Assembly: GCA_016184115.1 (NCBI GenBank)
Contig: JACPDH010000039.1
Coordinates: forward strand, 1-64,000
Direction: 5' to 3'
DNA from: Acidobacteriota bacterium
GTDB taxonomy: Bacteria > Acidobacteriota > Thermoanaerobaculia > Gp7-AA8
DNA: 64,000 bases
A program made the position numbers and the translations under genes. Numbering within the stretch: the first letter of the stretch is position 1; each line of letters starts with the position of its first letter. The notes beneath the pieces were generated by a model. That model searched no databases, was not told the origin of the DNA, and was given only the letters and a program-made list of their open reading frames with translations. This document shows, one piece after another, positions 1 to 64,000 of this stretch.

Positions 1-91
1 CACCCGTTCCCATTCCGAACACGGCAGTTAAGCCTCTCCGGGCCGATGATACTGCGCGGGCAACTGCGTGGGAAAGTAGGACGTCGCCGGA
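1..91 (+). rRNA. rrf: 5S ribosomal RNA, 3' part
   Basis: The window opens inside a 5S rRNA. The loop region CCGTTCCCATTCCGAACACG and the downstream GGGAAAGTAGGACGTCGCCGG are typical 5S sequence. About 25 nt of the 5' end lie outside the window, so this is the distal end of an rRNA operon running on the plus strand. The 3' end is estimated from the part that would pair with the missing 5' strand. Confidence 0.93.
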
Positions 92-111
92 TCCTTTCTC
101 CCCTTCGCCTA

Positions 112-145
112 CGCCCTCCTCCCATGGAGGGCGTTCGCATTTTTT
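112..145 (+). terminator. Intrinsic terminator of the rRNA operon
   Basis: CGCCCTCC at 112-119 pairs perfectly with GGAGGGCG at 126-133 across a 6-nt loop. A T tract follows at 140-145. It lies about 20 nt after the 5S rRNA, as expected for the end of an rRNA operon. The stretch from 146 to the next gene end at 233 holds nothing I recognise. Confidence 0.85.
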
Positions 146-232
146 GGAGCATTGCGACAACGCGATTCGAGTTCCGTTCAGCGTTGAATCGGCCCTCAAT
201 TCGTGGTTCCAGTCGATGAAACGCCCTGTCAG

Positions 233-1252
233 CTATTTCTCGCGTTCGTATATCCAGACACGTGGGACGCCGTCTCGCCCAATTGCACCCCTGTACATGC
301 CGGTTGTGTTGAACGGCATCGCGTAGTTGCCCTTTCGGTCGAGCGCAATCACTCCTCCAGGGCCCCCGGCGTCAACGAGTGTTCGCAAGACCACTTTCTC
401 CGATGCTTCCTTGACTCCCATGTCACCAAACTCCATGAGCGCTGCAATATCCCTTGCGACCGTGTACCGCAGGAAGTACTCTCCGTGACCGGTCGCTGAG
501 ACCGCGCAAGATCGGTCGCTTGCGTAGGTACCGGCACCGATCACGGGCGTGTCGCCAACCCGTCCGAACTGTTTGTTGGTCATGCCCCCAGTCGAGGTTC
601 CCGCCGCGAGGTGTCCCTGCCGATCGAGTGCCACGGCTCCGACCGTTCCGAATTTCCGGTCAGGGCTGGCAGGCACGTATCCGCGACCGAGCCTCGGTGC
701 CGCCTCGACGAGCGCTTTCTGGAGTTGCCGCCATCGGCGTTCGGTCCAGAAGTATGAAGGATCGACGATCTCGACGCCTTGCGTTGTGGCAAAGAGCTCA
801 GCTCCCCGGCCGATGAGCATGACGTGTTCGGAGCGCTCCATGACGATTCTCGCCGCGCTGATGGGATTGCGAACGATCGTCACAACGGCGACGGCACCGG
901 CCTTCATCGTCGATCCATCCATGATCGTTGCGTCGAGCTCGTTCGTGCCGCTATGTGTGAACACCGCTCCTTTTCCCGCATTAAAGTGGGGCGAATCTTC
1001 CATCACCCGAATCGCGGCCTCAACCGCGTCGACGGCAGGCCGTCCGTCGCTGAGAAGGCTGTACCCCGCGAGCAATGCACGCTCCAGCACGGCTCGATAC
1101 TCAGTCTCCATCGCGGGCGACATCTCCCCTCGGTTGATCGTCCCTGCGCCTCCATGAATCACGAGGGTGATGGGAGCGCCGGGCGGCCCGCCAAAGGCAG
1201 ACAGCGTGAATGACAGCAACGAGAGAACCAGTAGAAGCGATCTGCGCGTCAT
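233..1252 (-). CDS. Isoaspartyl peptidase / plant-type L-asparaginase, exported
   Basis: Ntn-hydrolase of the plant-type asparaginase family, which cleaves isoaspartyl dipeptides or asparagine after autoproteolysis. The N-terminus has a signal peptide (MTRRSLLLVLSLLSF). The family motif VIHGGAG follows the signal peptide. The self-cleavage site with the Thr nucleophile is in FGTVGAVALD, followed by STGGMTNK and GAGTYA, which form the substrate pocket. Length (339 aa) fits the family. I start at ATG 1252 because GGAGGTG lies just upstream; an in-frame TTG at 1264 would overlap that ribosome-binding site. It diverges from the gene at 1356. A periplasmic location suggests a role in peptide or Asn salvage. 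Confidence 0.88.
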   Translation of the reverse strand: MTRRSLLLVLSLLSFTLSAFGGPPGAPITLVIHGGAGTINRGEMSPAMETEYRAVLERALLAGYSLLSDGRPAVDAVEAAIRVMEDSPHFNAGKGAVFTHSGTNELDATIMDGSTMKAGAVAVVTIVRNPISAARIVMERSEHVMLIGRGAELFATTQGVEIVDPSYFWTERRWRQLQKALVEAAPRLGRGYVPASPDRKFGTVGAVALDRQGHLAAGTSTGGMTNKQFGRVGDTPVIGAGTYASDRSCAVSATGHGEYFLRYTVARDIAALMEFGDMGVKEASEKVVLRTLVDAGGPGGVIALDRKGNYAMPFNTTGMYRGAIGRDGVPRVWIYEREK

Positions 1253-1355
1253 AGGCACCTCCAAGATGGATATCGTATCGCGGGTACGCGCGGCCGAACG
1301 AGGTTGTAAGATCTCGATCTGGACGCAGCGCTCCGCGAGAGGGAGAACCTAACAG

Positions 1356-4247
1356 ATGCAGATCGTACGTGCCCTCGTGGCGCTGGTTGTGACGCTGATG
1401 CCACTCGGGGCGCTGGCGCAGAGCATCAGCGAGGAATGGCGGACACTGCATACCGAGCACTTTCGAGTCCATTTCCCGATCGCGTATGAACCGTGGGCCC
1501 GCGAAGTCGCTTCGAAGCTCGAGTCAATACGGACCACGGTGAACTCAGAGATCGGGTACGCCCCGGAAGGCGTCACGGAAGTCGTCGTCGCAGACCCGAT
1601 CGCTCAAGCGAACGGCTCGGCATGGCCAATTCTCGGGGCGCCTCGGATGGTTTTCTGGGCTTCGCCACCCTCCCCCGCAGGAGCACTTGGCCACGAATCC
1701 GATTGGGGTGAATTGCTTGCCATTCACGAATGGACGCACGTCGCGCACCTCGTGCGACCTTCAAGAAGCCGGTTCGCGGGTGCTCGGTGGCTCTTTGCTC
1801 CCGTTGCGCTGGGGCCTATAACAAGAGCCCCTAGATGGATCAGTGAAGGTTACGCAACCGTCCTGGAAGGCAAGCTAACGGGCCAAGGGAGACCATTCAG
1901 CGACTATCGCGCCGTCATTCTGCGCACCTGGGCTCAGCGCGGGCGCCTGCCATCGTACGAGCAGCTCGACAAAGACAGCGCCAATTGGATGGGGATGTCG
2001 ATGGCGTACCTCGTCGGTTCCGCGTATCTCGAGTGGCTCGTGGAGCGAGAAGGCGACGAAAGCCTCCCGAAGCTGTGGGCGAGGCTGACTGCGCGCCAAT
2101 CGCGCACGTTCGACGAGGCGTTTCAGGGTGTGTACGGCGAAACGCCGAAGCGCCTCTACCAACGGTTCGCTGCGGAACTGATCCATCGATCGATGGTCGT
2201 CGAGGCTGCGGTTGCGGCGTCGCAGCGCCCCGGCGATCTCTGGATGGACGTTAGCTGGACGACCGGTGAGCCCGACCTGAACCTGGATGGGAGCCGGCTA
2301 GTCACCATCGTCCGAGCAAAGCGCAAACCTGCGCGCCTGGTCATTTACTCGACTGATCGAGATGCGAAGGCGGAGGCAGCCTATTCGAAGCGTGTTGAAC
2401 GCATACTCGCGCGCGATCCGGAGGATGTTGCGCCGGTCCGGAATAAGCCACTTCCGAGAACGCCCGAGGCCGAACATGTTCTTCGCCCTGGAGAGGTTGT
2501 GGGAAACGCCCGGTGGATCGGATCGACCGGTGACGTGCTCTTCGTGCGTTTCACGCCCGACCGCGACGGGTTTCTGCATCCAGACATTTATCGATGGAGT
2601 CCGGCGAGCGCCGCGCCGCCAACGCGCCTAACGGACGGTGCCGACTTGCGCGATGTGCGCCCGGCGGCCGACGGCAGCTACGCGCTTGCCATACGCAACC
2701 GGTACGGGATGTCGGAAGTCGTTCGCATCGACTTGCAGGACGGGTCCGTCACACCCATCGAGGGCCCCTCGCTCCACGAGCAGTTCGTCGAGCCTGCGCC
2801 CCATCCGACGTTACCGGTTTTCGCGATCGTCATGCGAAAAGGGGGGACGTGGCGTTTAGTCGTGCGTGGAATCACGAGCGCACCGAACCAGGCGGAGCTC
2901 GCGTTCGATGGCATCGTCGCGCAACCCTCCTGGAGCCGAGACGGTAAGGCGCTCTTTGCCACCGTCGCGCGAAACGGATTCGTCGAGATCTCGCGTTTCG
3001 ATTACGACGTGAGCTCGGGCGCGCTCGTCGAGCGCGGGCAGGTGACCCGCGGTTCTGGGGCTTCTCTAGCCGCCGTGGCATCAAACGATGCGCTCTGGTT
3101 CCTCGCCCTCGACCCGGACGGACTCGACCTGCGGAAGCTTCCAATAGCGGAAACAGAGCAGCCACTTCCGTCGATCGCGACTCCGCCCGACGCGGCGCCG
3201 GCGGTTCGTCGATCGTTCGACGGCACGACCACGGAGATTCGGCGCGGCGAACTCGGCGAATCCGTACCGTACGGATTCGGGCGACAGGAAGTCTCGCTCC
3301 TCTTCGGAGGCTCGCTCGCTCCGTCGGGCGAGGTGGTCGAAGTAGGCGCCCGCGTTGGGGACGTGCTTGGGAGGCTCGAGACCCTCGCATTCGCCTCGGC
3401 CGGGTACGACGGCGGAGTCGAAGGCGCCTCGATCTCCATCAAGTCGAAGAAGTACCCGATCGAGATCGGTTCGCGGCTCTTTATCTACGACGAGCGTCCG
3501 ACGGATCAACGGGACGGTGACCTGTCGAGGTCACGTGACAACGAACGCTTCGGCATCGAGACATGGATCTCGAAGGGGCGCAGATGGAGTGGTGGCGGAG
3601 TGAACGGCAGCGTTGCCCTGTATGCGGCGAAGATCGAAGCGGTGCCGACCGCGGCCGTCTCGCAGTTAGGTTCCAGCGTGGCGACTCGCATCGAGCACGC
3701 GCCTGTGGTTTACGGCGGGAATCTATTGCCGATGGCGCTCGCCCTCAGCGGCAACTCCGGCTCGACGGATGGAGACCGATGGACACGCTTTCGTGGAGGG
3801 TTGTCACTCGGGTTTTCGTCGCGGGGGCGTGGCGTTGCGGTCACGCTGGACGCGGGTTCGGTCAGCGACGACGCGTCGTGGACCGACCAGTTTGAGATCG
3901 GTGGCGCGCGACTATCGCTGCATCCCGAAGCCGCCACATCGAATCGCGTCGACGTTCCGGCACTTCCTGCAGGGATTCTTCGAGGAAACAGCTTCGACTC
4001 AGTGAGAGTCGACTTACGGATGGGTGGTGTGATGCCGACGCTGTTCGCGCAGCGGGTGGGTGCGAATGTCGATTCAGGCGACGACGAGATCCAGCTGGCC
4101 GGTCTCGAGTGGACTCTCCAGCTCGATTCGATGCCGCTCGTGCGAATACCGGCGCTCGAGTTGCGCGCGGGTGTAGCGCGCGTGCTGGATCACGGGTTGC
4201 TCGATGATGAGACTTCCGTCTGGATGACGATGCGGTGGAAGCCGTGA
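1356..4247 (+). CDS. Secreted gluzincin-like metallopeptidase with TolB-like propeller and C-terminal barrel-like region
   Basis: 963 aa with a signal peptide ending near ALAQ (residue 22). Residues about 25-280 are a peptidase-MA-like domain with the zinc motif HEWTH in LLAIHEWTHVAHL and a downstream ISEGYA glutamate motif. Residues about 290-620 contain repeated D(G/R)xxxF segments typical of a TolB/DPP6-like beta-propeller. The C-terminal 300 residues are rich in alternating polar/hydrophobic strands with Gly and aromatics, like an outer-membrane barrel, and end in a long strand (VWMTMRWKP). The start has GAGGGAGAA about 8 nt upstream. The zinc ligands indicate an active peptidase; the barrel assignment is inferred from strand pattern only. 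The substrate is unknown. Confidence 0.75.
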   Translation: MQIVRALVALVVTLMPLGALAQSISEEWRTLHTEHFRVHFPIAYEPWAREVASKLESIRTTVNSEIGYAPEGVTEVVVADPIAQANGSAWPILGAPRMVFWASPPSPAGALGHESDWGELLAIHEWTHVAHLVRPSRSRFAGARWLFAPVALGPITRAPRWISEGYATVLEGKLTGQGRPFSDYRAVILRTWAQRGRLPSYEQLDKDSANWMGMSMAYLVGSAYLEWLVEREGDESLPKLWARLTARQSRTFDEAFQGVYGETPKRLYQRFAAELIHRSMVVEAAVAASQRPGDLWMDVSWTTGEPDLNLDGSRLVTIVRAKRKPARLVIYSTDRDAKAEAAYSKRVERILARDPEDVAPVRNKPLPRTPEAEHVLRPGEVVGNARWIGSTGDVLFVRFTPDRDGFLHPDIYRWSPASAAPPTRLTDGADLRDVRPAADGSYALAIRNRYGMSEVVRIDLQDGSVTPIEGPSLHEQFVEPAPHPTLPVFAIVMRKGGTWRLVVRGITSAPNQAELAFDGIVAQPSWSRDGKALFATVARNGFVEISRFDYDVSSGALVERGQVTRGSGASLAAVASNDALWFLALDPDGLDLRKLPIAETEQPLPSIATPPDAAPAVRRSFDGTTTEIRRGELGESVPYGFGRQEVSLLFGGSLAPSGEVVEVGARVGDVLGRLETLAFASAGYDGGVEGASISIKSKKYPIEIGSRLFIYDERPTDQRDGDLSRSRDNERFGIETWISKGRRWSGGGVNGSVALYAAKIEAVPTAAVSQLGSSVATRIEHAPVVYGGNLLPMALALSGNSGSTDGDRWTRFRGGLSLGFSSRGRGVAVTLDAGSVSDDASWTDQFEIGGARLSLHPEAATSNRVDVPALPAGILRGNSFDSVRVDLRMGGVMPTLFAQRVGANVDSGDDEIQLAGLEWTLQLDSMPLVRIPALELRAGVARVLDHGLLDDETSVWMTMRWKP

Positions 4248-4272
4248 TCCTGCGTCGGGTCCTCGGTTGCGA

Positions 4273-5532
4273 TCAGTCGAACAGGCCGCGGTAACGCACA
4301 CGGGTGATCAGCGCGCGGCCGTCGAGGATGTTGGTGCCGAGTGCCTCGAGGGCCGAGGATCTCGTCGCGTTCACGTCGTCGAATTCCACGGCGAGCGACC
4401 AGTTGGATGTCACGTCCAGCAGAAACGCAACGGCGATCGCCGAGCCGCTCTCGTCGTTGTTTTCCGCATTGCTGAAGTCGAGCTCCTCGGTGTCGAACCA
4501 GTCGAAGCGAGTGGACAACCGTATCGGCCCCGTCTTCCAACTTGCGAGAACGTAGGTTGACTCGAATCTCGCGTCTACGGAATCGCCGGGAGCGAACCCC
4601 ATGCCGGTTTTTCCGCGGACATGCTCGGCGGCGAGATCGAGGGAGTCAGTCGGCCGCCAACTCATACCGATCAAGTCGAAGTTCGTGCACCACGAGTACT
4701 CGTTTCGATAGAGATTGCGATCGCCGCGATTGTCGAATCGCGTCCACTGCGCGACGAAGCCGCGCGACGCGTCTAGCCTGAGCCGCGCTGACCATCCCGT
4801 GCGTCCGTCGAGGTCCGACCCGATCGGTGTCGTGCCATCCTTCTGCGCGGGGAACGACGTCTCGAGAGACGCGAGCGGAGGAAGCGGTAGCTCCTCATTC
4901 CAGAGGCTGAGCCGGGTTCCAACCGACCACCCTCGCCATCCCAATAGCGTTCCCGCAGTGTCGTTCCCGACGAATGCGGTCGCTCCTCCGCGAATCAGCA
5001 AGCGCGCGCTGAGCTCATAGCGGTAATCGACATCGATGCCTGTCGGCCTCACTTCCTCGCCGATCCAGCTGTTGATTGCGGAGAGCGAGATCGTATACGG
5101 CGACGACCAGAGCGGTTCGACATTCTCCCGTGATGTTGGCAGGAACATCGTGCCGGCGCGAGCGCGAAGACGTCCGCCCGCGACCTCTCCCGTGCCTTCG
5201 ATCCAGAGCTCTGCAATGCCGATCGCGGCGCCTGCCGCGGCGTCGCTTTCGCCTCGCGCAACTACATGTCCCCACGCCGACCAGTGTTCGCTCAGATTGA
5301 ATCGAACGCCCGTCTGAAGATCGATCGAGCCTGCTAGGCCGGCGCTTCCGTTCGAGGTACTGCCGGCGAGCAACTTCCCGAAACCGCCGTCGAGCCAGCT
5401 GACCGGCGAGTCGGAGTAGCTTCCCAGCCCCGACGCGAGCGCGAACACCTGCAAGTCGGTCGCACCCACGCGCAGAGCGCAGACGAGCAGGGCGACGACC
5501 GCGATCGAGATGGCCCTAACGGAGTGGAGCAT
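4273..5532 (-). CDS. Putative outer-membrane beta-barrel (porin-like) protein
   Basis: About 419 aa from ATG 5532 (MLHSVRAIS), which carries a clear signal peptide (VVALLVCALRVGAT). The remainder is a succession of short amphipathic strands with many Gly, Trp, Tyr and Arg residues (for example RARAGTMFLPTS, SARLRLDASRGFVAQW) and ends in RVRYRGLFD, close to the aromatic C-terminal signature of barrels. No family was recognised. An in-frame ATG 45 nt upstream would put 15 extra residues before the signal peptide, so I prefer 5532, which has AGGA 7 nt ahead. The start overlaps the 3' end of the lipoprotein gene at 5516 by 17 nt, so the two are probably cotranscribed. Confidence 0.65.
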   Translation of the reverse strand: MLHSVRAISIAVVALLVCALRVGATDLQVFALASGLGSYSDSPVSWLDGGFGKLLAGSTSNGSAGLAGSIDLQTGVRFNLSEHWSAWGHVVARGESDAAAGAAIGIAELWIEGTGEVAGGRLRARAGTMFLPTSRENVEPLWSSPYTISLSAINSWIGEEVRPTGIDVDYRYELSARLLIRGGATAFVGNDTAGTLLGWRGWSVGTRLSLWNEELPLPPLASLETSFPAQKDGTTPIGSDLDGRTGWSARLRLDASRGFVAQWTRFDNRGDRNLYRNEYSWCTNFDLIGMSWRPTDSLDLAAEHVRGKTGMGFAPGDSVDARFESTYVLASWKTGPIRLSTRFDWFDTEELDFSNAENNDESGSAIAVAFLLDVTSNWSLAVEFDDVNATRSSALEALGTNILDGRALITRVRYRGLFD

Positions 5533-6259
5533 CGGAAGTCCTGGGATCGGGCCACAGCCCAATGCGTTCGTGGGCATAGTCGATCGTTACGACGAAGCGA
5601 TAGAGGACACGATTGCCCAGCCTAGGTGTGACTACGGGATTAATTGCCACGTCGAGATTCTCGAACCGGATGCCGGCGATCTCGAGCGACACCGTGCCGC
5701 GCGAACCGTTGCTCGTGCCGACGAGCTCTCCGGGGATTACCGCAGTGTCGGGTAGGGCGGTGTCGACGATTGCCCACGTTGCGCGGCCATTGATCACGAC
5801 GGGAACGCGAGGTGGTCCCCCGGAGAAGCTCCACGGCATGGCGTCGGGCTGTGCCTTGGGCCAGGCACTGATTACGAGCAGGCCGCGAAAGTAATCGATC
5901 GTTGCGATCCTTCCGCGGAACGCATCGGCCCCGAGGAGCCCATCGGCCGGAAGGTCGGCGACGTCGAGCGCGGCCGGTCTGACATGGGTGAAGAGTGTCG
6001 AGCTCAAGAGTATGCGGGCGGCCGATCGCTCCCCTTTGAGTGAGGAAGCGATGGCGGTGCGAGGAAGTGCGGATGCGACGACCAGCGTGGCGTCGCGGCC
6101 GTTCACCTCCGCGCGTACGCACGGCAAGTTCGTTCGGAAGTGAAACCCGACGTTGTCTTCCGGAATCACTGGCTCGGTCGGCGATACGCACGACGCGAGC
6201 ACGAACGCGGCAACGGCGCTCAGCGCCGGAGTGACACCTGATCTCGGCGTGTTGGCCAT
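5516..6259 (-). CDS. Lipoprotein with two tandem retropepsin-like domains
   Basis: 247 aa from ATG 6259. A lipobox (VLASC) follows a hydrophobic N-terminus, so it should be lipid-anchored. The C-terminal half carries NGRATWAIVDTALPDTAVIP, which matches the flap/active-site pattern of retropepsin-like aspartyl proteases (DTG/DTA followed by DT). The N-terminal half has a parallel segment (NGRDATLVVASALPRTAIAS) where Asp is replaced by Ala, so one half appears catalytically dead. Both halves have a downstream LLGADAF/LGNRVLY-type strand. The gene overlaps the porin-like gene by 17 nt and probably heads that pair. Proteolytic activity is an inference; binding only is possible. Confidence 0.6.
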   Translation of the reverse strand: MANTPRSGVTPALSAVAAFVLASCVSPTEPVIPEDNVGFHFRTNLPCVRAEVNGRDATLVVASALPRTAIASSLKGERSAARILLSSTLFTHVRPAALDVADLPADGLLGADAFRGRIATIDYFRGLLVISAWPKAQPDAMPWSFSGGPPRVPVVINGRATWAIVDTALPDTAVIPGELVGTSNGSRGTVSLEIAGIRFENLDVAINPVVTPRLGNRVLYRFVVTIDYAHERIGLWPDPRTSDAPLR

Positions 6260-6362
6260 GGGACGCAGCGAGAATACAGAATCGAGGATGCGATAGAAAG
6301 TCGTGGGCGCACAAACGATCGACACACACACGGCACACGCACCGAAGGTCGGACCGAATCCG

Positions 6363-6368
6363 TACAAT
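6363..6368 (+). promoter_or_regulatory. -10-like box, probable near-leaderless promoter
   Basis: TACAAT ends 9 nt before ATG 6378 and no Shine-Dalgarno sequence is seen. Transcription would begin at about 6375-6378, that is at or beside the start codon. Confidence 0.45.
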
Positions 6369-6377
6369 GCACGACGT

Positions 6378-7793
6378 ATGAGAACGATCGTCCTTGCTAT
6401 CTGTACGGCAGGCATCGCCGGCTGCGTCACGCTGCCGCAGCGTATGCCGGTTCCTGAGCCTGTGCCGACGGAGACACGCATACAGGCAGTCGCGGTGTCG
6501 CGCGATGGCAGCACTCTCTGGTACGCGTCGGGAAGCGCACGATGCGAGATCCGAACGATGTCGATCGCGGAACGAAGCGACCGAATGGCGTTCGCTCTCG
6601 ATTGGTGTCCGACGAAGATCATACCGCTCAACGAACAGGCGCTGCTGTTCACAGACGGCGTATGGCGTGGCTCATTGCTGCGGGCGGACGGCACGGAGGT
6701 CGTGCCGGGCGCCGTGCTCGCGGCCGCGAGTGCGTCGAACTACGTTTTAGTGCGGAACGGCCAACTAATCTGGAATCGAGATTCGCAGGCGCATGACCTC
6801 GGTGCAGCTGGCACCTTGCGGTCCCCGGCAATCATCGCAGGCTCGGGCGATCTGCTCGCAATCGCGACGGCAGCCGACGGCGAGCGAATCGTTCGCTTCA
6901 CCTCGGACGGAACGATCGACGTCACGCCGACGTTTGCCGCCATCGATTCGTTCGACATCGCACCGCGAGGCGACGAGCTCGTCTTCTCGGCGTTGCGCGC
7001 TGACGGTTTCGATGTTGCGATCGCTTCACCGAACGGGAAGACAGTGAACTGGGTCCCTGCGGACCGAGCCGACGAAACGGGTGTCACGTGGGCACCTCGG
7101 GGAAACAAGGTCTCGTTTCTGATTCGACGGGGCGACTCGACACTCGTTCGCACTGTTCACGTTCCTACGGCGTTTCAGCTGACGTTCGAGACGCCATTCG
7201 AGGCGGTACGAGCCCTCGCGTGGGAGGCGAGAGCTGAAAGAATCACGATGATTCTCGATGGGCCCGCGGTATCGCCACACATCGATTGGATCGAGTATTC
7301 GGGAGCTCATCGCGAAGCTCTCGTGGAACCGGACGTACGATCGTCTCGCGAGCCGGAGTGGATCTCGTTTGGAGAAGGGAGCGCGCTGCTGCTCCCGCCC
7401 CGCACCGTCCGATATGGTGAAGCGCTTCCCCTCTTCGTCGTGTTGACCGAGGAGCCGCTGGCCTGGGGAGTGGCGAATCGCGATCTCGATTCGCTCGGAG
7501 GGGGGATCCTCCGGTTGCCGGCCTCTGCGTGGAACGATGGCGCGCCGCTCGCGGAGCTCGTGTCCAGATTGCGGTGGGTCGACGCGGAGTCGGTCGTCGT
7601 GATCTCGGACGGACATCGTGGTGGCTCCAGGCCAATTGTCGCGAAAGGACAGACTCTCGTGATTACAGGGATGAAACCGGCGGGAGGGCTGTCGTTCGCT
7701 GAGAGCAGGCTCCCTTCGGGTGCGCTGGCCGTGAAGGCGGAGAACTGGGAGGGGGCGATGCGCTATCTGCGGGAACGGTTTCAGACGGAGTGA
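6378..7793 (+). CDS. Lipoprotein with TolB/WD40-like beta-propeller
   Basis: 471 aa. The N-terminus MRTIVLAICTAGIAGC is a lipoprotein signal with the lipobox IAGC. The chain contains repeated blade-like units (VAVSRDGSTLWYASG, IDSFDIAPRGDELVFSALR, VTWAPRGNKVSFLIRR) typical of TolB/WD40-like propellers (PD40 repeats). The final 100 residues (VADAESVVVISDGHRGG region) are not a propeller and were not recognised. The start is set at ATG 6378 by the lipoprotein signal; earlier in-frame codons would destroy it. The gene diverges from the retropepsin-like lipoprotein. Role unknown; probably a periplasmic-face binding protein. Confidence 0.65.
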   Translation: MRTIVLAICTAGIAGCVTLPQRMPVPEPVPTETRIQAVAVSRDGSTLWYASGSARCEIRTMSIAERSDRMAFALDWCPTKIIPLNEQALLFTDGVWRGSLLRADGTEVVPGAVLAAASASNYVLVRNGQLIWNRDSQAHDLGAAGTLRSPAIIAGSGDLLAIATAADGERIVRFTSDGTIDVTPTFAAIDSFDIAPRGDELVFSALRADGFDVAIASPNGKTVNWVPADRADETGVTWAPRGNKVSFLIRRGDSTLVRTVHVPTAFQLTFETPFEAVRALAWEARAERITMILDGPAVSPHIDWIEYSGAHREALVEPDVRSSREPEWISFGEGSALLLPPRTVRYGEALPLFVVLTEEPLAWGVANRDLDSLGGGILRLPASAWNDGAPLAELVSRLRWVDAESVVVISDGHRGGSRPIVAKGQTLVITGMKPAGGLSFAESRLPSGALAVKAENWEGAMRYLRERFQTE

Positions 7794-7851
7794 TAATCAA
7801 GGCGGGGCAGGGACGCACGGGCCGGCGGCCGGGGAGCATTGCGAAGTATTG

Positions 7852-8283
7852 ATGGGCGCTTCCGCCCAGGAACTCATGAACGATTTCCGGAAGCTCGCGG
7901 GTCAACAGCTCAAGACTGCGGGCGAGGCTTCTCGAATGCGATCACTTCGTCATCGGCAAGGTCACCTCAGGCGTGTCGGAATCGGGGCTCATCGGGAACC
8001 TGTTTCTCCTTCGAGAAGTGCCCCTTGGCGATATCGTGGTCTTCCGGTACCCTCCGAATCCGTCGATCGACTCTGTCAAGACTGCAAGGAGCCTGACCGA
8101 AAGGCCTAGTGGCCGTACTCGGAGCTATGGCTGCCGACCGATGCCACGGTCGTGCAGCGCGCGACGGAGCAGCCCGGAATCACGCTGCACCGCTTTTCGG
8201 TACGCGCGATGGGACCAGATCCTCTTCGTCGTTGACGAACATCACCACGGCCACGCGGAGCATTACAGGGAGATCAGGGGAGA
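7852..8283 (+). pseudogene. Decayed signal peptidase I-like gene plus a second broken reading frame
   Basis: No intact gene fits this 490-nt gap. One frame reads DHFVIGKVTSG and then PLGDIVVFRYPPNPSIDSVK (about 7945-8085), which closely follows the signal peptidase I pattern GDxVVFxYPxxPxxxYVKR, including the Lys position. It then loses the expected GLPGD motif. The N-terminal part (MGASAQELMNDFRKLAGQQL) lies in a different frame. From about 8110 another frame reads ELWLPTDATVVQRA...TLHRFSVRAMGPD, and shifts again into DQILFVVDEHHHGHAEHY. At least three frame changes are needed. Either these are real gene remnants or the assembly carries indels here. Confidence 0.55.
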
Positions 8284-9594
8284 ATGACCATCGATTCTGA
8301 AGAGGGTGTGGAGGTCGAGGTTTCGGCGCCGGAGCAGCCGACACGGCCTGCTCCCATCGTACTCGATCGGGAGCGCCACTGTATTTCGCGGAACCTGATC
8401 CCTGACAACATACTAAAGGTTCTCTACAGGTTGCTCCGGAGCGGGTTCAAGGCTTACCTGTGCGGAGGCAGCGTGCGCGACCTTCTGATGTCGCGTACAC
8501 CGAAGGACTTCGACATCGCGACCGACGCGCATCCGATGCAGGTGAGGCGGCTATTCCGGAACAGCCGTATCATCGGGCGACGGTTTCGTCTCGCGCATGT
8601 CGTGTTCCAGGAGGGTGTCGTCGAGGTTGCGACGTTCCGGCGCGAGCCCGGCGTTCGCGACGACGGCGAGCTGCTCGTGACCGACGACAACACGTTTGGC
8701 ACGCCGGAGCAGGACGCGCGTCGTCGCGACTTCACAATTAATGCGCTCTTCTACAACATCGCGGACTTCTCGATCATTGACTACGCGGGTGGCCTGGCGG
8801 ATCTCGAGAGTCGACTCATTCGGGTGATCGGTGATCCCGACATTCGTTTTCGCGAAGATCCCGTGAGAATGATGCGTGCGATCGAGTTCGCGTCGCGCCT
8901 CGACTTCGAGATCGAAGCGGCGACATGGGACGCGATCATTGCGCATCGCGACGAGATCCTGAAGGCCTCACCGGCGCGCGTTTCCGAAGAGATCCTCGAG
9001 CTTCTGCGGCGCGGCTGGTCGCTCGATGCATTCGAGCTCATGGTCGAAACGCGGCTGCTGGAGTCGCTGATCCCTGGGCTCTACGGGTCGCTCGTCTCCG
9101 GCGAGGCCGAGTATTTCTGGCGCATGCTCGAGGTTCTCGACCGGACGATTCAGTCAGGGAGGCAGTTCAGCGACGGAGTCTTCTGGGCCGTGCTGATGCT
9201 GCCCGGGTTCTTCAAGTCGCTCGACCAGGAAGAGCTGTCGCGCGGAGAGCGGCTGCGGCCCGGCGACGCGTTCGGCCTCGTGCGCGATGTCGTCGCGCCG
9301 GTTGCGGCGCGCCTTGTGTTTCCTTCAGGAGTGAGGCACCACGTCGAGCAGTCGCTCGAGGCGCTGTGGCGGTTGCAGGAAGCGCCCGCGGACCGGAAAT
9401 CGCAGTGGCGACTTGTGTTTCGCGAGCACTTCGGCGATGCGCTCGCGCTGTTCGAGCTCTATTCCTTGTCGTCCGGGAGGAGCGTCGAGATGTTCCGGGA
9501 GTGGCAGTCGTTTGCGAGGCGAGTGCAGCGGCAAGAGGAGCCGATGCCGTCGCCGCGATCGCCGCGCCGCCGGCGCCGTCGAAGAAAGGCCTGA
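8284..9594 (+). CDS. pcnB: Poly(A) polymerase / tRNA nucleotidyltransferase family protein
   Basis: 436 aa class II nucleotidyltransferase. The catalytic head holds CGGSVRD (residues 60-66), the metal-binding DFDIAT (75-80) and RRRDFTINAL. The RNA-binding helical body follows with REDPVRMMRAIEFASRLDFEIE. The last 12 residues are almost all Arg/Lys (RRRRRRRK), a basic tail common in PcnB-type poly(A) polymerases. AGGGGAGA precedes the ATG. A second family member, more CCA-enzyme-like, is at 33152-34396, which supports a split into a 3' poly(A)-adding enzyme here and a CCA/A-adding enzyme there. The division of labour is inferred. Confidence 0.85.
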   Translation: MTIDSEEGVEVEVSAPEQPTRPAPIVLDRERHCISRNLIPDNILKVLYRLLRSGFKAYLCGGSVRDLLMSRTPKDFDIATDAHPMQVRRLFRNSRIIGRRFRLAHVVFQEGVVEVATFRREPGVRDDGELLVTDDNTFGTPEQDARRRDFTINALFYNIADFSIIDYAGGLADLESRLIRVIGDPDIRFREDPVRMMRAIEFASRLDFEIEAATWDAIIAHRDEILKASPARVSEEILELLRRGWSLDAFELMVETRLLESLIPGLYGSLVSGEAEYFWRMLEVLDRTIQSGRQFSDGVFWAVLMLPGFFKSLDQEELSRGERLRPGDAFGLVRDVVAPVAARLVFPSGVRHHVEQSLEALWRLQEAPADRKSQWRLVFREHFGDALALFELYSLSSGRSVEMFREWQSFARRVQRQEEPMPSPRSPRRRRRRRKA

Positions 9595-9661
9595 GTGAGC
9601 AGCCAGTGGCCGATTGTGTGCCTTCCTGAGAGAATGCGTCGCATCCCCTCCGAGGTGAATG

Positions 9662-10804
9662 ATGAGTGAATCGCCGATCTATCTCGACCACCATTCCACG
9701 ACTCCGTGCGATCCGCGCGTCGTGGAAGCGATGTTGCCCTACTTCTCCGACAATTTTGGCAACGCGGCGGCCTCGACGCATGTGCACGGTCGTCGCGCTT
9801 CATCGGCACTCGAGGATGCGCGAGGCAGGGTCGCCGCGAGCCTCGGCTGTCTTCCCTCCGAAATCCACTTCACGTCCGGCGCAACGGAATCGAACAACAT
9901 CGCGCTGCGGGGAATCGCGCTCGATCCGGGTGCGCACGTGGTCACCAGCGCGGTCGAGCATTCGTCGATCATTCAGCCGCTCGAGCAGATGGCCCGCTTC
10001 GGGATCGAGCACACGATCGTGATGCCCGACTCTAAAGGAGCCGTGCATGGCGACACGATCCGGAGCGCGATCCGCCCGTCGACCGTGCTCGTGAGTGTGA
10101 TGGCAGCGAATGCAGAGTTCGGGACGGTCGAGCCGATCGAGGAGATCGGGACTGCCTGTCGCGCATCGGGAGTACCGCTCCACACCGACGCAACCCAGGC
10201 GGTCGGGAAGATCCCGTTTGATCTCCAGACGCTCCCGGTCGACCTCGCGTCGCTTTCGGCGCACAAATTCTATGGACCGAAGGGCATCGGCGCGCTGTTC
10301 ATTCGCACGGGGACCTCCCTCCTCTCACCCGTGGCTGGAGGAGGGCAGGAGAAGAAGGTGCGATCAGGAACCGTGAATGTCGCGGGAGCGGTTGGCCTCG
10401 CCGAGGCTCTTGCGATTGCCATCGCGGGGATGGCTACGGAGAGTGAACGGCTCGTTGCGCTCCGGACTCGACTTCGGACGAAGCTCCTCGCGGCGATTCC
10501 CAACGCAGTCGTCAATGGCCCCGACGAGGCACGGCTTCCGGGGAATCTACACGTCAGCTTCCCGGGTGTGGATGTCGAGGCGCTCGTGCATGCGCTGCGA
10601 CGATTCTCGCTCTCGACCGGGGCGGCATGTGCCTCGGGTCGCAGGGAACCGTCGCGCGCGTTGCGGGCGATCGGTCTCGACGAGAGGGTTGCAATGTCAT
10701 CGCTACGGTTCGGACTCGGGCGGTGCAACACTGAGGAGCATGTCGACCAGCTCGTCGAGGATCTGACGGCTGCGGTTAGCCGCCTGCGACAGATCTCGGT
10801 ATAG
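9662..10804 (+). CDS. Cysteine desulfurase, NifS/IscS type
   Basis: 380 aa PLP enzyme that removes sulfur from L-cysteine for Fe-S clusters or tRNA thiolation. The N-terminus IYLDHHSTTP is diagnostic. Lys202 in SLSAHKFYGPKG is the PLP lysine and Cys323 in STGAACASG is the persulfide cysteine; His100 in AVEHSS is also kept. The short loop around the cysteine and GGGQEKKVRSGTVN fit the NifS/IscS group. GAGGTG sits 4 nt before ATG 9662; ATG 9659 is too close to it. No scaffold (IscU) gene is adjacent. Confidence 0.92.
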   Translation: MSESPIYLDHHSTTPCDPRVVEAMLPYFSDNFGNAAASTHVHGRRASSALEDARGRVAASLGCLPSEIHFTSGATESNNIALRGIALDPGAHVVTSAVEHSSIIQPLEQMARFGIEHTIVMPDSKGAVHGDTIRSAIRPSTVLVSVMAANAEFGTVEPIEEIGTACRASGVPLHTDATQAVGKIPFDLQTLPVDLASLSAHKFYGPKGIGALFIRTGTSLLSPVAGGGQEKKVRSGTVNVAGAVGLAEALAIAIAGMATESERLVALRTRLRTKLLAAIPNAVVNGPDEARLPGNLHVSFPGVDVEALVHALRRFSLSTGAACASGRREPSRALRAIGLDERVAMSSLRFGLGRCNTEEHVDQLVEDLTAAVSRLRQISV

Positions 10805-10805
10805 T
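10800..10805 (+). promoter_or_regulatory. -10-like box before the PilZ gene
   Basis: TATAGT ends 9 nt before ATG 10815, overlaps the stop of the cysteine desulfurase gene, and there is no ribosome-binding site. This suggests a near-leaderless start for the PilZ/TPR pair in addition to read-through. Confidence 0.4.
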
Positions 10806-10814
10806 TAGCAAATC

Positions 10815-11510
10815 ATGGATCCAGGCACGATCGTGCTGGTGACGCCCGATCGAGCGGCTTTGGGCGTGGAGGGACTTCTCTCGCGCCGAGGCGAGGCTGT
10901 GGTCGTCGTTCCGAACGGTGCGGCGGCAATCGCGCTGCTGCCCACGGGACGTCCGCGACTCGTCGTGATGCAGCAGCATCTCGGTGACATGGACGTGCCG
11001 CATTTCTGCCGAATCGTGCGCGATGGCGCCGAGACGCGTGGAGTGTCGCTTCTGCTGATCGCCGACGAGGGAGATGAGGGCGTCGCCGCATTGAGTCTGG
11101 CGGCAGGTTGCAACGACGTGATCCATCGCCCGTTCGACGAAGAAGATCTCGACACGCGAGTTGCCAGGCTCTCCTCCGTGCCGGTTCGAAAAGAGCTCCG
11201 GACTCTGGTGAAACTCGAGCTCTCGATGGAGCGGGCTGGCCAGTTCTTCCTTGGGCATAGCCTCAACATATCCTCGAGCGGCATGCTCGTGCAGACCAAT
11301 CAGATTCTTGCCCCGGAGGCCCGCGTGAACCTCCAGTTCTACCTTCAGAACGATCCCGTACCGATGCGGGCAGAGGCGCACGTGGTTCGCGCGGAGTTTT
11401 TGGGGGGCGCGGCACGCTATGGGATGCGTTTCCTTGGGTTAGGCAGCGAGGACGAACATCGCCTCACCGAATTCATCGAGCGTCTTCGACGAACCGGAAG
11501 GATTCTATGA
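10815..11510 (+). CDS. PilZ domain protein with degenerate receiver domain
   Basis: 231 aa. Residues 1-115 have the fold pattern of a response-regulator receiver, but the phosphoacceptor position in RLVVMQQHLGDMD is Gln53 instead of Asp and the conserved KP is RP (about 105). It should therefore not be phosphorylated in the usual way. Residues 125-225 are a PilZ domain with RKELR (125-129) matching RxxxR and NISSSG (151-156) matching (D/N)xSxxG, the c-di-GMP-binding signature. The stop overlaps the next ATG by 4 nt (ATGA), so it is translationally coupled to the TPR gene. A GGDEF protein at 35369 could supply the ligand. Confidence 0.75.
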   Translation: MDPGTIVLVTPDRAALGVEGLLSRRGEAVVVVPNGAAAIALLPTGRPRLVVMQQHLGDMDVPHFCRIVRDGAETRGVSLLLIADEGDEGVAALSLAAGCNDVIHRPFDEEDLDTRVARLSSVPVRKELRTLVKLELSMERAGQFFLGHSLNISSSGMLVQTNQILAPEARVNLQFYLQNDPVPMRAEAHVVRAEFLGGAARYGMRFLGLGSEDEHRLTEFIERLRRTGRIL

Positions 11511-11986
11511 GTCAGAGCGAACGCGACATCAACAAAGGGATCCGCGCGGCGAAGCGAGGGGACTATCTGGAAGCCATCGTGCTCCTCACCGACGCCTACG
11601 AGCGGGGCGAGTTCACTATGCATAACAAGGACTCGGTCGAGGGTCTCTCGTATTACGGACTCTGCCTGGCTCTCGTACAGAAGAAATACAAGGAAGCGAT
11701 CGAGATCTGCAAGAAGACCATTGCGCTCAACTTCTTCAATCCCGCGCACTACGTCAATCTCGCGAAGGTTTATGTCGCGGCCTCGATGAAGAAGAAGGCA
11801 ATCGAGACGATCGACGAGGGGTTGCGCTCGTTCCCCCAGGACAAAGGGCTGCGTGCGATTCGAGTCGAGCTCGGTGTGCGGTCACGACCAGTCGTGCCAT
11901 TCCTCGAGCGTTCGAATCCAGTCAATGTCTCGCTCGGCCGCTCACGTCACGCCAAGAAGGGGAAGTCGAACGGAGAGAAAGCCTGA
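11507..11986 (+). CDS. Small TPR-repeat protein
   Basis: 159 aa, cytoplasmic. Three tandem TPR-like units can be seen: GIRAAKRGDYLEAIVLLTDAY, YGLCLALVQKKYKEAIEICKK and VNLAKVYVAASMKKKAIETID. The C-terminal 25 residues are basic (HAKKGKSNGEKA). It overlaps the PilZ gene by 4 nt and probably acts with it as a scaffold or partner; that is inference. A convergent glycosyltransferase gene ends 4 nt downstream. Confidence 0.75.
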   Translation: MSQSERDINKGIRAAKRGDYLEAIVLLTDAYERGEFTMHNKDSVEGLSYYGLCLALVQKKYKEAIEICKKTIALNFFNPAHYVNLAKVYVAASMKKKAIETIDEGLRSFPQDKGLRAIRVELGVRSRPVVPFLERSNPVNVSLGRSRHAKKGKSNGEKA

Positions 11987-11990
11987 TCGA

Positions 11991-12668
11991 TCAGCGCGAG
12001 CCATAGAGGCGCCGGAGCTCCTCGGGTGCGACACCGAGGTGATACGAGAGGATGATTCGCCAGTTGGTCGCCGCGGTTGCGAGGACTCCGCGCTGAAGGA
12101 ACCGCCGACCCGATGTCGACACGGCGCCCGGAAGCAGCGCGACCGATCCCAGCGCTTTCATTCGACGTGCGAAGTCGTAATCTTCCATGATCGGAATCTC
12201 ACGAAAGCCGCGCACGGTTTCGAATCGTTCACGCGTCACGAACTGTGCCTGGTCTCCCCATGGACAGCGCGTGAGCGATGTGCGCAGATTGATCATCGCA
12301 GCGGCCATCCGAAGGCGCGGGCCGCCTTCGGAGAATCGAATCCTGAATCCGCCGAACGCGGCGCCACGCTCGGCAGCCTTACGAATCATCTCACCGGCAC
12401 CCGTGGGTAGCGTCGTGTCGGCATGCAGAAAGACGAGGATCTCGGCGGCTGTGGATCGCGCAGCTTCGTTCATTTGCTGAGCGCGCATTCGCGCGGAAGT
12501 CATCAGCGTTGCGCCGGAGCGCGCCGCGATCTCGAGAGTCTGATCACTGCTTCCGCCATCGCTGACCACCACCTCGGAGGCGTCGATCTCGAAAGCCGAC
12601 GCGATGGCCCGCTCGATCGACGCCTCTTCATTCAACGTCGGGATGATGACCGCGAACCGAAGTGTCAT
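11991..12668 (-). CDS. Family 2 glycosyltransferase, TIGR04283-like
   Basis: 225 aa GT-A fold glycosyltransferase. It starts with FAVIIPTLNEE, has VVVSDGGSSDQT (nucleotide-sugar binding), FLHADTTLP in place of a DxD motif, and the family-typical PWGDQAQFVTRERFETVRGF and PIMEDYDFARRM. The ending (NWRIILSYHLGVAPEELRRLY) also fits the family often called rSAM/selenodomain-associated transferase 2. No such radical SAM partner is visible here. It diverges from mobA with start codons about 20 nt apart. The acceptor is unknown. Confidence 0.8.
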   Translation of the reverse strand: MTLRFAVIIPTLNEEASIERAIASAFEIDASEVVVSDGGSSDQTLEIAARSGATLMTSARMRAQQMNEAARSTAAEILVFLHADTTLPTGAGEMIRKAAERGAAFGGFRIRFSEGGPRLRMAAAMINLRTSLTRCPWGDQAQFVTRERFETVRGFREIPIMEDYDFARRMKALGSVALLPGAVSTSGRRFLQRGVLATAATNWRIILSYHLGVAPEELRRLYGSR

Positions 12669-12685
12669 TCTGTTACCATCGCAAC

Positions 12686-13279
12686 GTGAATTGTTACGTG
12701 CTTGCAGGTGGCCTCTCCACGCGCATGGGCGCCGACAAGTGGTCCATCGAGTTGGGAGGATCGACGTTTGCGGTTCGCGTGATCACGGCGGCGTCGATGA
12801 CGTTTGAGAACGTGATTGTCGTGACGAAGCCAGGGCGCGGTCAGTTCACCGCGCCAGTAATTCACGAGAGCAACGTCGAAGTCGCCGCACCGATCATTGG
12901 TCTCGATGCCGCGCTCGATCATGCCGCAGGCGAACCTTGCTTCGTCCTTGGTGTCGACTACCCGTTCATGACTGCTGACGCGCTCAGCTATCTCCGCAGA
13001 CGCTTCGAGGCGTCCAGCGCAGAGATCGTGGTGCCAGAGATCGGGTCGAAGCTCCATATGCTGTGTGCCGGCTATCGTGCCACGACATCCTCCAGCGTCA
13101 AAGCGAGGATCGCCGAGGGACGCCTTGCCCTCAAAGGGCTTGTCGATGCACATGAAACGCTCATCGTGACAGAGCGCGAGGTTATCGAACACTGCGGTCC
13201 CGGGGCGCTTATGAACGTGAACACGCCCGCGGAGCTCGACGAGGCACGGAGAATCGATGCCGAGGCAAAAGGACACTGA
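12686..13279 (+). CDS. mobA: Molybdenum cofactor guanylyltransferase-like protein (MobA family)
   Basis: About 197 aa nucleotidyltransferase. The N-terminus NCYVLAGGLSTRMGADKW is the MobA-type LxGGxSxRMGxDK nucleotide-binding loop, and CFVLGVDYPFM matches the metal-binding xxCDxPF region with Val-Asp. NVNTPAELDEA near the C-terminus matches the family's NxNTPxD motif. I start at GTG 12686; GTG 12662 would run into the start region of the divergent gene. It overlaps moaC by 23 nt, so the pair is an operon for molybdopterin guanine dinucleotide formation. Confidence 0.8.
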   Translation: MNCYVLAGGLSTRMGADKWSIELGGSTFAVRVITAASMTFENVIVVTKPGRGQFTAPVIHESNVEVAAPIIGLDAALDHAAGEPCFVLGVDYPFMTADALSYLRRRFEASSAEIVVPEIGSKLHMLCAGYRATTSSSVKARIAEGRLALKGLVDAHETLIVTEREVIEHCGPGALMNVNTPAELDEARRIDAEAKGH

Positions 13280-13751
13280 TCTCAGTCACGTCTCCGCTGA
13301 CGGAACGATTGCAATGGTCGACGTCGGCGGAAAGCAGGTGACGGTGCGTGAAGCGGTTGCCGAAGCGCTCGTCCGGATGTCGCCGGCGACGGCGCGACTC
13401 CTGGCACGTAAGGCGCTTCCGAAGGGGGATGTTCTGACGACGGCGAAAGTCGCGGGCATTCTCGCGGCGAAGCAGACGTCGGCTCTGATCCCGCTCACGC
13501 ACCCGATCCCTCTCGACTTTGTCGACATCTCGTTCGATGTCAAGGTCAGGGCTGGAACCATACGAATCACGGCCACGACCGGCTGCTCAGGACGAACCGG
13601 CGTCGAAATCGAAGCGATGACCGCCTGCTCGGTCGCGGCACTGACGATCTACGACATGTGCAAGAGCGCGGAGAAGGGAATCGTCATCGAGCGTATCCGG
13701 CTCCTTCGGAAGAGCGGTGGCAAGAGCGGAACCTGGGTCAGGGAGCGCTGA
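13257..13751 (+). CDS. moaC: Cyclic pyranopterin monophosphate synthase
   Basis: 164 aa. MoaC converts the MoaA product into cyclic pyranopterin monophosphate. Family motifs are all present: AKVAGILAAKQTSALIPLTH, HPIPLDFVDISF, TGCSGRTGVEIEAMTACSVAAL and TIYDMCKS, the conserved Lys being part of the active site. The gene overlaps the end of mobA by 23 nt and its own end overlaps the convergent lipoprotein gene by 14 nt. No moaA, moaD or moaE is present in the window. Confidence 0.93.
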   Translation: MPRQKDTDLSHVSADGTIAMVDVGGKQVTVREAVAEALVRMSPATARLLARKALPKGDVLTTAKVAGILAAKQTSALIPLTHPIPLDFVDISFDVKVRAGTIRITATTGCSGRTGVEIEAMTACSVAALTIYDMCKSAEKGIVIERIRLLRKSGGKSGTWVRER

Positions 13752-14730
13752 CGGCCGAAGCCGGGACAGTGCTGCGCGGAGTGGTCGCGCGCAGGCGCGC
13801 CGCGATCGCTTCCGCCAACCGGATGAATGCCTCTGGTGGCGCCTGTCCACGGAGGACGACGACGTCGAAGCCTGCTCGGAACGCCAGTGTGTTCGACATG
13901 TGGGTGTCCTGCGCGAAGAACGCCTCGTTGCCGACACCGAGTACCGGATCGATCGTCTTCGCGCTCCGCGTCATCGAGGTCCGGAACTCTTCGAACAGCG
14001 TCTGCGCATCGCGCTCGCTTCGGCCAGGATGGCGAAGCACCTCAATCACTGCGTCGCCGGAGCGAATTCGCGCCATCGCTGATCTGCGAAACATCGCATA
14101 GCCGAGGGCATCCTCGTGCGTCCAGACCTCGGTTCCCGGGACGACTTGCAGCCCCGATAGGAATGCGAGCTCCGCAGGCTTCGAGGTGCCTTCGCCGAGC
14201 GCCGCGGCGACGATCCTGCCGAGGTCCTCCAGCGCCCTGGCATCGGGCGACGTGCCAACGATTCGAAGCACGGTCTGTCCCTTCCAGGCGAGCAGCGAAT
14301 GCGTCGTCGCAAAGGCTTCGTTGCCGACCGGCACGACGCGTGCGTAGAGCCCGCGACGAGTCGAGTAGGCGCCGAAGGCATCCGAGGGTGCTCGGAATCG
14401 GTAAAGCTCGACGAGCGCGATCGATCCGTCACGACGATCGTACGAACCGACGACGCTGTCGAGGAGCTGGTAGGACCGCCAGCGCTCGGCGTCCGGGCCG
14501 AGGTATTCACTGAGCGCGGCCGCGCTCCAAGTTCGCGGTATGCCGTTTCGGCGCCAGTCGCCTAACGATTCGGCCAGCATGGCAGCGAGGGGCGACTCCT
14601 GCACGGGCTGTTGCTGTGCCGTCGTAGTCGCTGCTGAGGTGGGCGACGCCGGCGGCTCCGGGTTGCGTCCGCACGCAATGACGAGGAGTAATCCCGCCGC
14701 CACGGCTCCCGTTCGGAGCGCTAGCAGCAC
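13738..14730 (-). CDS. Lipoprotein of the DUF6599-like type
   Basis: 330 aa starting at GTG 14730 with a lipoprotein signal (GAVAAGLLLVIAC). Residues about 45-190 resemble DUF6599: LAESLGDWRRNGIPRTWSAAALSEYLGPDAERWRSY followed by YRFRAPSDAFGAYS. The last 150 residues repeat a similar strand layout. Function unknown. The convergent moaC overlaps it by 14 nt. The start codon begins at the last base of a perfect 11-bp hairpin, so its ribosome-binding site would be sequestered. Confidence 0.6.
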   Translation of the reverse strand: MLLALRTGAVAAGLLLVIACGRNPEPPASPTSAATTTAQQQPVQESPLAAMLAESLGDWRRNGIPRTWSAAALSEYLGPDAERWRSYQLLDSVVGSYDRRDGSIALVELYRFRAPSDAFGAYSTRRGLYARVVPVGNEAFATTHSLLAWKGQTVLRIVGTSPDARALEDLGRIVAAALGEGTSKPAELAFLSGLQVVPGTEVWTHEDALGYAMFRRSAMARIRSGDAVIEVLRHPGRSERDAQTLFEEFRTSMTRSAKTIDPVLGVGNEAFFAQDTHMSNTLAFRAGFDVVVLRGQAPPEAFIRLAEAIAARLRATTPRSTVPASAVSAP

Positions 14731-14755
14731 GGGCCGCGACGCGTGTCGCGGCCCG
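14730..14755. repeat. Perfect 11-bp inverted repeat with 4-nt loop
   Basis: CGGGCCGCGAC at 14730-14740 is exactly complementary to GTCGCGGCCCG at 14745-14755, loop GCGT. It lies between pepA and the lipoprotein gene, both on the minus strand, and touches the GTG start codon. No T tract follows on either strand. It may terminate pepA transcription or block translation of the next gene. Confidence 0.75.
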
Positions 14756-14786
14756 TCGAAGGAGCGGCGGAAACGCGGAGATGGCG

Positions 14787-16256
14787 TCAGGCGAGCTCCT
14801 CGAGGAACCTGACCGTGGCGCGGACCCCGACGCCGGTCGCGCCCTTCGCTTCACGTGCGGTCTCGTTGTCGGCCCAGGCCGTGCCGGCGATGTCGAGGTG
14901 CGCCCACGATGGGCAGTCGACGAATTCGCGCAGGAACATGGCCGCACTGATGGCGCCGCCTGCGCGCCCGCCCGAATTCTTCATGTCGGCCCACTCGCTC
15001 TTGATGTAGTCCTTGTAGTCGTCCCAGACAGGCATACGCCAGAGGCGCTCGCCGACTTCCTCGCCGGCCGCTGTTAGGCGTGAGGCGAGCTCGTCATCGG
15101 TCGAGAAGAGGCCGGTCGCCGCCCCGCCCAGCGCGATCACGCACGCTCCCGTGAGTGTTGCGTAGTCGATGAGGTGGTCGGGCTTGAATCGTGTGGAGTA
15201 GGTGAGCGCGTCGGCCAGGATGACGCGTCCCTCCGCGTCGGTGTTCACGACTTCAATCGTTTTTCCCGACATCGTCGTGACGATGTCGCCCGGCTTGTAT
15301 GCGGTGCCGCTCGGAAGGTTCTCGGTCGACGGGATGATGCCGACGACGCGGTGCGGGAGCTTCATCTTCGCTACCGCCTGCATCGTGCCCATCACGGCCG
15401 CGGCGCCACACATGTCGAACTTCATCTCCTCCATCCGCTCGCCAGGCTTCAGTGAGATTCCGCCGGAATCGAACGTAATCCCTTTTCCGACGAGACAGAC
15501 CGTCTTCTTCGGTCTCCGGCCTGTCGGGACGTATTCCATGACGATGAACCGCGGCTCCTGCGCCGAGCCGCGGTTCACGGCGAGCAGACCGCCCATCTTC
15601 AACTTCTGGATCTGCTTCTTGTCGAAAACGGTGCACTTCAGGCCCGCCTCACGCGCGACTTCCTGTGCACGCTTGGCAAGCTGTGTCGGCGTGACGAGAT
15701 TTCCTGGGCCGTTTCCCAGATCTTTGACGGTGCGCACCGCGCCCGTAAGCACCGAGCTCTGGGCTGCGACGCGTGCCACCGCGCGCCTGTCGAGAGAAGC
15801 TGGTGCAACGAGCGTGCATGCGATCTCGCCGCGCTTCTTCATCTCCGCCGAGGTGATGTAGCTGGCGTACTTGTAGTCGGAATGGGCGACGAGGTCGGCG
15901 GCGAGGCGCGTCGATGCTTCGAGGCTCGCATTCGGGAACGACGCGCAAAGTGCAACACCGATCTTCTTGTCGCGCTGGCGGCGCGCGGTCTTGCCGACCG
16001 CATAGATTGCCGCGCGGAGGCCGCGATGCGAGAGTGCCTCGGCTTTTCCAAGTCCGACGAGCGTGATCTTGCGCGGAGCTCCGGCGAGCATCGTGATCGA
16101 CTCGTCGCTGCGCCCCTCGAAGGCACTGTCGCCGATCGCACGTTCGATGCGAGTGCGAAGGCGGGCAGGGAGGTCGAGGTTCATCTCCTCGGTGACGAGG
16201 ACGTAGAGGTGATCGATGGCAGAGAGCGTGAGCTCGCGCGACACGGTGACGTTCAA
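14787..16256 (-). CDS. pepA: Leucyl aminopeptidase (M17)
   Basis: 489 aa cytosolic, two-metal aminopeptidase. Metal and catalytic residues are in VGKGITFDSGGISLKPG, MKFDMCGAAAVMG and the signature NTDAEGRVILADAL. The C-terminal domain is complete and ends in GVGVRATVRFLEEL. The start is TTG 16256, fixed by a perfect AGGAGG at 16263-16268 with a 6-nt gap; the frame stays open further upstream but without family similarity. A TACAAT box (16337 to 16332, minus) gives a leader of about 70 nt. Length matches the family. Confidence 0.93.
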   Translation of the reverse strand: MNVTVSRELTLSAIDHLYVLVTEEMNLDLPARLRTRIERAIGDSAFEGRSDESITMLAGAPRKITLVGLGKAEALSHRGLRAAIYAVGKTARRQRDKKIGVALCASFPNASLEASTRLAADLVAHSDYKYASYITSAEMKKRGEIACTLVAPASLDRRAVARVAAQSSVLTGAVRTVKDLGNGPGNLVTPTQLAKRAQEVAREAGLKCTVFDKKQIQKLKMGGLLAVNRGSAQEPRFIVMEYVPTGRRPKKTVCLVGKGITFDSGGISLKPGERMEEMKFDMCGAAAVMGTMQAVAKMKLPHRVVGIIPSTENLPSGTAYKPGDIVTTMSGKTIEVVNTDAEGRVILADALTYSTRFKPDHLIDYATLTGACVIALGGAATGLFSTDDELASRLTAAGEEVGERLWRMPVWDDYKDYIKSEWADMKNSGGRAGGAISAAMFLREFVDCPSWAHLDIAGTAWADNETAREAKGATGVGVRATVRFLEELA

Positions 16257-16331
16257 GCGTTTCCTCCTGTGGATGACCGCGAAACGGGCCGCGGCCCCGA
16301 TGACGGGCGTGGGAGGCCCGCGACGCGGCGG

Positions 16332-16337
16332 ATTGTA
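16332..16337 (-). promoter_or_regulatory. -10-like box for pepA
   Basis: TACAAT reads on the minus strand about 75 nt upstream of the TTG start of pepA. The -35 region is weak. It is back to back with the box for the divergent regulator gene. Confidence 0.4.
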
Positions 16338-16378
16338 GCAGAGGCGCTCCCAGCGGCAGGCAGTTGCGATCGGATGCG

Positions 16379-16384
16379 TATAAT
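16379..16384 (+). promoter_or_regulatory. Consensus -10 box for the NtrC-family regulator
   Basis: TATAAT lies 20 nt before ATG 16405, predicting a leader of about 14 nt that still contains the ribosome-binding site GGGAGGGGC. No convincing -35 is seen. Confidence 0.5.
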
Positions 16385-16404
16385 GACGCGACGAAGGGAG
16401 GGGC

Positions 16405-17787
16405 ATGGCGCAACGCGTTCTGGTGGTTGACGATGAGGCGGCGGTACGCGACGCGATTCGCATGACCCTCGAATACGAGGGATTCGAAGTCGAAGAAGCC
16501 CGCTCGGGACAGGAGGGGCTCGACAAGGTCGGCCGCGGCGTTTTCGATGTGGTGGTCCTCGACATCAAGATGCCGATCCTCGACGGAATCGAGGTCCTCG
16601 ACAATCTGCGCGCTCAGGGTTCGGGTGTACCGGTCGTGATGATTTCGGGACATGGCGACATCCAGACCGCGGTCGAGTGCACGCGAAAAGGTGCGTTCGA
16701 TTTTCTCGAGAAGCCGCTCAATCGTGACCGGCTGCTGCTCTCGGTCCGCAACGCGGTGCGTCAGGCGGCGCTCGAGCGGGAGAACAGCGAGCTACGAGAA
16801 AAAGAAGCGCAGCGCTACGGACTCGTCGGCGAATCGCAGGCGATTCGCGAACTGCAAATGCAGATCGAGCGCGCGGCGCCGACGCGGGCCACGGTGCTGA
16901 TCTCGGGCGAGTCAGGAACCGGCAAAGAGCTCGTCGCGCGCGAGATTCACAGGCTTTCTCCTCGCAGCGCAAAGGCGTTCGTGCAGGTCAACTGCGCGGC
17001 GATTCCCGACGAGCTGATTGAATCGGAGCTCTTCGGGCACGAGAAGGGATCGTTCACCGGCGCGATGAGGAAGCAGACCGGGAAGTTCGTTCAGGCCGAT
17101 GGCGGAACGATTTTCCTCGACGAGATCGGTGACATGTCGCTGCGTACGCAGGCGAAGGTGCTGAGGGTGCTGCAGGAAGGGCACGTCGAGCCAGTCGGCG
17201 CGGCTGCCGTGGTGACCGTCGACGTGAGGGTGATCGCCGCGACGAACAAGAACCTGCAGGAGGAGATCAAGCACGGACGGTTCCGTGAGGATCTTTACTA
17301 CCGGCTCAACGTCATTCCGGTCCGGACGCCGACCTTGCGTGAGCGGCCCGATGACATCGCGCTGCTGGCGGGCCACTTCGCCGCCGAGTTTGCCGTGCAG
17401 AACAACTTCCGCCCGAAGACGTTCTCGCCGCAGGCGCTCACCGCGCTGCGCGAAGCACGCTGGCGCGGCAACGTGCGCGAGCTTCGAAACCTGATCGAGC
17501 GGCTCGTCGTGATGGTCCCCGCGGACGAAGTCGACCTTCGCGATTTGCCGGCCGAGCTCTTTCATGATCAGCAGGAAGCGGTCGAGGGCATGGTTCGGTT
17601 CACGACGCTGCAGGAGTTCAAAGACTCGATGGAAAAGGCGTTCATTCTTGCGAAGCTGCGGGAGAACGGCTGGAACGTCTCGCGCACCGCCGAGGCGATC
17701 GACACACCGAGATCGAACCTCTACAAGAAGATCGAGCAGTACGGAATCCGGCGCGACGGCACAGCTCCGCCCGAAGAGGGAGCCTGA
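16405..17787 (+). CDS. Sigma-54-dependent response regulator, NtrC family
   Basis: 460 aa. Receiver domain (1-120) with acidic pair DD (9-10), phosphoacceptor Asp53 in VVVLDIKMP and KP near 104. AAA+ domain with Walker A GESGTGKE, the sigma-54 contact loop GSFTGA (consensus GAFTGA with one Ala-to-Ser change), Walker B GGTIFLDEIGDM and arginine-finger region RGNVRELRNLIERL. A Fis-type helix-turn-helix ends the protein (NVSRTAEAIDTPRSNLYKKIEQYGI). The protein resembles NtrX-type regulators. No histidine kinase is adjacent. Glutamate racemase starts 4 nt after its stop, so the two are probably cotranscribed. Confidence 0.9.
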   Translation: MAQRVLVVDDEAAVRDAIRMTLEYEGFEVEEARSGQEGLDKVGRGVFDVVVLDIKMPILDGIEVLDNLRAQGSGVPVVMISGHGDIQTAVECTRKGAFDFLEKPLNRDRLLLSVRNAVRQAALERENSELREKEAQRYGLVGESQAIRELQMQIERAAPTRATVLISGESGTGKELVAREIHRLSPRSAKAFVQVNCAAIPDELIESELFGHEKGSFTGAMRKQTGKFVQADGGTIFLDEIGDMSLRTQAKVLRVLQEGHVEPVGAAAVVTVDVRVIAATNKNLQEEIKHGRFREDLYYRLNVIPVRTPTLRERPDDIALLAGHFAAEFAVQNNFRPKTFSPQALTALREARWRGNVRELRNLIERLVVMVPADEVDLRDLPAELFHDQQEAVEGMVRFTTLQEFKDSMEKAFILAKLRENGWNVSRTAEAIDTPRSNLYKKIEQYGIRRDGTAPPEEGA

Positions 17788-17791
17788 TCTG

Positions 17792-18604
17792 GTGGACTCT
17801 CGTCCGATCGGTGTGTTCGACAGCGGCGTCGGTGGGCTGACTGTCTTTCGCGAGATCTCGCGGGCGCTTCCGGGCGAGCCGCTGCTTTATCTGGGCGATT
17901 CGGCGCGCGTGCCTTACGGCACGAAGTCTCCCGAGACGATTCAGCGGTACGCGCGAGAGGCCGCCTACTTTTTGCTCGAACGGGATGTGAAGATGCTCGT
18001 CGTCGCCTGCAACACGGCGACTGCTGCGGCCTTGCCGATTCTCGAGCGCGAGCTCTCGATCCCCGTGATCGGCGTCGTCGAGCCGGGAGCTCGTGCGGCA
18101 GTGAGCGTCACGAAGGGGCGCGTCGGCGTGATCGCGACGGAGGGAACGGTGCGATCGCGTGCTTACACGCGCGCGATTCACGCGATCGACGGAAGCGTCG
18201 AAGTGATCGAACAGCCGTGTCCACTCTTCGTCGCGCTTGCAGAGGAAGGCTGGGCGGGAACCAACGTTGCCCGGGAGGTCGCCGAGGTGTATCTCGCACC
18301 GCTGCTGCGCGAGAAGATCGACACGCTCGTGCTCGGCTGCACGCACTATCCGATTCTTCGGGCGACGATCGCAGAGGTGACGGGAGAAGGCGTCACGATC
18401 GTCGACTCCGCCGAGACGACCGCGCTCGCCGTCGAGGCAGCGCTGCACGACAGCGCGATTCGAGCGAGTGAATCCGATCCGAAATACCAGTTCCTCGTCA
18501 CCGACGCCACGGAACGATTCCTCCGAATTGCCGAGACGTTTCTCGACCACTCGGTCGATCATCTCGACCTCGTCGACATTGCGCGTGACCAACCGGTAGG
18601 GTGA
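17792..18604 (+). CDS. murI: Glutamate racemase
   Basis: 270 aa, makes D-glutamate for peptidoglycan. The N-terminal PIGVFDSGVGGLTV has the catalytic Asp/Ser, LYLGDSARVPYG is typical, and the two catalytic cysteines are in VVACNTATAAA and LVLGCTHYPIL. Start is GTG 17792, 9 nt after GAGGGAG, which lies inside the end of the regulator gene. An open frame continues upstream but antisense to nothing recognisable, so it is not used. The arrangement regulator-murI suggests cotranscription. Confidence 0.9.
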   Translation: MDSRPIGVFDSGVGGLTVFREISRALPGEPLLYLGDSARVPYGTKSPETIQRYAREAAYFLLERDVKMLVVACNTATAAALPILERELSIPVIGVVEPGARAAVSVTKGRVGVIATEGTVRSRAYTRAIHAIDGSVEVIEQPCPLFVALAEEGWAGTNVAREVAEVYLAPLLREKIDTLVLGCTHYPILRATIAEVTGEGVTIVDSAETTALAVEAALHDSAIRASESDPKYQFLVTDATERFLRIAETFLDHSVDHLDLVDIARDQPVG

Positions 18605-18624
18605 TCGTGAGGCGATAGCCCGGT

Positions 18625-18775
18625 GGCGGATCGGAATCCGACGCGACGAGGCGTCGTAGCGCGACATTCCGATGTCCCGCGCGGCGCGCAGCGCCGATCG
18701 ATTGCTGTCGGCTGGCCAGACTCGCATGCCTGCTGCGGCCAGGCGGCCTCGGCGGATCGGAATCCGACGCGACGA
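18625..18775. repeat. 25-bp direct repeat pair in an intergenic gap
   Basis: GGCGGATCGGAATCCGACGC plus five more identical bases occur at 18625-18649 and 18751-18775. Each copy contains a small dyad (TCGGAATCCGA). Between them, GACATTCCGATGTC at about 18662-18676 is another dyad with related bases. The 190-nt gap separates murI from the convergent permease gene and holds no gene. It may be a small dispersed repeat family. Confidence 0.6.
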
Positions 18776-18792
18776 CGAGGATCTCTCCCTCG

Positions 18793-20007
18793 CTACTCGT
18801 GCCGCAGCGCTTCGATCGGGCTCAGGCGGGCGGCGCGTGCCGACGGGATGAGACTCGCAAGCAATGACACGGCGACCGTGAACGCGGCGATCAGCGCGAG
18901 GTCGGCAGGGCGGGTGACGAAGGGGATCGAGCTGACGAAATAGACCTGCGCAATCTCCGGACCGAACGAGATCAACTCGTACTTCGTGAGGATCCAGCAG
19001 GCGACGACCCCAATCGCGATGCCGATCGCGGTGCCGCCGACGCCGACGAGCAGTCCATACCAGACGAAGATTCTGCGGATCAGTGATGGTGTCGCGCCCA
19101 TCGAGGAGAGGATGCCGATCTCCTGGCGCTTCTCGTGCGCCGTCATGACGAGCATCGACACGATGTTGAATGTCGAGACGAACACGATCAAGCCAAGAAC
19201 GATGAAGAGAATGAACTGCTGCATCTCGAGCAGGGAGAAGAGCTGTCCATTCATCTGCTTCCAGGTCGTCACCGCGAACTGGTCGCCGGTCGTGGCGGCG
19301 ACCTGCGCGGCAGTTGCATCGAGGTCGGCGTTCGCGTTGAGGTCGATCTCGACGAGATTCGCCGAGCCTTGCATGTCAAAAAGCGTGCGTGCGTCGTTGA
19401 TGTCGAGAAAGCACCATGACGCGTCGAATTCGTGGAATCCAGTCTCGTAGACATTCGCGACGACGAACGGGCGTGCGCGAGGCATGATCCCCTCGCCGCT
19501 CCGCGTCGCAACAGTCACGGTCAGCGCATCTCCGGGGCCGACCAGCAGACGTTCCGCGAGATACCTGCCGAGTGCGACTCCCTTCACACCGTCGTGTGAG
19601 AAGCCGTCGTCGGCGATTCGGGCGAGCATCGGCGAGTGTGCCGCACGGCTGGTATCGACGCCTTTCAGCATCACCTGCTCCCCGCCGGGCGATCGCTCCG
19701 ACGCGACGAGTGCTTGATGAAAGATGACGGGCGAAGCCGCCGCGACTCCCTGCGTGCGGCGCACGGCGCCGAGCGTTTCGTCGAGGTTCTCGATCGGGCC
19801 GCGGAATGAGTAAAGGAAGATTTCCGAGTTCCCGGCTCGCAGCTTTCGCTCGAGATCGAGCCGGTAGCCGGTCATCAGCGCCATCGACACGACCAGGGAA
19901 AGGACGCCGATGACGAGTCCGATGATCGACGCGAGCCCGGCGGCCGAGATGAGCCGGTCCGTCGGGCGCCGGAAATAGCGCCACGCGATCGTCCGTGGGA
20001 GGCTCAA
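18793..20007 (-). CDS. ABC transporter permease, LolC/LolE-MacB type
   Basis: 404 aa. One transmembrane helix at residues about 20-45 (LASIIGLVIGVLSLVVSMAL), a large periplasmic MacB-like domain (about 50-250), then three helices (IVLGLIVFVSTFNIVSMLV, YGLLVGVGGTAIGIAIGVVAC, LIAAFTVAVSLLASLIP) and the ending SARAARLSPIEALRHE, which is characteristic of the family. The motif EKRQEIGILSSMGAT is also family-typical. The TTG start overlaps the carA stop (TTGA), so translation is coupled to carA. No LolD ATPase is in the window. Lipoprotein release is the usual role. Confidence 0.82.
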   Translation of the reverse strand: MSLPRTIAWRYFRRPTDRLISAAGLASIIGLVIGVLSLVVSMALMTGYRLDLERKLRAGNSEIFLYSFRGPIENLDETLGAVRRTQGVAAASPVIFHQALVASERSPGGEQVMLKGVDTSRAAHSPMLARIADDGFSHDGVKGVALGRYLAERLLVGPGDALTVTVATRSGEGIMPRARPFVVANVYETGFHEFDASWCFLDINDARTLFDMQGSANLVEIDLNANADLDATAAQVAATTGDQFAVTTWKQMNGQLFSLLEMQQFILFIVLGLIVFVSTFNIVSMLVMTAHEKRQEIGILSSMGATPSLIRRIFVWYGLLVGVGGTAIGIAIGVVACWILTKYELISFGPEIAQVYFVSSIPFVTRPADLALIAAFTVAVSLLASLIPSARAARLSPIEALRHE

Positions 20008-21110
20008 CTGCGTCTCGTGTTCTTGAACTCCCGGATCATCTGCATGAACTCGTCGAAGATGTAGAACGAGTCGTGTGGTCCGGGTGCCGCCTCGGGGTGG
20101 TACTGGACGGCGAGAATCGGCTCGCGGCGATGGCGGAAGCCCTCGAGCGTGCCGTCGTTCAGGTTGACGTGCGTGTGCTCGATATCGTTTGCGGAGAGCG
20201 AGTCGGGATCGACCGCGAATCCATGGTTCTGCGCGGTGATCTCGACGCGGCCGCTCCTCAACTCCTTCACTGGGTGGTTCCCTCCACGATGGCCGAACTT
20301 GAGCTTGTACGTGCGGCCGCCGAGTGCGAGGCCGAGGAGCTGATGGCCGAGGCAGATGCCGAGAATCGGTATCTTGCCGATGAGAAGACGGATGTTCTCC
20401 TGCGCGTAGGTGACTGGCTCGGGATCGCCCGGACCATTCGACAGGAAGACGCCGTCGAATTTGAGGTTGAGAATTTCTTCCGGATGCGTCGTCGCCGGGT
20501 AGATGACGAGGTCACATCCCGACGCTGCCAGGCGCAAGAGGATGTCGCGCTTCACGCCATAGTCGTAGACCGCGATGCGCGTGCGAGGCTGCGCGCCCTC
20601 GCCATCGAAAGGATAGGCGCGCATGGTGCTGACGCTCTTGACGAGGTCGAGCCCCGTCATCGACGGTGCGGCGACGAGTTTCGCGACGATCGATTCGACC
20701 GGTGCGTCCGATGTCGTGATCATTCCGCGCATCGCGCCCCGCGAGCGGATGTGGCGTGTCAGCGCGCGTGTGTCGACGCCGGTGATCGAAGAAATCTTCG
20801 ACTTCGTGAAGTAGTCCTGGAGCGATCCGCGAGCCTCGTGCGTGCTTGGCTTCTCGCAGAGCTCGCGAACGACGAATCCGGCCACTTGCGGCCCCTCGCT
20901 CTGCTCGGCTCGAGGCTCCACGCCGTAGTTCCCGATGTGCGGATAGGTCATCGTCACGATCTGGAAACGGTACGAGGGATCGGTTGCGATCTCCTGGTAG
21001 CCGGCGAGCGACGTATTAAAGACGACCTCGCCGATCGAGTCAGCGGTTGAACCGAACGACTCGCCGTCGAAGACGGCACCATCCTCGAGAATCAGGCGGG
21101 CTGGAGGCAT
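20004..21110 (-). CDS. carA: Carbamoyl-phosphate synthase, small (glutaminase) subunit
   Basis: 368 aa. The N-terminal domain has GSTADSIGEVVFNTSLAGYQEI. The class I amidotransferase domain has the catalytic Cys in ILGICLGHQLLGLALGG and His/Glu in AVQYHPEAAPGPHDS. It supplies ammonia to CarB for pyrimidine and arginine synthesis; carB is not in the window. It overlaps the permease gene by 4 nt. A TATAAT box 9 nt upstream of ATG 21110 suggests a nearly leaderless message. Confidence 0.95.
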   Translation of the reverse strand: MPPARLILEDGAVFDGESFGSTADSIGEVVFNTSLAGYQEIATDPSYRFQIVTMTYPHIGNYGVEPRAEQSEGPQVAGFVVRELCEKPSTHEARGSLQDYFTKSKISSITGVDTRALTRHIRSRGAMRGMITTSDAPVESIVAKLVAAPSMTGLDLVKSVSTMRAYPFDGEGAQPRTRIAVYDYGVKRDILLRLAASGCDLVIYPATTHPEEILNLKFDGVFLSNGPGDPEPVTYAQENIRLLIGKIPILGICLGHQLLGLALGGRTYKLKFGHRGGNHPVKELRSGRVEITAQNHGFAVDPDSLSANDIEHTHVNLNDGTLEGFRHRREPILAVQYHPEAAPGPHDSFYIFDEFMQMIREFKNTRRS

Positions 21111-21119
21111 GCGGCGACG

Positions 21120-21125
21120 ATTATA
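21120..21125 (-). promoter_or_regulatory. Consensus -10 box immediately before carA
   Basis: TATAAT on the minus strand ends 9 nt before the carA ATG. No Shine-Dalgarno sequence lies between. Predicted transcription start about 21113. Confidence 0.5.
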
Positions 21126-21155
21126 GACAGATCGTCGCGAAGGTCACGCGGCGCG

Positions 21156-21383
21156 TCAAATGCTCGCCGTATGGCCGATTCCGTGCCGGCGGAGAAACGC
21201 CACCAGACGGGGCATGTGGCGCTCCGCGTGTCCGAGTCCCGAGTACACCCAACGATGCCTCGGAAAGAAAAACGCCCCGGCGAGGGCAAAAAAGAGCCAT
21301 CCCTGCAGAATGGGAAGGATTGCGCCTACCACCCCGAGTACGAGGCAGACAACGCCGAGGCTGATGCGGACTGGATGCGCCAT
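21156..21383 (-). CDS. Small membrane protein, PGPGW/DUF454-like
   Basis: 75 aa with one long hydrophobic stretch (ISLGVVCLVLGVVGAILPILQGWLF, interrupted by LPILQGW) and a basic C-terminus. The pattern GxxxLxLGxxGxxLPxxxGxxF resembles the PGPGW or DUF454 small membrane proteins. GGAGAAC precedes the ATG. It starts 6 nt after the end of the methylmalonyl-CoA mutase gene on the same strand and is probably cotranscribed with it. Function unknown. Confidence 0.7.
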   Translation of the reverse strand: MAHPVRISLGVVCLVLGVVGAILPILQGWLFFALAGAFFFPRHRWVYSGLGHAERHMPRLVAFLRRHGIGHTASI

Positions 21384-21389
21384 GTTCTC

Positions 21390-23018
21390 CTAAAACCCCT
21401 GGTCCTGATGTTCTCCGAATCTCTTCTTGAGAGTTGAGACGATCTCGCCGATCGTCGAGTTACACCGAACGGCGTCCACGATTACAGGCATCAGATTCGT
21501 GCCGTTGGTCGCGGCGTGATCGAGAGCCTCGAGCGAGCGCAAATGCGCCTCTCGCTCAGTCGAAGCGTCGCGCCGGCGGCGGAATTCCACGAGGCGGGCA
21601 ACCTGGTCGCGTTCGACCGATTCGTCGATCTTCAGAATCGGTAGCGCGGGGCCTTCGCTGTCCGCGAAGTCGTTCACGCCGACGACGACATCTTCGTGCT
21701 CCTCGATCGCTCTCTGCGCCTTGTAGGCGGCGTCGCCAATCTCATTCTGGACGAATCCTGTCTCGATCGCCGCGAGTGCTCCTCCCATTTCGTCGAGTTT
21801 CGCGATCATCGCGCGCGCGTCCCGCTCGATGTCGAGCGTCAACGCCTCGACCGCATACGAGCCGGCGAGCGGATCGACTGTCATCGTCACTCCCGACTCG
21901 TACGCGAGGATCTGCTGGGTGCGCAGCGCGATCCGGACTGAATCCTCGGTTGGGAGCGCGAGCGCCTCGTCTCGTGAGTTCGTGTGAAGCGACTGGCAGC
22001 CGCCGAGCACCGCCGCGAGAGCCTGGTAGGCGACACGGACGACGTTGTTTTCCGGTTGTTGCGCGGTCAGCGTCGAGCCTGCCGTCTGCGCGTGGAAGCG
22101 GAGTGCGAGCGACTTCGTGCTCTTCGGCGAAAAACGCTCGCGCATCAGCTCGGCCCAGAGCTTTCGTGCCGCACGGAACTTCGCCACCTCTTCGAGGAGA
22201 TTGTTATGCGCGTTGAAGAAGAACGAGATCCTCGGTGCGAAGGAGTCGACGTCGAGACCGCGATCGACCGCGGCACGAACGTACTCGAGCCCGTTCGCGA
22301 GCGTGAAGGCGACTTCCTGCACCGCGGTCGAGCCGGCCTCACGAATGTGGTAGCCGGAGACCGAGATCGTGTTCCACTTTGGCACTTCTTTCGAGCAGAA
22401 CTCGAAGATGTCGGTGACGAGCCGGAGCGATGGCTTCGGCGGGAAGATGTACGTGCCGCGCGCCGCGTACTCCTTGAGAATGTCGTTCTGGATCGTGCCA
22501 TTCAGCTTGTCCCAGCCGATGCCGCGCCGTTCCGCGACGACCATCACCATCGCGAGGAGGATCGACGCCGGGGCGTTGATCGTCATCGAAACGGAGACTT
22601 TGTCGAGCGGCAGTTGATCGAGAAGCGTCTCCATGTCGTCGATCGTGTCGATCGCGACGCCGACCTTGCCGACCTCGCCACGTGCGAGCGCGCAGTCCGA
22701 GTCCATGCCGATCTGCGTTGGCAGGTCGAACGCAACGGAAAGTCCGGTCGTCCCGCGCCCGAGGAGATAGCGGTAGCGCTCGTTCGACTCTCTCGCGGTC
22801 GAGAAGCCGGCGTACTGGCGCATCGTCCAGTGGCGCCCGCGATACATCGTCGGTTGCACGCCGCGCGTGAATGGGTACTCGCCAGCATCCCCGAGGTCGC
22901 GCGACGGCTCGAAGTTGCGATCCCGAAGCGAGCGATCGTCGTAGGCAGTCGGAATCGCAAACCCCGAGCTCGTGGTCACCGGTTTCGACGTGGTTGATTC
23001 TCGTTTCTTCTCGGTCAT
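21390..23018 (-). CDS. Methylmalonyl-CoA mutase, large-chain catalytic domain
   Basis: 542 aa. Matches the N-terminal acyl-CoA mutase domain: [84 protein letters not shown] and [20 protein letters not shown]. The B12-binding C-terminal domain is absent, so a separate small subunit elsewhere is expected, as in the split archaeal/bacterial type. It interconverts methylmalonyl- and succinyl-CoA or a similar pair; isobutyryl- or ethylmalonyl-CoA substrates cannot be excluded. AGGGAACGATC precedes the ATG. Confidence 0.9.
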
Positions 23019-23174
23019 GATCGTTCCCTGTCGCGATCATTGTATCGTTGGCCACATCGGCCCCTGTGACGCGGCGGCACGGATTGGCGCGATGAGCGGT
23101 GTAGACTCTGCCGGCCCCGCGGCGTGGTGTGGCGGCCGTCGCTGCCGGTCCGTAATGAGGCGCGGAGGTGATTG

Positions 23175-25127
23175 ATGGAGACGGCGCGATCGAATGCCGA
23201 CGCGCCCGCTGCGTCGAGGATGGTGCTGCGAGGCCGGATCTTTCAGGAGGGCCCCCCTGGATGGCTCGCGGTCGTGTTGTCGGTGCTGGCCAGTTTCGGG
23301 CCTGCGCTGTCGCCCGTCTCGGGAGGGCTCGATTCGGGCTGGCAGCTCGGGCTCAGTTGGGCGCGCACGCTCGGCTTGCGTTGGGGTGACGATCTCATCT
23401 TCACGTACGGGCCGCTCGGCTCGTTGGCTGCACCCGTTCCACTCAGCGCGGCTCTGGTGTGGCAGGCATTGCTGGCTCAGGTGCTCGCGCTCGCGCTCGT
23501 TGCCTTCGCATGCTGGAGCCTCACGGGTCCACGCGGAAGCTGGCTGCGTTTGATCGTGATGATTCTGGTGACGGCAGCCGCCGCGAGCAGCGGACTCGCG
23601 ACGGCACTCTTCATCGGTGTCGTTCTCTCGGCCGTTGCGCTGGCGGTGCGATCGCCCCGCGCGCATCAGGTCGTATGGCTTCTCGGTTTGATCGCAGGCA
23701 TCAGCGTGCTGATCAAGTTCAACATGGGGTGTGCAGCGATCGCGGCGGGCGGACTGGCATCACTGGCAGCGACGCGCCGAGGAATCGCAATCTCGGGATT
23801 CTTCGCCGGCTCGATTGCCGGCGCACTCGGCGCGTGGTTCGGTACCTGCCAGCGAGCGGTCGACCTTCTCCCGTGGTTGCGAGGGAGCGCCGAGCTTGCT
23901 CGCGGCTATCCGTCGGCCATGCGGCACGTACGAGACGATCTGGCAGGGTGGCTACCGCACGCCACCCTCGGCTTTGCCGCGGTGATGGCTGTGGCTCTGT
24001 GCAGCCTCGTCTGGTCGTGCGGCGTGAAGCTCGACAATTCGCGACGTGCTGTGCTCGTGCTCGCAGTTCTTGCCTCGGTGGGGGCTCTCTACCTCGCGAG
24101 TGCGACGAGGCTCGATACCGGGCACCTTGGCCTCCTTCCGTGCAGCCTCTTCGCTCTCGGCGTGCCACTCGCGATGGGATCCGATGCGGAGGAACGGAGT
24201 GGGCGCAGATTGACACTTCGCCGCCCGCATGCTGGAGCCGCGCTTCTTGGGATGGTCTGCATCAGTGTCAGCGCGGCGATTCTCGGCAAGAGCGGTCCGA
24301 TGCAGTACCTGCATCTCGTGGGCTCGTTCAACACGTTGCGCGCGGAGCTCACGATGGCCGCGAACAACGAGGCGCGCCTGGAAGTGCTCGAGGCGCAGAG
24401 AGCGGCAATCCGTGAGGCCTGGTCCGTTCCGCCGTGGGAGCTTCGAACGCTCGATCCGCCAGCGGCGAGCCTTGCGGGCCCGAGCTCCGCGGTCATCGAC
24501 GCGCTCCGCGGACGGGGCGTGCACGTCGAGCCGTGGGCGGTCAGTCTGGCGTGGGCCCATGGGTTGGAGTGGAAGCCGATACCGACGATGCAGAGTTACG
24601 CCGCGTACACGAGACATCTCGACGAGCTCAACGCCGCGCGGCTGACGCGCGGCCCCGCTCTTTCGGCCATCCTCAGGCAGTCGGCCGCGATCGACGGCAA
24701 GCACCCGTTCTGGGAGTCGCCCCGCTACCAGCTCTCGATGCTCTGCAACTTCGTGGAGCGGGAGAGTGATGGCCGATGGCAGGCCCTCGTGCGCGTGCCC
24801 GACCGATGTGGTGCGCCGCGCAAGCTCGGGTCGTTCACCGTCGAGCCCGGGGCGCCGATTCCGGTGCCTCACGCCGGAGGCGCGCTGGTTCTGGCGGAGA
24901 TCGCGCCGCGCGCAGGCCACGATTCCTCGGCACATGCACGCCCGGTCGTTTACTGCGGAGCGGTCGCGCGCACGTTGAGCCAGGGCTTCCCGTCTGGTCC
25001 TCTCGTCCTTCGCGCGTCAGCGGCGGGCTGGGATCGGCGAGTCATACCGGCGCCGTGCGATACGTTAGGCGCAAGTCAGGACATTGAGGTGGTCTTTACG
25101 GAGGTCCCGATTCGCGGTGGAGCCTAA
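23175..25127 (+). CDS. Polytopic membrane protein of unknown function
   Basis: About 650 aa. The N-terminal 360 residues contain roughly ten hydrophobic helices (for example WLAVVLSVLASFGPAL, LLAQVLALALVAFACW, LLGLIAGISVLIKF, AVLVLAVLASVGALYL). After the first helix a loop reads DSGWQLGLSWA...DLIFTYGPLGSL, an Asp-containing first loop plus a YGP motif as seen in some GT-C-type membrane glycosyltransferases. The C-terminal 270 residues are soluble and unrecognised (HPFWESPRYQLSMLCNF). GGAGGTG is 4 nt before ATG 23175. A sugar-transfer role is only a possibility. No operon partner. Confidence 0.65.
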   Translation: METARSNADAPAASRMVLRGRIFQEGPPGWLAVVLSVLASFGPALSPVSGGLDSGWQLGLSWARTLGLRWGDDLIFTYGPLGSLAAPVPLSAALVWQALLAQVLALALVAFACWSLTGPRGSWLRLIVMILVTAAAASSGLATALFIGVVLSAVALAVRSPRAHQVVWLLGLIAGISVLIKFNMGCAAIAAGGLASLAATRRGIAISGFFAGSIAGALGAWFGTCQRAVDLLPWLRGSAELARGYPSAMRHVRDDLAGWLPHATLGFAAVMAVALCSLVWSCGVKLDNSRRAVLVLAVLASVGALYLASATRLDTGHLGLLPCSLFALGVPLAMGSDAEERSGRRLTLRRPHAGAALLGMVCISVSAAILGKSGPMQYLHLVGSFNTLRAELTMAANNEARLEVLEAQRAAIREAWSVPPWELRTLDPPAASLAGPSSAVIDALRGRGVHVEPWAVSLAWAHGLEWKPIPTMQSYAAYTRHLDELNAARLTRGPALSAILRQSAAIDGKHPFWESPRYQLSMLCNFVERESDGRWQALVRVPDRCGAPRKLGSFTVEPGAPIPVPHAGGALVLAEIAPRAGHDSSAHARPVVYCGAVARTLSQGFPSGPLVLRASAAGWDRRVIPAPCDTLGASQDIEVVFTEVPIRGGA

Positions 25128-25195
25128 CGTCGATGACCTTGGGTCAGGGATGGGGGGGCTCGAGATTTGGAAGCCCAGCTCGAATCGGTGAAGGA

Positions 25196-28432
<3,237 letters not shown>

Positions 28433-28447
28433 AAGCGCTGTCGCGAG

Positions 28448-28453
28448 ATTATC
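28448..28453 (-). promoter_or_regulatory. -10-like box for the kinase gene
   Basis: GATAAT reads on the minus strand, 15 nt before ATG 28432, giving a very short leader with no clear ribosome-binding site. Confidence 0.35.
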
Positions 28454-28606
28454 GCAGAGGGAACGAGTCGAGGCACACCCGTCGAGCGATCGGAAGCGTC
28501 GATTGCATTGGGCGTTCACAGGCTCTTCGTTGCGTGCTGAAGGATCGTCGTGAGCCCGGCGAACGTCGCCCACCCTTCGCTCGGGGCAAATCGGCGCTCT
28601 GGTTGG

Positions 28607-28612
28607 TAGAAT
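28607..28612 (+). promoter_or_regulatory. -10-like box for the PATAN gene
   Basis: TAGAAT ends 11 nt before ATG 28624. No Shine-Dalgarno sequence is visible, so the transcript would be nearly leaderless. The same hexamer occurs before the diguanylate cyclase gene (35342-35347). Confidence 0.4.
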
Positions 28613-28623
28613 CACCGCGCCAT

Positions 28624-29760
28624 ATGGGTATTTCGGGCAACCTCCGCACGATGTCGCCGGGCGATCTGCTCCAGTGGCTGAACTTCGCGCAAAAGACGGG
28701 CACTCTCGTGCTGACCGCGGGCGGCGTCGAGAAAAAGATATTTTTCCGCGAAGGGCGGGTGATCTCGTCCGCCTCGACTGACCCGCGTGAGTACCTGGGC
28801 CAGTTTTTGATGAGCCATGGCTACATCACCGAGGAGCAGCTCACGCAGGCGATGAAAGAGCAGGCGCGCTCGAAGCGACTGCTCGGTCGCATTCTCGTCG
28901 ACCTCGGTGTAGTCCCGGAAAAGGAGCTCGGCCGCCTGATGCGCGAGAAGGCGGAAGAGTCGATCTACGAGATCTTCCTCTGGAAAGAGGCTGAGTTTCA
29001 CTTCATCGATAACGAATTGCCCAACATGGAGATGGTCCCGTTACAGGTGGACGTTACCGGGATCATCATGGAGGGAGCGCGCCGGATCGACGAATGGAAG
29101 CGGATCAGCCGGCTGATTCCGGGGCGCGACGCGATTCCCGAAGCGCTCGCACCGATCGATACTGCAGAGCTTCCCGATGTGAATCGCAGGATCATCGAGG
29201 CCGTCAACGGGCACCGATCGATCGAGGAACTGATCCTGGAAAGCCGATCGTCGCACTTCAAGGTCGCGCGGACGATCTACGTTTTTCTCGAGGCGGGACA
29301 AATGCACCTCGTGAAGCGCGTCAAGGCGCCAGAAGGGCGTACCGTGAGCGCCGAGATTCGTGCAGTTCGCACGGAAGCGGACGAAATCGCGTCGCTGCTC
29401 GGCCACGCGCAGGAGGCGCTCAGAGCGGGGGATTTCGACAAGACTCTACGAATGCTGAAAGCGGCGCAGAACGTCGATCCGACCGACGCGAAGATCGCGA
29501 GTGCGTTGAAAGGCACCGCCACCGTCATCATGAACGCCCTCGAGGCGGAAGGCGTCGTCGCGAAGAAGGTTCCTCGGCTCGTGAAGACGATCGACGAGAT
29601 CAGTCAGATGAATTTCACGCCTAACGAAGGATTCATGATCTCGCGAATCAACGGTACGTGGGACATCGGATCGATCGTCAAGATCAGCCCGTTGCGCGAA
29701 ATCGACTCGTTGCTGATCTTCCGCAAGCTCCAGCGCGACGGGATCGTGAAGCTGACGTAA
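28624..29760 (+). CDS. PATAN (DUF4388) domain protein
   Basis: 378 aa, cytoplasmic. Residues 1-100 are a PATAN/DUF4388 domain: ISGNLRTMSPGDLLQWLNFAQKTGTLVL, then KKIFFREGRVISSASTDPREYLGQFL. A second alpha-rich part (ITEEQLTQAMKEQARSKRLLGRILVDLG) resembles GspE N-terminal-like segments. The C-terminal third has a coiled/TPR-like part (ALRAGDFDKTLRMLKAAQNVDPTD) and a final DNA-binding-like helix pair. PATAN proteins act as connector modules in gliding and signalling systems. A paralogue lies at 36705. It diverges from the kinase gene, which suggests shared regulation. Confidence 0.75.
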   Translation: MGISGNLRTMSPGDLLQWLNFAQKTGTLVLTAGGVEKKIFFREGRVISSASTDPREYLGQFLMSHGYITEEQLTQAMKEQARSKRLLGRILVDLGVVPEKELGRLMREKAEESIYEIFLWKEAEFHFIDNELPNMEMVPLQVDVTGIIMEGARRIDEWKRISRLIPGRDAIPEALAPIDTAELPDVNRRIIEAVNGHRSIEELILESRSSHFKVARTIYVFLEAGQMHLVKRVKAPEGRTVSAEIRAVRTEADEIASLLGHAQEALRAGDFDKTLRMLKAAQNVDPTDAKIASALKGTATVIMNALEAEGVVAKKVPRLVKTIDEISQMNFTPNEGFMISRINGTWDIGSIVKISPLREIDSLLIFRKLQRDGIVKLT

Positions 29761-29784
29761 GGGAACCAGGCTCGAGGCAGGTGG

Positions 29785-29963
29785 CTGTTGGTTGTTGGTT
29801 GTTGGTTGTTAGTTGTTAGCTGTTGGTTGTTAGACCAGTTTGGAAGGCTGCAGCTTCCTTGCTGTTTGCAGGAGCTCAATGCAACCGCTACAACTCCTGC
29901 AGCTATTCACGTTCGTCTAACAACTAACAACCAACAACTAACAACCAACAACTAACAACCAAC
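29785..29963. repeat. Heptad-word hairpin element A (GGTTGTT/AGTTGTT)
   Basis: Left arm 29785-29833 is a run of 7-nt words GGTTGTT, AGTTGTT, AGCTGTT. The right arm 29916-29963 carries the complementary words (AACAACC, AACAACT) so the two can pair for about 45 nt. The 82-nt centre has its own hairpins: GGAAGGCTGCAGCTTCC and TGCAGGAG pairing with CTCCTGCA. It sits between convergent genes, 24 nt after the PATAN stop and 21 nt from the ybeY stop. Confidence 0.85.
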
Positions 29964-29984
29964 TGCTCTGGCCCCTGGCCCGCC

Positions 29985-30446
29985 TTACTCCAGCCCGACC
30001 TTCGCCCGGATCTTCCTTTCGAGCGCGTTCATTGCGCCGTCGTCGGTCTCGTGATCGTAGCCGAGCGCGTGGATGAGTCCGTGCAGCAGCAGGTAGCGAA
30101 TCTCGGTGGCGAGGGCGTGTCGCTCCTCCCGCGCCTGTTTCCGCGCCTGAGGAATCGAGATCACGATCTCCCCGAGCGAATGGTCTCCGACGCCGGCGGT
30201 GTCGATGTCGATTCCTTCGAAGGTCAAAACGTCGGTCGTACCGTCCTTGCGCCGGAAGTCGCGATTGAGCTTGCGCATCGCGGCGTCGTCGACGAAGGCG
30301 ATCGAGACTTCGTCGACTCGTCTGGAAACGGCACCTGAGGCCTCGAGGCGCGCGAGGCAGCGGCGAACGAACGTGCCGATCGCGGCGCGAGGGAGGCCGC
30401 GGACAGCAGCCCCGGAGACGTCGACCTCAGTTCCTGCTTTCGGCAT
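29985..30446 (-). CDS. ybeY: Endoribonuclease YbeY
   Basis: 153 aa zinc enzyme for 16S rRNA 3'-end maturation and ribosome quality control. The zinc motif is HGLIHALGYDHETD (HGxxHxxGYDH). The family segments FVDDAAMRKLNRDFRRKDGTTDVLTF and LGEIVISIPQA are also present. Its start overlaps the end of phoH by 20 nt, the usual phoH-ybeY coupling. Last gene of the seven-gene minus-strand operon. Confidence 0.95.
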   Translation of the reverse strand: MPKAGTEVDVSGAAVRGLPRAAIGTFVRRCLARLEASGAVSRRVDEVSIAFVDDAAMRKLNRDFRRKDGTTDVLTFEGIDIDTAGVGDHSLGEIVISIPQARKQAREERHALATEIRYLLLHGLIHALGYDHETDDGAMNALERKIRAKVGLE

Positions 30447-31464
30447 TCAGCTCCTCTCGCCTCCGCTCCTTCGCCGCCTTGTCTTCGCGTTCTCTACGGT
30501 CGTATGCGGTCACGATGCGGCCGACGAGCGGGTGACGCACGACGTCCTTGTCGGTGAACTGGAATACGTGGATTCCGTTCACGCCGCCGAGAACCTCGAC
30601 CGCGACCTGGAGTCCTGACTTCTTTCCTTCGGGGAGGTCGGTCTGCGTGACGTCGCCGGTGATTACGGCTTTGGACCCGAAGCCGAGACGCGTCAGGAAC
30701 ATCTTCATCTGTTCGGGCGTGGTGTTCTGCGCCTCGTCGAGGATGATGAACGCGTCGCTGAGCGTGCGTCCGCGCATGAAGGCGAGCGGCGCGATCTCGA
30801 TGACGTTGCGCTCGAGGAGCTTGGAGACCTTCTCGAACCCGATGAGGTCATAGAGCGCGTCGTAGAGCGGGCGAAGGTACGGGTTGACCTTCTCCGCGAG
30901 GTCGCCTGGCAGAAAGCCGAGTTTCTCGCCAGCTTCGACCGCGGGACGGCAGAGGATGATGCGCTTGATCGTGCGGGCGTTCAGCGCGGAGGCAGCAACC
31001 GCGACGGCGAGAAACGTCTTTCCGGTACCCGCCGGGCCGAGGGAGAACGTCATGTCGTTCTCTTCGATCGCCTGCAGATACTGCTTCTGCGCGAGGTTTC
31101 GCGGAGTTGCGGCGCGACGTGTCGCGGCGCGGTCGCGGTCGTCGAGAAAGAACTCGACGAGGCTCGCTGCGGGGTCTTCACTCACGACGCGAACCGCGGT
31201 GATGATCTCGTTGCGTGTGACCGGGTAGCCGCGCTCGATGAGCGATTGCATCTCCGCCAGCACTTTTCCAGCGGCGCGAGAGTTGGGCTCGTCGCCGCGG
31301 AGAAAGAGCTCGCTTCCGCGTGCTGAGATTCGCACGCCGAAGGCGTCCTCGATGACGCGGAGATTCTCGTCGTGAATCCCGAACAGAGTGCTCGTCACGG
31401 AGCCTTCGCCGAGAACGATGCTGATTCCGCCTTGTTCCATCCCTCGCGTGTCATTCGATGCCAT
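30427..31464 (-). CDS. phoH: PhoH-like ATPase
   Basis: 345 aa. An N-terminal KH-like part is followed by the PhoH ATPase: AQKQYLQAIEENDMTFSLGPAGTGKT (Walker A), LCRPAVEAGEKLGFLPGDL, FMRGRTLSDAFIILDEAQNTT (Walker B) and ITGDVTQTDLP. Likely an RNA-linked ATPase/helicase working with YbeY. GAGGT lies 7 nt upstream of ATG 31464, and the rhodanese stop codon is immediately before it. Overlaps ybeY by 20 nt. Confidence 0.93.
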   Translation of the reverse strand: MASNDTRGMEQGGISIVLGEGSVTSTLFGIHDENLRVIEDAFGVRISARGSELFLRGDEPNSRAAGKVLAEMQSLIERGYPVTRNEIITAVRVVSEDPAASLVEFFLDDRDRAATRRAATPRNLAQKQYLQAIEENDMTFSLGPAGTGKTFLAVAVAASALNARTIKRIILCRPAVEAGEKLGFLPGDLAEKVNPYLRPLYDALYDLIGFEKVSKLLERNVIEIAPLAFMRGRTLSDAFIILDEAQNTTPEQMKMFLTRLGFGSKAVITGDVTQTDLPEGKKSGLQVAVEVLGGVNGIHVFQFTDKDVVRHPLVGRIVTAYDRREREDKAAKERRREELNAESRN

Positions 31465-31788
31465 CTAGTACCTCGGAGTGTTAGGCGAGACGGTGATCGA
31501 CCATCGGTCGATTCCACCTTCGAGTGATCGTGCGCGGATCCCTTGTTGACGAAGGAACAGCGCGGCCTGAAGTGATCGCATTCCGTGATGACAGTAGGTC
31601 ACGACCTCGCGGTCGCGCGGGATTTCCATGACTCGTGCGGGGATCGTCTGAAGTGTGATCAGCGTGCTGCCGTCGATGCTCGCGAGCTGAGTTTCCCACG
31701 CCTGGCGTACGTCGATGAGAAAGAGCTCCTCGTTCGCTTCGAGGCGAGCGGCGAGCTCGTCGCAGGCGATGTCGATGTCGTCGTTCAT
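31465..31788 (-). CDS. Single-domain rhodanese
   Basis: 107 aa sulfurtransferase-like domain. The active-site loop is VTYCHHGMRS with the catalytic Cys, and LIDVRQAWE and GIDRW match the conserved start and end. Short, cytoplasmic. Four-base overlap with rsmD and zero spacing to phoH place it firmly in the operon. Its partner is unknown; tRNA or rRNA sulfur modification is an inference from the neighbours. Confidence 0.85.
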   Translation of the reverse strand: MNDDIDIACDELAARLEANEELFLIDVRQAWETQLASIDGSTLITLQTIPARVMEIPRDREVVTYCHHGMRSLQAALFLRQQGIRARSLEGGIDRWSITVSPNTPRY

Positions 31789-32348
31789 GCGTCCGCCAGA
31801 TCGAAAAACGCGATCGCGACATTCCCGTAGCGCGCGTCGCGACGGAATCGGAGCCTCGTAAGCCCCACCTGCTCGAGCTCCAACGCGCCCGAGCGATGTT
31901 CGATCGCCACGATCGCGCCTTCCGCGAGAGGAACCGTTGCGTCGATCTCGAGGAGCGTCGCGACGTCGAGCTTCATGTCGTACGGTGGGTCTGCGTAGAC
32001 GAGATCGAATGGAGCGTCGAGCGCAACCGCGCGGAGCGTCTGCGGTAGCTGGCCGCAGCGAACGTCGAGTGGAATCTTCAGTGAGAGGGCCCGGCCGGCG
32101 AGGAGCGCCGTTCCCGTTCTCGATTCGTCGATCGCGACTGCGCTCGCCGCACCTCTCGAGAGCGCTTCGATCGAAAAGATCCCGGTTCCTGCGAAGAGGT
32201 CGAGGAAGCGCCCTCCCACGAGTCGGTCGCGCACGATATTGAAATACGCCTGTCGCGCGCGATCCGAAGTCGGCCTGACGTCTACACCTCTGGGCAGCTC
32301 GATCCGTCGCCCGCGAAGCAATCCTCCTGTCACTCGGACGCCCGACAT
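31785..32348 (-). CDS. rsmD: 16S rRNA (guanine966-N2)-methyltransferase
   Basis: 187 aa SAM-dependent methyltransferase. Motifs: GGLLRGRRIELP, RPTSDRARQAYFNIV, FLDLFAGTGIFSIEALSRGA (SAM binding) and the catalytic DLVYADPPYDM. The C-terminus matches family length. It overlaps the rhodanese gene by 4 nt and starts 3 nt after the gene upstream. Confidence 0.9.
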   Translation of the reverse strand: MSGVRVTGGLLRGRRIELPRGVDVRPTSDRARQAYFNIVRDRLVGGRFLDLFAGTGIFSIEALSRGAASAVAIDESRTGTALLAGRALSLKIPLDVRCGQLPQTLRAVALDAPFDLVYADPPYDMKLDVATLLEIDATVPLAEGAIVAIEHRSGALELEQVGLTRLRFRRDARYGNVAIAFFDLADA

Positions 32349-32351
32349 CGC

Positions 32352-33155
32352 TCAGTGGACGTCCCGTCCGAGCACCGCGTGGAAGTGAGTGAACACGTCC
32401 TTTGTCGCCACGAAAATCGTGATTGGCTCTTTCGTCGAGGTGAGCTCGAGCAGCGTTCCCTCGTTCTTGATCGCGGTGACCTTATAAAGCTTCTGATCCT
32501 CGCCGATGAGCTTGTCGCCGAGTCGAGGCTTGTAAACGATCATCGGGTTCGTCACTTCGCGATCTTCGGCGAGGATCCTTACGAGATCGTCGAGGACCGT
32601 TCGAAGCCGTTGCACTTCCGCCGGAAGGACCCGCGAGTTGGAGAATTCGATTCCCACCGGGGTTCCCTCGGGAAGATAGCGACGGATGAAGCCGGTGTCC
32701 TTCGAGATGGCAAGGCCCATGTCGCTCGTCGCGAGCATCTTCATCTGTTCAGGCGAGAGCATCTCGAGATAGACGTCGATCGCACCCGCCGGAAACACGA
32801 CGCGCTTTCGAAGGCGCGCACCTCCCGCTTGTACGTGTACGACGACGAGTCCTCCCTCGAAGAAGGAGATTCTCTGAAGCGAGCCCGAGGAGGCCGAGCC
32901 GTAGTCGAGCAGGGGGCGAGGGAGTCGTCCGTCGATCAGTTGTGAGCCAATCGCCGGCGCGGCGCCATTGAGCTCGGCGGTGTTGTAGTTTCGCGTGTCG
33001 AGCTTGTGCTCGTCAGGAGTCGGAATCGAGATTGCCGTGCCAAGCTCGGTCGGGACCGGGCTCTGCTGGGCAGCGGTGGGCGACGCGGAAGCGACTGCCG
33101 CAGTCGCCACGACTGCGGCGGCGAGCAGGAGCCTTCTGATGCGGTGGGCCGTCAT
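32352..33155 (-). CDS. Exported protein of unknown function
   Basis: 267 aa with a signal peptide (RRLLLAAAVVATAAVASA, cut near PTAAQQ). The mature part has a region PVGIEFSNSRVLPAEVQRLRTVLDDLVRIL and a C-terminal beta part (KLIGEDQKLYKVTAIKNEGTLLELTS) but no family I recognise. Start ATG 33155 overlaps the CCA-enzyme stop (ATGA). It lies in the middle of the RNA-processing operon, which is unexpected for an exported protein. Confidence 0.7.
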   Translation of the reverse strand: MTAHRIRRLLLAAAVVATAAVASASPTAAQQSPVPTELGTAISIPTPDEHKLDTRNYNTAELNGAAPAIGSQLIDGRLPRPLLDYGSASSGSLQRISFFEGGLVVVHVQAGGARLRKRVVFPAGAIDVYLEMLSPEQMKMLATSDMGLAISKDTGFIRRYLPEGTPVGIEFSNSRVLPAEVQRLRTVLDDLVRILAEDREVTNPMIVYKPRLGDKLIGEDQKLYKVTAIKNEGTLLELTSTKEPITIFVATKDVFTHFHAVLGRDVH

Positions 33156-34396
33156 TCCTTCCGGTCTTGCCCTCTAAGATAATCCAGCGCGGCTCGGCGT
33201 GCAAAAGCAGCCGCTTCGCCGGGAGCGATGGCACGGACGAAAAGTGCGCGGATCGTGGCGCGGATCGCCCTGCCGATCCAGGGACCTGGCGGCACGGCGA
33301 GCTCGGTCGCGCTCGAGACGATTCTTGTCGCGGCAGCCCGCTCGAAGCGCTCCACGAGCGGTCGTACCGCCGGCGCCACCAGTGCCGTAACAACCCGTTC
33401 CTCGGCCGTCATCGCCGAGAGTATGTCGAAGATCCCATCATCTTCAGTCAGCGCTTCGAGTGCGCGTGCGTTTCGCCGCGGATCGCGGGCGATCGATGCC
33501 AGCTGCTCGCGCGCGCGCTCGCGCATCGGCGCCATGGAGATCGCGCCAGGTTCGAGCGTGGCGCCCGCGAATGTGAGCGCGAGCCTAACCAGTGTGGCAT
33601 CGGCTCCTCGGCCGGAGAACGATTCACGTTCGCGCTCGAACCGCTCGAGCGCCGCAGCCTCAGCGGGGTCGGTCGGAATTCCGAGGATCGCCTCGAGCGC
33701 TCCGCTGCGCGCGATTGCGAGCAAGGCCGCGGCGCCGCCGCCGATTTCGTTGCTGGCGTGAATCAGCTCACGCCAGACTCGTTCCCTCGACACGGTGGCG
33801 AGTGCGTCGTGCGCGATCGCGTCTGCGAGCAGGTTGGCGGTCTTCGCTTCCCATCGGAGTCCCAGGCGCGAGGTGAAGCGGAGCCCGCGGAGGATGCGTG
33901 TTGGATCGTCGACGAAGCTCCGGTCATGGAGGACGCGCAGCAAGCCGCGTCGAAGGTCGTCGACGCCTCCCATCGGATCGACGAGCGTCCAGGTGAAGAT
34001 CTCGAGCGCGATCGCGTTGATCGAAAAATCGCGCCGCTGCAGGTCTTCCTCGATTGATGCAGGCTCCACGATCGGTAAGGCGCCCGGATGTGGGTAGCGC
34101 TCGCGTCGCGCTGTCGCGATGTCGATTTCCGCCGCATCGCGCGGTACGACCTTGAACGTCAGGAACGGTCCAGGTTGCCGGATCTCGCCGTCAGTCAGGG
34201 TGGCAAGCTCGCGCGCGATTTTCTCGGCGTCCCCCTCGATCGCGATGTCGAGGTCGCGCGGCGGCATGCCGCGAAGCATGTCGCGTACCGGGCCGCCGAC
34301 GAGAAACGCACGCGCGCCCGCGGCCCGCGCGGCGCCTTCGATGACGTCGATCGCGCGTCCAACGTTACCTCCTGGTCGCTCGACGGCCGCGTTCAT
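33152..34396 (-). CDS. CCA-adding enzyme / tRNA nucleotidyltransferase
   Basis: 414 aa class II nucleotidyltransferase: LVGGPVRDMLRG (residues about 33-44), catalytic RDLDIAIEGDA, RRERYPHPGALP and RRDFSINAIAL. The tail differs from the paralogue at 8284 and has no poly-Arg end, so tRNA CCA (or A) addition is more likely here. It overlaps the upstream glycosyltransferase-like gene and the downstream exported-protein gene by 4 nt each. Confidence 0.85.
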   Translation of the reverse strand: MNAAVERPGGNVGRAIDVIEGAARAAGARAFLVGGPVRDMLRGMPPRDLDIAIEGDAEKIARELATLTDGEIRQPGPFLTFKVVPRDAAEIDIATARRERYPHPGALPIVEPASIEEDLQRRDFSINAIALEIFTWTLVDPMGGVDDLRRGLLRVLHDRSFVDDPTRILRGLRFTSRLGLRWEAKTANLLADAIAHDALATVSRERVWRELIHASNEIGGGAAALLAIARSGALEAILGIPTDPAEAAALERFERERESFSGRGADATLVRLALTFAGATLEPGAISMAPMRERAREQLASIARDPRRNARALEALTEDDGIFDILSAMTAEERVVTALVAPAVRPLVERFERAAATRIVSSATELAVPPGPWIGRAIRATIRALFVRAIAPGEAAAFARRAALDYLRGQDRKE

Positions 34397-35247
34397 TTGC
34401 AGACCTCCCTGTAGGCGGCAGCGAGTGCCTCCCTGCGCCGCTCCGGCCGAAACATCTCGCGACGCGATGTGGCCGCGGCAAGGATGGGCTCCGCACGCTC
34501 CGGTTTGAAGAGCATCGTCACGATTGCGTGAGCCAGCTCATTGTGGTCGCCTTGCGGACAGAGCGCCGCAGCGCGCCCGTCGTCCGTGCGAAGGCGGTTT
34601 GCGGCCGTCCTCGCGGCGACGACGGGAAGGCCGAGCGCGAGCGCCTCACAGAGCTGACCGTCGAGCTCGTTTTCGTCCCCCGCGAGATCGATCCAGAGGT
34701 CGAGCTCCCGCATTTGACTGACGGAGGGAGGCGTGTCGAAGAGCGACCAGCGCACGTCGTCGCGGAATCGGCGGATACGCGCATCGACGAGGTCGCGCGT
34801 CGATGCGGTTCGAGCAGACTGGATATACGCGCCGACGCGAGGGTTTGCGCCAGTCGAGCGAGGCCGCGGTGGCACGAAGTACTCTTCGCCGACCGGCTCC
34901 GCGATCTCGTCGATCAGCGCTCGCGCCTGCGCAGGAGGGCGCCTGCCGAGAAGCGGGCGAGACGGCGAAAGCCGGCGGTCGGCCAGCCACGGCGATCCCG
35001 CCGCCCGGATGAGCCGATGAGGCACGGCGCCGAAGCCGTACACGTGCAGGATGTCGGGAGTGAAGTTGCGCAACTCGCGCGCGAGGTCGCCCTCCGAGCG
35101 CATTTCCGTGCCGGTGTCGGGCGCTCCCGTCAAGCTCCACGCGCGCTCCGTGCCATCCGACGAGGGATACCGGTCGAACCGGAAGCACTTGGTGTCGAAC
35201 GGAGAGGCGGAGGCGAGCAACAGGCGGGCGACGCGCATCGAGGTCAT
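34393..35247 (-). CDS. Glycosyltransferase-like protein (GT-B, family 1 type)
   Basis: About 284 aa from ATG 35247; ATG 35238 is the alternative and the frame is open to 35388. The C-terminal half resembles GT1/GT4 transferases: LWIDLAGDENELDGQLCEALALGLPVVAARTAANRLR followed by ALCPQGDHNELAHAIVTML matches the EGFGL...EAMAxGxPVVA... pattern of sugar-nucleotide binding. The N-terminal part has HVYGFGAVPHRLIRA, so it looks like a short GT-B protein. First gene of the seven-gene operon. The substrate is unknown. Confidence 0.6.
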   Translation of the reverse strand: MTSMRVARLLLASASPFDTKCFRFDRYPSSDGTERAWSLTGAPDTGTEMRSEGDLARELRNFTPDILHVYGFGAVPHRLIRAAGSPWLADRRLSPSRPLLGRRPPAQARALIDEIAEPVGEEYFVPPRPRSTGANPRVGAYIQSARTASTRDLVDARIRRFRDDVRWSLFDTPPSVSQMRELDLWIDLAGDENELDGQLCEALALGLPVVAARTAANRLRTDDGRAAALCPQGDHNELAHAIVTMLFKPERAEPILAAATSRREMFRPERRREALAAAYREVCK

Positions 35248-35341
35248 GGTAGCCCCAATCGAGAGAGAGGGGGCGCCGCGCGGGGCAGCGAGAGCCGGTT
35301 CTGGCCTGGAGTCCATATTACGGAAAGCGTTCGACTTACAG

Positions 35342-35347
35342 TAGAAT
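35342..35347 (+). promoter_or_regulatory. -10-like box for the diguanylate cyclase gene
   Basis: TAGAAT lies 21 nt before ATG 35369 in the divergent gap at 35248-35368. A weak -35 (TTACGG) is 18 nt upstream. Confidence 0.35.
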
Positions 35348-35368
35348 CGCGACTGCTGGTAACTCCGG

Positions 35369-36661
35369 ATGGATATTGGCGTATGCACCGATCGTGACGA
35401 GCTTCTCGGGAATCTCTCGGGGAAATGCCCGGAACACTCGTTCCGTCGGTGCGGTGAACGCGCGGACGCCGAGCTCCTGATCGTCGATCACATCACGATT
35501 GCCGCGATACCGAGTGGCGAGTCACTCTTCACCGTGCACGTCGGTGACAGCGAGCTCTGCCAGAGCGGCCCGAACGAAGTGTGGGTTACCGAGCACGAGA
35601 TCGTCGAGCACCCGCGCGCGGTGCTCGGCGCGGCTGAACGATTGGTTTCGTTGCGTCGTCGTCTGCTCGATCTCGAAGAGACGGCGGCAGCGGATGCGGA
35701 AGTCCGCAGCCTTCTCGCGGAGCCCGACCTCGAGACCTTTTGCCGGCGCGTCTCCGAGTCGCTTTCGCTCCATCTCCCGTTCACCACCGCGAGTTTCTAC
35801 TTTCACGATCCTCTCCGCGAGAGCTTCATTCGCGCCTGGAGCGCCGAAGAGGAGCCGCTCAGCGACGACCAGCTCGCGAGCGAAGTGCTCGAGAAGCTGC
35901 ACAATGCAGTCGGAGCGAAGCACCCTCACGTGTTGCTCGAGACGCTCGACGGAAAGGTCAGACTCGCGCTTCCGATCCTCGCGAACGAGGATTTGATCGG
36001 CGTGTTCGTTGGCCGGATGGAGCGCGGCATTCGCCTCAGCGATGGCGCGCTCGATGCGGCGACGCGCTACATCGCGTCGATCATTCCACTGATCGTGAAT
36101 GCACGACAGTTCAGCCAGAGCCGCGAGCTCGCGATGCGCGACGACCTAACCAAGGCGTACAACCGGCGCTTCTTCGAGAGCTATTTGGACGAAGAGATCG
36201 AGAGGACGCGCCGGTACGGGTCGGTCTTCAGCATCATCTTTCTCGACCTCGATGACCTGAAGAACATCAACAGCTCGCATGGGCATCTCACCGGTTCCCG
36301 CGTGCTGCAGGAAGTCGCGAAGCGCGTCCTGTCGGCGGTGCGCACGATCGACAAGGTCGTCCGATTCGGCGGCGACGAGTTCTGCATCATCCTTCCGGAG
36401 ACCGACAAAGATCAGGCGATGAGCGTGGCGATGCGCGTTCGCAAAGCGATGTCGGCCAGTCCCTTCGAGATCGACGACACTCTCGAGGTTCGGATTACGG
36501 CGAGTTTCGGGATCGCCACCTATCCGATCCACGCGCTCAGCAAGGATGGACTGATCCGCCAGGCCGACGAGGCGATGTACCGCGTGAAGTCGACCACGAA
36601 GAACGCGATCGGCGTGGCGGGCGAGCTCAATAGTGCGAGTCGCGCGGGAACCGGAGTGTGA
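35369..36661 (+). CDS. GAF-GGDEF diguanylate cyclase
   Basis: 430 aa cytoplasmic. Residues about 105-245 look like a GAF domain (FCRRVSESLSLHLPFTTASFYF). The cyclase domain starts at DDLTKAYNRRFF and has the active-site GGDEF at 334-338, preceded by the inhibitory-site motif RTID (325-328) at exactly the five-residue spacing used for product inhibition. So it should make c-di-GMP with feedback control. The first 100 residues (two CxxxxxC-type cysteines in GKCPEHSFRRCGE) are unrecognised. It heads a plus-strand run whose next gene is a PATAN protein. Confidence 0.92.
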   Translation: MDIGVCTDRDELLGNLSGKCPEHSFRRCGERADAELLIVDHITIAAIPSGESLFTVHVGDSELCQSGPNEVWVTEHEIVEHPRAVLGAAERLVSLRRRLLDLEETAAADAEVRSLLAEPDLETFCRRVSESLSLHLPFTTASFYFHDPLRESFIRAWSAEEEPLSDDQLASEVLEKLHNAVGAKHPHVLLETLDGKVRLALPILANEDLIGVFVGRMERGIRLSDGALDAATRYIASIIPLIVNARQFSQSRELAMRDDLTKAYNRRFFESYLDEEIERTRRYGSVFSIIFLDLDDLKNINSSHGHLTGSRVLQEVAKRVLSAVRTIDKVVRFGGDEFCIILPETDKDQAMSVAMRVRKAMSASPFEIDDTLEVRITASFGIATYPIHALSKDGLIRQADEAMYRVKSTTKNAIGVAGELNSASRAGTGV

Positions 36662-36704
36662 CCGGGCGAAGCGTCGTCACTCCTGACCGCTCCTTCTCAA
36701 CACC

Positions 36705-37844
36705 ATGTCTGAAGAGCTGACGATACAAGGATCCCTTTCCGAGACGACCGTACCCGATCTGTTTCGTACGGTCATTCGGAGCCGCGAGACGGCCGCCGTT
36801 TCGATCGCTTCGGAGTCGCGGCAGGATTCGTACTACTTCCTCGAAGGGCGGCTCGCGTACGCCTCGAGCAGCTCTCGCGATCTCGGGCTCGCTGACGTGC
36901 TCCTCACCGCCGGCGAGATCTCCATCGCGCAGTACGAGACCGCGATCGGCCGGGCGGGTGTGTCGCGGCGGATCGCGGATGTGCTGGTCGAGACAGGAGC
37001 GCTCGGCATCGAGGACCTCCCGCGCGCCTACGAGCTCCAGATCACCCGGATCGTCAATGACGCAATCTCCCTGGGCGACGGCGACTATACGATCGAGTTC
37101 ATCTCCGATTTTCCCTCCGAGCTGACTGTCGTTGCACTCGAGTCCGACAAGCTCATCCTCTCCGCGATTGGAGCGGTCGATCGATGGAGTCTCGTCGAAC
37201 GAGGCATCAGCAGCCTCGAGCGAGTCGTGCGTCAGGCGGAAGGCGCGGATGCGCGCGCCTTCGCGCTCGAGCTCTCCGAGGGGGAGAACCAGGTCTTTGG
37301 ACTCCTTTCCGAGCCGATGACGATCTCGGCCGCGTGTGAGCGGAGCTACCTGCCTAACTTCATCGTCTGCCGGACGATCTGGGCGCTTCTCGTCGCCGGC
37401 CTCGTCGACGACGTGCGGGAATCGACGGACGAATCGGGCTGGGAACGCCGCGAGCTCATTGCGACCGAGTACGAGCTCGAAGGGGAAGTGGAGCGTTACA
37501 ACACCGTTTTTCAGAGCTTCTTCGCGACCGTGTTCCAGCGAATCGGCGACTACGCGTACGATTTCGTCGATCGCGTCGTGACCCGTGTCTCCGCGACGAA
37601 TCTGAAATATCTGGCGGGGATGAGCATGGTTAACGAGGGAAGGATCGACGTCGACCAGCTGCTCACGAATCTCGGCCCAACCAGCGCGCACGAGAAGCGA
37701 CAGATCGTGCAGGACATGATGAACGAGATGTTCTACGGCTGGGTGCTCGAGCTCCGTACCGAGTTCGGCGACCAGTTCGACGCAGTGATCACCGCCGGCC
37801 AGGAGAAGATCCGCGGCCGAATGCCGGGAGCCAAATCCCAATGA
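36705..37844 (+). CDS. PATAN (DUF4388) domain protein
   Basis: 379 aa. Begins with a PATAN-like half-barrel: TIQGSLSETTVPDLFRTVIRSRETAAVSI and DSYYFLEGRLAYASSSSRDLGLADVL. A GspE-like helical segment follows (VSRRIADVLVETGALGIEDLPRAYELQITRIV). The C-terminal 150 residues are helical and unrecognised. It is a diverged paralogue of the protein at 28624. Its stop overlaps the next start (ATGA). Next to the GGDEF gene, it could relay c-di-GMP or light/redox input; inference only. Confidence 0.7.
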   Translation: MSEELTIQGSLSETTVPDLFRTVIRSRETAAVSIASESRQDSYYFLEGRLAYASSSSRDLGLADVLLTAGEISIAQYETAIGRAGVSRRIADVLVETGALGIEDLPRAYELQITRIVNDAISLGDGDYTIEFISDFPSELTVVALESDKLILSAIGAVDRWSLVERGISSLERVVRQAEGADARAFALELSEGENQVFGLLSEPMTISAACERSYLPNFIVCRTIWALLVAGLVDDVRESTDESGWERRELIATEYELEGEVERYNTVFQSFFATVFQRIGDYAYDFVDRVVTRVSATNLKYLAGMSMVNEGRIDVDQLLTNLGPTSAHEKRQIVQDMMNEMFYGWVLELRTEFGDQFDAVITAGQEKIRGRMPGAKSQ

Positions 37845-38530
37845 AACGGTTGTCCGCCGCGCTTTTCGTCGTTCTGCTCTTCCTCCCCGCGGCCGCGAGG
37901 GCCGCGTCAGCTGCAAAAGGTACGTGGGAGTCGATCCAGGACGACTACAAGTGGCTCGAGACGCTGCGCGCCTCGGCACCCGCCATCGACCCCGCAACGC
38001 CGCGCAAGCAACGCATCGAGCTCTACCTGCAGAACGAGCGCAAGGTCGAGCCGGTCTACGCACGCTTCATCGAGAAGCTCGAGAGCTACTACCAGCAGAG
38101 TGGCGATCCGCGCGCGGCTCAACTCTTCGCGAAAGAGAAGATCCGGATTGGCGACGGCTACATGGAGATCCTCGCGCGGTACGACCGTGCGATCAACATG
38201 TACCGCTCCGCCCTCTACATCGATCCGAACAACGCCGAAGCGAAGTCGAAGCTCGAGCTGGCGGAGTCGCGGCGCTACGTCGTCCCCGACAAGTTTGCGA
38301 AAGTGCAGTCGGGAATGCGGGAATCGGAGGTCCAGGCCCTCGTCGGCGATCCGCGCGAAGACTGGATCCGGCAGAAAATCGAAGGATCTCGCGTTTTCTC
38401 TGTTTGGATCTATCCGCGCCGTGACGGAGGGGCCGCCGCCGTCTACTTTGAGCGCGGTGTCGTCTACCATACGAATTGGGACGCCGCGCCGGCACCTGCA
38501 CCGGTGCACGAGAAGGGTGAAGCTGACTGA
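37841..38530 (+). CDS. Exported TPR protein with BamE-like C-terminus
   Basis: 229 aa with a signal peptide (LFVVLLFLPAAARA). Residues about 60-145 contain a TPR pair (ILARYDRAINMYRSALYIDPNNAEAKSKLELA). The C-terminal FAKVQSGMRESEVQALVGDPREDW, then FSVWIYPRRDGG, follows the SmpA/OmlA (BamE) pattern FxxVxxGMxxxEVxxLLGxP. Overlaps the PATAN gene by 4 nt. A periplasmic envelope role is likely; it is not BamE itself as it lacks a lipobox. Confidence 0.7.
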   Translation: MKRLSAALFVVLLFLPAAARAASAAKGTWESIQDDYKWLETLRASAPAIDPATPRKQRIELYLQNERKVEPVYARFIEKLESYYQQSGDPRAAQLFAKEKIRIGDGYMEILARYDRAINMYRSALYIDPNNAEAKSKLELAESRRYVVPDKFAKVQSGMRESEVQALVGDPREDWIRQKIEGSRVFSVWIYPRRDGGAAAVYFERGVVYHTNWDAAPAPAPVHEKGEAD

Positions 38531-38546
38531 CGGGAGGGCGTGAGCG

Positions 38547-39179
38547 ATGGAAGACCAGCAGCTTAACGACGACTCGCATTACGAAATCTCATTGACCGCG
38601 ACGCAGGCGTTCATCGCCTTCGTACTGCTGTTGTTATCCCTTGCCGCCTCCTTTGCATTCGGCGTAATGGTCGGGCGCGGCCAGCTCGATCCTTCCGCCG
38701 GAAAGAAGCCAGGTGAGGAGGCGACGGCCATCACCGAGCGGCCAATGCCGGCGGCGACCGAAACCCCGGCGACTGAGACCGTGGCCGAGGCGCAACCCGA
38801 GTCGTCCGACACCGGTGCCGGTGAGATCATCGAATCGGCTCCGGCAACCGCGACGCAGGCGCCTCCTCGAGCCGCGACGCCGACTCCGGAACCAGCTGCA
38901 ACGACGCCGGCTCCAACCGCAACGGCGACAGTTTCTTCGCCCGGCATCGGTCCCGCGTGGGCGCAGCTTCTGGCGACCAGCGACGCGAAGCGTGCCGAAG
39001 CGCTCGCGGCGAAGCTCATCGATGGCGGATTCACCTCTGCATTTGTCGATCGAATCAAAGGTGACAAGGGGACGATTCATCGCGTCCGAGTTCGATTCAA
39101 GAACGAGGCCGAGGCGCGTGCAGCAGTTCCTAAGCTCCAGCCTTACACGACGGAAAAGGTGCTCGTGACGACGAAGTAG
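38547..39179 (+). CDS. Membrane-anchored SPOR domain protein
   Basis: 210 aa. One transmembrane helix (AFIAFVLLLLSLAASFAFGVMVGRG, residues about 22-46), a 90-residue Pro/Ala/Thr/Glu-rich linker (ATPTPEPAATTPAPTATATV) and a C-terminal SPOR-like domain: LLATSDAKRAEALAAKLIDGGFTSAFVDR...HRVRVRFKNEAEARAAVPKLQ. SPOR domains bind denuded septal peptidoglycan. GGGAGGGC precedes the start. It follows the BamE-like gene by 16 nt. Confidence 0.82.
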   Translation: MEDQQLNDDSHYEISLTATQAFIAFVLLLLSLAASFAFGVMVGRGQLDPSAGKKPGEEATAITERPMPAATETPATETVAEAQPESSDTGAGEIIESAPATATQAPPRAATPTPEPAATTPAPTATATVSSPGIGPAWAQLLATSDAKRAEALAAKLIDGGFTSAFVDRIKGDKGTIHRVRVRFKNEAEARAAVPKLQPYTTEKVLVTTK

Positions 39180-39243
39180 AGTCGAGCCGTTCGGGCGCCG
39201 GGCGTGGCGGCGGCACTGCCGCTGCCGCGGGAGGAGAGTCGCC

Positions 39244-40026
39244 ATGCAGAAAAAAGGGCGCACGACCACGCCGCAGATCGAAACACTGCGAAGATCGCAG
39301 CAGAAGAAGAAGTCGGCTGCCGATCCTGCCGAGGTTCTCGACAAGGCGATCTATCACCTCTGGGAAACGATCAACGACCTCGAGGAGATCCAGCCCGACC
39401 GAGTCGAGCATTTCCGTGTCTCGATTTTCGGAAGCTCGCGCATCCGTCGCGGCGATCCCGTCTACGCCGACGTCAAGAAACTGAGCTACGAGCTGGCGCA
39501 CGCTGGAATCGACATCGTCACGGGCGGAGGCCCTGGCCTGATGGAGGCCGCAAACGCCGGCGCGGTCGAGGGTCAGATCGACAGCAAGGCACGCTCGTTC
39601 GGCCTTCCGATCCACATGCCGAGCGAAGAACAGATGAACCCGTTCGTCGACAGGGTGTTCCGGCACAAAACGTTCTTTTCCCGGCTGCACCATTTCGTGC
39701 GTCTTTCTTCGGCATTCGTCGTGTTTTCGGGAGGTATCGGGACCTGTCTCGAGGCGTTCATGGTCTGGCAGCTCCTGCAGGTCAGGCACATGAAGGCGCA
39801 TCCGTTCATCCTGGTTGGCGACATGTGGCCGGGATTATTGGAGTGGATGAAAGAGACGATGGGCAGGCGCGGTTTAGTAGGGCCGAACGATCTCGACCTG
39901 GTCACAATGGCTGGGGCCGCGGACGACGCCATCCCTGTCATCCTCTCGGCGTTCGAAGAATTCAGGAAGGAAAAGCACAGCAATGATCAGCGAGCAGCAG
40001 GTACTCGACGCCCTGCGCGAGGTTAA
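39244..40026 (+). CDS. LOG family protein (TIGR00730/YgdH-like nucleotide 5'-monophosphate hydrolase)
   Basis: 260 aa. The LOG family fold is seen in VSIFGSSRIRRGDPVYADVKKL, GIDIVTGGGPGLMEAAN and VVFSGGIGTCLEAF. The usual PGGxGTxxE loop is changed to SGGIGTCLE, keeping the Gly and Glu positions needed for phosphate contact. Substrate is probably a nucleoside monophosphate; cytokinin-type activity cannot be claimed. GGGAGGAGAG is close upstream. It overlaps the Mrp gene by 44 nt, so the two are translationally linked. Confidence 0.75.
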   Translation: MQKKGRTTTPQIETLRRSQQKKKSAADPAEVLDKAIYHLWETINDLEEIQPDRVEHFRVSIFGSSRIRRGDPVYADVKKLSYELAHAGIDIVTGGGPGLMEAANAGAVEGQIDSKARSFGLPIHMPSEEQMNPFVDRVFRHKTFFSRLHHFVRLSSAFVVFSGGIGTCLEAFMVWQLLQVRHMKAHPFILVGDMWPGLLEWMKETMGRRGLVGPNDLDLVTMAGAADDAIPVILSAFEEFRKEKHSNDQRAAGTRRPARG

Positions 40027-41104
40027 GTTCCCGGGTCTGAGCCGCGACATCGTGTCGTTCGGCTTCGTGCGCGATGTGCGCGTCGACGGCGGCGCGGTCG
40101 CGTTCACAGTCAAGTTCTCCACCGAGCACCCGCAGATTGCGGATCAAGTTGAGGCGCAGGCGCGCGAGGCGGTAGAACGTCTCGCGGGAGTGACGAGCGT
40201 CGACGTAAACGTCGAGGTCGGTTCGCGCGCCGGAAGCGCGACGGTCGCCGCCGGCCCCATGCGCTCCCTCGAGCGAGTGAAGTACCTCATCGCCGTGGCG
40301 TCGGGTAAAGGCGGTGTCGGTAAGTCGACCGTCTCGACGAATCTCGCCCTCGCGCTCACGAAGCTCGGGCACAAAGTCGGCCTTCTCGACGCCGACATCT
40401 ACGGACCGTCGCAGCAGATGATGCTTGGAATCGAAGGGCGCCCGCAGATCGACGAGACAGACGAGAAGATCATTCCGATGGAGCGGCATGGGGTCAAGAC
40501 GATGTCGCTCGGGCTCATCACCGAACCCGATACTCCTGTCATCTGGCGAGGGCCGATGGTCATGAAGGCCCTCGAACAGTTCCTCGTCGATGTGAAGTGG
40601 GGCGAGCTCGACTTTCTCGTGATCGACCTGCCCCCGGGAACGGGTGACGCGCAGCTCACGTTGACGCAAAAAGTGCCGTTGACGGGCGCGGTCATCGTGA
40701 CGACGCCGCAGGATGTCGCCCTGATTGACGCACGAAAGGGCCTTGCGATGTTTCGCAAAGTCAACGTGCCGGTCCTCGGCATCATCGAGAACATGAGCTA
40801 CTTCATCTGCAAGCACTGCGGCGAGCGCGAGGAGATCTTCGGGCACGGAGGCGGCAGGAAGACTGCCGACCGTCTCGGCGTGCCGTTCCTGGGGGAGGTC
40901 CCGATCGACCCGAAGGTCGTCGTCGGAGGCGACTCGGGCGAACCGATCGTCAGCCTCGACCCCGAATCGCCGGCGACGGCCGCGTTCATCACCCTCGCAG
41001 GACTCGTGAGCGACGCCGTGCGCTTCCGTCCCCCCGCGGACTTCGGCGGACACGATCATGATCATGACCACGAGCACGGTCACGACCATGGTCACACGCA
41101 CTGA
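39983..41104 (+). CDS. apbC: Iron-sulfur cluster carrier protein, Mrp/ApbC (NBP35 family) with His-rich tail
   Basis: 373 aa. An N-terminal DUF59/MIP18 domain (VLDALREVKFPGLSRDIVSFG) precedes the P-loop ATPase: VASGKGGVGKSTVSTNLAL (deviant Walker A), LLDADIYGPSQ, LVIDLPPGTGDAQL and IENMSYFICKHCGE, where CxxC binds the shared cluster. The last 19 residues alternate His and Asp/Glu/Gly (GGHDHDHDHEHGHDHGHTH), a probable metal-binding tail not needed by the fold. Preceded by AGGAAGGAAAAG. It delivers Fe-S clusters to apo-proteins. Confidence 0.92.
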   Translation: MISEQQVLDALREVKFPGLSRDIVSFGFVRDVRVDGGAVAFTVKFSTEHPQIADQVEAQAREAVERLAGVTSVDVNVEVGSRAGSATVAAGPMRSLERVKYLIAVASGKGGVGKSTVSTNLALALTKLGHKVGLLDADIYGPSQQMMLGIEGRPQIDETDEKIIPMERHGVKTMSLGLITEPDTPVIWRGPMVMKALEQFLVDVKWGELDFLVIDLPPGTGDAQLTLTQKVPLTGAVIVTTPQDVALIDARKGLAMFRKVNVPVLGIIENMSYFICKHCGEREEIFGHGGGRKTADRLGVPFLGEVPIDPKVVVGGDSGEPIVSLDPESPATAAFITLAGLVSDAVRFRPPADFGGHDHDHDHEHGHDHGHTH

Positions 41105-41111
41105 CAGAGGA

Positions 41112-41262
41112 AGTTGTTAGTTGTTGGTTGTTAGTTGTTAGGCAGTCAGCGTAGCCCGCTGAGACCGGCTCGATTCTCTCGTTCGCGAGACAGAATGAAA
41201 CCGGATCTTGCCAACCAGCGCTGGTTGTCCAACAACTAACAGCTAGCAACAAGCAACTAACG
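41112..41262. repeat. Heptad-word hairpin element B (AGTTGTT)
   Basis: Left arm 41112-41143 reads as 7-nt words AGTTGTT, AGTTGTT, GGTTGTT, AGTTGTT. Right arm 41229-41262 holds complementary but more diverged words (AACAACT, AACAGCT, AACAAGC). The centre (85 nt) has TCTCG-TTCG-CGAGA and the perfect palindrome CAACCAGCGCTGGTTG. It fills the gap between the convergent apbC and the 41268 gene, beginning 8 nt after one stop and ending 6 nt before the other. Same words as element A. Confidence 0.8.
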
Positions 41263-41267
41263 ACGCG

Positions 41268-41837
41268 CTACTCGTCCCACGTCAGTTCCCACTCGCAGTG
41301 AGCAGCGCCGCGCGTCATGCACGTGTCGTGGGCGATCCGAACGTTTTTCACCTTCGTCATCTCCGCCAGCCCCTGACACCAACCCGTCAGCCTCACGCAG
41401 TGCGCGCGCTCCGAAGGAAAGTCTTTGAGCTGAAAGCGGACACGCGTCTTCGACTGGTCGAGTATGACGAGCTTGCCGGTATTGTGAATCGAGCTCCAGA
41501 ACGTGGAGACCTTCGAGAGGAGCGATGGCGGCGTGAGTGCCATCAGGAAGACGCGGTACATGCCAACGGAGTCGGCGAGCTCCGCGAGCCCCGCACGTAT
41601 GCCGAACTTTTCGAGGTCTTCGTGCTTTGCTCTCGCGCCTGCCTCGGTTAGGCGGTTGAGCATCGCCTCCGGTACGGCGAGCGACACGAGGATCTTTCCG
41701 CGCACCAGCGCCACATCTTCAGGCGGCAGCGTCGCGAGGGCACTCTCGAACTGCTCGTGCGTGAGGTCCTTCTCGAGGAACTTCACGAGACTCTTCAGAA
41801 TCGTCCCCTTCGATGTGGCGATACCCGCAGCAGTCAC
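41268..41837 (-). CDS. Conserved TIGR02265/DUF2378-like protein
   Basis: 189 aa. The layout (SLVKFLEKDLTHEQFESALATLPPED, then RAGLAELADSVGMYRVFLMALTPPSLLSKVSTFWSS and a late VRIAHDTCMTRGAAHCEWELTW) resembles the Myxococcus TIGR02265/DUF2378 family, whose C-terminal CxxxGxxxCEW is like the 4-vinyl-reductase (V4R) sensor fold. Start is GTG 41837 with GAGGAGGACGCC upstream. Ligand and role unknown; I give moderate weight to the family match. Confidence 0.55.
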   Translation of the reverse strand: MTAAGIATSKGTILKSLVKFLEKDLTHEQFESALATLPPEDVALVRGKILVSLAVPEAMLNRLTEAGARAKHEDLEKFGIRAGLAELADSVGMYRVFLMALTPPSLLSKVSTFWSSIHNTGKLVILDQSKTRVRFQLKDFPSERAHCVRLTGWCQGLAEMTKVKNVRIAHDTCMTRGAAHCEWELTWDE

Positions 41838-41865
41838 GGCGTCCTCCTCGTTGCATCAGCCCGAC

Positions 41866-42900
41866 TCATTGTCTCAGAGAATCGCGCTTGCGCGTCGCGA
41901 CCGCCGCACGGATGCCTTCGTCCGCTTCGCTTCCGGCGGCTGCAAGGGTCTCTGCGTCCACAGTGCCCGCGGCGAGAATGGCGTTGCGTATCATCCCCGC
42001 TCGTTTCGCACGTTTGACCGCACTCCCTTTGAACAACGAGGAAAAGTCAGCCTGGGTCAGCGCGATGAGATCGGTGATCGGGTGGCCGGAGTATCCCGCT
42101 CGCGTACGGAACGCCTCGTGTCCCTCTGGCGCATGCGCGTTCCACGGACAAACTTCCTGGCAGATGTCGCAGCCGAATCCGTTTCCGGCGAGATGGTTCG
42201 AGAGCTCCGGATCGATGGCACCGCGATGCTCGATCGTCAGGTAACTGATGCAACGATTCGAGTCGACGAAGCGCGCGCGATCGATCGCGCCGGTAGGGCA
42301 CGCGTCGATGCAACGCGTGCAGTCGCCACAGCGGTCGGTGACTTCCGCAACGTCGAGATCGTGCACTAGCGACGTGACGAGCGTTCCGATGAAGAAGTAC
42401 GAGCCGATCTCCGGGTCAATCAGCATTCCGTTCTTTCCGATCCAGCCGAGTCCCGCTTGCGCGGCCAACGAACGGTCGGAGAAAGGCCCGGTGTCGACGT
42501 AACGCCAGCTCTTCGTTCCCTCGGCAAGGGTCGTCAGCAACATCTCGAGCCGGCGGAGCATCGCGTCGACGACGTCGTGATAGTCGTCGCCTTGAGCGTA
42601 GCGCGCGAGGCCATTTGACAGCGATCCCGTGGGAGCATGCTCGCGCTCGGGGAAGTACGGAACGAGGATGACGACGACCGACCGCCCCCAGGGGAATCGC
42701 TGAAGCGGATTGTGCCGTGTCGCGAGGTTTCGCCGGAGATAAGCCATTCCGGCTTCGCTTCCGCGACTCAGCCACTCGGCGAACCGTTCGACGTTGCGGT
42801 CAACGAGCGGAGTGGCTCCCGCGCGGATCGCTCCCAGGCGCAGCGCTTCGTGCTGGAGGTCGTTCCAGACGGAGCTGAGGGTCGTGGCGGCACGATTCAT
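41866..42900 (-). CDS. queG: Epoxyqueuosine reductase
   Basis: 344 aa B12-dependent iron-sulfur enzyme, last step of queuosine synthesis in tRNA. Two cluster motifs are seen: CGDCTRCIDACPTGAI and CDICQEVCPWN, with the extra CISYLT cysteine. The N-terminal cobalamin-binding region has LGAIRAGATPL and DTGPFSDRSLAAQAGLGWIGKNGML. The protein is a little shorter than typical because the HEAT-repeat tail is reduced. ATG 42900 is chosen over the upstream open frame, which runs through a palindrome. Confidence 0.9.
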   Translation of the reverse strand: MNRAATTLSSVWNDLQHEALRLGAIRAGATPLVDRNVERFAEWLSRGSEAGMAYLRRNLATRHNPLQRFPWGRSVVVILVPYFPEREHAPTGSLSNGLARYAQGDDYHDVVDAMLRRLEMLLTTLAEGTKSWRYVDTGPFSDRSLAAQAGLGWIGKNGMLIDPEIGSYFFIGTLVTSLVHDLDVAEVTDRCGDCTRCIDACPTGAIDRARFVDSNRCISYLTIEHRGAIDPELSNHLAGNGFGCDICQEVCPWNAHAPEGHEAFRTRAGYSGHPITDLIALTQADFSSLFKGSAVKRAKRAGMIRNAILAAGTVDAETLAAAGSEADEGIRAAVATRKRDSLRQ

Positions 42901-42903
42901 GAC

Positions 42904-42953
42904 ATGTGGCGGAGGCCTTCGGCCTCCGCGCGACGGCCGGAGGCCGTCGCCAC
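42904..42953. repeat. Palindrome doublet (three-way-junction type)
   Basis: Two perfect hairpins lie side by side: GCGGAGGCC (42909-42917) with GGCCTCCGC (42921-42929), and CGACGGCC (42931-42938) with GGCCGTCG (42942-42949). An outer GTGGCG/CGCCAC pair closes both, so the whole can form a three-way junction. It fills the space between queG and the PHP gene, which are on the same strand. Confidence 0.8.
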
Positions 42954-42959
42954 CATGCA

Positions 42960-43781
42960 CTACGCGTCAATCCGGTCGAGCAGTTTCGCAATCTGAGACT
43001 CGGGCACGAGAATCTGTCCGATCGTCTTCGGGCCGCCGTTGCCGTGATCGTCGGAGCCGCCAGTCGTGAACAGTCCTCGATCGCGAGCGAGTTTCTCGTA
43101 GTAGTCGCGTTGAGGCTCGTCGACGTCGGGATGTCGCGTCTCGATTCCGTCGATGCCCGCCTCGATCAACTCATTCACGATGCGGCGGTGGTCGCGGTAG
43201 ACCGATGGGTGAGCGACGGAGGTGATGCCGCCGGCGTTGTGGACGAGCTCGACGACCTCGTCGATGCGGAATCGTTGTTTGTCGACGAAGGCAGGGCGTC
43301 CGTCACCGAGGAATTTGCGAAACGCAGTGTCGAGCGAATCGACCGCACCCATTTCGACGAGCGCGCGCGCGACATGCGGCCTTCCGAGTGCGCCATTGCC
43401 AGCGATCTCACGCACGCGATCGATGCTCACCGGGTAGCCGAGCTCGCGCAGGCGATCAACCATCATCTCGCCTCGCGTGTCGCGCGTCCGGCGGAATGAC
43501 GAAAGACGCGTCTCGAGCTCAGGATCGTCGACGTCGACACCGTAGGCGAGCACGTGCACGTCGACGCCATCGTGCTGGCAGGAGAGCTCGGTCCCGGAGA
43601 TGAGGAGAATGCCTGCCGCGCGCGCGAACGCCACCATCTCGCGAGACGCGGCGAGATTGTCGTGGTCGCTGATGCAGAGGATCGAGATGCCGGCGGCGAC
43701 GGCCCGATCAACGAGATCGCGCGGATCGTAGAGACCGTCGGAATGGCGGGTGTGCGTGTGAAGGTCGGCGACTCGCTCCAT
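42960..43781 (-). CDS. PHP-domain phosphoesterase (RNase AM / TrpH family)
   Basis: 273 aa. PHP metal ligands in ADLHTHTRHSDG, CISDHDNLAA, ISGTELSCQ, TSVAHPSVYR and TGGSDDHG. The family acts as a 3'-phosphoadenosine/5'-oligoribonucleotide or nucleoside 3',5'-bisphosphate phosphatase; exact substrate not set by sequence. Start at ATG 43781 (MERVADLHTH). The frame is open to 43907, but that part would be the translation of the repeat element C left arm and is not used. Confidence 0.85.
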   Translation of the reverse strand: MERVADLHTHTRHSDGLYDPRDLVDRAVAAGISILCISDHDNLAASREMVAFARAAGILLISGTELSCQHDGVDVHVLAYGVDVDDPELETRLSSFRRTRDTRGEMMVDRLRELGYPVSIDRVREIAGNGALGRPHVARALVEMGAVDSLDTAFRKFLGDGRPAFVDKQRFRIDEVVELVHNAGGITSVAHPSVYRDHRRIVNELIEAGIDGIETRHPDVDEPQRDYYEKLARDRGLFTTGGSDDHGNGGPKTIGQILVPESQIAKLLDRIDA

Positions 43782-43800
43782 CTCGGCAGGATAGCAGGCC

Positions 43801-43970
43801 AAACGCGGAACGCGGAACTCGGAACGCGGAACTCGGAATGCGAAGCGCAGAATGTGCCGGAATCGTCGCTGGAAGCAAGGCACACGAAAACAAAAAGGAG
43901 AGAGCAAGCCATCGCTGGCTTCGCTGCTCTCTCCTTTTCGCGGTTTCGCGTTATGCGTTTCGCGTTTCTA
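43801..43970. repeat. Heptad-word hairpin element C (CGGAACG/CGAAACG)
   Basis: Left arm 43801-43850 is built of words CGGAACG, CGGAACT, CGGAATG in 7-nt register. The right arm 43936-43970 gives, on the opposite strand, CGAAACG, CATAACG and CGAAACC. The centre holds a strong stem, GGAGAGAGCA (43897-43906) with TGCTCTCTCC (43925-43934), capped by AGCCA-TCGC-TGGCT. The right arm includes the TAG stop of the H1-like gene. Confidence 0.8.
43888..43934 (-). terminator. Intrinsic terminator of the H1-like gene
   Basis: Read on the minus strand, the 10-bp stem at 43934-43897 with its capped loop is followed by CTTTTTGTTTTC. That is a good intrinsic terminator for the H1-like gene ending at 43968. 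It forms the centre of element C. A shorter T run (TTTT) on the plus side is also present. Confidence 0.75.
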
Positions 43971-44237
43971 CCGGATCGCCTTGCCCGCGCTGATGAGGGC
44001 GTTGCCGGTTGCGCGGCGCGCCTTCTTCACGACCGGAGCGGCCGCGACCTTCGCGTCCTCGGCCATCCGCACTGCAGTCTTTTTGACCTTTGCAGCGACC
44101 CTGGCCGTCGTCTTCTTCGCCGCCTTGATCTTCGGCGCCGCAGCCTTCTTCACCGCCTTCACCGCACTCGCGGTCTTCTTCTTGGCAGTGGCCGTCACCT
44201 TGTTGACCTTCTTCTTGATCTGCTTTTTGGTCACCAT
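43968..44237 (-). CDS. Histone H1-like, lysine/alanine-rich DNA-binding protein
   Basis: 89 aa, about half Lys and Ala (KKKVNKVTATAKKKTASAVK, KKAAAPKIKAAKKTTARVAAKVKK). Such bacterial H1-like proteins resemble Chlamydia Hc1 or AlgP-type repeats and condense DNA. AGGAGG precedes ATG 44237 with a long 10-11-nt gap. It is followed by its own terminator inside element C and probably forms a single-gene unit after ileS. No Pro-rich AKP repeats are obvious. Role by composition only. Confidence 0.75.
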   Translation of the reverse strand: MVTKKQIKKKVNKVTATAKKKTASAVKAVKKAAAPKIKAAKKTTARVAAKVKKTAVRMAEDAKVAAAPVVKKARRATGNALISAGKAIR

Positions 44238-44305
44238 GACTCGAGGTGCCTCCTTTTCGTCTGCTGCCGGAATGCACCCAGTGTAAACGAATCGAGCGCG
44301 CTCCG

Positions 44306-47128
44306 TCACGAGTGCGAGACGATTGCCTCGCATCGGTCGCACGTGCCGCGAGCATCCGTGACCTCTTCGCGGTACTGCCAGCAGCGCACGCACTTCGCGC
44401 CGCGCGCCGGCTTCATCACGATTCCTACGGTACCGACTCCGTCGAATACGAGCGGCTCCGCATCGCTCGCCGTCGACGTTCTGTCGAAGTCGACGTGCGA
44501 AACGATCAGAACGCGCGCGAGATCGTCGATCGGGATTCCGCCAGTGAGCGTCTCGGGCGCGAAGTCGCCGGTGAGGACGATGTCGGCCTCGAGCGACTTG
44601 CCGATCTTCTGCGCGGCCCGCGCTGGCTCGAGCACCTTGTTCGCAGCCTCGCGAAGCGCAAAGACTCGATCCCACGCAGCCGCTTCTTCTGCGCCGATCC
44701 GATAGGCGGAGAAGTCGGGGAACTGCGCGAGGTGGACCGACGCCTCGCTCTCTCCTTTGATCCGCTCCCAGATCTCGTCAGCAGTAAAGGAAAGGACCGG
44801 CGCGATGACGCGTACGAACCCCGAGAGGATCATGTGGAGTGCGGTTTGCGCCGAGCGTCGAAGCTTCGAATCGGGCGCTTCGATGTAGAGCGTGTCCTTG
44901 ATGATGTCGAAGTAGAGCGCGGAGAGCGACACCGTGCTCAGCTCGAGAATCCGATGGTAGATGATGTGGAACTCCAGCTCCTCGTAGGCCTGGATGCAGC
45001 GCGAGAACGTCTCGTACGCGCGCCCGACCGCCCAGCGGTCGAGCGGGTCGAGCGCATCGAACGGCAACGCGTCAGTCGCCGGGTCGAAGCCGTCGTAGTC
45101 GGCGAGGTTGCCGAGCATGAATCGAGCAGTGTTGCGGATCTTGAGATATGCCTCGGCGAGCCGGGCGAGGATCTCGTTGCCGATGCCCATGTCGTCGCGA
45201 TAGTCGATCATCGCAACCCACATGCGCAGGATGTCGCTGCCGTGCTTCTTGATCACGTCCTCGGGCGCCACGACGTTCCCGAGCGATTTCGACATCTTCC
45301 GCCCCTTCTCGTCGACGACGAACCCGCACGTCACGACGTGGCGGTAAGGCGCGCTTCCTTCGATGCCGGTGCCGACCAGGAGTGACGACTGGAACCAGCC
45401 TCGATGCTGGTCGTGTCCCTCGAGGTAGATGTCGCACGGCCAGGTCAACTCGGGGCGCGGCTTCATGACCGCGACATGCGAGCATCCCGAGTCGAACCAG
45501 ACGTCGAGAATGTCGTTCTCCTTGCGGAACGCGTGCGCGCCACACGCGCAGCTGTGTCCTTCAGGCAGGAACGCCTCGGCCGGGCGCGTGTACCACGCGT
45601 CGGCACCTTCTTCCCGGAACGCCGCGACGACGTTTGCGAAGAACTCGGGCGACGTGATCGCTTCGCCGCACTTTTCGCAGAAGAGAACCGTGATCGGCAC
45701 GCCCCAGAGCCGTTGGCGGGAAATGCACCAGTCGGGCCGGTTCTCGATCATTCCGCGGATTCGTTCCTCACCCCACTTCGGTGACCACTCGACCTTCGCG
45801 ACCTCCTCGATCGCGCGCTGGCGAAGCGTTGATTCAGAGCTCGTCGAGGGACGGTCCATCGCGATGAACCACTGCTCCGTCGCGCGGAAGATGATCGGGT
45901 TCTTGCAGCGCCAGCAGTGCGGATAGCTGTGGCCGAGCGACGTTCCCGCGACGAGCGAGCCGTTCGCCTTCATGTGGGCGACGATCTCGGGATTCGCCTT
46001 GAAGACGTGGCGGCCAGCCCACATCGATACTTCGTCGATGAACTCGCCGCGATGGTTCACCGGCGTGTACACCGGCAGACCGTACTCCATGCCGAGCCGG
46101 TAGTCGTCGGCGCCGTGCCCCGGCGCGGTGTGGACGAGCCCCGTCCCGGCGTCGAGGGTCACGTGATCGCCGACGACGAACATTCCATCGCGATCGAGGA
46201 ACGCGTGGCGATACGACTCGCGGTCGAGCTCCGTTCCCTTGAACGTTTTCACGATCGCGTAGTCGTTCCAGCCCGCCGCCTTAGCGACACTTTCGACGAG
46301 CTCTTTCGCCACGATGTGGTTCGCACCGTCGACGTTGACGACCGCGTAGTCGTGGGTGGGATGGAGCGCGATCGCGAGATTCGCGGGAAGCGTCCACGGA
46401 GTCGTCGTCCAGATGACGGCGAACAGCGGCTCAGTTGCGGGAAGGCCAAGCCTGGCGACGACAGCGTCGCTCGCGCGGAAGCGGACGTAGACCGATGGCG
46501 AGGTGTGGTCCTCGTACTCGACTTCGGCCTCTGCGAGTGCGGTCTGGCAGTGCGTGCACCAATGCACCGGCTTGAGCCCCTTGTAGACGAGTCCCTCCTT
46601 GAAGAAGCGGCCGAGAGCGTCGGCGATGTCCGCCTCGTAGTCGAACGCCATCGTCATGTACGGGTTAGGCCAGTCGCCCAGGACGCCGAGGCGTTTGAAG
46701 TCCTCGCGCTGGATGTCGACGTACTTGCGAGCGAATTCGCGGCACTCTTTGCGAAACTCCGCAGCCGAGAGCTCTCTCTTTTTCGGGCCGAGCTCCTTGT
46801 CGACGCGGTGCTCGATCGGAAGGCCATGGCAATCCCATCCCGGAACGTAAGGAGAGTCGTAGCCCATCATCGTCCGCGATTTCACGACGAGGTCTTTCAG
46901 AATCTTGTTGAGCGCGTGGCCGATGTGGATGTGGCCGTTCGCGTACGGGGGACCGTCATGCAGTACGAACTTCGTCCTCCCTTCCGACTTGCGCCGGATC
47001 TGGCCGTAGAGATCGATCGAGCTCCACTTCGCGAGCCGTGCGGGCTCGTTCTGGGGGAGATTCGCCTTCATCGCGAGCCCGGTTTTCGGGAGGTTGAGCG
47101 TTTTCTTCAGATCCTCTTTGTCGGCCAT
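44306..47128 (-). CDS. ileS: Isoleucyl-tRNA synthetase
   Basis: 940 aa class Ia enzyme. HIGH motif in GHIHIGHALNK (about 68-78), WDCHGLPIEH, the editing domain (TTTPWTLPANLAI, DAGTGLVHTAPGHGADDY), KMSKS in GRKMSKSLGN, and a C-terminal zinc finger CVRCWQYREEV...GTCDRCE. The catalytic and zinc parts match the bacterial (ileS1) type. GGAAGGA precedes the ATG. A TTGAAA-17-TTAGTT promoter lies just upstream. Complete and of usual length. Confidence 0.97.
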   Translation of the reverse strand: MADKEDLKKTLNLPKTGLAMKANLPQNEPARLAKWSSIDLYGQIRRKSEGRTKFVLHDGPPYANGHIHIGHALNKILKDLVVKSRTMMGYDSPYVPGWDCHGLPIEHRVDKELGPKKRELSAAEFRKECREFARKYVDIQREDFKRLGVLGDWPNPYMTMAFDYEADIADALGRFFKEGLVYKGLKPVHWCTHCQTALAEAEVEYEDHTSPSVYVRFRASDAVVARLGLPATEPLFAVIWTTTPWTLPANLAIALHPTHDYAVVNVDGANHIVAKELVESVAKAAGWNDYAIVKTFKGTELDRESYRHAFLDRDGMFVVGDHVTLDAGTGLVHTAPGHGADDYRLGMEYGLPVYTPVNHRGEFIDEVSMWAGRHVFKANPEIVAHMKANGSLVAGTSLGHSYPHCWRCKNPIIFRATEQWFIAMDRPSTSSESTLRQRAIEEVAKVEWSPKWGEERIRGMIENRPDWCISRQRLWGVPITVLFCEKCGEAITSPEFFANVVAAFREEGADAWYTRPAEAFLPEGHSCACGAHAFRKENDILDVWFDSGCSHVAVMKPRPELTWPCDIYLEGHDQHRGWFQSSLLVGTGIEGSAPYRHVVTCGFVVDEKGRKMSKSLGNVVAPEDVIKKHGSDILRMWVAMIDYRDDMGIGNEILARLAEAYLKIRNTARFMLGNLADYDGFDPATDALPFDALDPLDRWAVGRAYETFSRCIQAYEELEFHIIYHRILELSTVSLSALYFDIIKDTLYIEAPDSKLRRSAQTALHMILSGFVRVIAPVLSFTADEIWERIKGESEASVHLAQFPDFSAYRIGAEEAAAWDRVFALREAANKVLEPARAAQKIGKSLEADIVLTGDFAPETLTGGIPIDDLARVLIVSHVDFDRTSTASDAEPLVFDGVGTVGIVMKPARGAKCVRCWQYREEVTDARGTCDRCEAIVSHS

Positions 47129-47156
47129 GGGGAGTCCTTCCGTGACAAGTGGGCGA

Positions 47157-47185
47157 AACTAACACCGCAACGTATTGAATTTCAA
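47157..47185 (-). promoter_or_regulatory. Sigma-70-type promoter for ileS
   Basis: On the minus strand TTGAAA (47185 to 47180) and TTAGTT (47162 to 47157) are separated by exactly 17 nt, 28 nt before the ileS ATG. It abuts the left arm of element D at 47186. Confidence 0.5.
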
Positions 47186-47371
47186 GGCGAAGCGCTTCGC
47201 GAAATGCGAAATGCGGAACGCGGAATGTGGAGAGCGGAATCGGGCTGCCGGTTCGCGTGCGATGACGCCGGCTGCAGATGTTGCTCGTCTGATACGAGAG
47301 AGACGTCGCGGAAGAGTCAGCGGGGAACCGGAACGCCATTCCGCGATCCGCGATCCGAATTCCGCATTGAG
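47186..47371. repeat. Heptad-word hairpin element D (GCGGAAT/GCGAAAT)
   Basis: Left arm 47186-47244 runs GCGAAAT, GCGAAAT, GCGGAAC, GCGGAAT, GTGGAGA, GCGGAAT in 7-nt steps. Right arm 47331-47371 gives the reverse words CATTCCG, CGATCCG, CGATCCG, AATTCCG, CATTGAG. The centre contains GCCGG/CCGGC and CTCGT/ACGAG stems. It lies between the transglycosylase stop (47373) and the ileS promoter. Words resemble those of element C. Confidence 0.8.
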
Positions 47372-47372
47372 C

Positions 47373-48755
47373 CTAGAGCCCGCCGGCCGTGACCGCGTGT
47401 GTCACCGAGACTCGCAGCTTCTGGCCCGTCTTGAGAACGCTCTTTCGCGGGATGTTGTTCAGCGAGCGAAGCTCGTCGACCGAGAGGCCATGCCGTTTCG
47501 CGATTGCGAAGAGGGTTTCGCCCTTCTTTACCGTGTGGTACTTCGACTTTGGCTTCTGCGCGAGGCTCCTTGAAAGCTCAGTCTGGCTGACGGGCACCCA
47601 AATCGCGGCGCCCGTGCGCAGCTTGCCAACACCGCCGTTCATGGCGGAGATTGTCCGCGACTCGGCGCCCAGCTTCCTCGCGAGTGATTTGAGATTGTCG
47701 CCCTTGCGGACGGTGTAGCGCGCGACCTGCAGGTACGGGTCGTCCCCACGCAACGAGCCGGCTGAGTCGGCGACGCGGGAGGATGCGAACTTTGGGAGTC
47801 GCACTCGGATCGTTCCCGGAGGCGTGACTCCTCGGCGCAGCATTGGGTTGAGCTCACGGAGAAGGCGTTCCTCGATGCCGGCCGTCTCCGCGATGAACTT
47901 GAGCGATACGGGGCCGGAGATTGCGACCTCGACGGCGTCGTCGAGCTCCTTCACCGGCTCGCACAGCAGAAACCCGTGCGCTTCCGGCTGGCTAACGATC
48001 ATGAGCGTCGCGAAGAAGGTTGGCACGTAGCCGCGCGTTTCACGAGGGAGTGCTGCTTTGCTCGAAAGGTCCCAGAAATTCTCTGCGGCGTTGGCCGCGA
48101 GACTGCGCCTGACGCGTCCAGGTCCCGCGTTGTAGGAGGCGAGCGCAAGTGGCCAATCCTCGAACTTCGCGTGAAGGTCCTTGAGATAGCGTGCTGCCGC
48201 CCGCGTGGAGCGCTCAGGGTCGGCGCGCTCGTCGACCCACCAGTCGACGCGAAGGCCGTACTCCCGCGCGGTGGCGGGCATGAATTGCCACATTCCGTAC
48301 GCGCCGACACGAGAGACGTTCGAGGTGATGTAGCCGCTCTCGATCACGGGGAGATAGGCGAGGGCCCTAGGCAGCTCGTGCTCGTCGAGGATCGCGTCGA
48401 TCATTGCGCGGTAGCGCGTCGACCGGTCGAGTGAGGCCTGGATCCTCGGTTTGAGATCGGTCGAAAAAAGGTTCAGCGCGCCAAAGATCGAAGGATGGTC
48501 GGGAATCTCGATCGACGTCGCAGCTTCATAGTCGTCGATGATACCCGCCGCCGATTCCGCCTCACGCTCGACGATGAAGTCGTGAACGAGCACGAGCGCT
48601 TCGTTGAACTGGGCGACGTCTCCGTGGAGCATCGCAACGGGAGGCGCGACCGCAACTGGCACGGTTGCAGGCCGGGGTGCAGGCGTCGTGCTGTTCGAGG
48701 CGCAAGCGGCGAGCAGCAGCGAAACCCCCGCGATGGTCAGTTTCCTCACGATCAT
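47373..48755 (-). CDS. Membrane-bound lytic transglycosylase with two LysM domains (MltD-like)
   Basis: About 460 aa lipoprotein (IAGVSLLLAAC lipobox). Catalytic SLT domain: ALAYLPVIESGYITSNVSRVGAYGMWQFM, with the catalytic Glu in VIESGY, then LASYNAGPGRV. Two LysM domains near the C-terminus (YTVRKGDNLKSLARKLG and HTVKKGETLFAIAKRHGLSVDEL) bind peptidoglycan. I start at ATG 48755, which gives a clean signal; GTG 48776 is the alternative. Cleaves glycan strands in cell-wall turnover. Confidence 0.92.
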   Translation of the reverse strand: MIVRKLTIAGVSLLLAACASNSTTPAPRPATVPVAVAPPVAMLHGDVAQFNEALVLVHDFIVEREAESAAGIIDDYEAATSIEIPDHPSIFGALNLFSTDLKPRIQASLDRSTRYRAMIDAILDEHELPRALAYLPVIESGYITSNVSRVGAYGMWQFMPATAREYGLRVDWWVDERADPERSTRAAARYLKDLHAKFEDWPLALASYNAGPGRVRRSLAANAAENFWDLSSKAALPRETRGYVPTFFATLMIVSQPEAHGFLLCEPVKELDDAVEVAISGPVSLKFIAETAGIEERLLRELNPMLRRGVTPPGTIRVRLPKFASSRVADSAGSLRGDDPYLQVARYTVRKGDNLKSLARKLGAESRTISAMNGGVGKLRTGAAIWVPVSQTELSRSLAQKPKSKYHTVKKGETLFAIAKRHGLSVDELRSLNNIPRKSVLKTGQKLRVSVTHAVTAGGL

Positions 48756-48793
48756 CGTCGTTCTCGCCCTCACCACCCCGGCGGTCGGGCGCT

Positions 48794-50008
48794 CTAGCGC
48801 GCCGTCCCGAAATCGATCTTTAAGTTTACCTGATAAGTCTCTGCCGTGTCCTGCAACTCGACGATCTGCTCTTCGACCTGGAGTGCGTTCCGGTCACCGT
48901 CCTCCATCTGGACTGTGATCCGAACCCGCTTCGTGTTTGCCCGCGCGGCTCCCTCTGCCTTCAGTCCGATCGTCTTCGGCGACCTCTTGGCGGATGCGCC
49001 GAGCGCGCTCAACGCGTCGAGCGCTGATGACGCACTCTTCTTCGTCCCCTGCGTCGCCTTCTTCCGCAATGCGTCGAGCTCTGCCATCACGTCGACCGAC
49101 GAGCGCACCTTTACATGCTTGACCTCGGGTGTCTCCTCGACGGCAGCTGGCGCAGCTGCAGCCACCGCTGCTGCAGCGGGAGCGACAATGTGCTCGGGGG
49201 GGGAAGGTCTGGGCGCAGGCACTGGTGGCGCTTCAATGACCGGAGCGAGCTTCGCCGCGGGAGGAGCGGCTGGCGCGGGCGCGGCAGGTTTCGCGGCGGC
49301 TGGCGGCGGCACCTGCGGAGTGGGGGCCTTCGGAATCGGCTTGGCCGCTTCGGGAACGGCGACCGGCAGTCCCCGATCGCGAACGATCGGCGCCACCTTA
49401 GTCGCGGGCTCGTCGCCCATCATCCGCTTGCGCAGGTTCTTCAGCGTGAGCTTCGAGATCAGCTTCAGCGTCTCAAAGACTCCCTGTCCGGTGACGGCTG
49501 ACGACTCGGTGAACTCGTATTTCCCGTCCGGGTCGAGGATCCGCTGCAGCTCCTCCGCGGGGAGGATCGTCGAGAGGTCGCGCTTGTTGAGCTGCACGAC
49601 GACCGGGATCTCGTCGAGCTCGAGGCCGATTTCCGCCAGATTCTCGCGGAGGTTCCCGAGGCTCTCCATGTTGGCGTCGACCATCGCCTTCTGCGAGTCG
49701 GCAACGAAGACGATCCCGTCGGCTCCCTTGAGAACGAGCTTGCGCGTCGTGTTGTAGAAGACCTGGCCCGGTACCGTGTAGAGCTGAAGACGGGTCTTGA
49801 ATCCGCCGATTACGCCGACGTCGATCGGGAGGAGGTCGAAGAAGAGGGTCCGGTCAGTCTCGGTTTCGAGGCTGACCATTTCGCCGCGGCTTCCCGGCGA
49901 AGTCTTCTGATAGATGTAGTGGAGGTTCGTGGTCTTGCCGCAGAGGCCCGGACCGTAGTACACGATCTTCGCGGCCATCTGCATTGTCGCGTAGTTGAAG
50001 AAGACCAT
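48794..50008 (-). CDS. MglA-type small GTPase with long Pro/Ala-rich C-terminal extension
   Basis: 404 aa. Residues 1-200 match MglA (FFNYATMQMAAKIVYYGPGLCGKTT, Walker A at 19-27; TVPGQVFYN in place of DTAGQ; VQLNKRD for the NKxD motif). MglA controls gliding polarity in myxobacteria. After residue about 205 comes a 110-residue Pro/Ala linker (APAPAAPPAAK) and a C-terminal region with a coiled segment and a beta part (RVRITVQMEDGDRNALQVEEQIVELQ). No MglB or other partner gene is adjacent. ATG 50008 is taken because MglA begins at MxFxNY. Confidence 0.85.
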   Translation of the reverse strand: MVFFNYATMQMAAKIVYYGPGLCGKTTNLHYIYQKTSPGSRGEMVSLETETDRTLFFDLLPIDVGVIGGFKTRLQLYTVPGQVFYNTTRKLVLKGADGIVFVADSQKAMVDANMESLGNLRENLAEIGLELDEIPVVVQLNKRDLSTILPAEELQRILDPDGKYEFTESSAVTGQGVFETLKLISKLTLKNLRKRMMGDEPATKVAPIVRDRGLPVAVPEAAKPIPKAPTPQVPPPAAAKPAAPAPAAPPAAKLAPVIEAPPVPAPRPSPPEHIVAPAAAAVAAAAPAAVEETPEVKHVKVRSSVDVMAELDALRKKATQGTKKSASSALDALSALGASAKRSPKTIGLKAEGAARANTKRVRITVQMEDGDRNALQVEEQIVELQDTAETYQVNLKIDFGTAR

Positions 50009-50060
50009 CCGCTCCTGCTCCGAGGTAGGGGTCGATGGTAGCACCCGCTTCCAAAACGAA

Positions 50061-50900
50061 TCAAGGAAGCGGGAATGCGTGAAGAGCCTCCTGCACGCTT
50101 CTCACGCGGGTGTCGTCAGGCTCACGTTCGAGAACGATCTCGCAAAGCGCGAGCGCAAGGCTCGCGTACGCCGCCCTCATTGTCGGCTCAGCCGCGAGAA
50201 GATCCAAGTGTTTTCGAACGACGGCGGTGTCACCGCGAACTACGGGGCCCGTAAAGCGGGCCGTTCCGTTGTTGCGCCGCCAGTTTTCGATGGCCGAGAT
50301 CGCGAGGGCGGCGATGTCGTCGGCCGTGACTCCGTCGACGCCCACGCCCGCGAGCAGTCGCTCGCTCATGGAGAGGAGTGTCGCGGGGCCGGCGGCCGCC
50401 ATTACCGCGGCCGCGTGGTAGGTTGGCTTTGCGGAGGCGGTGACGCGCGCGAGGCGAGCGCGGGCTCGTCTCGCGATCTCCTCCGCGACCTCGAGCGCAT
50501 CCTCCGGACCCTCGGCGACGAGAAGCGCGCCGTCGAGCGCCCCTTCAGCACCGGGCGGCGGGAGCGATCGCAGAGGATGGAGGCTGAACGCGCGCGCGTG
50601 AGGCGCGAAGAGTGAAGCCGGGAGCGCACCGCTCGCATGGACGAGCCAGAGCGTTTCGGGCGCGTGCAGGGCGAGACTGCCACATAGCTCGGGGAGTGCG
50701 TCGTCGCTCACCGCGACCACGACGAGGTCGGCGCCAGCGAGGAGCGAGTCGATCGCGAGGCGCGGAGCGGAAAGACGTTCGGGAAGCGTACTCGCCGAAC
50801 CGTCGCGCAGCGCAACGCCGGCGATCGGGGCGTCAGCAGTGAGCCAGGCGCTTCCAAAAGCCCAGGCGGCGCGGCCGCCACCGATGATTCCGAGTCGCAT
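50061..50900 (-). CDS. Rossmann-like / DUF2520 protein
   Basis: 279 aa. An N-terminal NAD(P)-binding Rossmann fold (MRLGIIGGGRAAWAFGSAW) and a C-terminal DUF2520 all-helical part (YHAAAVMAAAGPATLLSMSERLLAGVGV, FTGPVVRGDTAVVRKHL) match the family. It resembles 6-phosphogluconate dehydrogenase-like proteins; the substrate is unknown. ATG 50900 has no Shine-Dalgarno; a TAGACT-like box lies 6 nt upstream. Downstream of the 103-nt gap, the sigma-54 activator is divergent. Confidence 0.85.
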   Translation of the reverse strand: MRLGIIGGGRAAWAFGSAWLTADAPIAGVALRDGSASTLPERLSAPRLAIDSLLAGADLVVVAVSDDALPELCGSLALHAPETLWLVHASGALPASLFAPHARAFSLHPLRSLPPPGAEGALDGALLVAEGPEDALEVAEEIARRARARLARVTASAKPTYHAAAVMAAAGPATLLSMSERLLAGVGVDGVTADDIAALAISAIENWRRNNGTARFTGPVVRGDTAVVRKHLDLLAAEPTMRAAYASLALALCEIVLEREPDDTRVRSVQEALHAFPLP

Positions 50901-51004
50901 GGAGATAGTCTAACGGCGTTCGGCGTTGCGAAATCGGCGGCGAGAGCCGACACTGGACGGCGACGGAGATCGGCGCCCCTCGCGGCGGCCTCTCGTCGCA
51001 CGAC

Positions 51005-52537
51005 ATGCTGGTCCCTTTCGAACTGCGGCGCAAGCTGCTCCAGCTCGAGGCGCTCTACGACATCGGCAGAGCACTGAGCTCACTGCGCCCGGAAGGGGAC
51101 CTTCTCGAGGAGCTGATGCAACGGGCGGTCGCCGTGCTCGATGCGACGATCGGATTCGCGGTGTCGCTCGATGCGGAATCGCAGCTCCAGCATCTCTACG
51201 CGCTCGGCCTCCGCGAGGGTGAGTCGGCCGAGCGGGTGATGGCGACCGAGCCGGTGAGGCGCGTGCTTGCGATGCGGACGCCGCTCTCGACGACAGTGAG
51301 CGAGTTTCTCGGCGAGCCTGGAGGCGCTGTTCTGGTGGCGCCGCTTCTCGCCGGTGACGTGCTGCTCGGCGCCGTCGGCGTCGTTGGGAAGGAAGAGCGC
51401 GGCGCGGCCCCCGGCAGCTTCGTCGAAGACGACCTTCGATTCCTCGCGTCGTTGGCGACGATCGGTGCAGCCGCGATCGACAACTCGAGAAACTTCGCAC
51501 GGCTCAACCGGATGCGCGAGTCGCTCGAGAGCGAGAACCGCTCACTTCGAGAGAGGATGCTGCGCGAGTTCAGCGATCGCCTCATGATCGGAGACTCACC
51601 GCAGATGCAGCGGGTGATCGACCTCGTCGCGCGCGTCGCCGACAGTCATGCAAACGTACTGATCCGAGGCGAGTCGGGGACCGGCAAGGAAATGATTGCG
51701 CGCCTCGTGCACGGCAATTCACCTCGACGCGAGAAGCCGTTCATCGCGCTCAACTGCGCGGCGCTTCCCGAAACGCTGCTCGAATCGGAGCTCTTTGGCA
51801 TCGAGCGCGGCGTCGCGACGGGAGTCGAAGCCCGCCCGGGCAAGTTCGAGCTTGCACAGGGAGGAACGGTGTTTCTCGACGAGATCGGCGACATTCCGCT
51901 CACCCTGCAGGCGAAGCTCCTTCGTGTGCTGCAGGAGAGGGAGATCGAGAAACTCGGCGGCCGGAAGAAGATCAAAGTCGACGTGCGAATTCTCGCGGCG
52001 ACCCATCGACCTCTCGAGACGATGATCGAAAGAGGCGAGTTCCGCCAGGATCTCTACTATCGGCTGAAGGTTGTCGAGATCAAGCTTCCGCCGCTACGTG
52101 AGCGACGGCAGGACATCCCGAAGCTCGTCCGCTATTTCCTCGACAAATACGGCAGGCGCGAAGGCAGGCCTGACATCCGGCTCGCGCCGGAGGCACTCGA
52201 CAAGATTCTCACGTACCCGTTCCCGGGGAATGTGCGCGAGCTCGAGAATCTGATCGAAGGCGCAGTCGCGCTCGCGGTCGATCCAGTGATCGGTTCCGCT
52301 GACTTGCATCTGGGGAGCCTGACCGAGGCGAGCGGAGGGACGGTGGACAGGCTCGGGACAGATCTCCCCACACTTCGCGAGTTGGAACTTCGCTATGTCG
52401 CGAAAGTCCTCACCGAGACGAAGGGGAACATGTCGCACGCATCGAGGATCCTGGGGGTCGATCGGAAGACGGTGTATCGGTTACGCGATGCGTTGTCCCA
52501 AAATAGTACAATTGGTGAATTTGTGGACATAAACTGA
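51005..52537 (+). CDS. GAF-domain sigma-54-interacting transcription activator with GVATGV loop
   Basis: 510 aa. N-terminal GAF domain (about 15-165; LEALYDIGRALSSLRPEGDLLEELM). AAA+ domain: Walker A GESGTGKE, Walker B GGTVFLDEIGDIP, sensor/arginine region NVRELENLIEGA. The sigma-54 contact loop reads GVATGVEARPG where GAFTGA is usual; similar GVATGV loops occur in a subgroup of these proteins, so its contact with sigma-54 may be altered. Fis HTH at the end (SHASRILGVDRKTVYRLRD). It lies 160 nt upstream of a good -24/-12 element, its likely target. Confidence 0.88.
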   Translation: MLVPFELRRKLLQLEALYDIGRALSSLRPEGDLLEELMQRAVAVLDATIGFAVSLDAESQLQHLYALGLREGESAERVMATEPVRRVLAMRTPLSTTVSEFLGEPGGAVLVAPLLAGDVLLGAVGVVGKEERGAAPGSFVEDDLRFLASLATIGAAAIDNSRNFARLNRMRESLESENRSLRERMLREFSDRLMIGDSPQMQRVIDLVARVADSHANVLIRGESGTGKEMIARLVHGNSPRREKPFIALNCAALPETLLESELFGIERGVATGVEARPGKFELAQGGTVFLDEIGDIPLTLQAKLLRVLQEREIEKLGGRKKIKVDVRILAATHRPLETMIERGEFRQDLYYRLKVVEIKLPPLRERRQDIPKLVRYFLDKYGRREGRPDIRLAPEALDKILTYPFPGNVRELENLIEGAVALAVDPVIGSADLHLGSLTEASGGTVDRLGTDLPTLRELELRYVAKVLTETKGNMSHASRILGVDRKTVYRLRDALSQNSTIGEFVDIN

Positions 52538-52696
52538 AAGTTATTTGTTTACAATGTGTTGCGCGTGCGCTATGGTCCTGTCTCTGCCATACGGGGAAAA
52601 TTGGGACACTATTGTGGCGAGATAAGCTCGTCTCTGGTTTCAGTTAAATGTTAGAAAGCAAACGGGTTGTGTAGTTTGTGCGCGTGCGGCCAAAGT

Positions 52697-52712
52697 TGGC
52701 AGTTCCTTTGCT
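52697..52712 (+). promoter_or_regulatory. Sigma-54 (-24/-12) promoter
   Basis: TGGCAGTTCCTTTGCT matches TGGCACN5TTGCW in all positions that matter: GG at -24 and GC at -12, 12 nt apart. Predicted start is about 52723. The 160 nt between the activator's stop and this element are AT-rich (for example TGAAAGTTATTTGTTTACAA) and hold small dyads (CACTATTGTG near 52609), which are plausible activator sites. Nothing else is seen in that gap. Confidence 0.8.
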
Positions 52713-52760
52713 CTCCCACTGTGCGGGATCCAAACCCACCGCCAGTTGAGAGGGATGACA

Positions 52761-52922
52761 ATGACTGCACTCGTACGCCGGAAGCTCGAAGTTGCCGTGA
52801 ATGCACGGTACGTGTTGCCCGTAGTGCTCGCGACGAATACACTGCTTCTGTTCGCGTACGACAGCCTGCTCGGAATCCCCAGCTGGATCAAAGTCGCGGC
52901 GACGCTGTTTCTCCAGTTCTAA
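52761..52922 (+). CDS. Small membrane protein, 53 aa
   Basis: Reads MTALVRRKLEVAVNARYVLP and then a hydrophobic helix (VVLATNTLLLFAY) and a short GIPSWIKVAATLFLQF tail, ending at TAA 52920-52922. GAGAGG lies 6 nt ahead of ATG 52761; an ATG at 52755 is overlapped by that site. It is the first gene after the -24/-12 element. Positive N-terminus (RRK) and one or two helices suggest an inner-membrane peptide. No family recognised. It could be the first gene of the partner-switch operon. Confidence 0.6.
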   Translation: MTALVRRKLEVAVNARYVLPVVLATNTLLLFAYDSLLGIPSWIKVAATLFLQF

Positions 52923-52949
52923 AGCGAACGTGGCTCCAGGTCCGAACTG

Positions 52950-53399
52950 ATGACTGACGCCGTCGATCGACAGGTCGAGCTCACTCTACCCATGGTCGAG
53001 GATATCGAGCTCGCGGTCATCAAGACTGCCGCCGACCTCGCCCGGAAGGTCGGCATGGGCAGTGTCGAAATCGACGAAGTCTCCCATGCGATCATCGAAG
53101 CCTGTATCAACGCTCGTGAACACGCGTGTTGCGCCGATGAACGCATCTATCTAAGATTCCTCGGAGGGATTACAACCGACGGTCGGGCGAAGCTCGAGGT
53201 CTGGATCAAAGACCGTGGCGTCGGGTTCGACCCTTCGAAGGTGAAGCCCCGCGAGCCCGGCAAGACCGATGCTCCTCGCAAGCGGGGCTGGGGGCTCCAG
53301 ATCATGCGCGCCCATGTCGACGACCTCGAGATCAACTCTGGGGCCGACGGCACCACCATTCATATGGTCAAATTCTCCGAGAGACGACGCGATGACTGA
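52950..53399 (+). CDS. Anti-sigma factor-type kinase (RsbW/SpoIIAB-like, HATPase_c_2)
   Basis: 149 aa GHKL ATPase of the partner-switch type. N-box in EACINAREHACC, G1 in DRGVGFDPSKV and the lid/G2 in RKRGWGLQIMRAHVDDLEI are all conserved. It should phosphorylate the STAS protein encoded next, and bind a sigma factor or other target. Its end overlaps the STAS start by 8 nt. Starts 27 nt after the small membrane protein gene, so likely one operon under the sigma-54 promoter. Confidence 0.88.
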   Translation: MTDAVDRQVELTLPMVEDIELAVIKTAADLARKVGMGSVEIDEVSHAIIEACINAREHACCADERIYLRFLGGITTDGRAKLEVWIKDRGVGFDPSKVKPREPGKTDAPRKRGWGLQIMRAHVDDLEINSGADGTTIHMVKFSERRRDD

Positions 53400-53754
53400 C
53401 GATTTGAAAGTGACGGTCCAGCGCAAAGGCGATGCGGCGGTCCTCTACACACGCGGCTACATCAATAACCTCGGCGGTGAGGAGATCGCTTCGCGCGCGT
53501 ACGAGCTCATGGACGACGGCATCCGCGTCCTCATCCTCAACCTTCAGGAGACGAAGATCGTCAACTCCATCGGCATCAGCATCCTCATCGAAGTCATCGA
53601 AAAGATGACTGAGAAGGAAGGGCGCATCGCCTTCTGCTGCCTTACACCCGTCATCCAGAAGACGTTTCAAATCATGGGACTCGCGCAGTACGCCAAGATT
53701 TTCCCCGACGAAGCGAGCGCCTCTCAGGAGCTCGGGCTTCCCGCCGCGTCGTAG
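53392..53754 (+). CDS. Anti-anti-sigma factor (STAS domain, RsbV/SpoIIAA-like)
   Basis: 120 aa STAS protein. The phosphoacceptor Ser59 is in QETKIVNSIGISILIEVI. Core strands VLYTRGYINNLGGEEI and GRIAFCCLTPVIQKTFQIMGL match the family. The kinase gene overlaps by 8 nt and the phosphatase gene is downstream, giving the complete RsbV/RsbW/RsbU-like set. The target of the switch, a sigma factor or other, is not encoded here. Confidence 0.9.
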   Translation: MTDDLKVTVQRKGDAAVLYTRGYINNLGGEEIASRAYELMDDGIRVLILNLQETKIVNSIGISILIEVIEKMTEKEGRIAFCCLTPVIQKTFQIMGLAQYAKIFPDEASASQELGLPAAS

Positions 53755-53800
53755 CGATCCATCATTCACGCGTTCCCTCCAACCGCAGGAACGAAAAGGC

Positions 53801-53922
53801 CGGGCGCGGGCCCGGGCTCGTTCACGTTCACGGGAGCCGCACTCCCCGATCCGCTGCACTAAACGATGCTGCCCGTGCCCAAGCTGTCCCGTGAACGTGA
53901 ACGCTCCCGAGCCCGCGCCCGG
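53801..53922. repeat. Hexad-word hairpin element G (CGGGCN / CGTTCA)
   Basis: Left arm 53801-53836 reads CGGGCG, CGGGCC, CGGGCT, CGTTCA, CGTTCA, CGGGAG. The right arm 53886-53922 gives TGAACG, TGAACG, CTCCCG, AGCCCG, CGCCCG, the reverse complement in the same order. The 49-nt centre has no obvious hairpin. It lies 46 nt after the STAS stop, within the 298-nt gap before the phosphatase gene. The same words recur in the inner arms of element F. Confidence 0.85.
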
Positions 53923-53956
53923 CTTCTCGCCGCGATCCCGTCTCCCCGGCGTCGCA

Positions 53957-54002
53957 GCGGACGCAGCACGCTACGCACGGCGGACGCAGCACGCTACGCA
54001 CG
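53957..54002. repeat. 23-bp tandem duplication
   Basis: A 23-bp unit starting GCGGACGCAGCACGCTACGC is present twice in perfect tandem at 53957-53979 and 53980-54002, just before the phosphatase start at 54053. The unit has the internal near-repeat CAGCACGCTACGCA. It may affect translation or transcription of the phosphatase gene. Confidence 0.85.
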
Positions 54003-54052
54003 AAGGGGCGCACCAGAACCCTTCGCCCCGCCTTCCCGTATCCAATAGCACG

Positions 54053-55798
54053 ATGTCATTGCCTTTCGAGCCGGCGGAGTGGCGTAAGATCGGAACCGAC
54101 CGACGACGGACGGGAACCTGGATGCAGCTGACGGCAACGTTGTTCGACGAGCTTCAGGCGATCGAGAAGATCGCGCCGCGCGCGGCGTCAGCGTCGCGGC
54201 GGCGCGCCGAGACGATTCGCGACGTGCTGGCGCGCCACCTGTCGTTCAAGCGCATCGCCGTCTACCTCGACGACGCGCAGCGCGGCGAGCTCGTGCTCGC
54301 GGCAGCGACCAACAAGTCCGGAATGCCTGAAGCGCTCGAGCGACTTTGCGTCGTGCGCGAGCCGGAATCGGTTCTGGAACAGTGCGACCCCCCGGCTGCG
54401 CACGTCGTGCCGCTCGCCTCGTCGAAGGAAGTACTCGGCGCGTTGATTCTCGGCGGAGGAGGACAAGAGGTTCTCGACGAGAGTGGCCGCTCGAGCCTTC
54501 GCGCACTTGGCGCCTACCTATCTGCGTTGCTCGCGGCGAGTCGCCTCGCGAGTGAGGTGCGCGACGGCGATTTTCAGATGCGGCTCCAGATGTGGGAGCT
54601 CGAGTCGCTTTATGACATCGGGCTTTCGATTGCATCGATGCTCGACATGGGTCAACTCGGCGACGAGATCCTCGTGCGCACGATGTCGCTCGTCAACGCC
54701 CGCCGCGCCGCGCTTTACCTCCGTCAGGGACAGCGCTTTGGCCTGCACCAGGCACTCGGGGGGGCGCGCGCGCAGTTCCTCGACGACGAGCTGAGCGCCG
54801 ACAGCGTCAGAGCGATCCTCGAGGCGGGCGAGCCGGTCGCCTTCGAGAAGGGAGCCGACTGCATCTTCCCGGGCTGCGAGACGCTCGTGGCGATGCCGAT
54901 CCGCTCGTCGAGCGGCGAGGTGATCGGCGTCCTCGCTGCGGCCGATCGCGAGTTCCGTGACGGCTCGGTCGGGCCGTTCGAGGAAGGTGAGCTCCGGCTG
55001 CTGAACCGGTTCGCAAATCAGGTCTCGATTGCACTGCAGAACGCGCGCCTCCACCGCGACGCGCTCGACAAGCAGGCGATCGAGCGCGATCTCGAGCTTG
55101 CCGGCTCGATTCAGAGCAACATTCTTCCGCGCGGTTTGCCGGATACCGACGGCTACGAGATCGCTGTATTACACAACCCGGCACGGCAGTTAGGCGGCGA
55201 CTATCACACTTTTTTCGAGCGGGACGGGATCATTTCGGCCTGCGTCGCAGACGTTTCCGGGAAGTCCGTTCCCGCGGCGATCCTCGTCTCCGCGCTTCAC
55301 GCGGCGCTGCAGCTCCTCTTCCACGAGCGACGACCGCTCGGAGAGATCGCGGAAGAGCTCAATCGTCACATTCATCGCTGGTCGTCGGAGTCGAAGTTCA
55401 TCACCTTCATTCTCGCGACGATCGATCGGCGCGCCGGCGAGATTCGCTACGTGAACGCCGGGCACAACCCCGCCTTCATCGTGCTGGGCGGCAAGGTCGA
55501 AACGCTTCACTCACACGGCCTTCCGATCGGAATCCTCGGGGCGAGCCGCTACGAGGCGCAGACGCGCCCATTCCCTGCCGGTTCGCTGCTCGCGCTCTAC
55601 AGCGACGGCATCACCGAGGCGAATAACGTGGAGGAGGAGGAGTTCGGCCCCGCGCGCCTCACCGACATTCTCACGACGAACGAGACGAGGAGCTGCGCCG
55701 AGATCCGCGACACCATCCGCGACGCGGTGCACGAATTCGCCGGAGAGGCGCCTCAGTACGATGACCAGACGGTCGTGCTGGTCAGGACGAGCGCGTAA
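54053..55798 (+). CDS. PP2C-type serine phosphatase with GAF domain (RsbU-like)
   Basis: 581 aa. A GAF domain covers about 190-345 (ELESLYDIGLSIASMLDMGQLGDEILVRTM) after an unrecognised N-terminal part. The SpoIIE/PP2C domain starts near 360: metal-binding Asp in ARQLGGDYHTFF and ADVSGKSVPAAILVSAL, then RYVNAGHNPAFIV, SDGITEANN and DDQTVVLV. It should dephosphorylate the STAS protein. I use ATG 54053; the in-frame 53891 start would translate the repeat arm. The stop TAA (55796) abuts element E. Confidence 0.88.
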   Translation: MSLPFEPAEWRKIGTDRRRTGTWMQLTATLFDELQAIEKIAPRAASASRRRAETIRDVLARHLSFKRIAVYLDDAQRGELVLAAATNKSGMPEALERLCVVREPESVLEQCDPPAAHVVPLASSKEVLGALILGGGGQEVLDESGRSSLRALGAYLSALLAASRLASEVRDGDFQMRLQMWELESLYDIGLSIASMLDMGQLGDEILVRTMSLVNARRAALYLRQGQRFGLHQALGGARAQFLDDELSADSVRAILEAGEPVAFEKGADCIFPGCETLVAMPIRSSSGEVIGVLAAADREFRDGSVGPFEEGELRLLNRFANQVSIALQNARLHRDALDKQAIERDLELAGSIQSNILPRGLPDTDGYEIAVLHNPARQLGGDYHTFFERDGIISACVADVSGKSVPAAILVSALHAALQLLFHERRPLGEIAEELNRHIHRWSSESKFITFILATIDRRAGEIRYVNAGHNPAFIVLGGKVETLHSHGLPIGILGASRYEAQTRPFPAGSLLALYSDGITEANNVEEEEFGPARLTDILTTNETRSCAEIRDTIRDAVHEFAGEAPQYDDQTVVLVRTSA

Positions 55799-55880
55799 GG
55801 CAGGCGAAGGGAACAAGGAGAAAGGAGAAAGGAAACCACACGCACCGGTTTCCTTCCTCCTTGTTCCCTTCGCCTGCCTC
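55798..55880. repeat. Heptad-word hairpin element E (GGAGAAA)
   Basis: Left arm 55798-55837 and right arm 55847-55879 are reverse complements over 33 bp, closed by a 9-nt loop (ACACGCACC). The left arm has one extra AAAGGAG unit compared with the right arm, leaving a bulge of exactly 7 nt. The repeat words are GGAGAAA. The arms start at the stop codon of the phosphatase and end at the stop codon of the convergent enoyl-CoA hydratase gene. Confidence 0.92.
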
Positions 55881-56661
55881 ACGACTCGAACTTCTGCGGC
55901 CTCTTCTCGAAAAACGCGGCGATTCCTTCGGCTGCTTCGTCCGAGGTGAAGGAGGCGAGCTGGTGCTCGATCTCCATCGAGAGCTGGTCTGCGAGCGATT
56001 GCCACTCCGAGGCGTGCACGGCGCGCTTGATCCCCTCGATGGCGATGCGAGGCCCATTCGCAATGGTTCGCGCAAATGCCGCGGTCTCGCTCGCGAGGCT
56101 CTCGTGAGGGACGACGCGGTCGACCATCCCGAGCTCCAGCGCTTCGCGCGCGTCGACAGCACGTCCCGTCATCATCAACTCCATCGCGCGCCCTCGGCCG
56201 ACGAGGCGAGGAAGAAACCAGGTCCCACCCCAATCGGGATGAAGGCCGATTTTCGTGAACGACTGGGCGAACTTCGCGCCATCCGACGCGATGCGGTAGT
56301 CGCTTGCGAGTGCGAGATTGCAGCCCGCGCCGGCGGCGGTTCCGTTCACGGAAGCGATGACGAGGTGGCGCATCGCTCGGAGCCTCCCGACGATCTCGCC
56401 GCCCGCCTCGAGCAGTCCGCGAAACGTCGCGACGTCGCCCGACTTCTGCAGTCCGCTCATGTATTCGACGTCGCCTCCCGCACAGAATGCGCGTCCGGCG
56501 CCGGTGATCACGACGACGCGAAGTGTTTCGTCGTCAGCCACCTCATCGAGAACGGCAATGAGCTCCTCGCGCATCGTTCCGGCGAAGGAGTTCAGCTTGT
56601 CAGGGCGGTTGAGGGTGATCGTCGCGATCCCCGACGCGCGTTCGAGAAGGATCTCGTTCAT
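55879..56661 (-). CDS. Enoyl-CoA hydratase/isomerase
   Basis: 260 aa crotonase. ITLNRPDKLNSFAGTM, VITGAGRAFCAGGDVEYM (oxyanion hole) and NGTAAGAGCNLALASDYRIAS are typical. The second acidic position falls in LHPDWGGTWFLPRLVGR, where Asp/Trp replaces the usual Glu of hydratases, so it is nearer to the PaaG-type isomerase. Substrate unknown. Its convergent neighbour is the PP2C phosphatase. Confidence 0.88.
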   Translation of the reverse strand: MNEILLERASGIATITLNRPDKLNSFAGTMREELIAVLDEVADDETLRVVVITGAGRAFCAGGDVEYMSGLQKSGDVATFRGLLEAGGEIVGRLRAMRHLVIASVNGTAAGAGCNLALASDYRIASDGAKFAQSFTKIGLHPDWGGTWFLPRLVGRGRAMELMMTGRAVDAREALELGMVDRVVPHESLASETAAFARTIANGPRIAIEGIKRAVHASEWQSLADQLSMEIEHQLASFTSDEAAEGIAAFFEKRPQKFES

Positions 56662-56690
56662 GTTGGGCTCCTGGCGGGAGTGTATCCATG

Positions 56691-57034
56691 AAGGGAGGCG
56701 AGAGGCGAGAGGCGAGAGGCGAGAGGCGAGAGGCGATGTACAGGCCCTCGGCGTGGATGCCTGCGGAGTTCATGCCTCGGCCAGCGAGAGTCAACGACCG
56801 GGCGCGGGTGCGGGCACGGGGTCGTTCACGTTCATTGGAGACGTCGCGGCGGGAAGCGCCTTCGCTCGCTGCGAGGCTCGCAGTTCCTTTTTGCCGAGTC
56901 CGTGCTGTGGCGCCAGGCTCTTCCCGTGAACGTGAACGAGCCCGCGCCCGAGCCCGGCCTTTCGTCCTCCCACCGATCCCGCAAGCCCGATTCTGCTTAT
57001 CGCCTCTCGCCTGTCGCCTCTCGCCTTCCCCGGA
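56691..57034. repeat. Nested hairpin element F (outer GAGGCGA heptads, inner CGGGCN/CGTTCA hexads)
   Basis: Outer left arm 56695-56736 is six perfect GAGGCGA units; outer right arm 57000-57027 is TCGCCTC, TCGCCTG, TCGCCTC, TCGCCTT, four complementary units. Inner left arm 56799-56834 reads CGGGCG, CGGGTG, CGGGCA, CGGGGT, CGTTCA, CGTTCA, and the inner right arm 56927-56956 gives TGAACG, TGAACG, AGCCCG, CGCCCG, AGCCCG. The innermost part (about 90 nt) has a small stem (GCGAGG/CCTCGC-like). It fills the 411-nt divergent gap. Confidence 0.9.
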
Positions 57035-57073
57035 GAATTTCGCAATCGGACGCGCTGGTTGGACAATGTGACC

Positions 57074-58174
57074 ATGGCCATTCAGGCCGCGACTCTCGAG
57101 GAGACGCTCCGCGACCGCACTGTCGAAAGTCGCGATCTCGTGGAGCGGCTCGAAGGCGACACGATTCGTTGCGTCGCATGTGGCCATCGCTGTCGGATTC
57201 AGCCGGGGCATGCGGGTGTCTGCAAAGTTCGCTTCAACGATCGCGGAAAGCTCATGGTTCCGCGCGGCTACGTTGCCGGGATCGCCGTCGACCCGATCGA
57301 GAAGAAGCCGTTTTTCCACGCCTACCCGGGTGCGAACGCGCTTTCCTTCGGCATGCTCGGCTGCGACTACAAGTGCGGATACTGCCAGAACTGGATCACA
57401 TCGCAATCGCTGCGCGATCCGGTCGCGGGCGCCGATCCGCGCGGAATCGAACCGGACGAGATCGTCCGCCTCGCAAAGTGCCACAATGCGCGCGTCCTCA
57501 CGTCGACCTACAACGAGCCGCTGATCACTTCCGAGTGGGCCGTCGAGGTCTTTCGACTCGGTAAGGCGGCGGGCCTCGCCTGCTCCTACGTGTCGAACGG
57601 CAATGGCACACCAGAAGTCGTCGAGTACATCGCTCCATGGGTCGACCTCTACAAAATCGACCTCAAGGCGTATAACGACGCGAGTTATCGCAAGTTAGGC
57701 GGTAGACTCGGCCCGGTGCTCGAGACGATTCGCGAGATTCACGCGCGTGGTATCTGGCTCGAGCTCCTCACCCTCGTCGTGCCTGGATTCAATTCGTCGG
57801 ACGAGGAGCTCACGCAGATTGCCGAGTTCATCGCGAGTGTCGATCCGCGCATCCCGTGGCACGTCACCGCGTTTCACCAGGATTACCGGATGACGGAGAA
57901 CGACAACACCGATCCCGGTACGCTGATGCGTGCGTGGCGGATCGGTCGCGCGGCCGGGCTGCACTTCGTCTATCCGGGAAATCTGCCGGGATCGTTCGGC
58001 GATCTCGAAGGGACGCACTGTCCCTCGTGCGCGAAGCTCGTCGTCGGCCGCACCGGATTCCGCGTCACGAGCTATCGGCTTCGCGATGGCTGCTGCCCCG
58101 ATTGCGGAGAGCGCATTCCCGGCCGCTGGTCGGAGCCGGGTGGGAACAGCGGACGGCCGATCTCCGTGCTGTGA
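57074..58174 (+). CDS. amrS: AmmeMemoRadiSam system radical SAM enzyme (AmrS-like)
   Basis: About 366 aa. The radical SAM motif CDYKCGYCQNW (CxxxCxxC) is present. Upstream CVACGHRCRI and GHAGVCKVRFND form an AmrS-type N-terminal region; downstream YNEPLITSEWAVEVFRLGK and YKIDLKAYND are family-typical. A C-terminal CPSCAKLVVGR...CCPDCGERIPG gives extra zinc ribbon cysteines. AmmeMemoRadiSam partner genes (Memo and AMMECR1) are not in the window. I use ATG 57074; a TTG 15 nt upstream is possible. Confidence 0.85.
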   Translation: MAIQAATLEETLRDRTVESRDLVERLEGDTIRCVACGHRCRIQPGHAGVCKVRFNDRGKLMVPRGYVAGIAVDPIEKKPFFHAYPGANALSFGMLGCDYKCGYCQNWITSQSLRDPVAGADPRGIEPDEIVRLAKCHNARVLTSTYNEPLITSEWAVEVFRLGKAAGLACSYVSNGNGTPEVVEYIAPWVDLYKIDLKAYNDASYRKLGGRLGPVLETIREIHARGIWLELLTLVVPGFNSSDEELTQIAEFIASVDPRIPWHVTAFHQDYRMTENDNTDPGTLMRAWRIGRAAGLHFVYPGNLPGSFGDLEGTHCPSCAKLVVGRTGFRVTSYRLRDGCCPDCGERIPGRWSEPGGNSGRPISVL

Positions 58175-58246
58175 CCGGTGGCATGGAAGTAGCGCCTGCG
58201 CGCTGGAAGTTTCTCCTTCCTGAGGAATGATCCGGATGATCGCGAC

Positions 58247-58273
58247 GCGGGCGGGCCGCGCCGGCCCGCCCGC
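58247..58273. repeat. Perfect hairpin, 12-bp stem, between convergent genes
   Basis: GCGGGCGGGCC (58247-58257) pairs with GGCCCGCCCGC (58263-58273), with G-CGC-C at the tip. No T tract follows on either side. It lies between the convergent radical SAM and flotillin-like genes and could act as a bidirectional terminator. Confidence 0.8.
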
Positions 58274-58317
58274 AGTCGTCACCGCGCGGCGATCTCGCGT
58301 CGCTCGCCGTCCGGATG

Positions 58318-60300
58318 TCACGCGGTCTTTTTGTCGCCCCCGGCGCCGCGAAGGTGAGCCATCAGCGTCGCCGCGAGCCCTTCGAAGCCACCACCTCCGC
58401 CGTTCGTGCTCACTGTCAGCACCTCGGGAACGATTCTCTGCTGGAATCGGCCTAACGCTTCGATGGCATTGACGATGGCCGTGGCCTCACGACCTACCGC
58501 GTCACGCTGCGCTTCGTAGCCCTTCGCGCGCGCGAGCCCGACCGCTTCGATCTCCGCGCTCTTCGCGCGGCCCGTTTCGCGGATGTACGTCGCCTCGCCG
58601 TCGGCTTCGAGCTTGCGCGCGGACGCCTCGTTGTTCTTGATCTCGACGCCGACCTGCGCTTGCGCAAGCCGTGCCTGCATGTCGGCCGTTCCTCGCGCCT
58701 TCTCGGTCTCGATCCGCACGCGCTCGGCCTCCTGCTGGCGCTGGTAGGTCTGGATCTCCTGCGTCGCAATCTCGCGCTCGGTCAGTACCTTCACGAGCTC
58801 AGCCGGCAGAACGACGTCCTGAATGTAGACGCCCTTCGTCGCCACGCGGTACTGCGAGAGCTGCTGGCGGATGTGCGCGAGTGCCTGTTGCTGCACCTCC
58901 TGACGGGTCTCGATGAAACTGATCGCCGGCATACTCTGCAGTTTGTCGCGGAAGTGGTTGCCGACCGCGGCCTGAAGCACCTCATTCACGAGGTTCTTGA
59001 TCGTTCCGACGATCGAGATCACGTACGGCGCCTCGGTGTCGGGAACGTGGATCTGCACCTGCAGATCGATCTTGAAGACGAATCCTTCGCGGCTCTTTGC
59101 CTCGATCTGCTGCAGACGCTCGTCGAGCTTGTGCGCCATGGAAACGGCATTCGCCCAATTGAGCGTGAGGATCGATGTCGGGACGATCTCCGGCTGGTAG
59201 CAGCGCGGGTTGATCGCGTACTTGCCCGTGCGCAGCGGCTCCTGCCAGATGCCGCGGTGTCCCGGCCTGACGAGGCTACCGTGCTGGAACTCGACGCCCG
59301 ATGTGTCCTTGGTCGGAAGTCCGACGAACGACTTCATCACCGCGACCTGGCCCTGCTGCACGACGAGCATCGGTACCTTCTCGACGCTGACGAGGAACGG
59401 ATTCAGCGTGTAGCCGCCGTAGAGAAGCGGGTCGTGCTGCAATCCGATCCGGCCCCCCGCGTCGAGGAACTTCTGGAAGTCCTGATAGTTGTTGTGAAGC
59501 TCGTTCTTCGAGCCGAGGATCGACTCGATCAGCTTCGCGTCCGGCTCGCCGGCGAGCTCGATTTCCCCGACGTCGCGAAACGCGCCAATCCGGCTGGCGA
59601 TGTCTCCTGCCGGCAGCGGGTCACCTTCATACGTCGTGACGATGCCGACCATGTCGACGGTATCGCCAGTGACGTCGGTGTCGAATGCGCTCGAGAGCAC
59701 CTGCGGCTCGACGCGCACGACCTCGAGCTGCTTGGGATCGAGCCCGAACGATTTGCAGCTGAGCCTGTCGTTGCGGCCGTTGCGCAGCTGCAGCTCGGTC
59801 GAGACGGGGAGACCGTAGACCTGGCTCTTGGTAATGACCAGGAAGCCAACGGGATGGATCGGAACGAGCGTTCCCGGAGGGAGTACCGGGCGCTGTACAC
59901 CTTTTTGGCCCCCGTGGCCGACGAACGAGCGGACGTCGCTGAAGTTGGCGAAGACACTCTTGAACGCGGCCGATTTCGCGCCGATCGGAAGCGGTGCGCC
60001 AACCTGTGCGATGACCACGCCGATCTCGCCCGCGGGGACCTGGACCCAGGGGAACTTGTCGACGCGGTAGAGGATCGCGAGCTTCCAACGGAGTCCCGGC
60101 ATGAGGAGGTCGGCTTCGTACCCGGCCTCTCCACTGAAGGCGATCGGGTTGTCGTCATGCAGTTTGCGAAACGACAGCCGCTTCGTAACGAGGCCGACCT
60201 CGTTAGGTCCGATGCGATGAAGCGACGCGAGAGTCAGCAACGTCGCGCCGACGAGCGCCGCGACGAGCAATGTCGTGAGGATGAGGCTGAGAAGAGTCAT
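58318..60300 (-). CDS. Flotillin-like SPFH-domain protein
   Basis: 660 aa. An N-terminal membrane helix (LILTTLLVAALVGATLLTLASL) is followed by a PHB/SPFH domain (VPAGEIGVVIAQVGAPLP, FDTDVTGDTVDMVGIVTTY, then FKIDLQVQIHVPDTEAPYVISIVGTIKNLV). The end is a long coiled coil rich in Ala/Glu/Gln (EAERVRIETEKARGTADMQARLAQAQ) as in flotillins, and a short Gly-rich tail. ATG 60300 has AGGAAG about 7 nt upstream. Membrane microdomain scaffold by analogy. Confidence 0.8.
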   Translation of the reverse strand: MTLLSLILTTLLVAALVGATLLTLASLHRIGPNEVGLVTKRLSFRKLHDDNPIAFSGEAGYEADLLMPGLRWKLAILYRVDKFPWVQVPAGEIGVVIAQVGAPLPIGAKSAAFKSVFANFSDVRSFVGHGGQKGVQRPVLPPGTLVPIHPVGFLVITKSQVYGLPVSTELQLRNGRNDRLSCKSFGLDPKQLEVVRVEPQVLSSAFDTDVTGDTVDMVGIVTTYEGDPLPAGDIASRIGAFRDVGEIELAGEPDAKLIESILGSKNELHNNYQDFQKFLDAGGRIGLQHDPLLYGGYTLNPFLVSVEKVPMLVVQQGQVAVMKSFVGLPTKDTSGVEFQHGSLVRPGHRGIWQEPLRTGKYAINPRCYQPEIVPTSILTLNWANAVSMAHKLDERLQQIEAKSREGFVFKIDLQVQIHVPDTEAPYVISIVGTIKNLVNEVLQAAVGNHFRDKLQSMPAISFIETRQEVQQQALAHIRQQLSQYRVATKGVYIQDVVLPAELVKVLTEREIATQEIQTYQRQQEAERVRIETEKARGTADMQARLAQAQVGVEIKNNEASARKLEADGEATYIRETGRAKSAEIEAVGLARAKGYEAQRDAVGREATAIVNAIEALGRFQQRIVPEVLTVSTNGGGGGFEGLAATLMAHLRGAGGDKKTA

Positions 60301-60641
60301 GGCTCTTCCTTTCTCCATGCCTGCAGACATCCGTCTTCCCGAAGGGTTGGATGCAGGCTGGGCTCTGCTCCACGACGGGTGCGCGCGAGACTGCCGCGCG
60401 CAGGTCACGCGACGTTGGAGCAGTGCTCAGAAGGGAGCGAGAGCCCGAAGGCTAAGCGCGCCAGAACCGGCGGTGCTGGGAGTGCAAGCGGGGGGTGTGA
60501 ACGAGATGAGAGGTGCCGTTCATGAACCTAACATGCGTCCGTGAAGCGGAAACGTCAAGCTATCGAGTTCGGTCAGCGCGGCGCGGAAGCTGCGCTTCCG
60601 CGTGGAAGGGCGCAAGCTCGCGCTTGCGCACTCCACATGGG
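60301..60641. other. Intergenic region, 340 nt, upstream of the flotillin-like gene
   Basis: No gene found. The sequence holds two back-to-back hairpins near its 60582-60629 end and the probable promoter/leader region of the flotillin-like gene at the other end. Between them no repeated motif or open frame of note was seen. Confidence 0.6.
60582..60629. repeat. Palindrome doublet (GGAAG/GCAAG type)
   Basis: Two hairpins lie together: CGCGGAAG with CTTCCGCG (60582-60602, loop CTGCG) and GCGCAAG with CTTGCGC (60610-60629, loop CTCGCG). A short TGGA/TCCA pair flanks the second. It is located beyond the ychF 3' end, on the flotillin-gene side of the gap. Same layout as the doublet at 42904. Confidence 0.75.
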
Positions 60642-61727
60642 CTACCCGTGCCGGATGTTCATGATGTCGCCGTCGGCGACGATGTAGCTTTTTCCTTCGA
60701 GGCGCCAATGTCCCGCATCTTTCGCCTTCGCGAACGAGCCGCCCGCGGCGATGAAGTCGTCGTAATGGACGACCTCGGCGCGGATGAACTTCGCGTAGAA
60801 GTCGGAGTGGATCACGCCGGCGGCATCTTGCGCCGTCATCCCCACGCGGATCGTCCAGGCGCGGCACTCGTCCTCGCCGACAGTCAGGAACGATTGCAGA
60901 CCCAACAGGGCGTACGCCTCGCGGATCAGCGTGTCGAGCGCCGACTCCTCGATTCCGTACTCGTCCATGAAGACGCGCGCCTCGTCGGGCGAGAGCGCCG
61001 AGATCTCCATATCGATCTTACCGAAAAATCCGAGGACTCGGGTGTGAAGTCCAGCTTTCGATGCCGCGATCCGCGAGACCTCCTCGTCCCGTATCGCTTG
61101 CTGGGTCTCGTCGAGGTTCAGCGCGATGAGCATCGGTTTGAGCGAGAGAAGCTGATAGGTCTTGAGAAGATGCAGTTCGTCCCTGCTCAGATCCTCGTTG
61201 CGCAGTGGTCTTTCCTGCTGGAGCGCGGCGAGGCACTTCTCGAGGACAGGAAGCTCCTTCTTCAGGAGCTCGTCCTGCGCGCGGCCGAGTTGCTTGTGAA
61301 TCTTTTCGATGCGTGGCTCGAGCACCGCCATGTCGGCGATGATGAACTCGGTGTCGAGGGTCGCGACGTCACGCAATGGGTCGACCGTCTTGTCGGGATG
61401 CGGAACCGTGTCGTCCTGGAAGAGCCGGACGACGTGGATCATGGCGTCGTTCGTCTTGACCGCGGAGAAGAAGCTCGTCGTGAATTGCGTCGTTCCTGTC
61501 GAACCCTTTTTCAGACCGACGACATCGACGAAGTCGATCGTCGCGTGAACGGTACTTTTCGGTTTGAAGATCTCCACGCTCTTCTCGAGGCGCGCGTCGG
61601 GGATCTTGACAATGCCGTGGTGTGGATCGCCTTTCGCGAGCGTCGCCGCGTCGATCTGCGTCTTCGTGACGGCTTGAAAAAGGGTCGATTTTCCGGAGAA
61701 AGGGAGTCCGACGATGCCGATCTGCAT
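60642..61727 (-). CDS. ychF: Ribosome-binding ATPase YchF
   Basis: 361 aa Obg-like P-loop protein that prefers ATP. Walker A GLPFSGKST, the modified G4 (LNLDETQ) and the RRRALxx-type end in the TGS domain (LIREAYALLGLQSFLTVGEDECRAW) match. The start has an upstream in-frame region without similarity; ATG 61727 gives MQIGIVGLPFSGKS. The C-terminal DFYAKFIRAEVVHYDDFIAAG is the YchF ending, close to the family's usual length. Confidence 0.95.
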   Translation of the reverse strand: MQIGIVGLPFSGKSTLFQAVTKTQIDAATLAKGDPHHGIVKIPDARLEKSVEIFKPKSTVHATIDFVDVVGLKKGSTGTTQFTTSFFSAVKTNDAMIHVVRLFQDDTVPHPDKTVDPLRDVATLDTEFIIADMAVLEPRIEKIHKQLGRAQDELLKKELPVLEKCLAALQQERPLRNEDLSRDELHLLKTYQLLSLKPMLIALNLDETQQAIRDEEVSRIAASKAGLHTRVLGFFGKIDMEISALSPDEARVFMDEYGIEESALDTLIREAYALLGLQSFLTVGEDECRAWTIRVGMTAQDAAGVIHSDFYAKFIRAEVVHYDDFIAAGGSFAKAKDAGHWRLEGKSYIVADGDIMNIRHG

Positions 61728-61766
61728 GACGTGAATACCTCGGATTGGGGACGTTATCGCAAAAGC

Positions 61767-61880
61767 AGGTCAAAGGTCATAGGTCAAAGGTCATCGCAGG
61801 CAGTGATTCTGCCCGGCCGATCCTCCGTTCTCCACTACTGCGCAAAGGTGACAGAAGATCTGCCTTTGACCTTTGACCTG
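61767..61880. repeat. Heptad-word hairpin element H (AGGTCAA/AGGTCAT)
   Basis: Left arm 61767-61794 is four units AGGTCAA, AGGTCAT, AGGTCAA, AGGTCAT. Right arm 61863-61880 (CCTTTGACCTTTGACCTG) is the complementary word about two and a half times. The 68-nt centre has GGCAG-TGATT-CTGCC. It lies between the divergent ychF and Rieske genes, so it is not a simple terminator. Confidence 0.8.
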
Positions 61881-61936
61881 CCGTGTGGCTGGAGTTTTCC
61901 CTCCGCCGCGGCTACCATGCGCTCCGCGGTCACCGC

Positions 61937-62269
61937 ATGAGCGAGTTTGAGAAGGTTGCTGATGTTGCCGAGCTCCCGGTTGGGAGCGTGAAGGCGTACG
62001 TCGTCGCGGGCCGAAAGCTGGCAGTCTGCCACACGGTCCGCGGATTCTTCGCAACGGACGATGCGTGTCCCCACCGAGGCGGTCCGCTGAGTGAAGGAGA
62101 CATTCTCGGCGACGAGATCGTCTGCCCATGGCACCTCTGGTCGTTTCGCCTCGACACCGGGGTGAACCCCTGCAGCCTGCCCGGGAACGAGATTCGTGTA
62201 CGTACACACGAAGTGCGCATCGAGGGTGACGCGATCCTGGTTCGCCTAACGAGAGAGGAACACCCGTGA
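61937..62269 (+). CDS. Rieske [2Fe-2S] ferredoxin-like protein
   Basis: 110 aa single Rieske domain. Ligands Cys44/His46 in CPHRGGPL and Cys63/His66 in CPWHLWSF match the low-potential NirD/BphF type. Likely an electron carrier or nitrite-reductase-like small subunit; no large subunit nearby. The GTG start of the hydrolase overlaps the stop (GTGA). The frame is open upstream to 61883, but the ATG at 61937 gives the usual Rieske N-terminus. Confidence 0.9.
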   Translation: MSEFEKVADVAELPVGSVKAYVVAGRKLAVCHTVRGFFATDDACPHRGGPLSEGDILGDEIVCPWHLWSFRLDTGVNPCSLPGNEIRVRTHEVRIEGDAILVRLTREEHP

Positions 62270-62904
62270 ATCCGAAGCCTCTGAAGCACATCGATCTGCA
62301 CTCCCAGGCGGGGCGCCTCGAGGCGCTCTACCGTCAGATCGACGAACCGCGCGGAGTCGCCGTCGTTTGCCATCCTCACCCATTGCACGGCGGGACTCTT
62401 CACAACAAAGTCGTTTTCCGCGCGAGCCGCGGACTCGAGCGGCAGAACGTGGCCACGTTGCGATTCAACTTCCGCGGCGCCGGAGCGAGCCAGGGACGGC
62501 ATGACAACGGTCAGGGCGAGCAACAGGACGTGGAGGCAGCGATCGATTGGATGCAGTCACGCCATAAGGGGGCGAAGCTCTTTCTCGCGGGCTTCTCCTT
62601 TGGTGCCTGGGTTGCGAGCCGTGTTGCCTGGTCGCGTGACGATGTCGCCGCGATGGTCCTCATCGGTTCGCCGGTAAACAAGTACGACATGAGCTACATT
62701 CGTCACGCGCCGCAGCCGATCCTCTTCCTGCATGGTTCGGACGACGAGCATGGCGACGTCGACAAACTGGCGAAGATCGTCGAGGGGTGCCGCAACGCCG
62801 AGCTCATCGTCGTCAACGGCGCCGACCACTTCTTCAAGAACCAGGTGGAGATTGTCGAAGAGACGGTCTCCGAGTGGATCGGGGAAGTGTTAGGGAAGAA
62901 GTAG
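62266..62904 (+). CDS. Alpha/beta hydrolase
   Basis: 212 aa. Nucleophile Ser in LAGFSFGAWVAS, catalytic Asp in HGSDDEHGD and His in GADHFFKN. The N-terminal VCHPHPLHGGTLHNKVVFRASRGLERQ resembles the family annotated as dienelactone hydrolase-like. It is translationally coupled to the Rieske gene by 4 nt. The TAG stop overlaps the first unit of element I. Substrate unknown. Confidence 0.88.
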   Translation: MNPKPLKHIDLHSQAGRLEALYRQIDEPRGVAVVCHPHPLHGGTLHNKVVFRASRGLERQNVATLRFNFRGAGASQGRHDNGQGEQQDVEAAIDWMQSRHKGAKLFLAGFSFGAWVASRVAWSRDDVAAMVLIGSPVNKYDMSYIRHAPQPILFLHGSDDEHGDVDKLAKIVEGCRNAELIVVNGADHFFKNQVEIVEETVSEWIGEVLGKK

Positions 62905-63255
62905 TCCTGAGTCCTGAGTCCTGAGTCCCGAGTCCTGGGTCCTGAGTCCTAGGTCCTGAGTCTTGAATCCTGCGTTCAGAGTCCCGAGTCCTCCGCCCGG
63001 GATCCTGAGTCGGGAGTTTGCCGAGTGGCAGGGAGAGCGGAACAAGAGGAACGGACTCCCGTCCCAGGGTCTGGTCCGCCCTGCTCCTCGTTGCCTGCTG
63101 GCACAGATTTTTCTCGGCATTGAGGACTTAGGACTTAGGACTTAGGACTGAGGACTTAGGGCTTAGGACTGAGGACTAAGGACTAAGAACTAAGAACTAA
63201 GAACTAAGGACTAGGGACTTAGGACTTAGGACTGAGGACCTAGGACTGAGGACTT
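62903..63255. repeat. Heptad-word hairpin element I (AGTCCTG / AGGACTT)
   Basis: Left arm 62903-63021 is 17 consecutive 7-nt units (AGTCCTG, AGTCCCG, GGTCCTG, AGTCTTG, CGTTCAG, AGTCCTC, GATCCTG and so on) with no shift of register. Right arm 63123-63255 is 19 units (AGGACTT, AGGACTG, AGGACTA, AGAACTA, GGGACTT, AGGACCT) in perfect register. The words of the arms are mutually complementary apart from a C-to-T change. The 100-nt centre is purine-rich with partial stems. The arms end at the stop codons of both flanking convergent genes. Confidence 0.93.
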
Positions 63256-64000
63256 ACTTAAGCGATTTCAGCCTCGTCTTCGCTTCACCGTTTTCCGGCT
63301 CGATCGCGATGACGTCCTCGTAGCAGGCGCGGGCTCGCGCACTCAGTCCCGCGTTCCGATAGAGGTCGCCGAGCGTGAGAATCGCCTCGGTGAAGTTGGG
63401 GTTCGCCGAGATCGCCCGCTGCAGGCTCTCCATCGCCTCGCGCTTCCAGTGGGGGTTCTTCTGCTGGCAAGTCGATAGCAGGAACCAGGCGTCGGCGTGG
63501 TCGGGAACATAGGTGACCGTCTGACGCAGAAGCATCATGGCTCCGTGGTAGTCGCCAGCAACGACGAGCTCCCGCGCCTTCGCGAAGTTCGACTCGGCGA
63601 TGTTACGGCGGGCGAGCATCTTGTGCACTGCGCGGACGTCGCTCCCGCGTCCCTGCGCCATCAGGCGGTCGTACTCAGCGCGTTTTGCCGTGTTCGTCAA
63701 CACGTCATGAGCGCGGTCGAGGGTATGAACCGTTTCGTTGAGCAGGGGGCGGAGGATCAGCGGGAAGCTGACCGGATCGAACATCTTTCGCAGCTTTTCG
63801 TAGTTGCTGACGATGTTGGAACGAGTCGCTCCCTTGGGAAGGTCGAGGAGCGTGTAGTAGTCGCTCCGTTCGGCGTGCCGAGCGAAGGCGAAGGCGCGGA
63901 GGGATCGTTCGTCGGTAGTTCCGAGCGCCGACATGATCGCGAGATCGCGCTCCGAGCGCTCCACCAGCTCGCGATCGTCTTGCTCAGGTTCGGGGCCTTC
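63254..64000 (-). CDS. J-domain-like and TPR protein, truncated by the window edge
   Basis: The frame is open from the TAA at 63254 to the window edge and continues to its 5' end beyond 64000. Residues DYYTLLDLPKGATRSNIVSNYEKLRKMFDP form a DnaJ-like helical hairpin, but the HPD tripeptide is absent. Two or three TPR units follow (ARELVVAGDYHGAMMLLRQTVTYVPDHADAWFLLS, LGDLYRNAGLSARARACYEDVIAIEPENGEA). It may be part of a larger PATAN or kinase-associated protein. The stop codon lies within the last unit of element I. Confidence 0.65.
   Translation of the reverse strand, partial: EGPEPEQDDRELVERSERDLAIMSALGTTDERSLRAFAFARHAERSDYYTLLDLPKGATRSNIVSNYEKLRKMFDPVSFPLILRPLLNETVHTLDRAHDVLTNTAKRAEYDRLMAQGRGSDVRAVHKMLARRNIAESNFAKARELVVAGDYHGAMMLLRQTVTYVPDHADAWFLLSTCQQKNPHWKREAMESLQRAISANPNFTEAILTLGDLYRNAGLSARARACYEDVIAIEPENGEAKTRLKSLK

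What the first reader, a model, noticed from the sequence alone, without database searches (positions are those of the whole stretch)
62903..63255. Element I: 17 plus 19 heptads in unbroken register between two convergent stop codons
Every unit from 62903 to 63021 and from 63123 to 63255 is 7 nt long even where the bases have drifted (CGTTCAG, GATCCTG, AGAACTA). Substitutions are tolerated but insertions and deletions are not. This suggests selection or a copying process that preserves spacing of 7, for example binding of a protein along the helix or a template-copying mechanism. The ends coincide with TAG (62902-62904) and TAA (63254-63256).
Basis: seen in the sequence. Interest (0 to 1): 0.7.

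Follow-up and report, generated by a model that had tools for sequence, protein, structure and literature searches.

The report
Inverted heptad arrays matching S23 genes
The repeated 7-letter words between these two genes are the two inverted arms of a dispersed DNA element whose gene-carrying relatives encode the small ring-forming protein S23, which points to an overlooked family of mobile elements behind the 7-nucleotide repeats long known in cyanobacteria and other bacteria.

Summary
Arrays of 17 (62903-63021) and 19 (63123-63255) heptads lie in unbroken 7-nt register, from one gene's stop codon to the other's. The two arrays are inverted copies of one heptad (NAGTCCT).

Element I is one of many. 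This Thermoanaerobaculia (Acidobacteriota) genome is full of period-7 arrays, intergenic and mostly in inverted pairs.

The key finding is an association with PF05635 genes (S23, "four helix bundle", 23S_rRNA_IVP). In 76 of 82 such genes (Acidobacteriota, Cyanobacteriota, Bacteroidota, Alphaproteobacteria, Gemmatimonadota) the gene lies between inverted arrays of 6-9-nt units. Dispersed gene-less pairs tested carry the heptad and polarity of the genome's resident S23 element. In equal 400-kb samples, genomes without S23 had no period-7 arrays; S23 genomes had 42. Unit length follows the S23 tree. Two Nostoc plasmids show reciprocal filled and empty sites.

Best explanation: element I is an old, slippage-expanded, gene-less copy of an S23 element. 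The pentameric S23 protein probably reads tandem units at fixed spacing, which would explain the rigid phase. Binding and the transposition chemistry are inferred. Template copying between arms is not supported. I found no paper that links S23 to these repeats.

The parts
62903..63021 (+). Arm 1 of element I: 17 heptads, consensus AGTCCTG, pure at the outer (gene) end and degenerate at the inner end
   Evidence: sequence; TRF; 0 indels
63022..63122 (.). Spacer between the arms, 101 bp; holds an imperfect hairpin (GCCGAG...CTCGGC and a GAGGA/TCCTC stem) and has no S23 gene
   Evidence: core z -1.2; no Rfam match
63123..63255 (-). Arm 2 of element I: 19 heptads, AGGACTT on the + strand, i.e. the same heptad inverted (NAGTCCT on the - strand)
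   Evidence: TRF; 0 indels
62266..62904 (+). Flanking gene, alpha/beta hydrolase (dienelactone-hydrolase-like); its stop TAG overlaps arm 1
63254..63964 (-). Flanking convergent gene, DnaJ plus TPR protein; its stop TAA overlaps arm 2
29768..29963 (.). Other inverted heptad pair, GGTTGTT ... AACAACC, between convergent genes
47199..47380 (.). Other inverted heptad pair, GCGGAAN ... NTTCCGC; the heptad matches the S23 gene at G000:C106:4912
56695..57026 (.). Other inverted heptad pair, GAGGCGA ... TCGCCTC, present at the same place in the sister genome; an inner hexamer pair (CGGGCG/TTCACG, about 56799-56834 and 56927-56957), like the units around the S23 gene G000:C9:8119, is not seen in the sister's copy

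Best explanation
Element I is a gene-less (non-autonomous, MITE-like), old and slippage-expanded copy of an S23 element. A complete S23 element is an inverted pair of tandem short repeats (usually 4-5 units of 7 nt per arm) with one gene for an S23 (PF05635) four-helix-bundle protein between the arms. Shown here: the unit structure, its recurrence around S23 genes in five phyla, the match in heptad and polarity between resident S23 elements and dispersed gene-less pairs, and insertion of S23 elements between genes. Inferred: the S23 ring reads several tandem units at once, with contacts spaced by one unit, so arms that fall out of phase are lost while base changes and whole-unit gains and losses are tolerated; S23 thereby mobilises, in cis and in trans, hairpins with cognate arms. 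Catalysis would come from S23 itself or from a host factor (HUH Y1 transposases are candidates; reverse transcriptase is unlikely). Between these convergent genes the element now sits as a long hairpin that may incidentally act as a two-way transcription barrier.
For: Heptad arrays of this genome are mostly in inverted pairs, intergenic, at gene edges (8 inverted to 1 direct in the unbiased sample). Of 82 PF05635 loci, 76 have an inverted pair of tandem units around the gene: 59 with 7 nt, 13 with 8, 2 with 6, 2 with 9; inverted-repeat score median 26 against 9 in random windows, 99th percentile 12.5; 10 of 12 canonical S23 genes in an out-of-sample set. G000 has an S23 gene with AGTCCTG arms at C59 and one with AGTGCTG/AGTCCTG arms at C106. 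Heptad specificity across genomes. Polarity of dispersed pairs follows the resident S23 element even where two genomes share a heptad. S23-positive 400 kb: 42 period-7 and 17 period-8 arrays; S23-negative 400 kb: none. Unit length clusters on the S23 tree, 0 of 500 shuffles as low for the 7- and 8-nt groups; arm similarity follows protein identity, Mantel r 0.35, permutation maximum 0.10. Reciprocal filled and empty sites on two Nostoc plasmids; a gene-less pair absent at an orthologous gap, and different families in one orthologous gap. S23 of Xanthomonas is a homopentameric ring (2GSC; PMC4990558).
Against: No catalytic activity is known for S23. Target-site duplications are weak (mean shared word 3.23 vs 2.92, sd 0.12; exact 5-7 bp in only two cases). 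Some heptad families in the window (AACAACN, AGGTCAN, GAGGCGN) have no matching S23 gene in this 97%-complete assembly. Several S23 loci are inherited at one site, so movement is not frequent everywhere. A divergent PF05635 subgroup lacks arms. Movement of gene-less pairs is seen only as presence/absence in few cases. 9 of the 15 S23-negative genomes are from one genus.
Confidence: 0.75

Rival explanations
1. Regulon reading: S23 is a nucleic-acid-binding regulator or chromosome/RNA organiser, and the dispersed heptad pairs are its binding sites, kept by selection and not mobile; S23 genes carry such sites for autoregulation.
For: Same cognate match of S23 and heptads; both arms and the dispersed pairs changed together at conserved S23 sites; S23 sites shared by seven genomes; free and fixed positions within the unit.
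Against: Flanking genes show no evident theme; S23 elements sit inside cas and ribonucleotide reductase loci of plasmids; filled/empty sites and different families in one gap; lineage-specific number and degeneracy of arrays.
Confidence: 0.17
2. Neutral slippage reading: arrays are ordinary microsatellites grown by replication slippage in intergenic DNA, with no dedicated protein.
For: Adjacent units share variants slightly more than shuffled ones (0.52 vs 0.455); unit numbers differ between sisters. Slippage surely lengthens the arrays.
Against: Only periods 7 (and 6, 8, 9 where such S23s exist) are found; the inverted pairing, fixed polarity per genome, S23 association and absence in S23-negative genomes are unexplained.
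Confidence: 0.04
3. A bidirectional transcription terminator or mRNA-stabilising hairpin between convergent genes, maintained for that function.
For: Long stable hairpin (z -7.8) between convergent genes; array-free convergent gaps in this genome are strongly structured (median z -2.1).
Against: Similar pairs occur between tandem and divergent genes. The only terminator-like site in the element lies in the spacer on one strand; 2 sites in the region against 0.7 expected. It does not explain heptads or S23.
Confidence: 0.04

Closest known systems
Heptameric repeats of Xanthomonas and Nostoc (GGGNATC; Rehm et al. 2015, PMC4692102)
   Same: 7-nt tandem units with fixed and free positions, intergenic, mode of four units, and 70 convergent inverted pairs in X. 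campestris, the species whose S23 structure 2GSC was solved
   Different: Explained there by G-quadruplexes; AGTCCTG has no GGG tract. No link to S23 was made.
Cyanobacterial STRRs (short tandemly repeated repetitive sequences; Mazel et al. 1990, from memory)
   Same: Dispersed heptanucleotide arrays; S23 genes on Nostoc, Calothrix, Anabaena and other plasmids are flanked by such arrays in inverted orientation
   Different: STRRs are described as repeats of unknown origin, not as arms of an element with a gene
Paired hepta/octanucleotide 'global regulator binding sites' of Geobacter metallireducens (PMC2700814)
   Same: Tandem 7- or 8-nt units in pairs on opposite strands at variable distance
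   Different: Interpreted as regulator sites; no S23 gene reported between them
23S rRNA intervening sequences (IVS) with S23 ORF (PMC4990558)
   Same: S23 gene between complementary ends that fold into a stem; regarded as a selfish element
   Different: IVS sit inside rRNA genes; the elements here are intergenic with tandem-unit arms and have many gene-less copies
REP / REPtron (RAYT transposase with dispersed palindromes)
   Same: One gene flanked by the repeat, plus many dispersed gene-less inverted pairs
   Different: The gene is S23, not a Y1 transposase; the repeats are tandem heptads, not GTAG- or CGTC-tagged palindromes
23S_rRNA_IVP genes in cas loci (PMC3936711)
   Same: Same protein family; S23 between Cmr2 and Cmr3 or near Cas4/Cas6, as
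   Different: Read there as CRISPR-associated functions; the flanking inverted arrays suggest inserted elements
Avd of diversity-generating retroelements
   Same: Homologous to PF05635 (PMC10053308)
   Different: No reverse transcriptase found in this genome and no template/variable repeats

Membership tests
S23-linked inverted tandem-repeat elements (proposed here) | Inverted pair of tandem 6-9-nt units | tested here: met
   element I arms
S23-linked inverted tandem-repeat elements (proposed here) | A cognate S23 gene with the same heptad and polarity in the genome | tested here: met
   G000:C59:38113 (L143) and G000:C106:148534 (L128)
S23-linked inverted tandem-repeat elements (proposed here) | S23 gene inside the element itself | tested here: not met
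   no S23 match in the window's spacer; hence 'gene-less copy'
S23-linked inverted tandem-repeat elements (proposed here) | Binding of S23 protein to the arms | not testable with these tools
   needs a binding assay
Mobile element / MITE | Filled versus empty orthologous site | tested here: inconclusive
   shown for Nostoc S23 elements and for one gene-less pair of G003; not for element I, whose site is filled in both sister genomes
Mobile element / MITE | Target-site duplication | tested here: inconclusive
   3.23 vs 2.92 shared letters, sd 0.12; two exact cases
Quadruplex-forming heptads (Rehm 2015) | Four G-tracts of at least 3 G | tested here: not met
   consensus AGTCCTN / NAGGACT has GG at most
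23S rRNA intervening sequence | Located inside an rRNA gene | tested here: not met
   between two protein genes; no Rfam match in 61500-64000
REPtron | Y1/RAYT transposase gene next to the repeat | tested here: inconclusive
   8 Y1_Tnp matches in G000; of these, two lie in stretches held (C19, C34), where no heptad array was found; others not inspected
CRISPR array | 21-40-nt repeats separated by unique spacers | tested here: not met
   7-nt units head to tail
Intrinsic terminator | GC-rich stem followed by a T-run, above chance | tested here: inconclusive
   one weak site in the spacer on the - strand; 2 sites in the region vs 0.7 expected
Retroelement (DGR/Avd-like) | Reverse transcriptase in the genome | tested here: not met
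   no RVT_1 match in G000 and in most repeat-rich relatives

The most novel reading that the evidence does not exclude
S23 elements are a categorically new, phylum-spanning class of minimal mobile elements: a pentameric four-helix-bundle ring protein, with no known recombinase domain, recognises tandem 6-9-nt units on both arms of a hairpin and moves it, giving rise to most inverted tandem-heptad repeats of bacterial intergenic DNA (including cyanobacterial STRRs and Xanthomonas GGGAATC pairs); rRNA intervening sequences and DGR Avd proteins are specialised relatives.
Probability: 0.45. Interest if true: 0.93.

Novelty: new variant of a known kind. Interest (0 to 1): 0.8.

Why it matters
Heptameric tandem repeats have been recorded in bacterial intergenic DNA for decades (STRRs, GGGNATC, Geobacter pairs) without an agreed origin, and S23 / 'four helix bundle' proteins are annotated widely without a function. 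Linking them gives both a common explanation and a directly testable one: each S23 should bind its own heptad. It also changes how S23 genes found inside cas operons should be read: as inserted elements rather than CRISPR accessory genes.

Tried and rejected
Template copying between arms: no mirrored order of variants. Spacer as a conserved mobile core or a structured RNA: spacers are unrelated, median core z about 0, no Rfam match at element I. Reverse transcriptase in trans: absent from most repeat-rich genomes. Direct linkage to Y1 transposases: not seen in the two stretches on hand; action in trans left open. Five contacts per arm for a pentamer: 30-nt arms of 7-mers and 33-34-nt arms of 8-mers would fit 4 units plus 1-2 nt, but the few 9-mer arms (about 33 nt) do not, so this is left as speculation. 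The 'pattern read backwards' control is uninformative because AGTCCTG is mirror-symmetric. Structure prediction was not run, since a solved homologue (2GSC, E 5e-14) already gives the fold.

Full report
What is there. The arrays are as described: 17 heptads at 62903-63021 and 19 at 63123-63255, with no indel in either, from the TAG of an alpha/beta hydrolase gene to the TAA of a convergent DnaJ/TPR gene. The finding omits that array 2 is the inverted form of array 1 (AGTCCTG ... AGGACTT), so the gap can fold into one long hairpin (-205 kcal/mol, z -7.8). In the sister genome G001 (record JAMPYE010000181.1, a Thermoanaerobaculia MAG, Acidobacteriota) the same gap has the same heptad, in the same phase with both stop codons, but only 3 and about 5 units and a largely different spacer. 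So units come and go as wholes, and the phase stays.

It is one of many. An unbiased 663-kb sample of this genome has 33 period-7 arrays and almost none of neighbouring periods. Neighbouring arrays pair in inverted orientation (8 to 1 in the sample, 18 to 0 in a set chosen for AGTCCTN, two ambiguous). Arms mostly abut gene ends and spacers are unrelated. Several heptad families coexist: AGTCCTN, GCGGAAN, AACAACN, GAGGCGN, AGGTCAN. Within a unit some positions vary freely (positions 4 and 7 of AGTCCTN) and others are about 85-93% conserved, as expected if something reads the unit. Palindromic variants (AGTACTN) occur as single arrays, being their own inverse.

The gene that goes with them. One pair, at G000:C59, had a small gene between its arms: an S23 protein (PF05635, 23S_rRNA_IVP). 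Searching the family showed this to be the rule. In 76 of 82 S23 loci an inverted pair of tandem units flanks the gene, typically within about 50-100 bp. The unit is 7 nt in 59, 8 in 13, 6 in 2 and 9 in 2. Random windows do not show this. The loci span 15 Thermoanaerobaculia genomes and plasmids of Cyanobacteriota (Nostoc, Calothrix, Anabaena, Trichormus, Geminocystis, Pseudanabaena, Picosynechococcus, Stanieria, Leptolyngbya), Bacteroidota (Riemerella), Alphaproteobacteria (Azospirillum) and Gemmatimonadota (Gemmatirosa). In an out-of-sample set 10 of 12 canonical S23 genes had the arms; a divergent PF05635 subgroup ('...ADQLVRSASSVPSNLAEG...GSARE') did not.

Tests of the link. (1) Specificity: GGTTAAC arrays are abundant only in the two genomes whose S23 carries that heptad (445 and 35 hits; 6 and 1 in two others; none in 17). 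GATGAAC behaves broadly likewise. TAGGGAG occurs on only one of six cyanobacterial plasmids, the one whose S23 has it. (2) Polarity: where genomes share a heptad but their S23 elements carry it in opposite polarity, the dispersed pairs follow the resident S23 element. (3) Presence: 400 kb from 15 S23-negative genomes of five families had no period-7 or period-8 array, against 42 and 17 in 400 kb of ten S23-positive genomes; the own genome, with no 8-mer S23, has no period-8 array in 660 kb. (4) Coevolution: unit length clusters on the S23 tree and arm sequence follows S23 identity (Mantel r 0.35, permutation maximum 0.10). At one S23 site shared by seven genomes (shared flanks), both arms read AGTGCTG/AGTACTG-like in six but GAGGACT in G003, whose dispersed pairs are AGGACTG too.

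Mobility. Two Nostoc plasmids about 90% identical around the locus carry different S23 elements at two junctions of one operon, each junction being empty (3-bp gap; overlapping TAATG) in the other plasmid. S23 genes with arms sit between cas10 and cmr3, cas6 and cas4, and ribonucleotide reductase genes. For gene-less pairs, one is absent at the orthologous gap of another genome and one gap holds different families in two genomes. Target-site duplications are suggestive only. Young gene-less elements are often 75-85-bp hairpins with about 4.3 units per arm; element I, with 17 and 19 partly degenerate units, is an expanded old one.

Mechanism. S23 of Xanthomonas is a homopentameric ring of four-helix bundles (2GSC; Lin et al. 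2006 as cited in PMC4990558), homologous to the DGR protein Avd (PMC10053308). The simplest reading is that the ring contacts several units at once, so spacing is fixed by the protein and sequence only in part. This fits what is seen: almost no indels (4 against 500 substitutions), a preferred unit number, and clade-specific spacing. Binding is inferred. How the elements move is unknown: reverse transcriptase is missing from most repeat-rich genomes, while Y1 transposases are present in all S23-positive genomes searched and remain possible helpers.

Relation to known things. Heptad arrays with a mode of four units and with inverted pairs are described in Xanthomonas (PMC4692102), paired hepta/octanucleotide sites in Geobacter (PMC2700814), and IVS elements have an S23 gene between complementary ends (PMC4990558). 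S23 genes in cas loci were noticed and read as CRISPR-associated (PMC3936711). In the open-access library I found no paper joining S23 with the repeats; subscription papers could not be checked.

Limits. Everything is sequence inference. The S23-negative sample leans on one genus (9 of 15 genomes). Arm lengths in metagenome assemblies are uncertain. Three families in the window lack an S23 partner in this 97%-complete assembly. The Xanthomonas prediction could not be tested with the collections at hand.

Noticed in passing
window 29768-29963, 41112-41141, 43802-43838, 47199-47380, 56695-57026, 61767-61793: Further heptad arrays of other families (AACAACN, AACGCGG, GCGGAAN, GAGGCGN, AGGTCAN), mostly as inverted pairs.
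   Followed up: partly
window 56799-56957: A hexamer inverted pair (CGGGCG with TTCACG), like the units around the S23 gene at G000:C9:8119, lies inside the GAGGCGA pair and is not seen in the sister genome's copy.
   Followed up: partly
window 61767-61793 and L030 219-300: The YchF/Rieske gap holds an AGGTCAN array here but a GAGGCGA inverted pair in the sister genome.
   Followed up: partly
L193, L201, L204: S23 genes with inverted arms sit inside cyanobacterial plasmid CRISPR-cas operons (cas10/cmr3, cas6/cas4).
   Followed up: partly
L017 4019-4262, L024 3855-4043, L027 35-327: Long single arrays of the palindromic heptad AGTACTN without an inverted partner.
   Followed up: no
L249-L252, L255, L256, L259, L264: A divergent PF05635 subgroup, many copies in G034 and near low-complexity hexamer tracts, without heptad arms; function unknown.
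   Followed up: no
L230 19416-19550: The bases flanking this heptad pair are a perfect inverted repeat (TGGCCAGCACCA / TGGTGCTGGCCA), as if the element had inserted into the loop of an existing hairpin.
   Followed up: no
L111 2042-2160: An AGGACTG pair encloses another inverted repeat (TCATTCCGAGC...GCTCGGAATGA), so elements appear nested.
   Followed up: no
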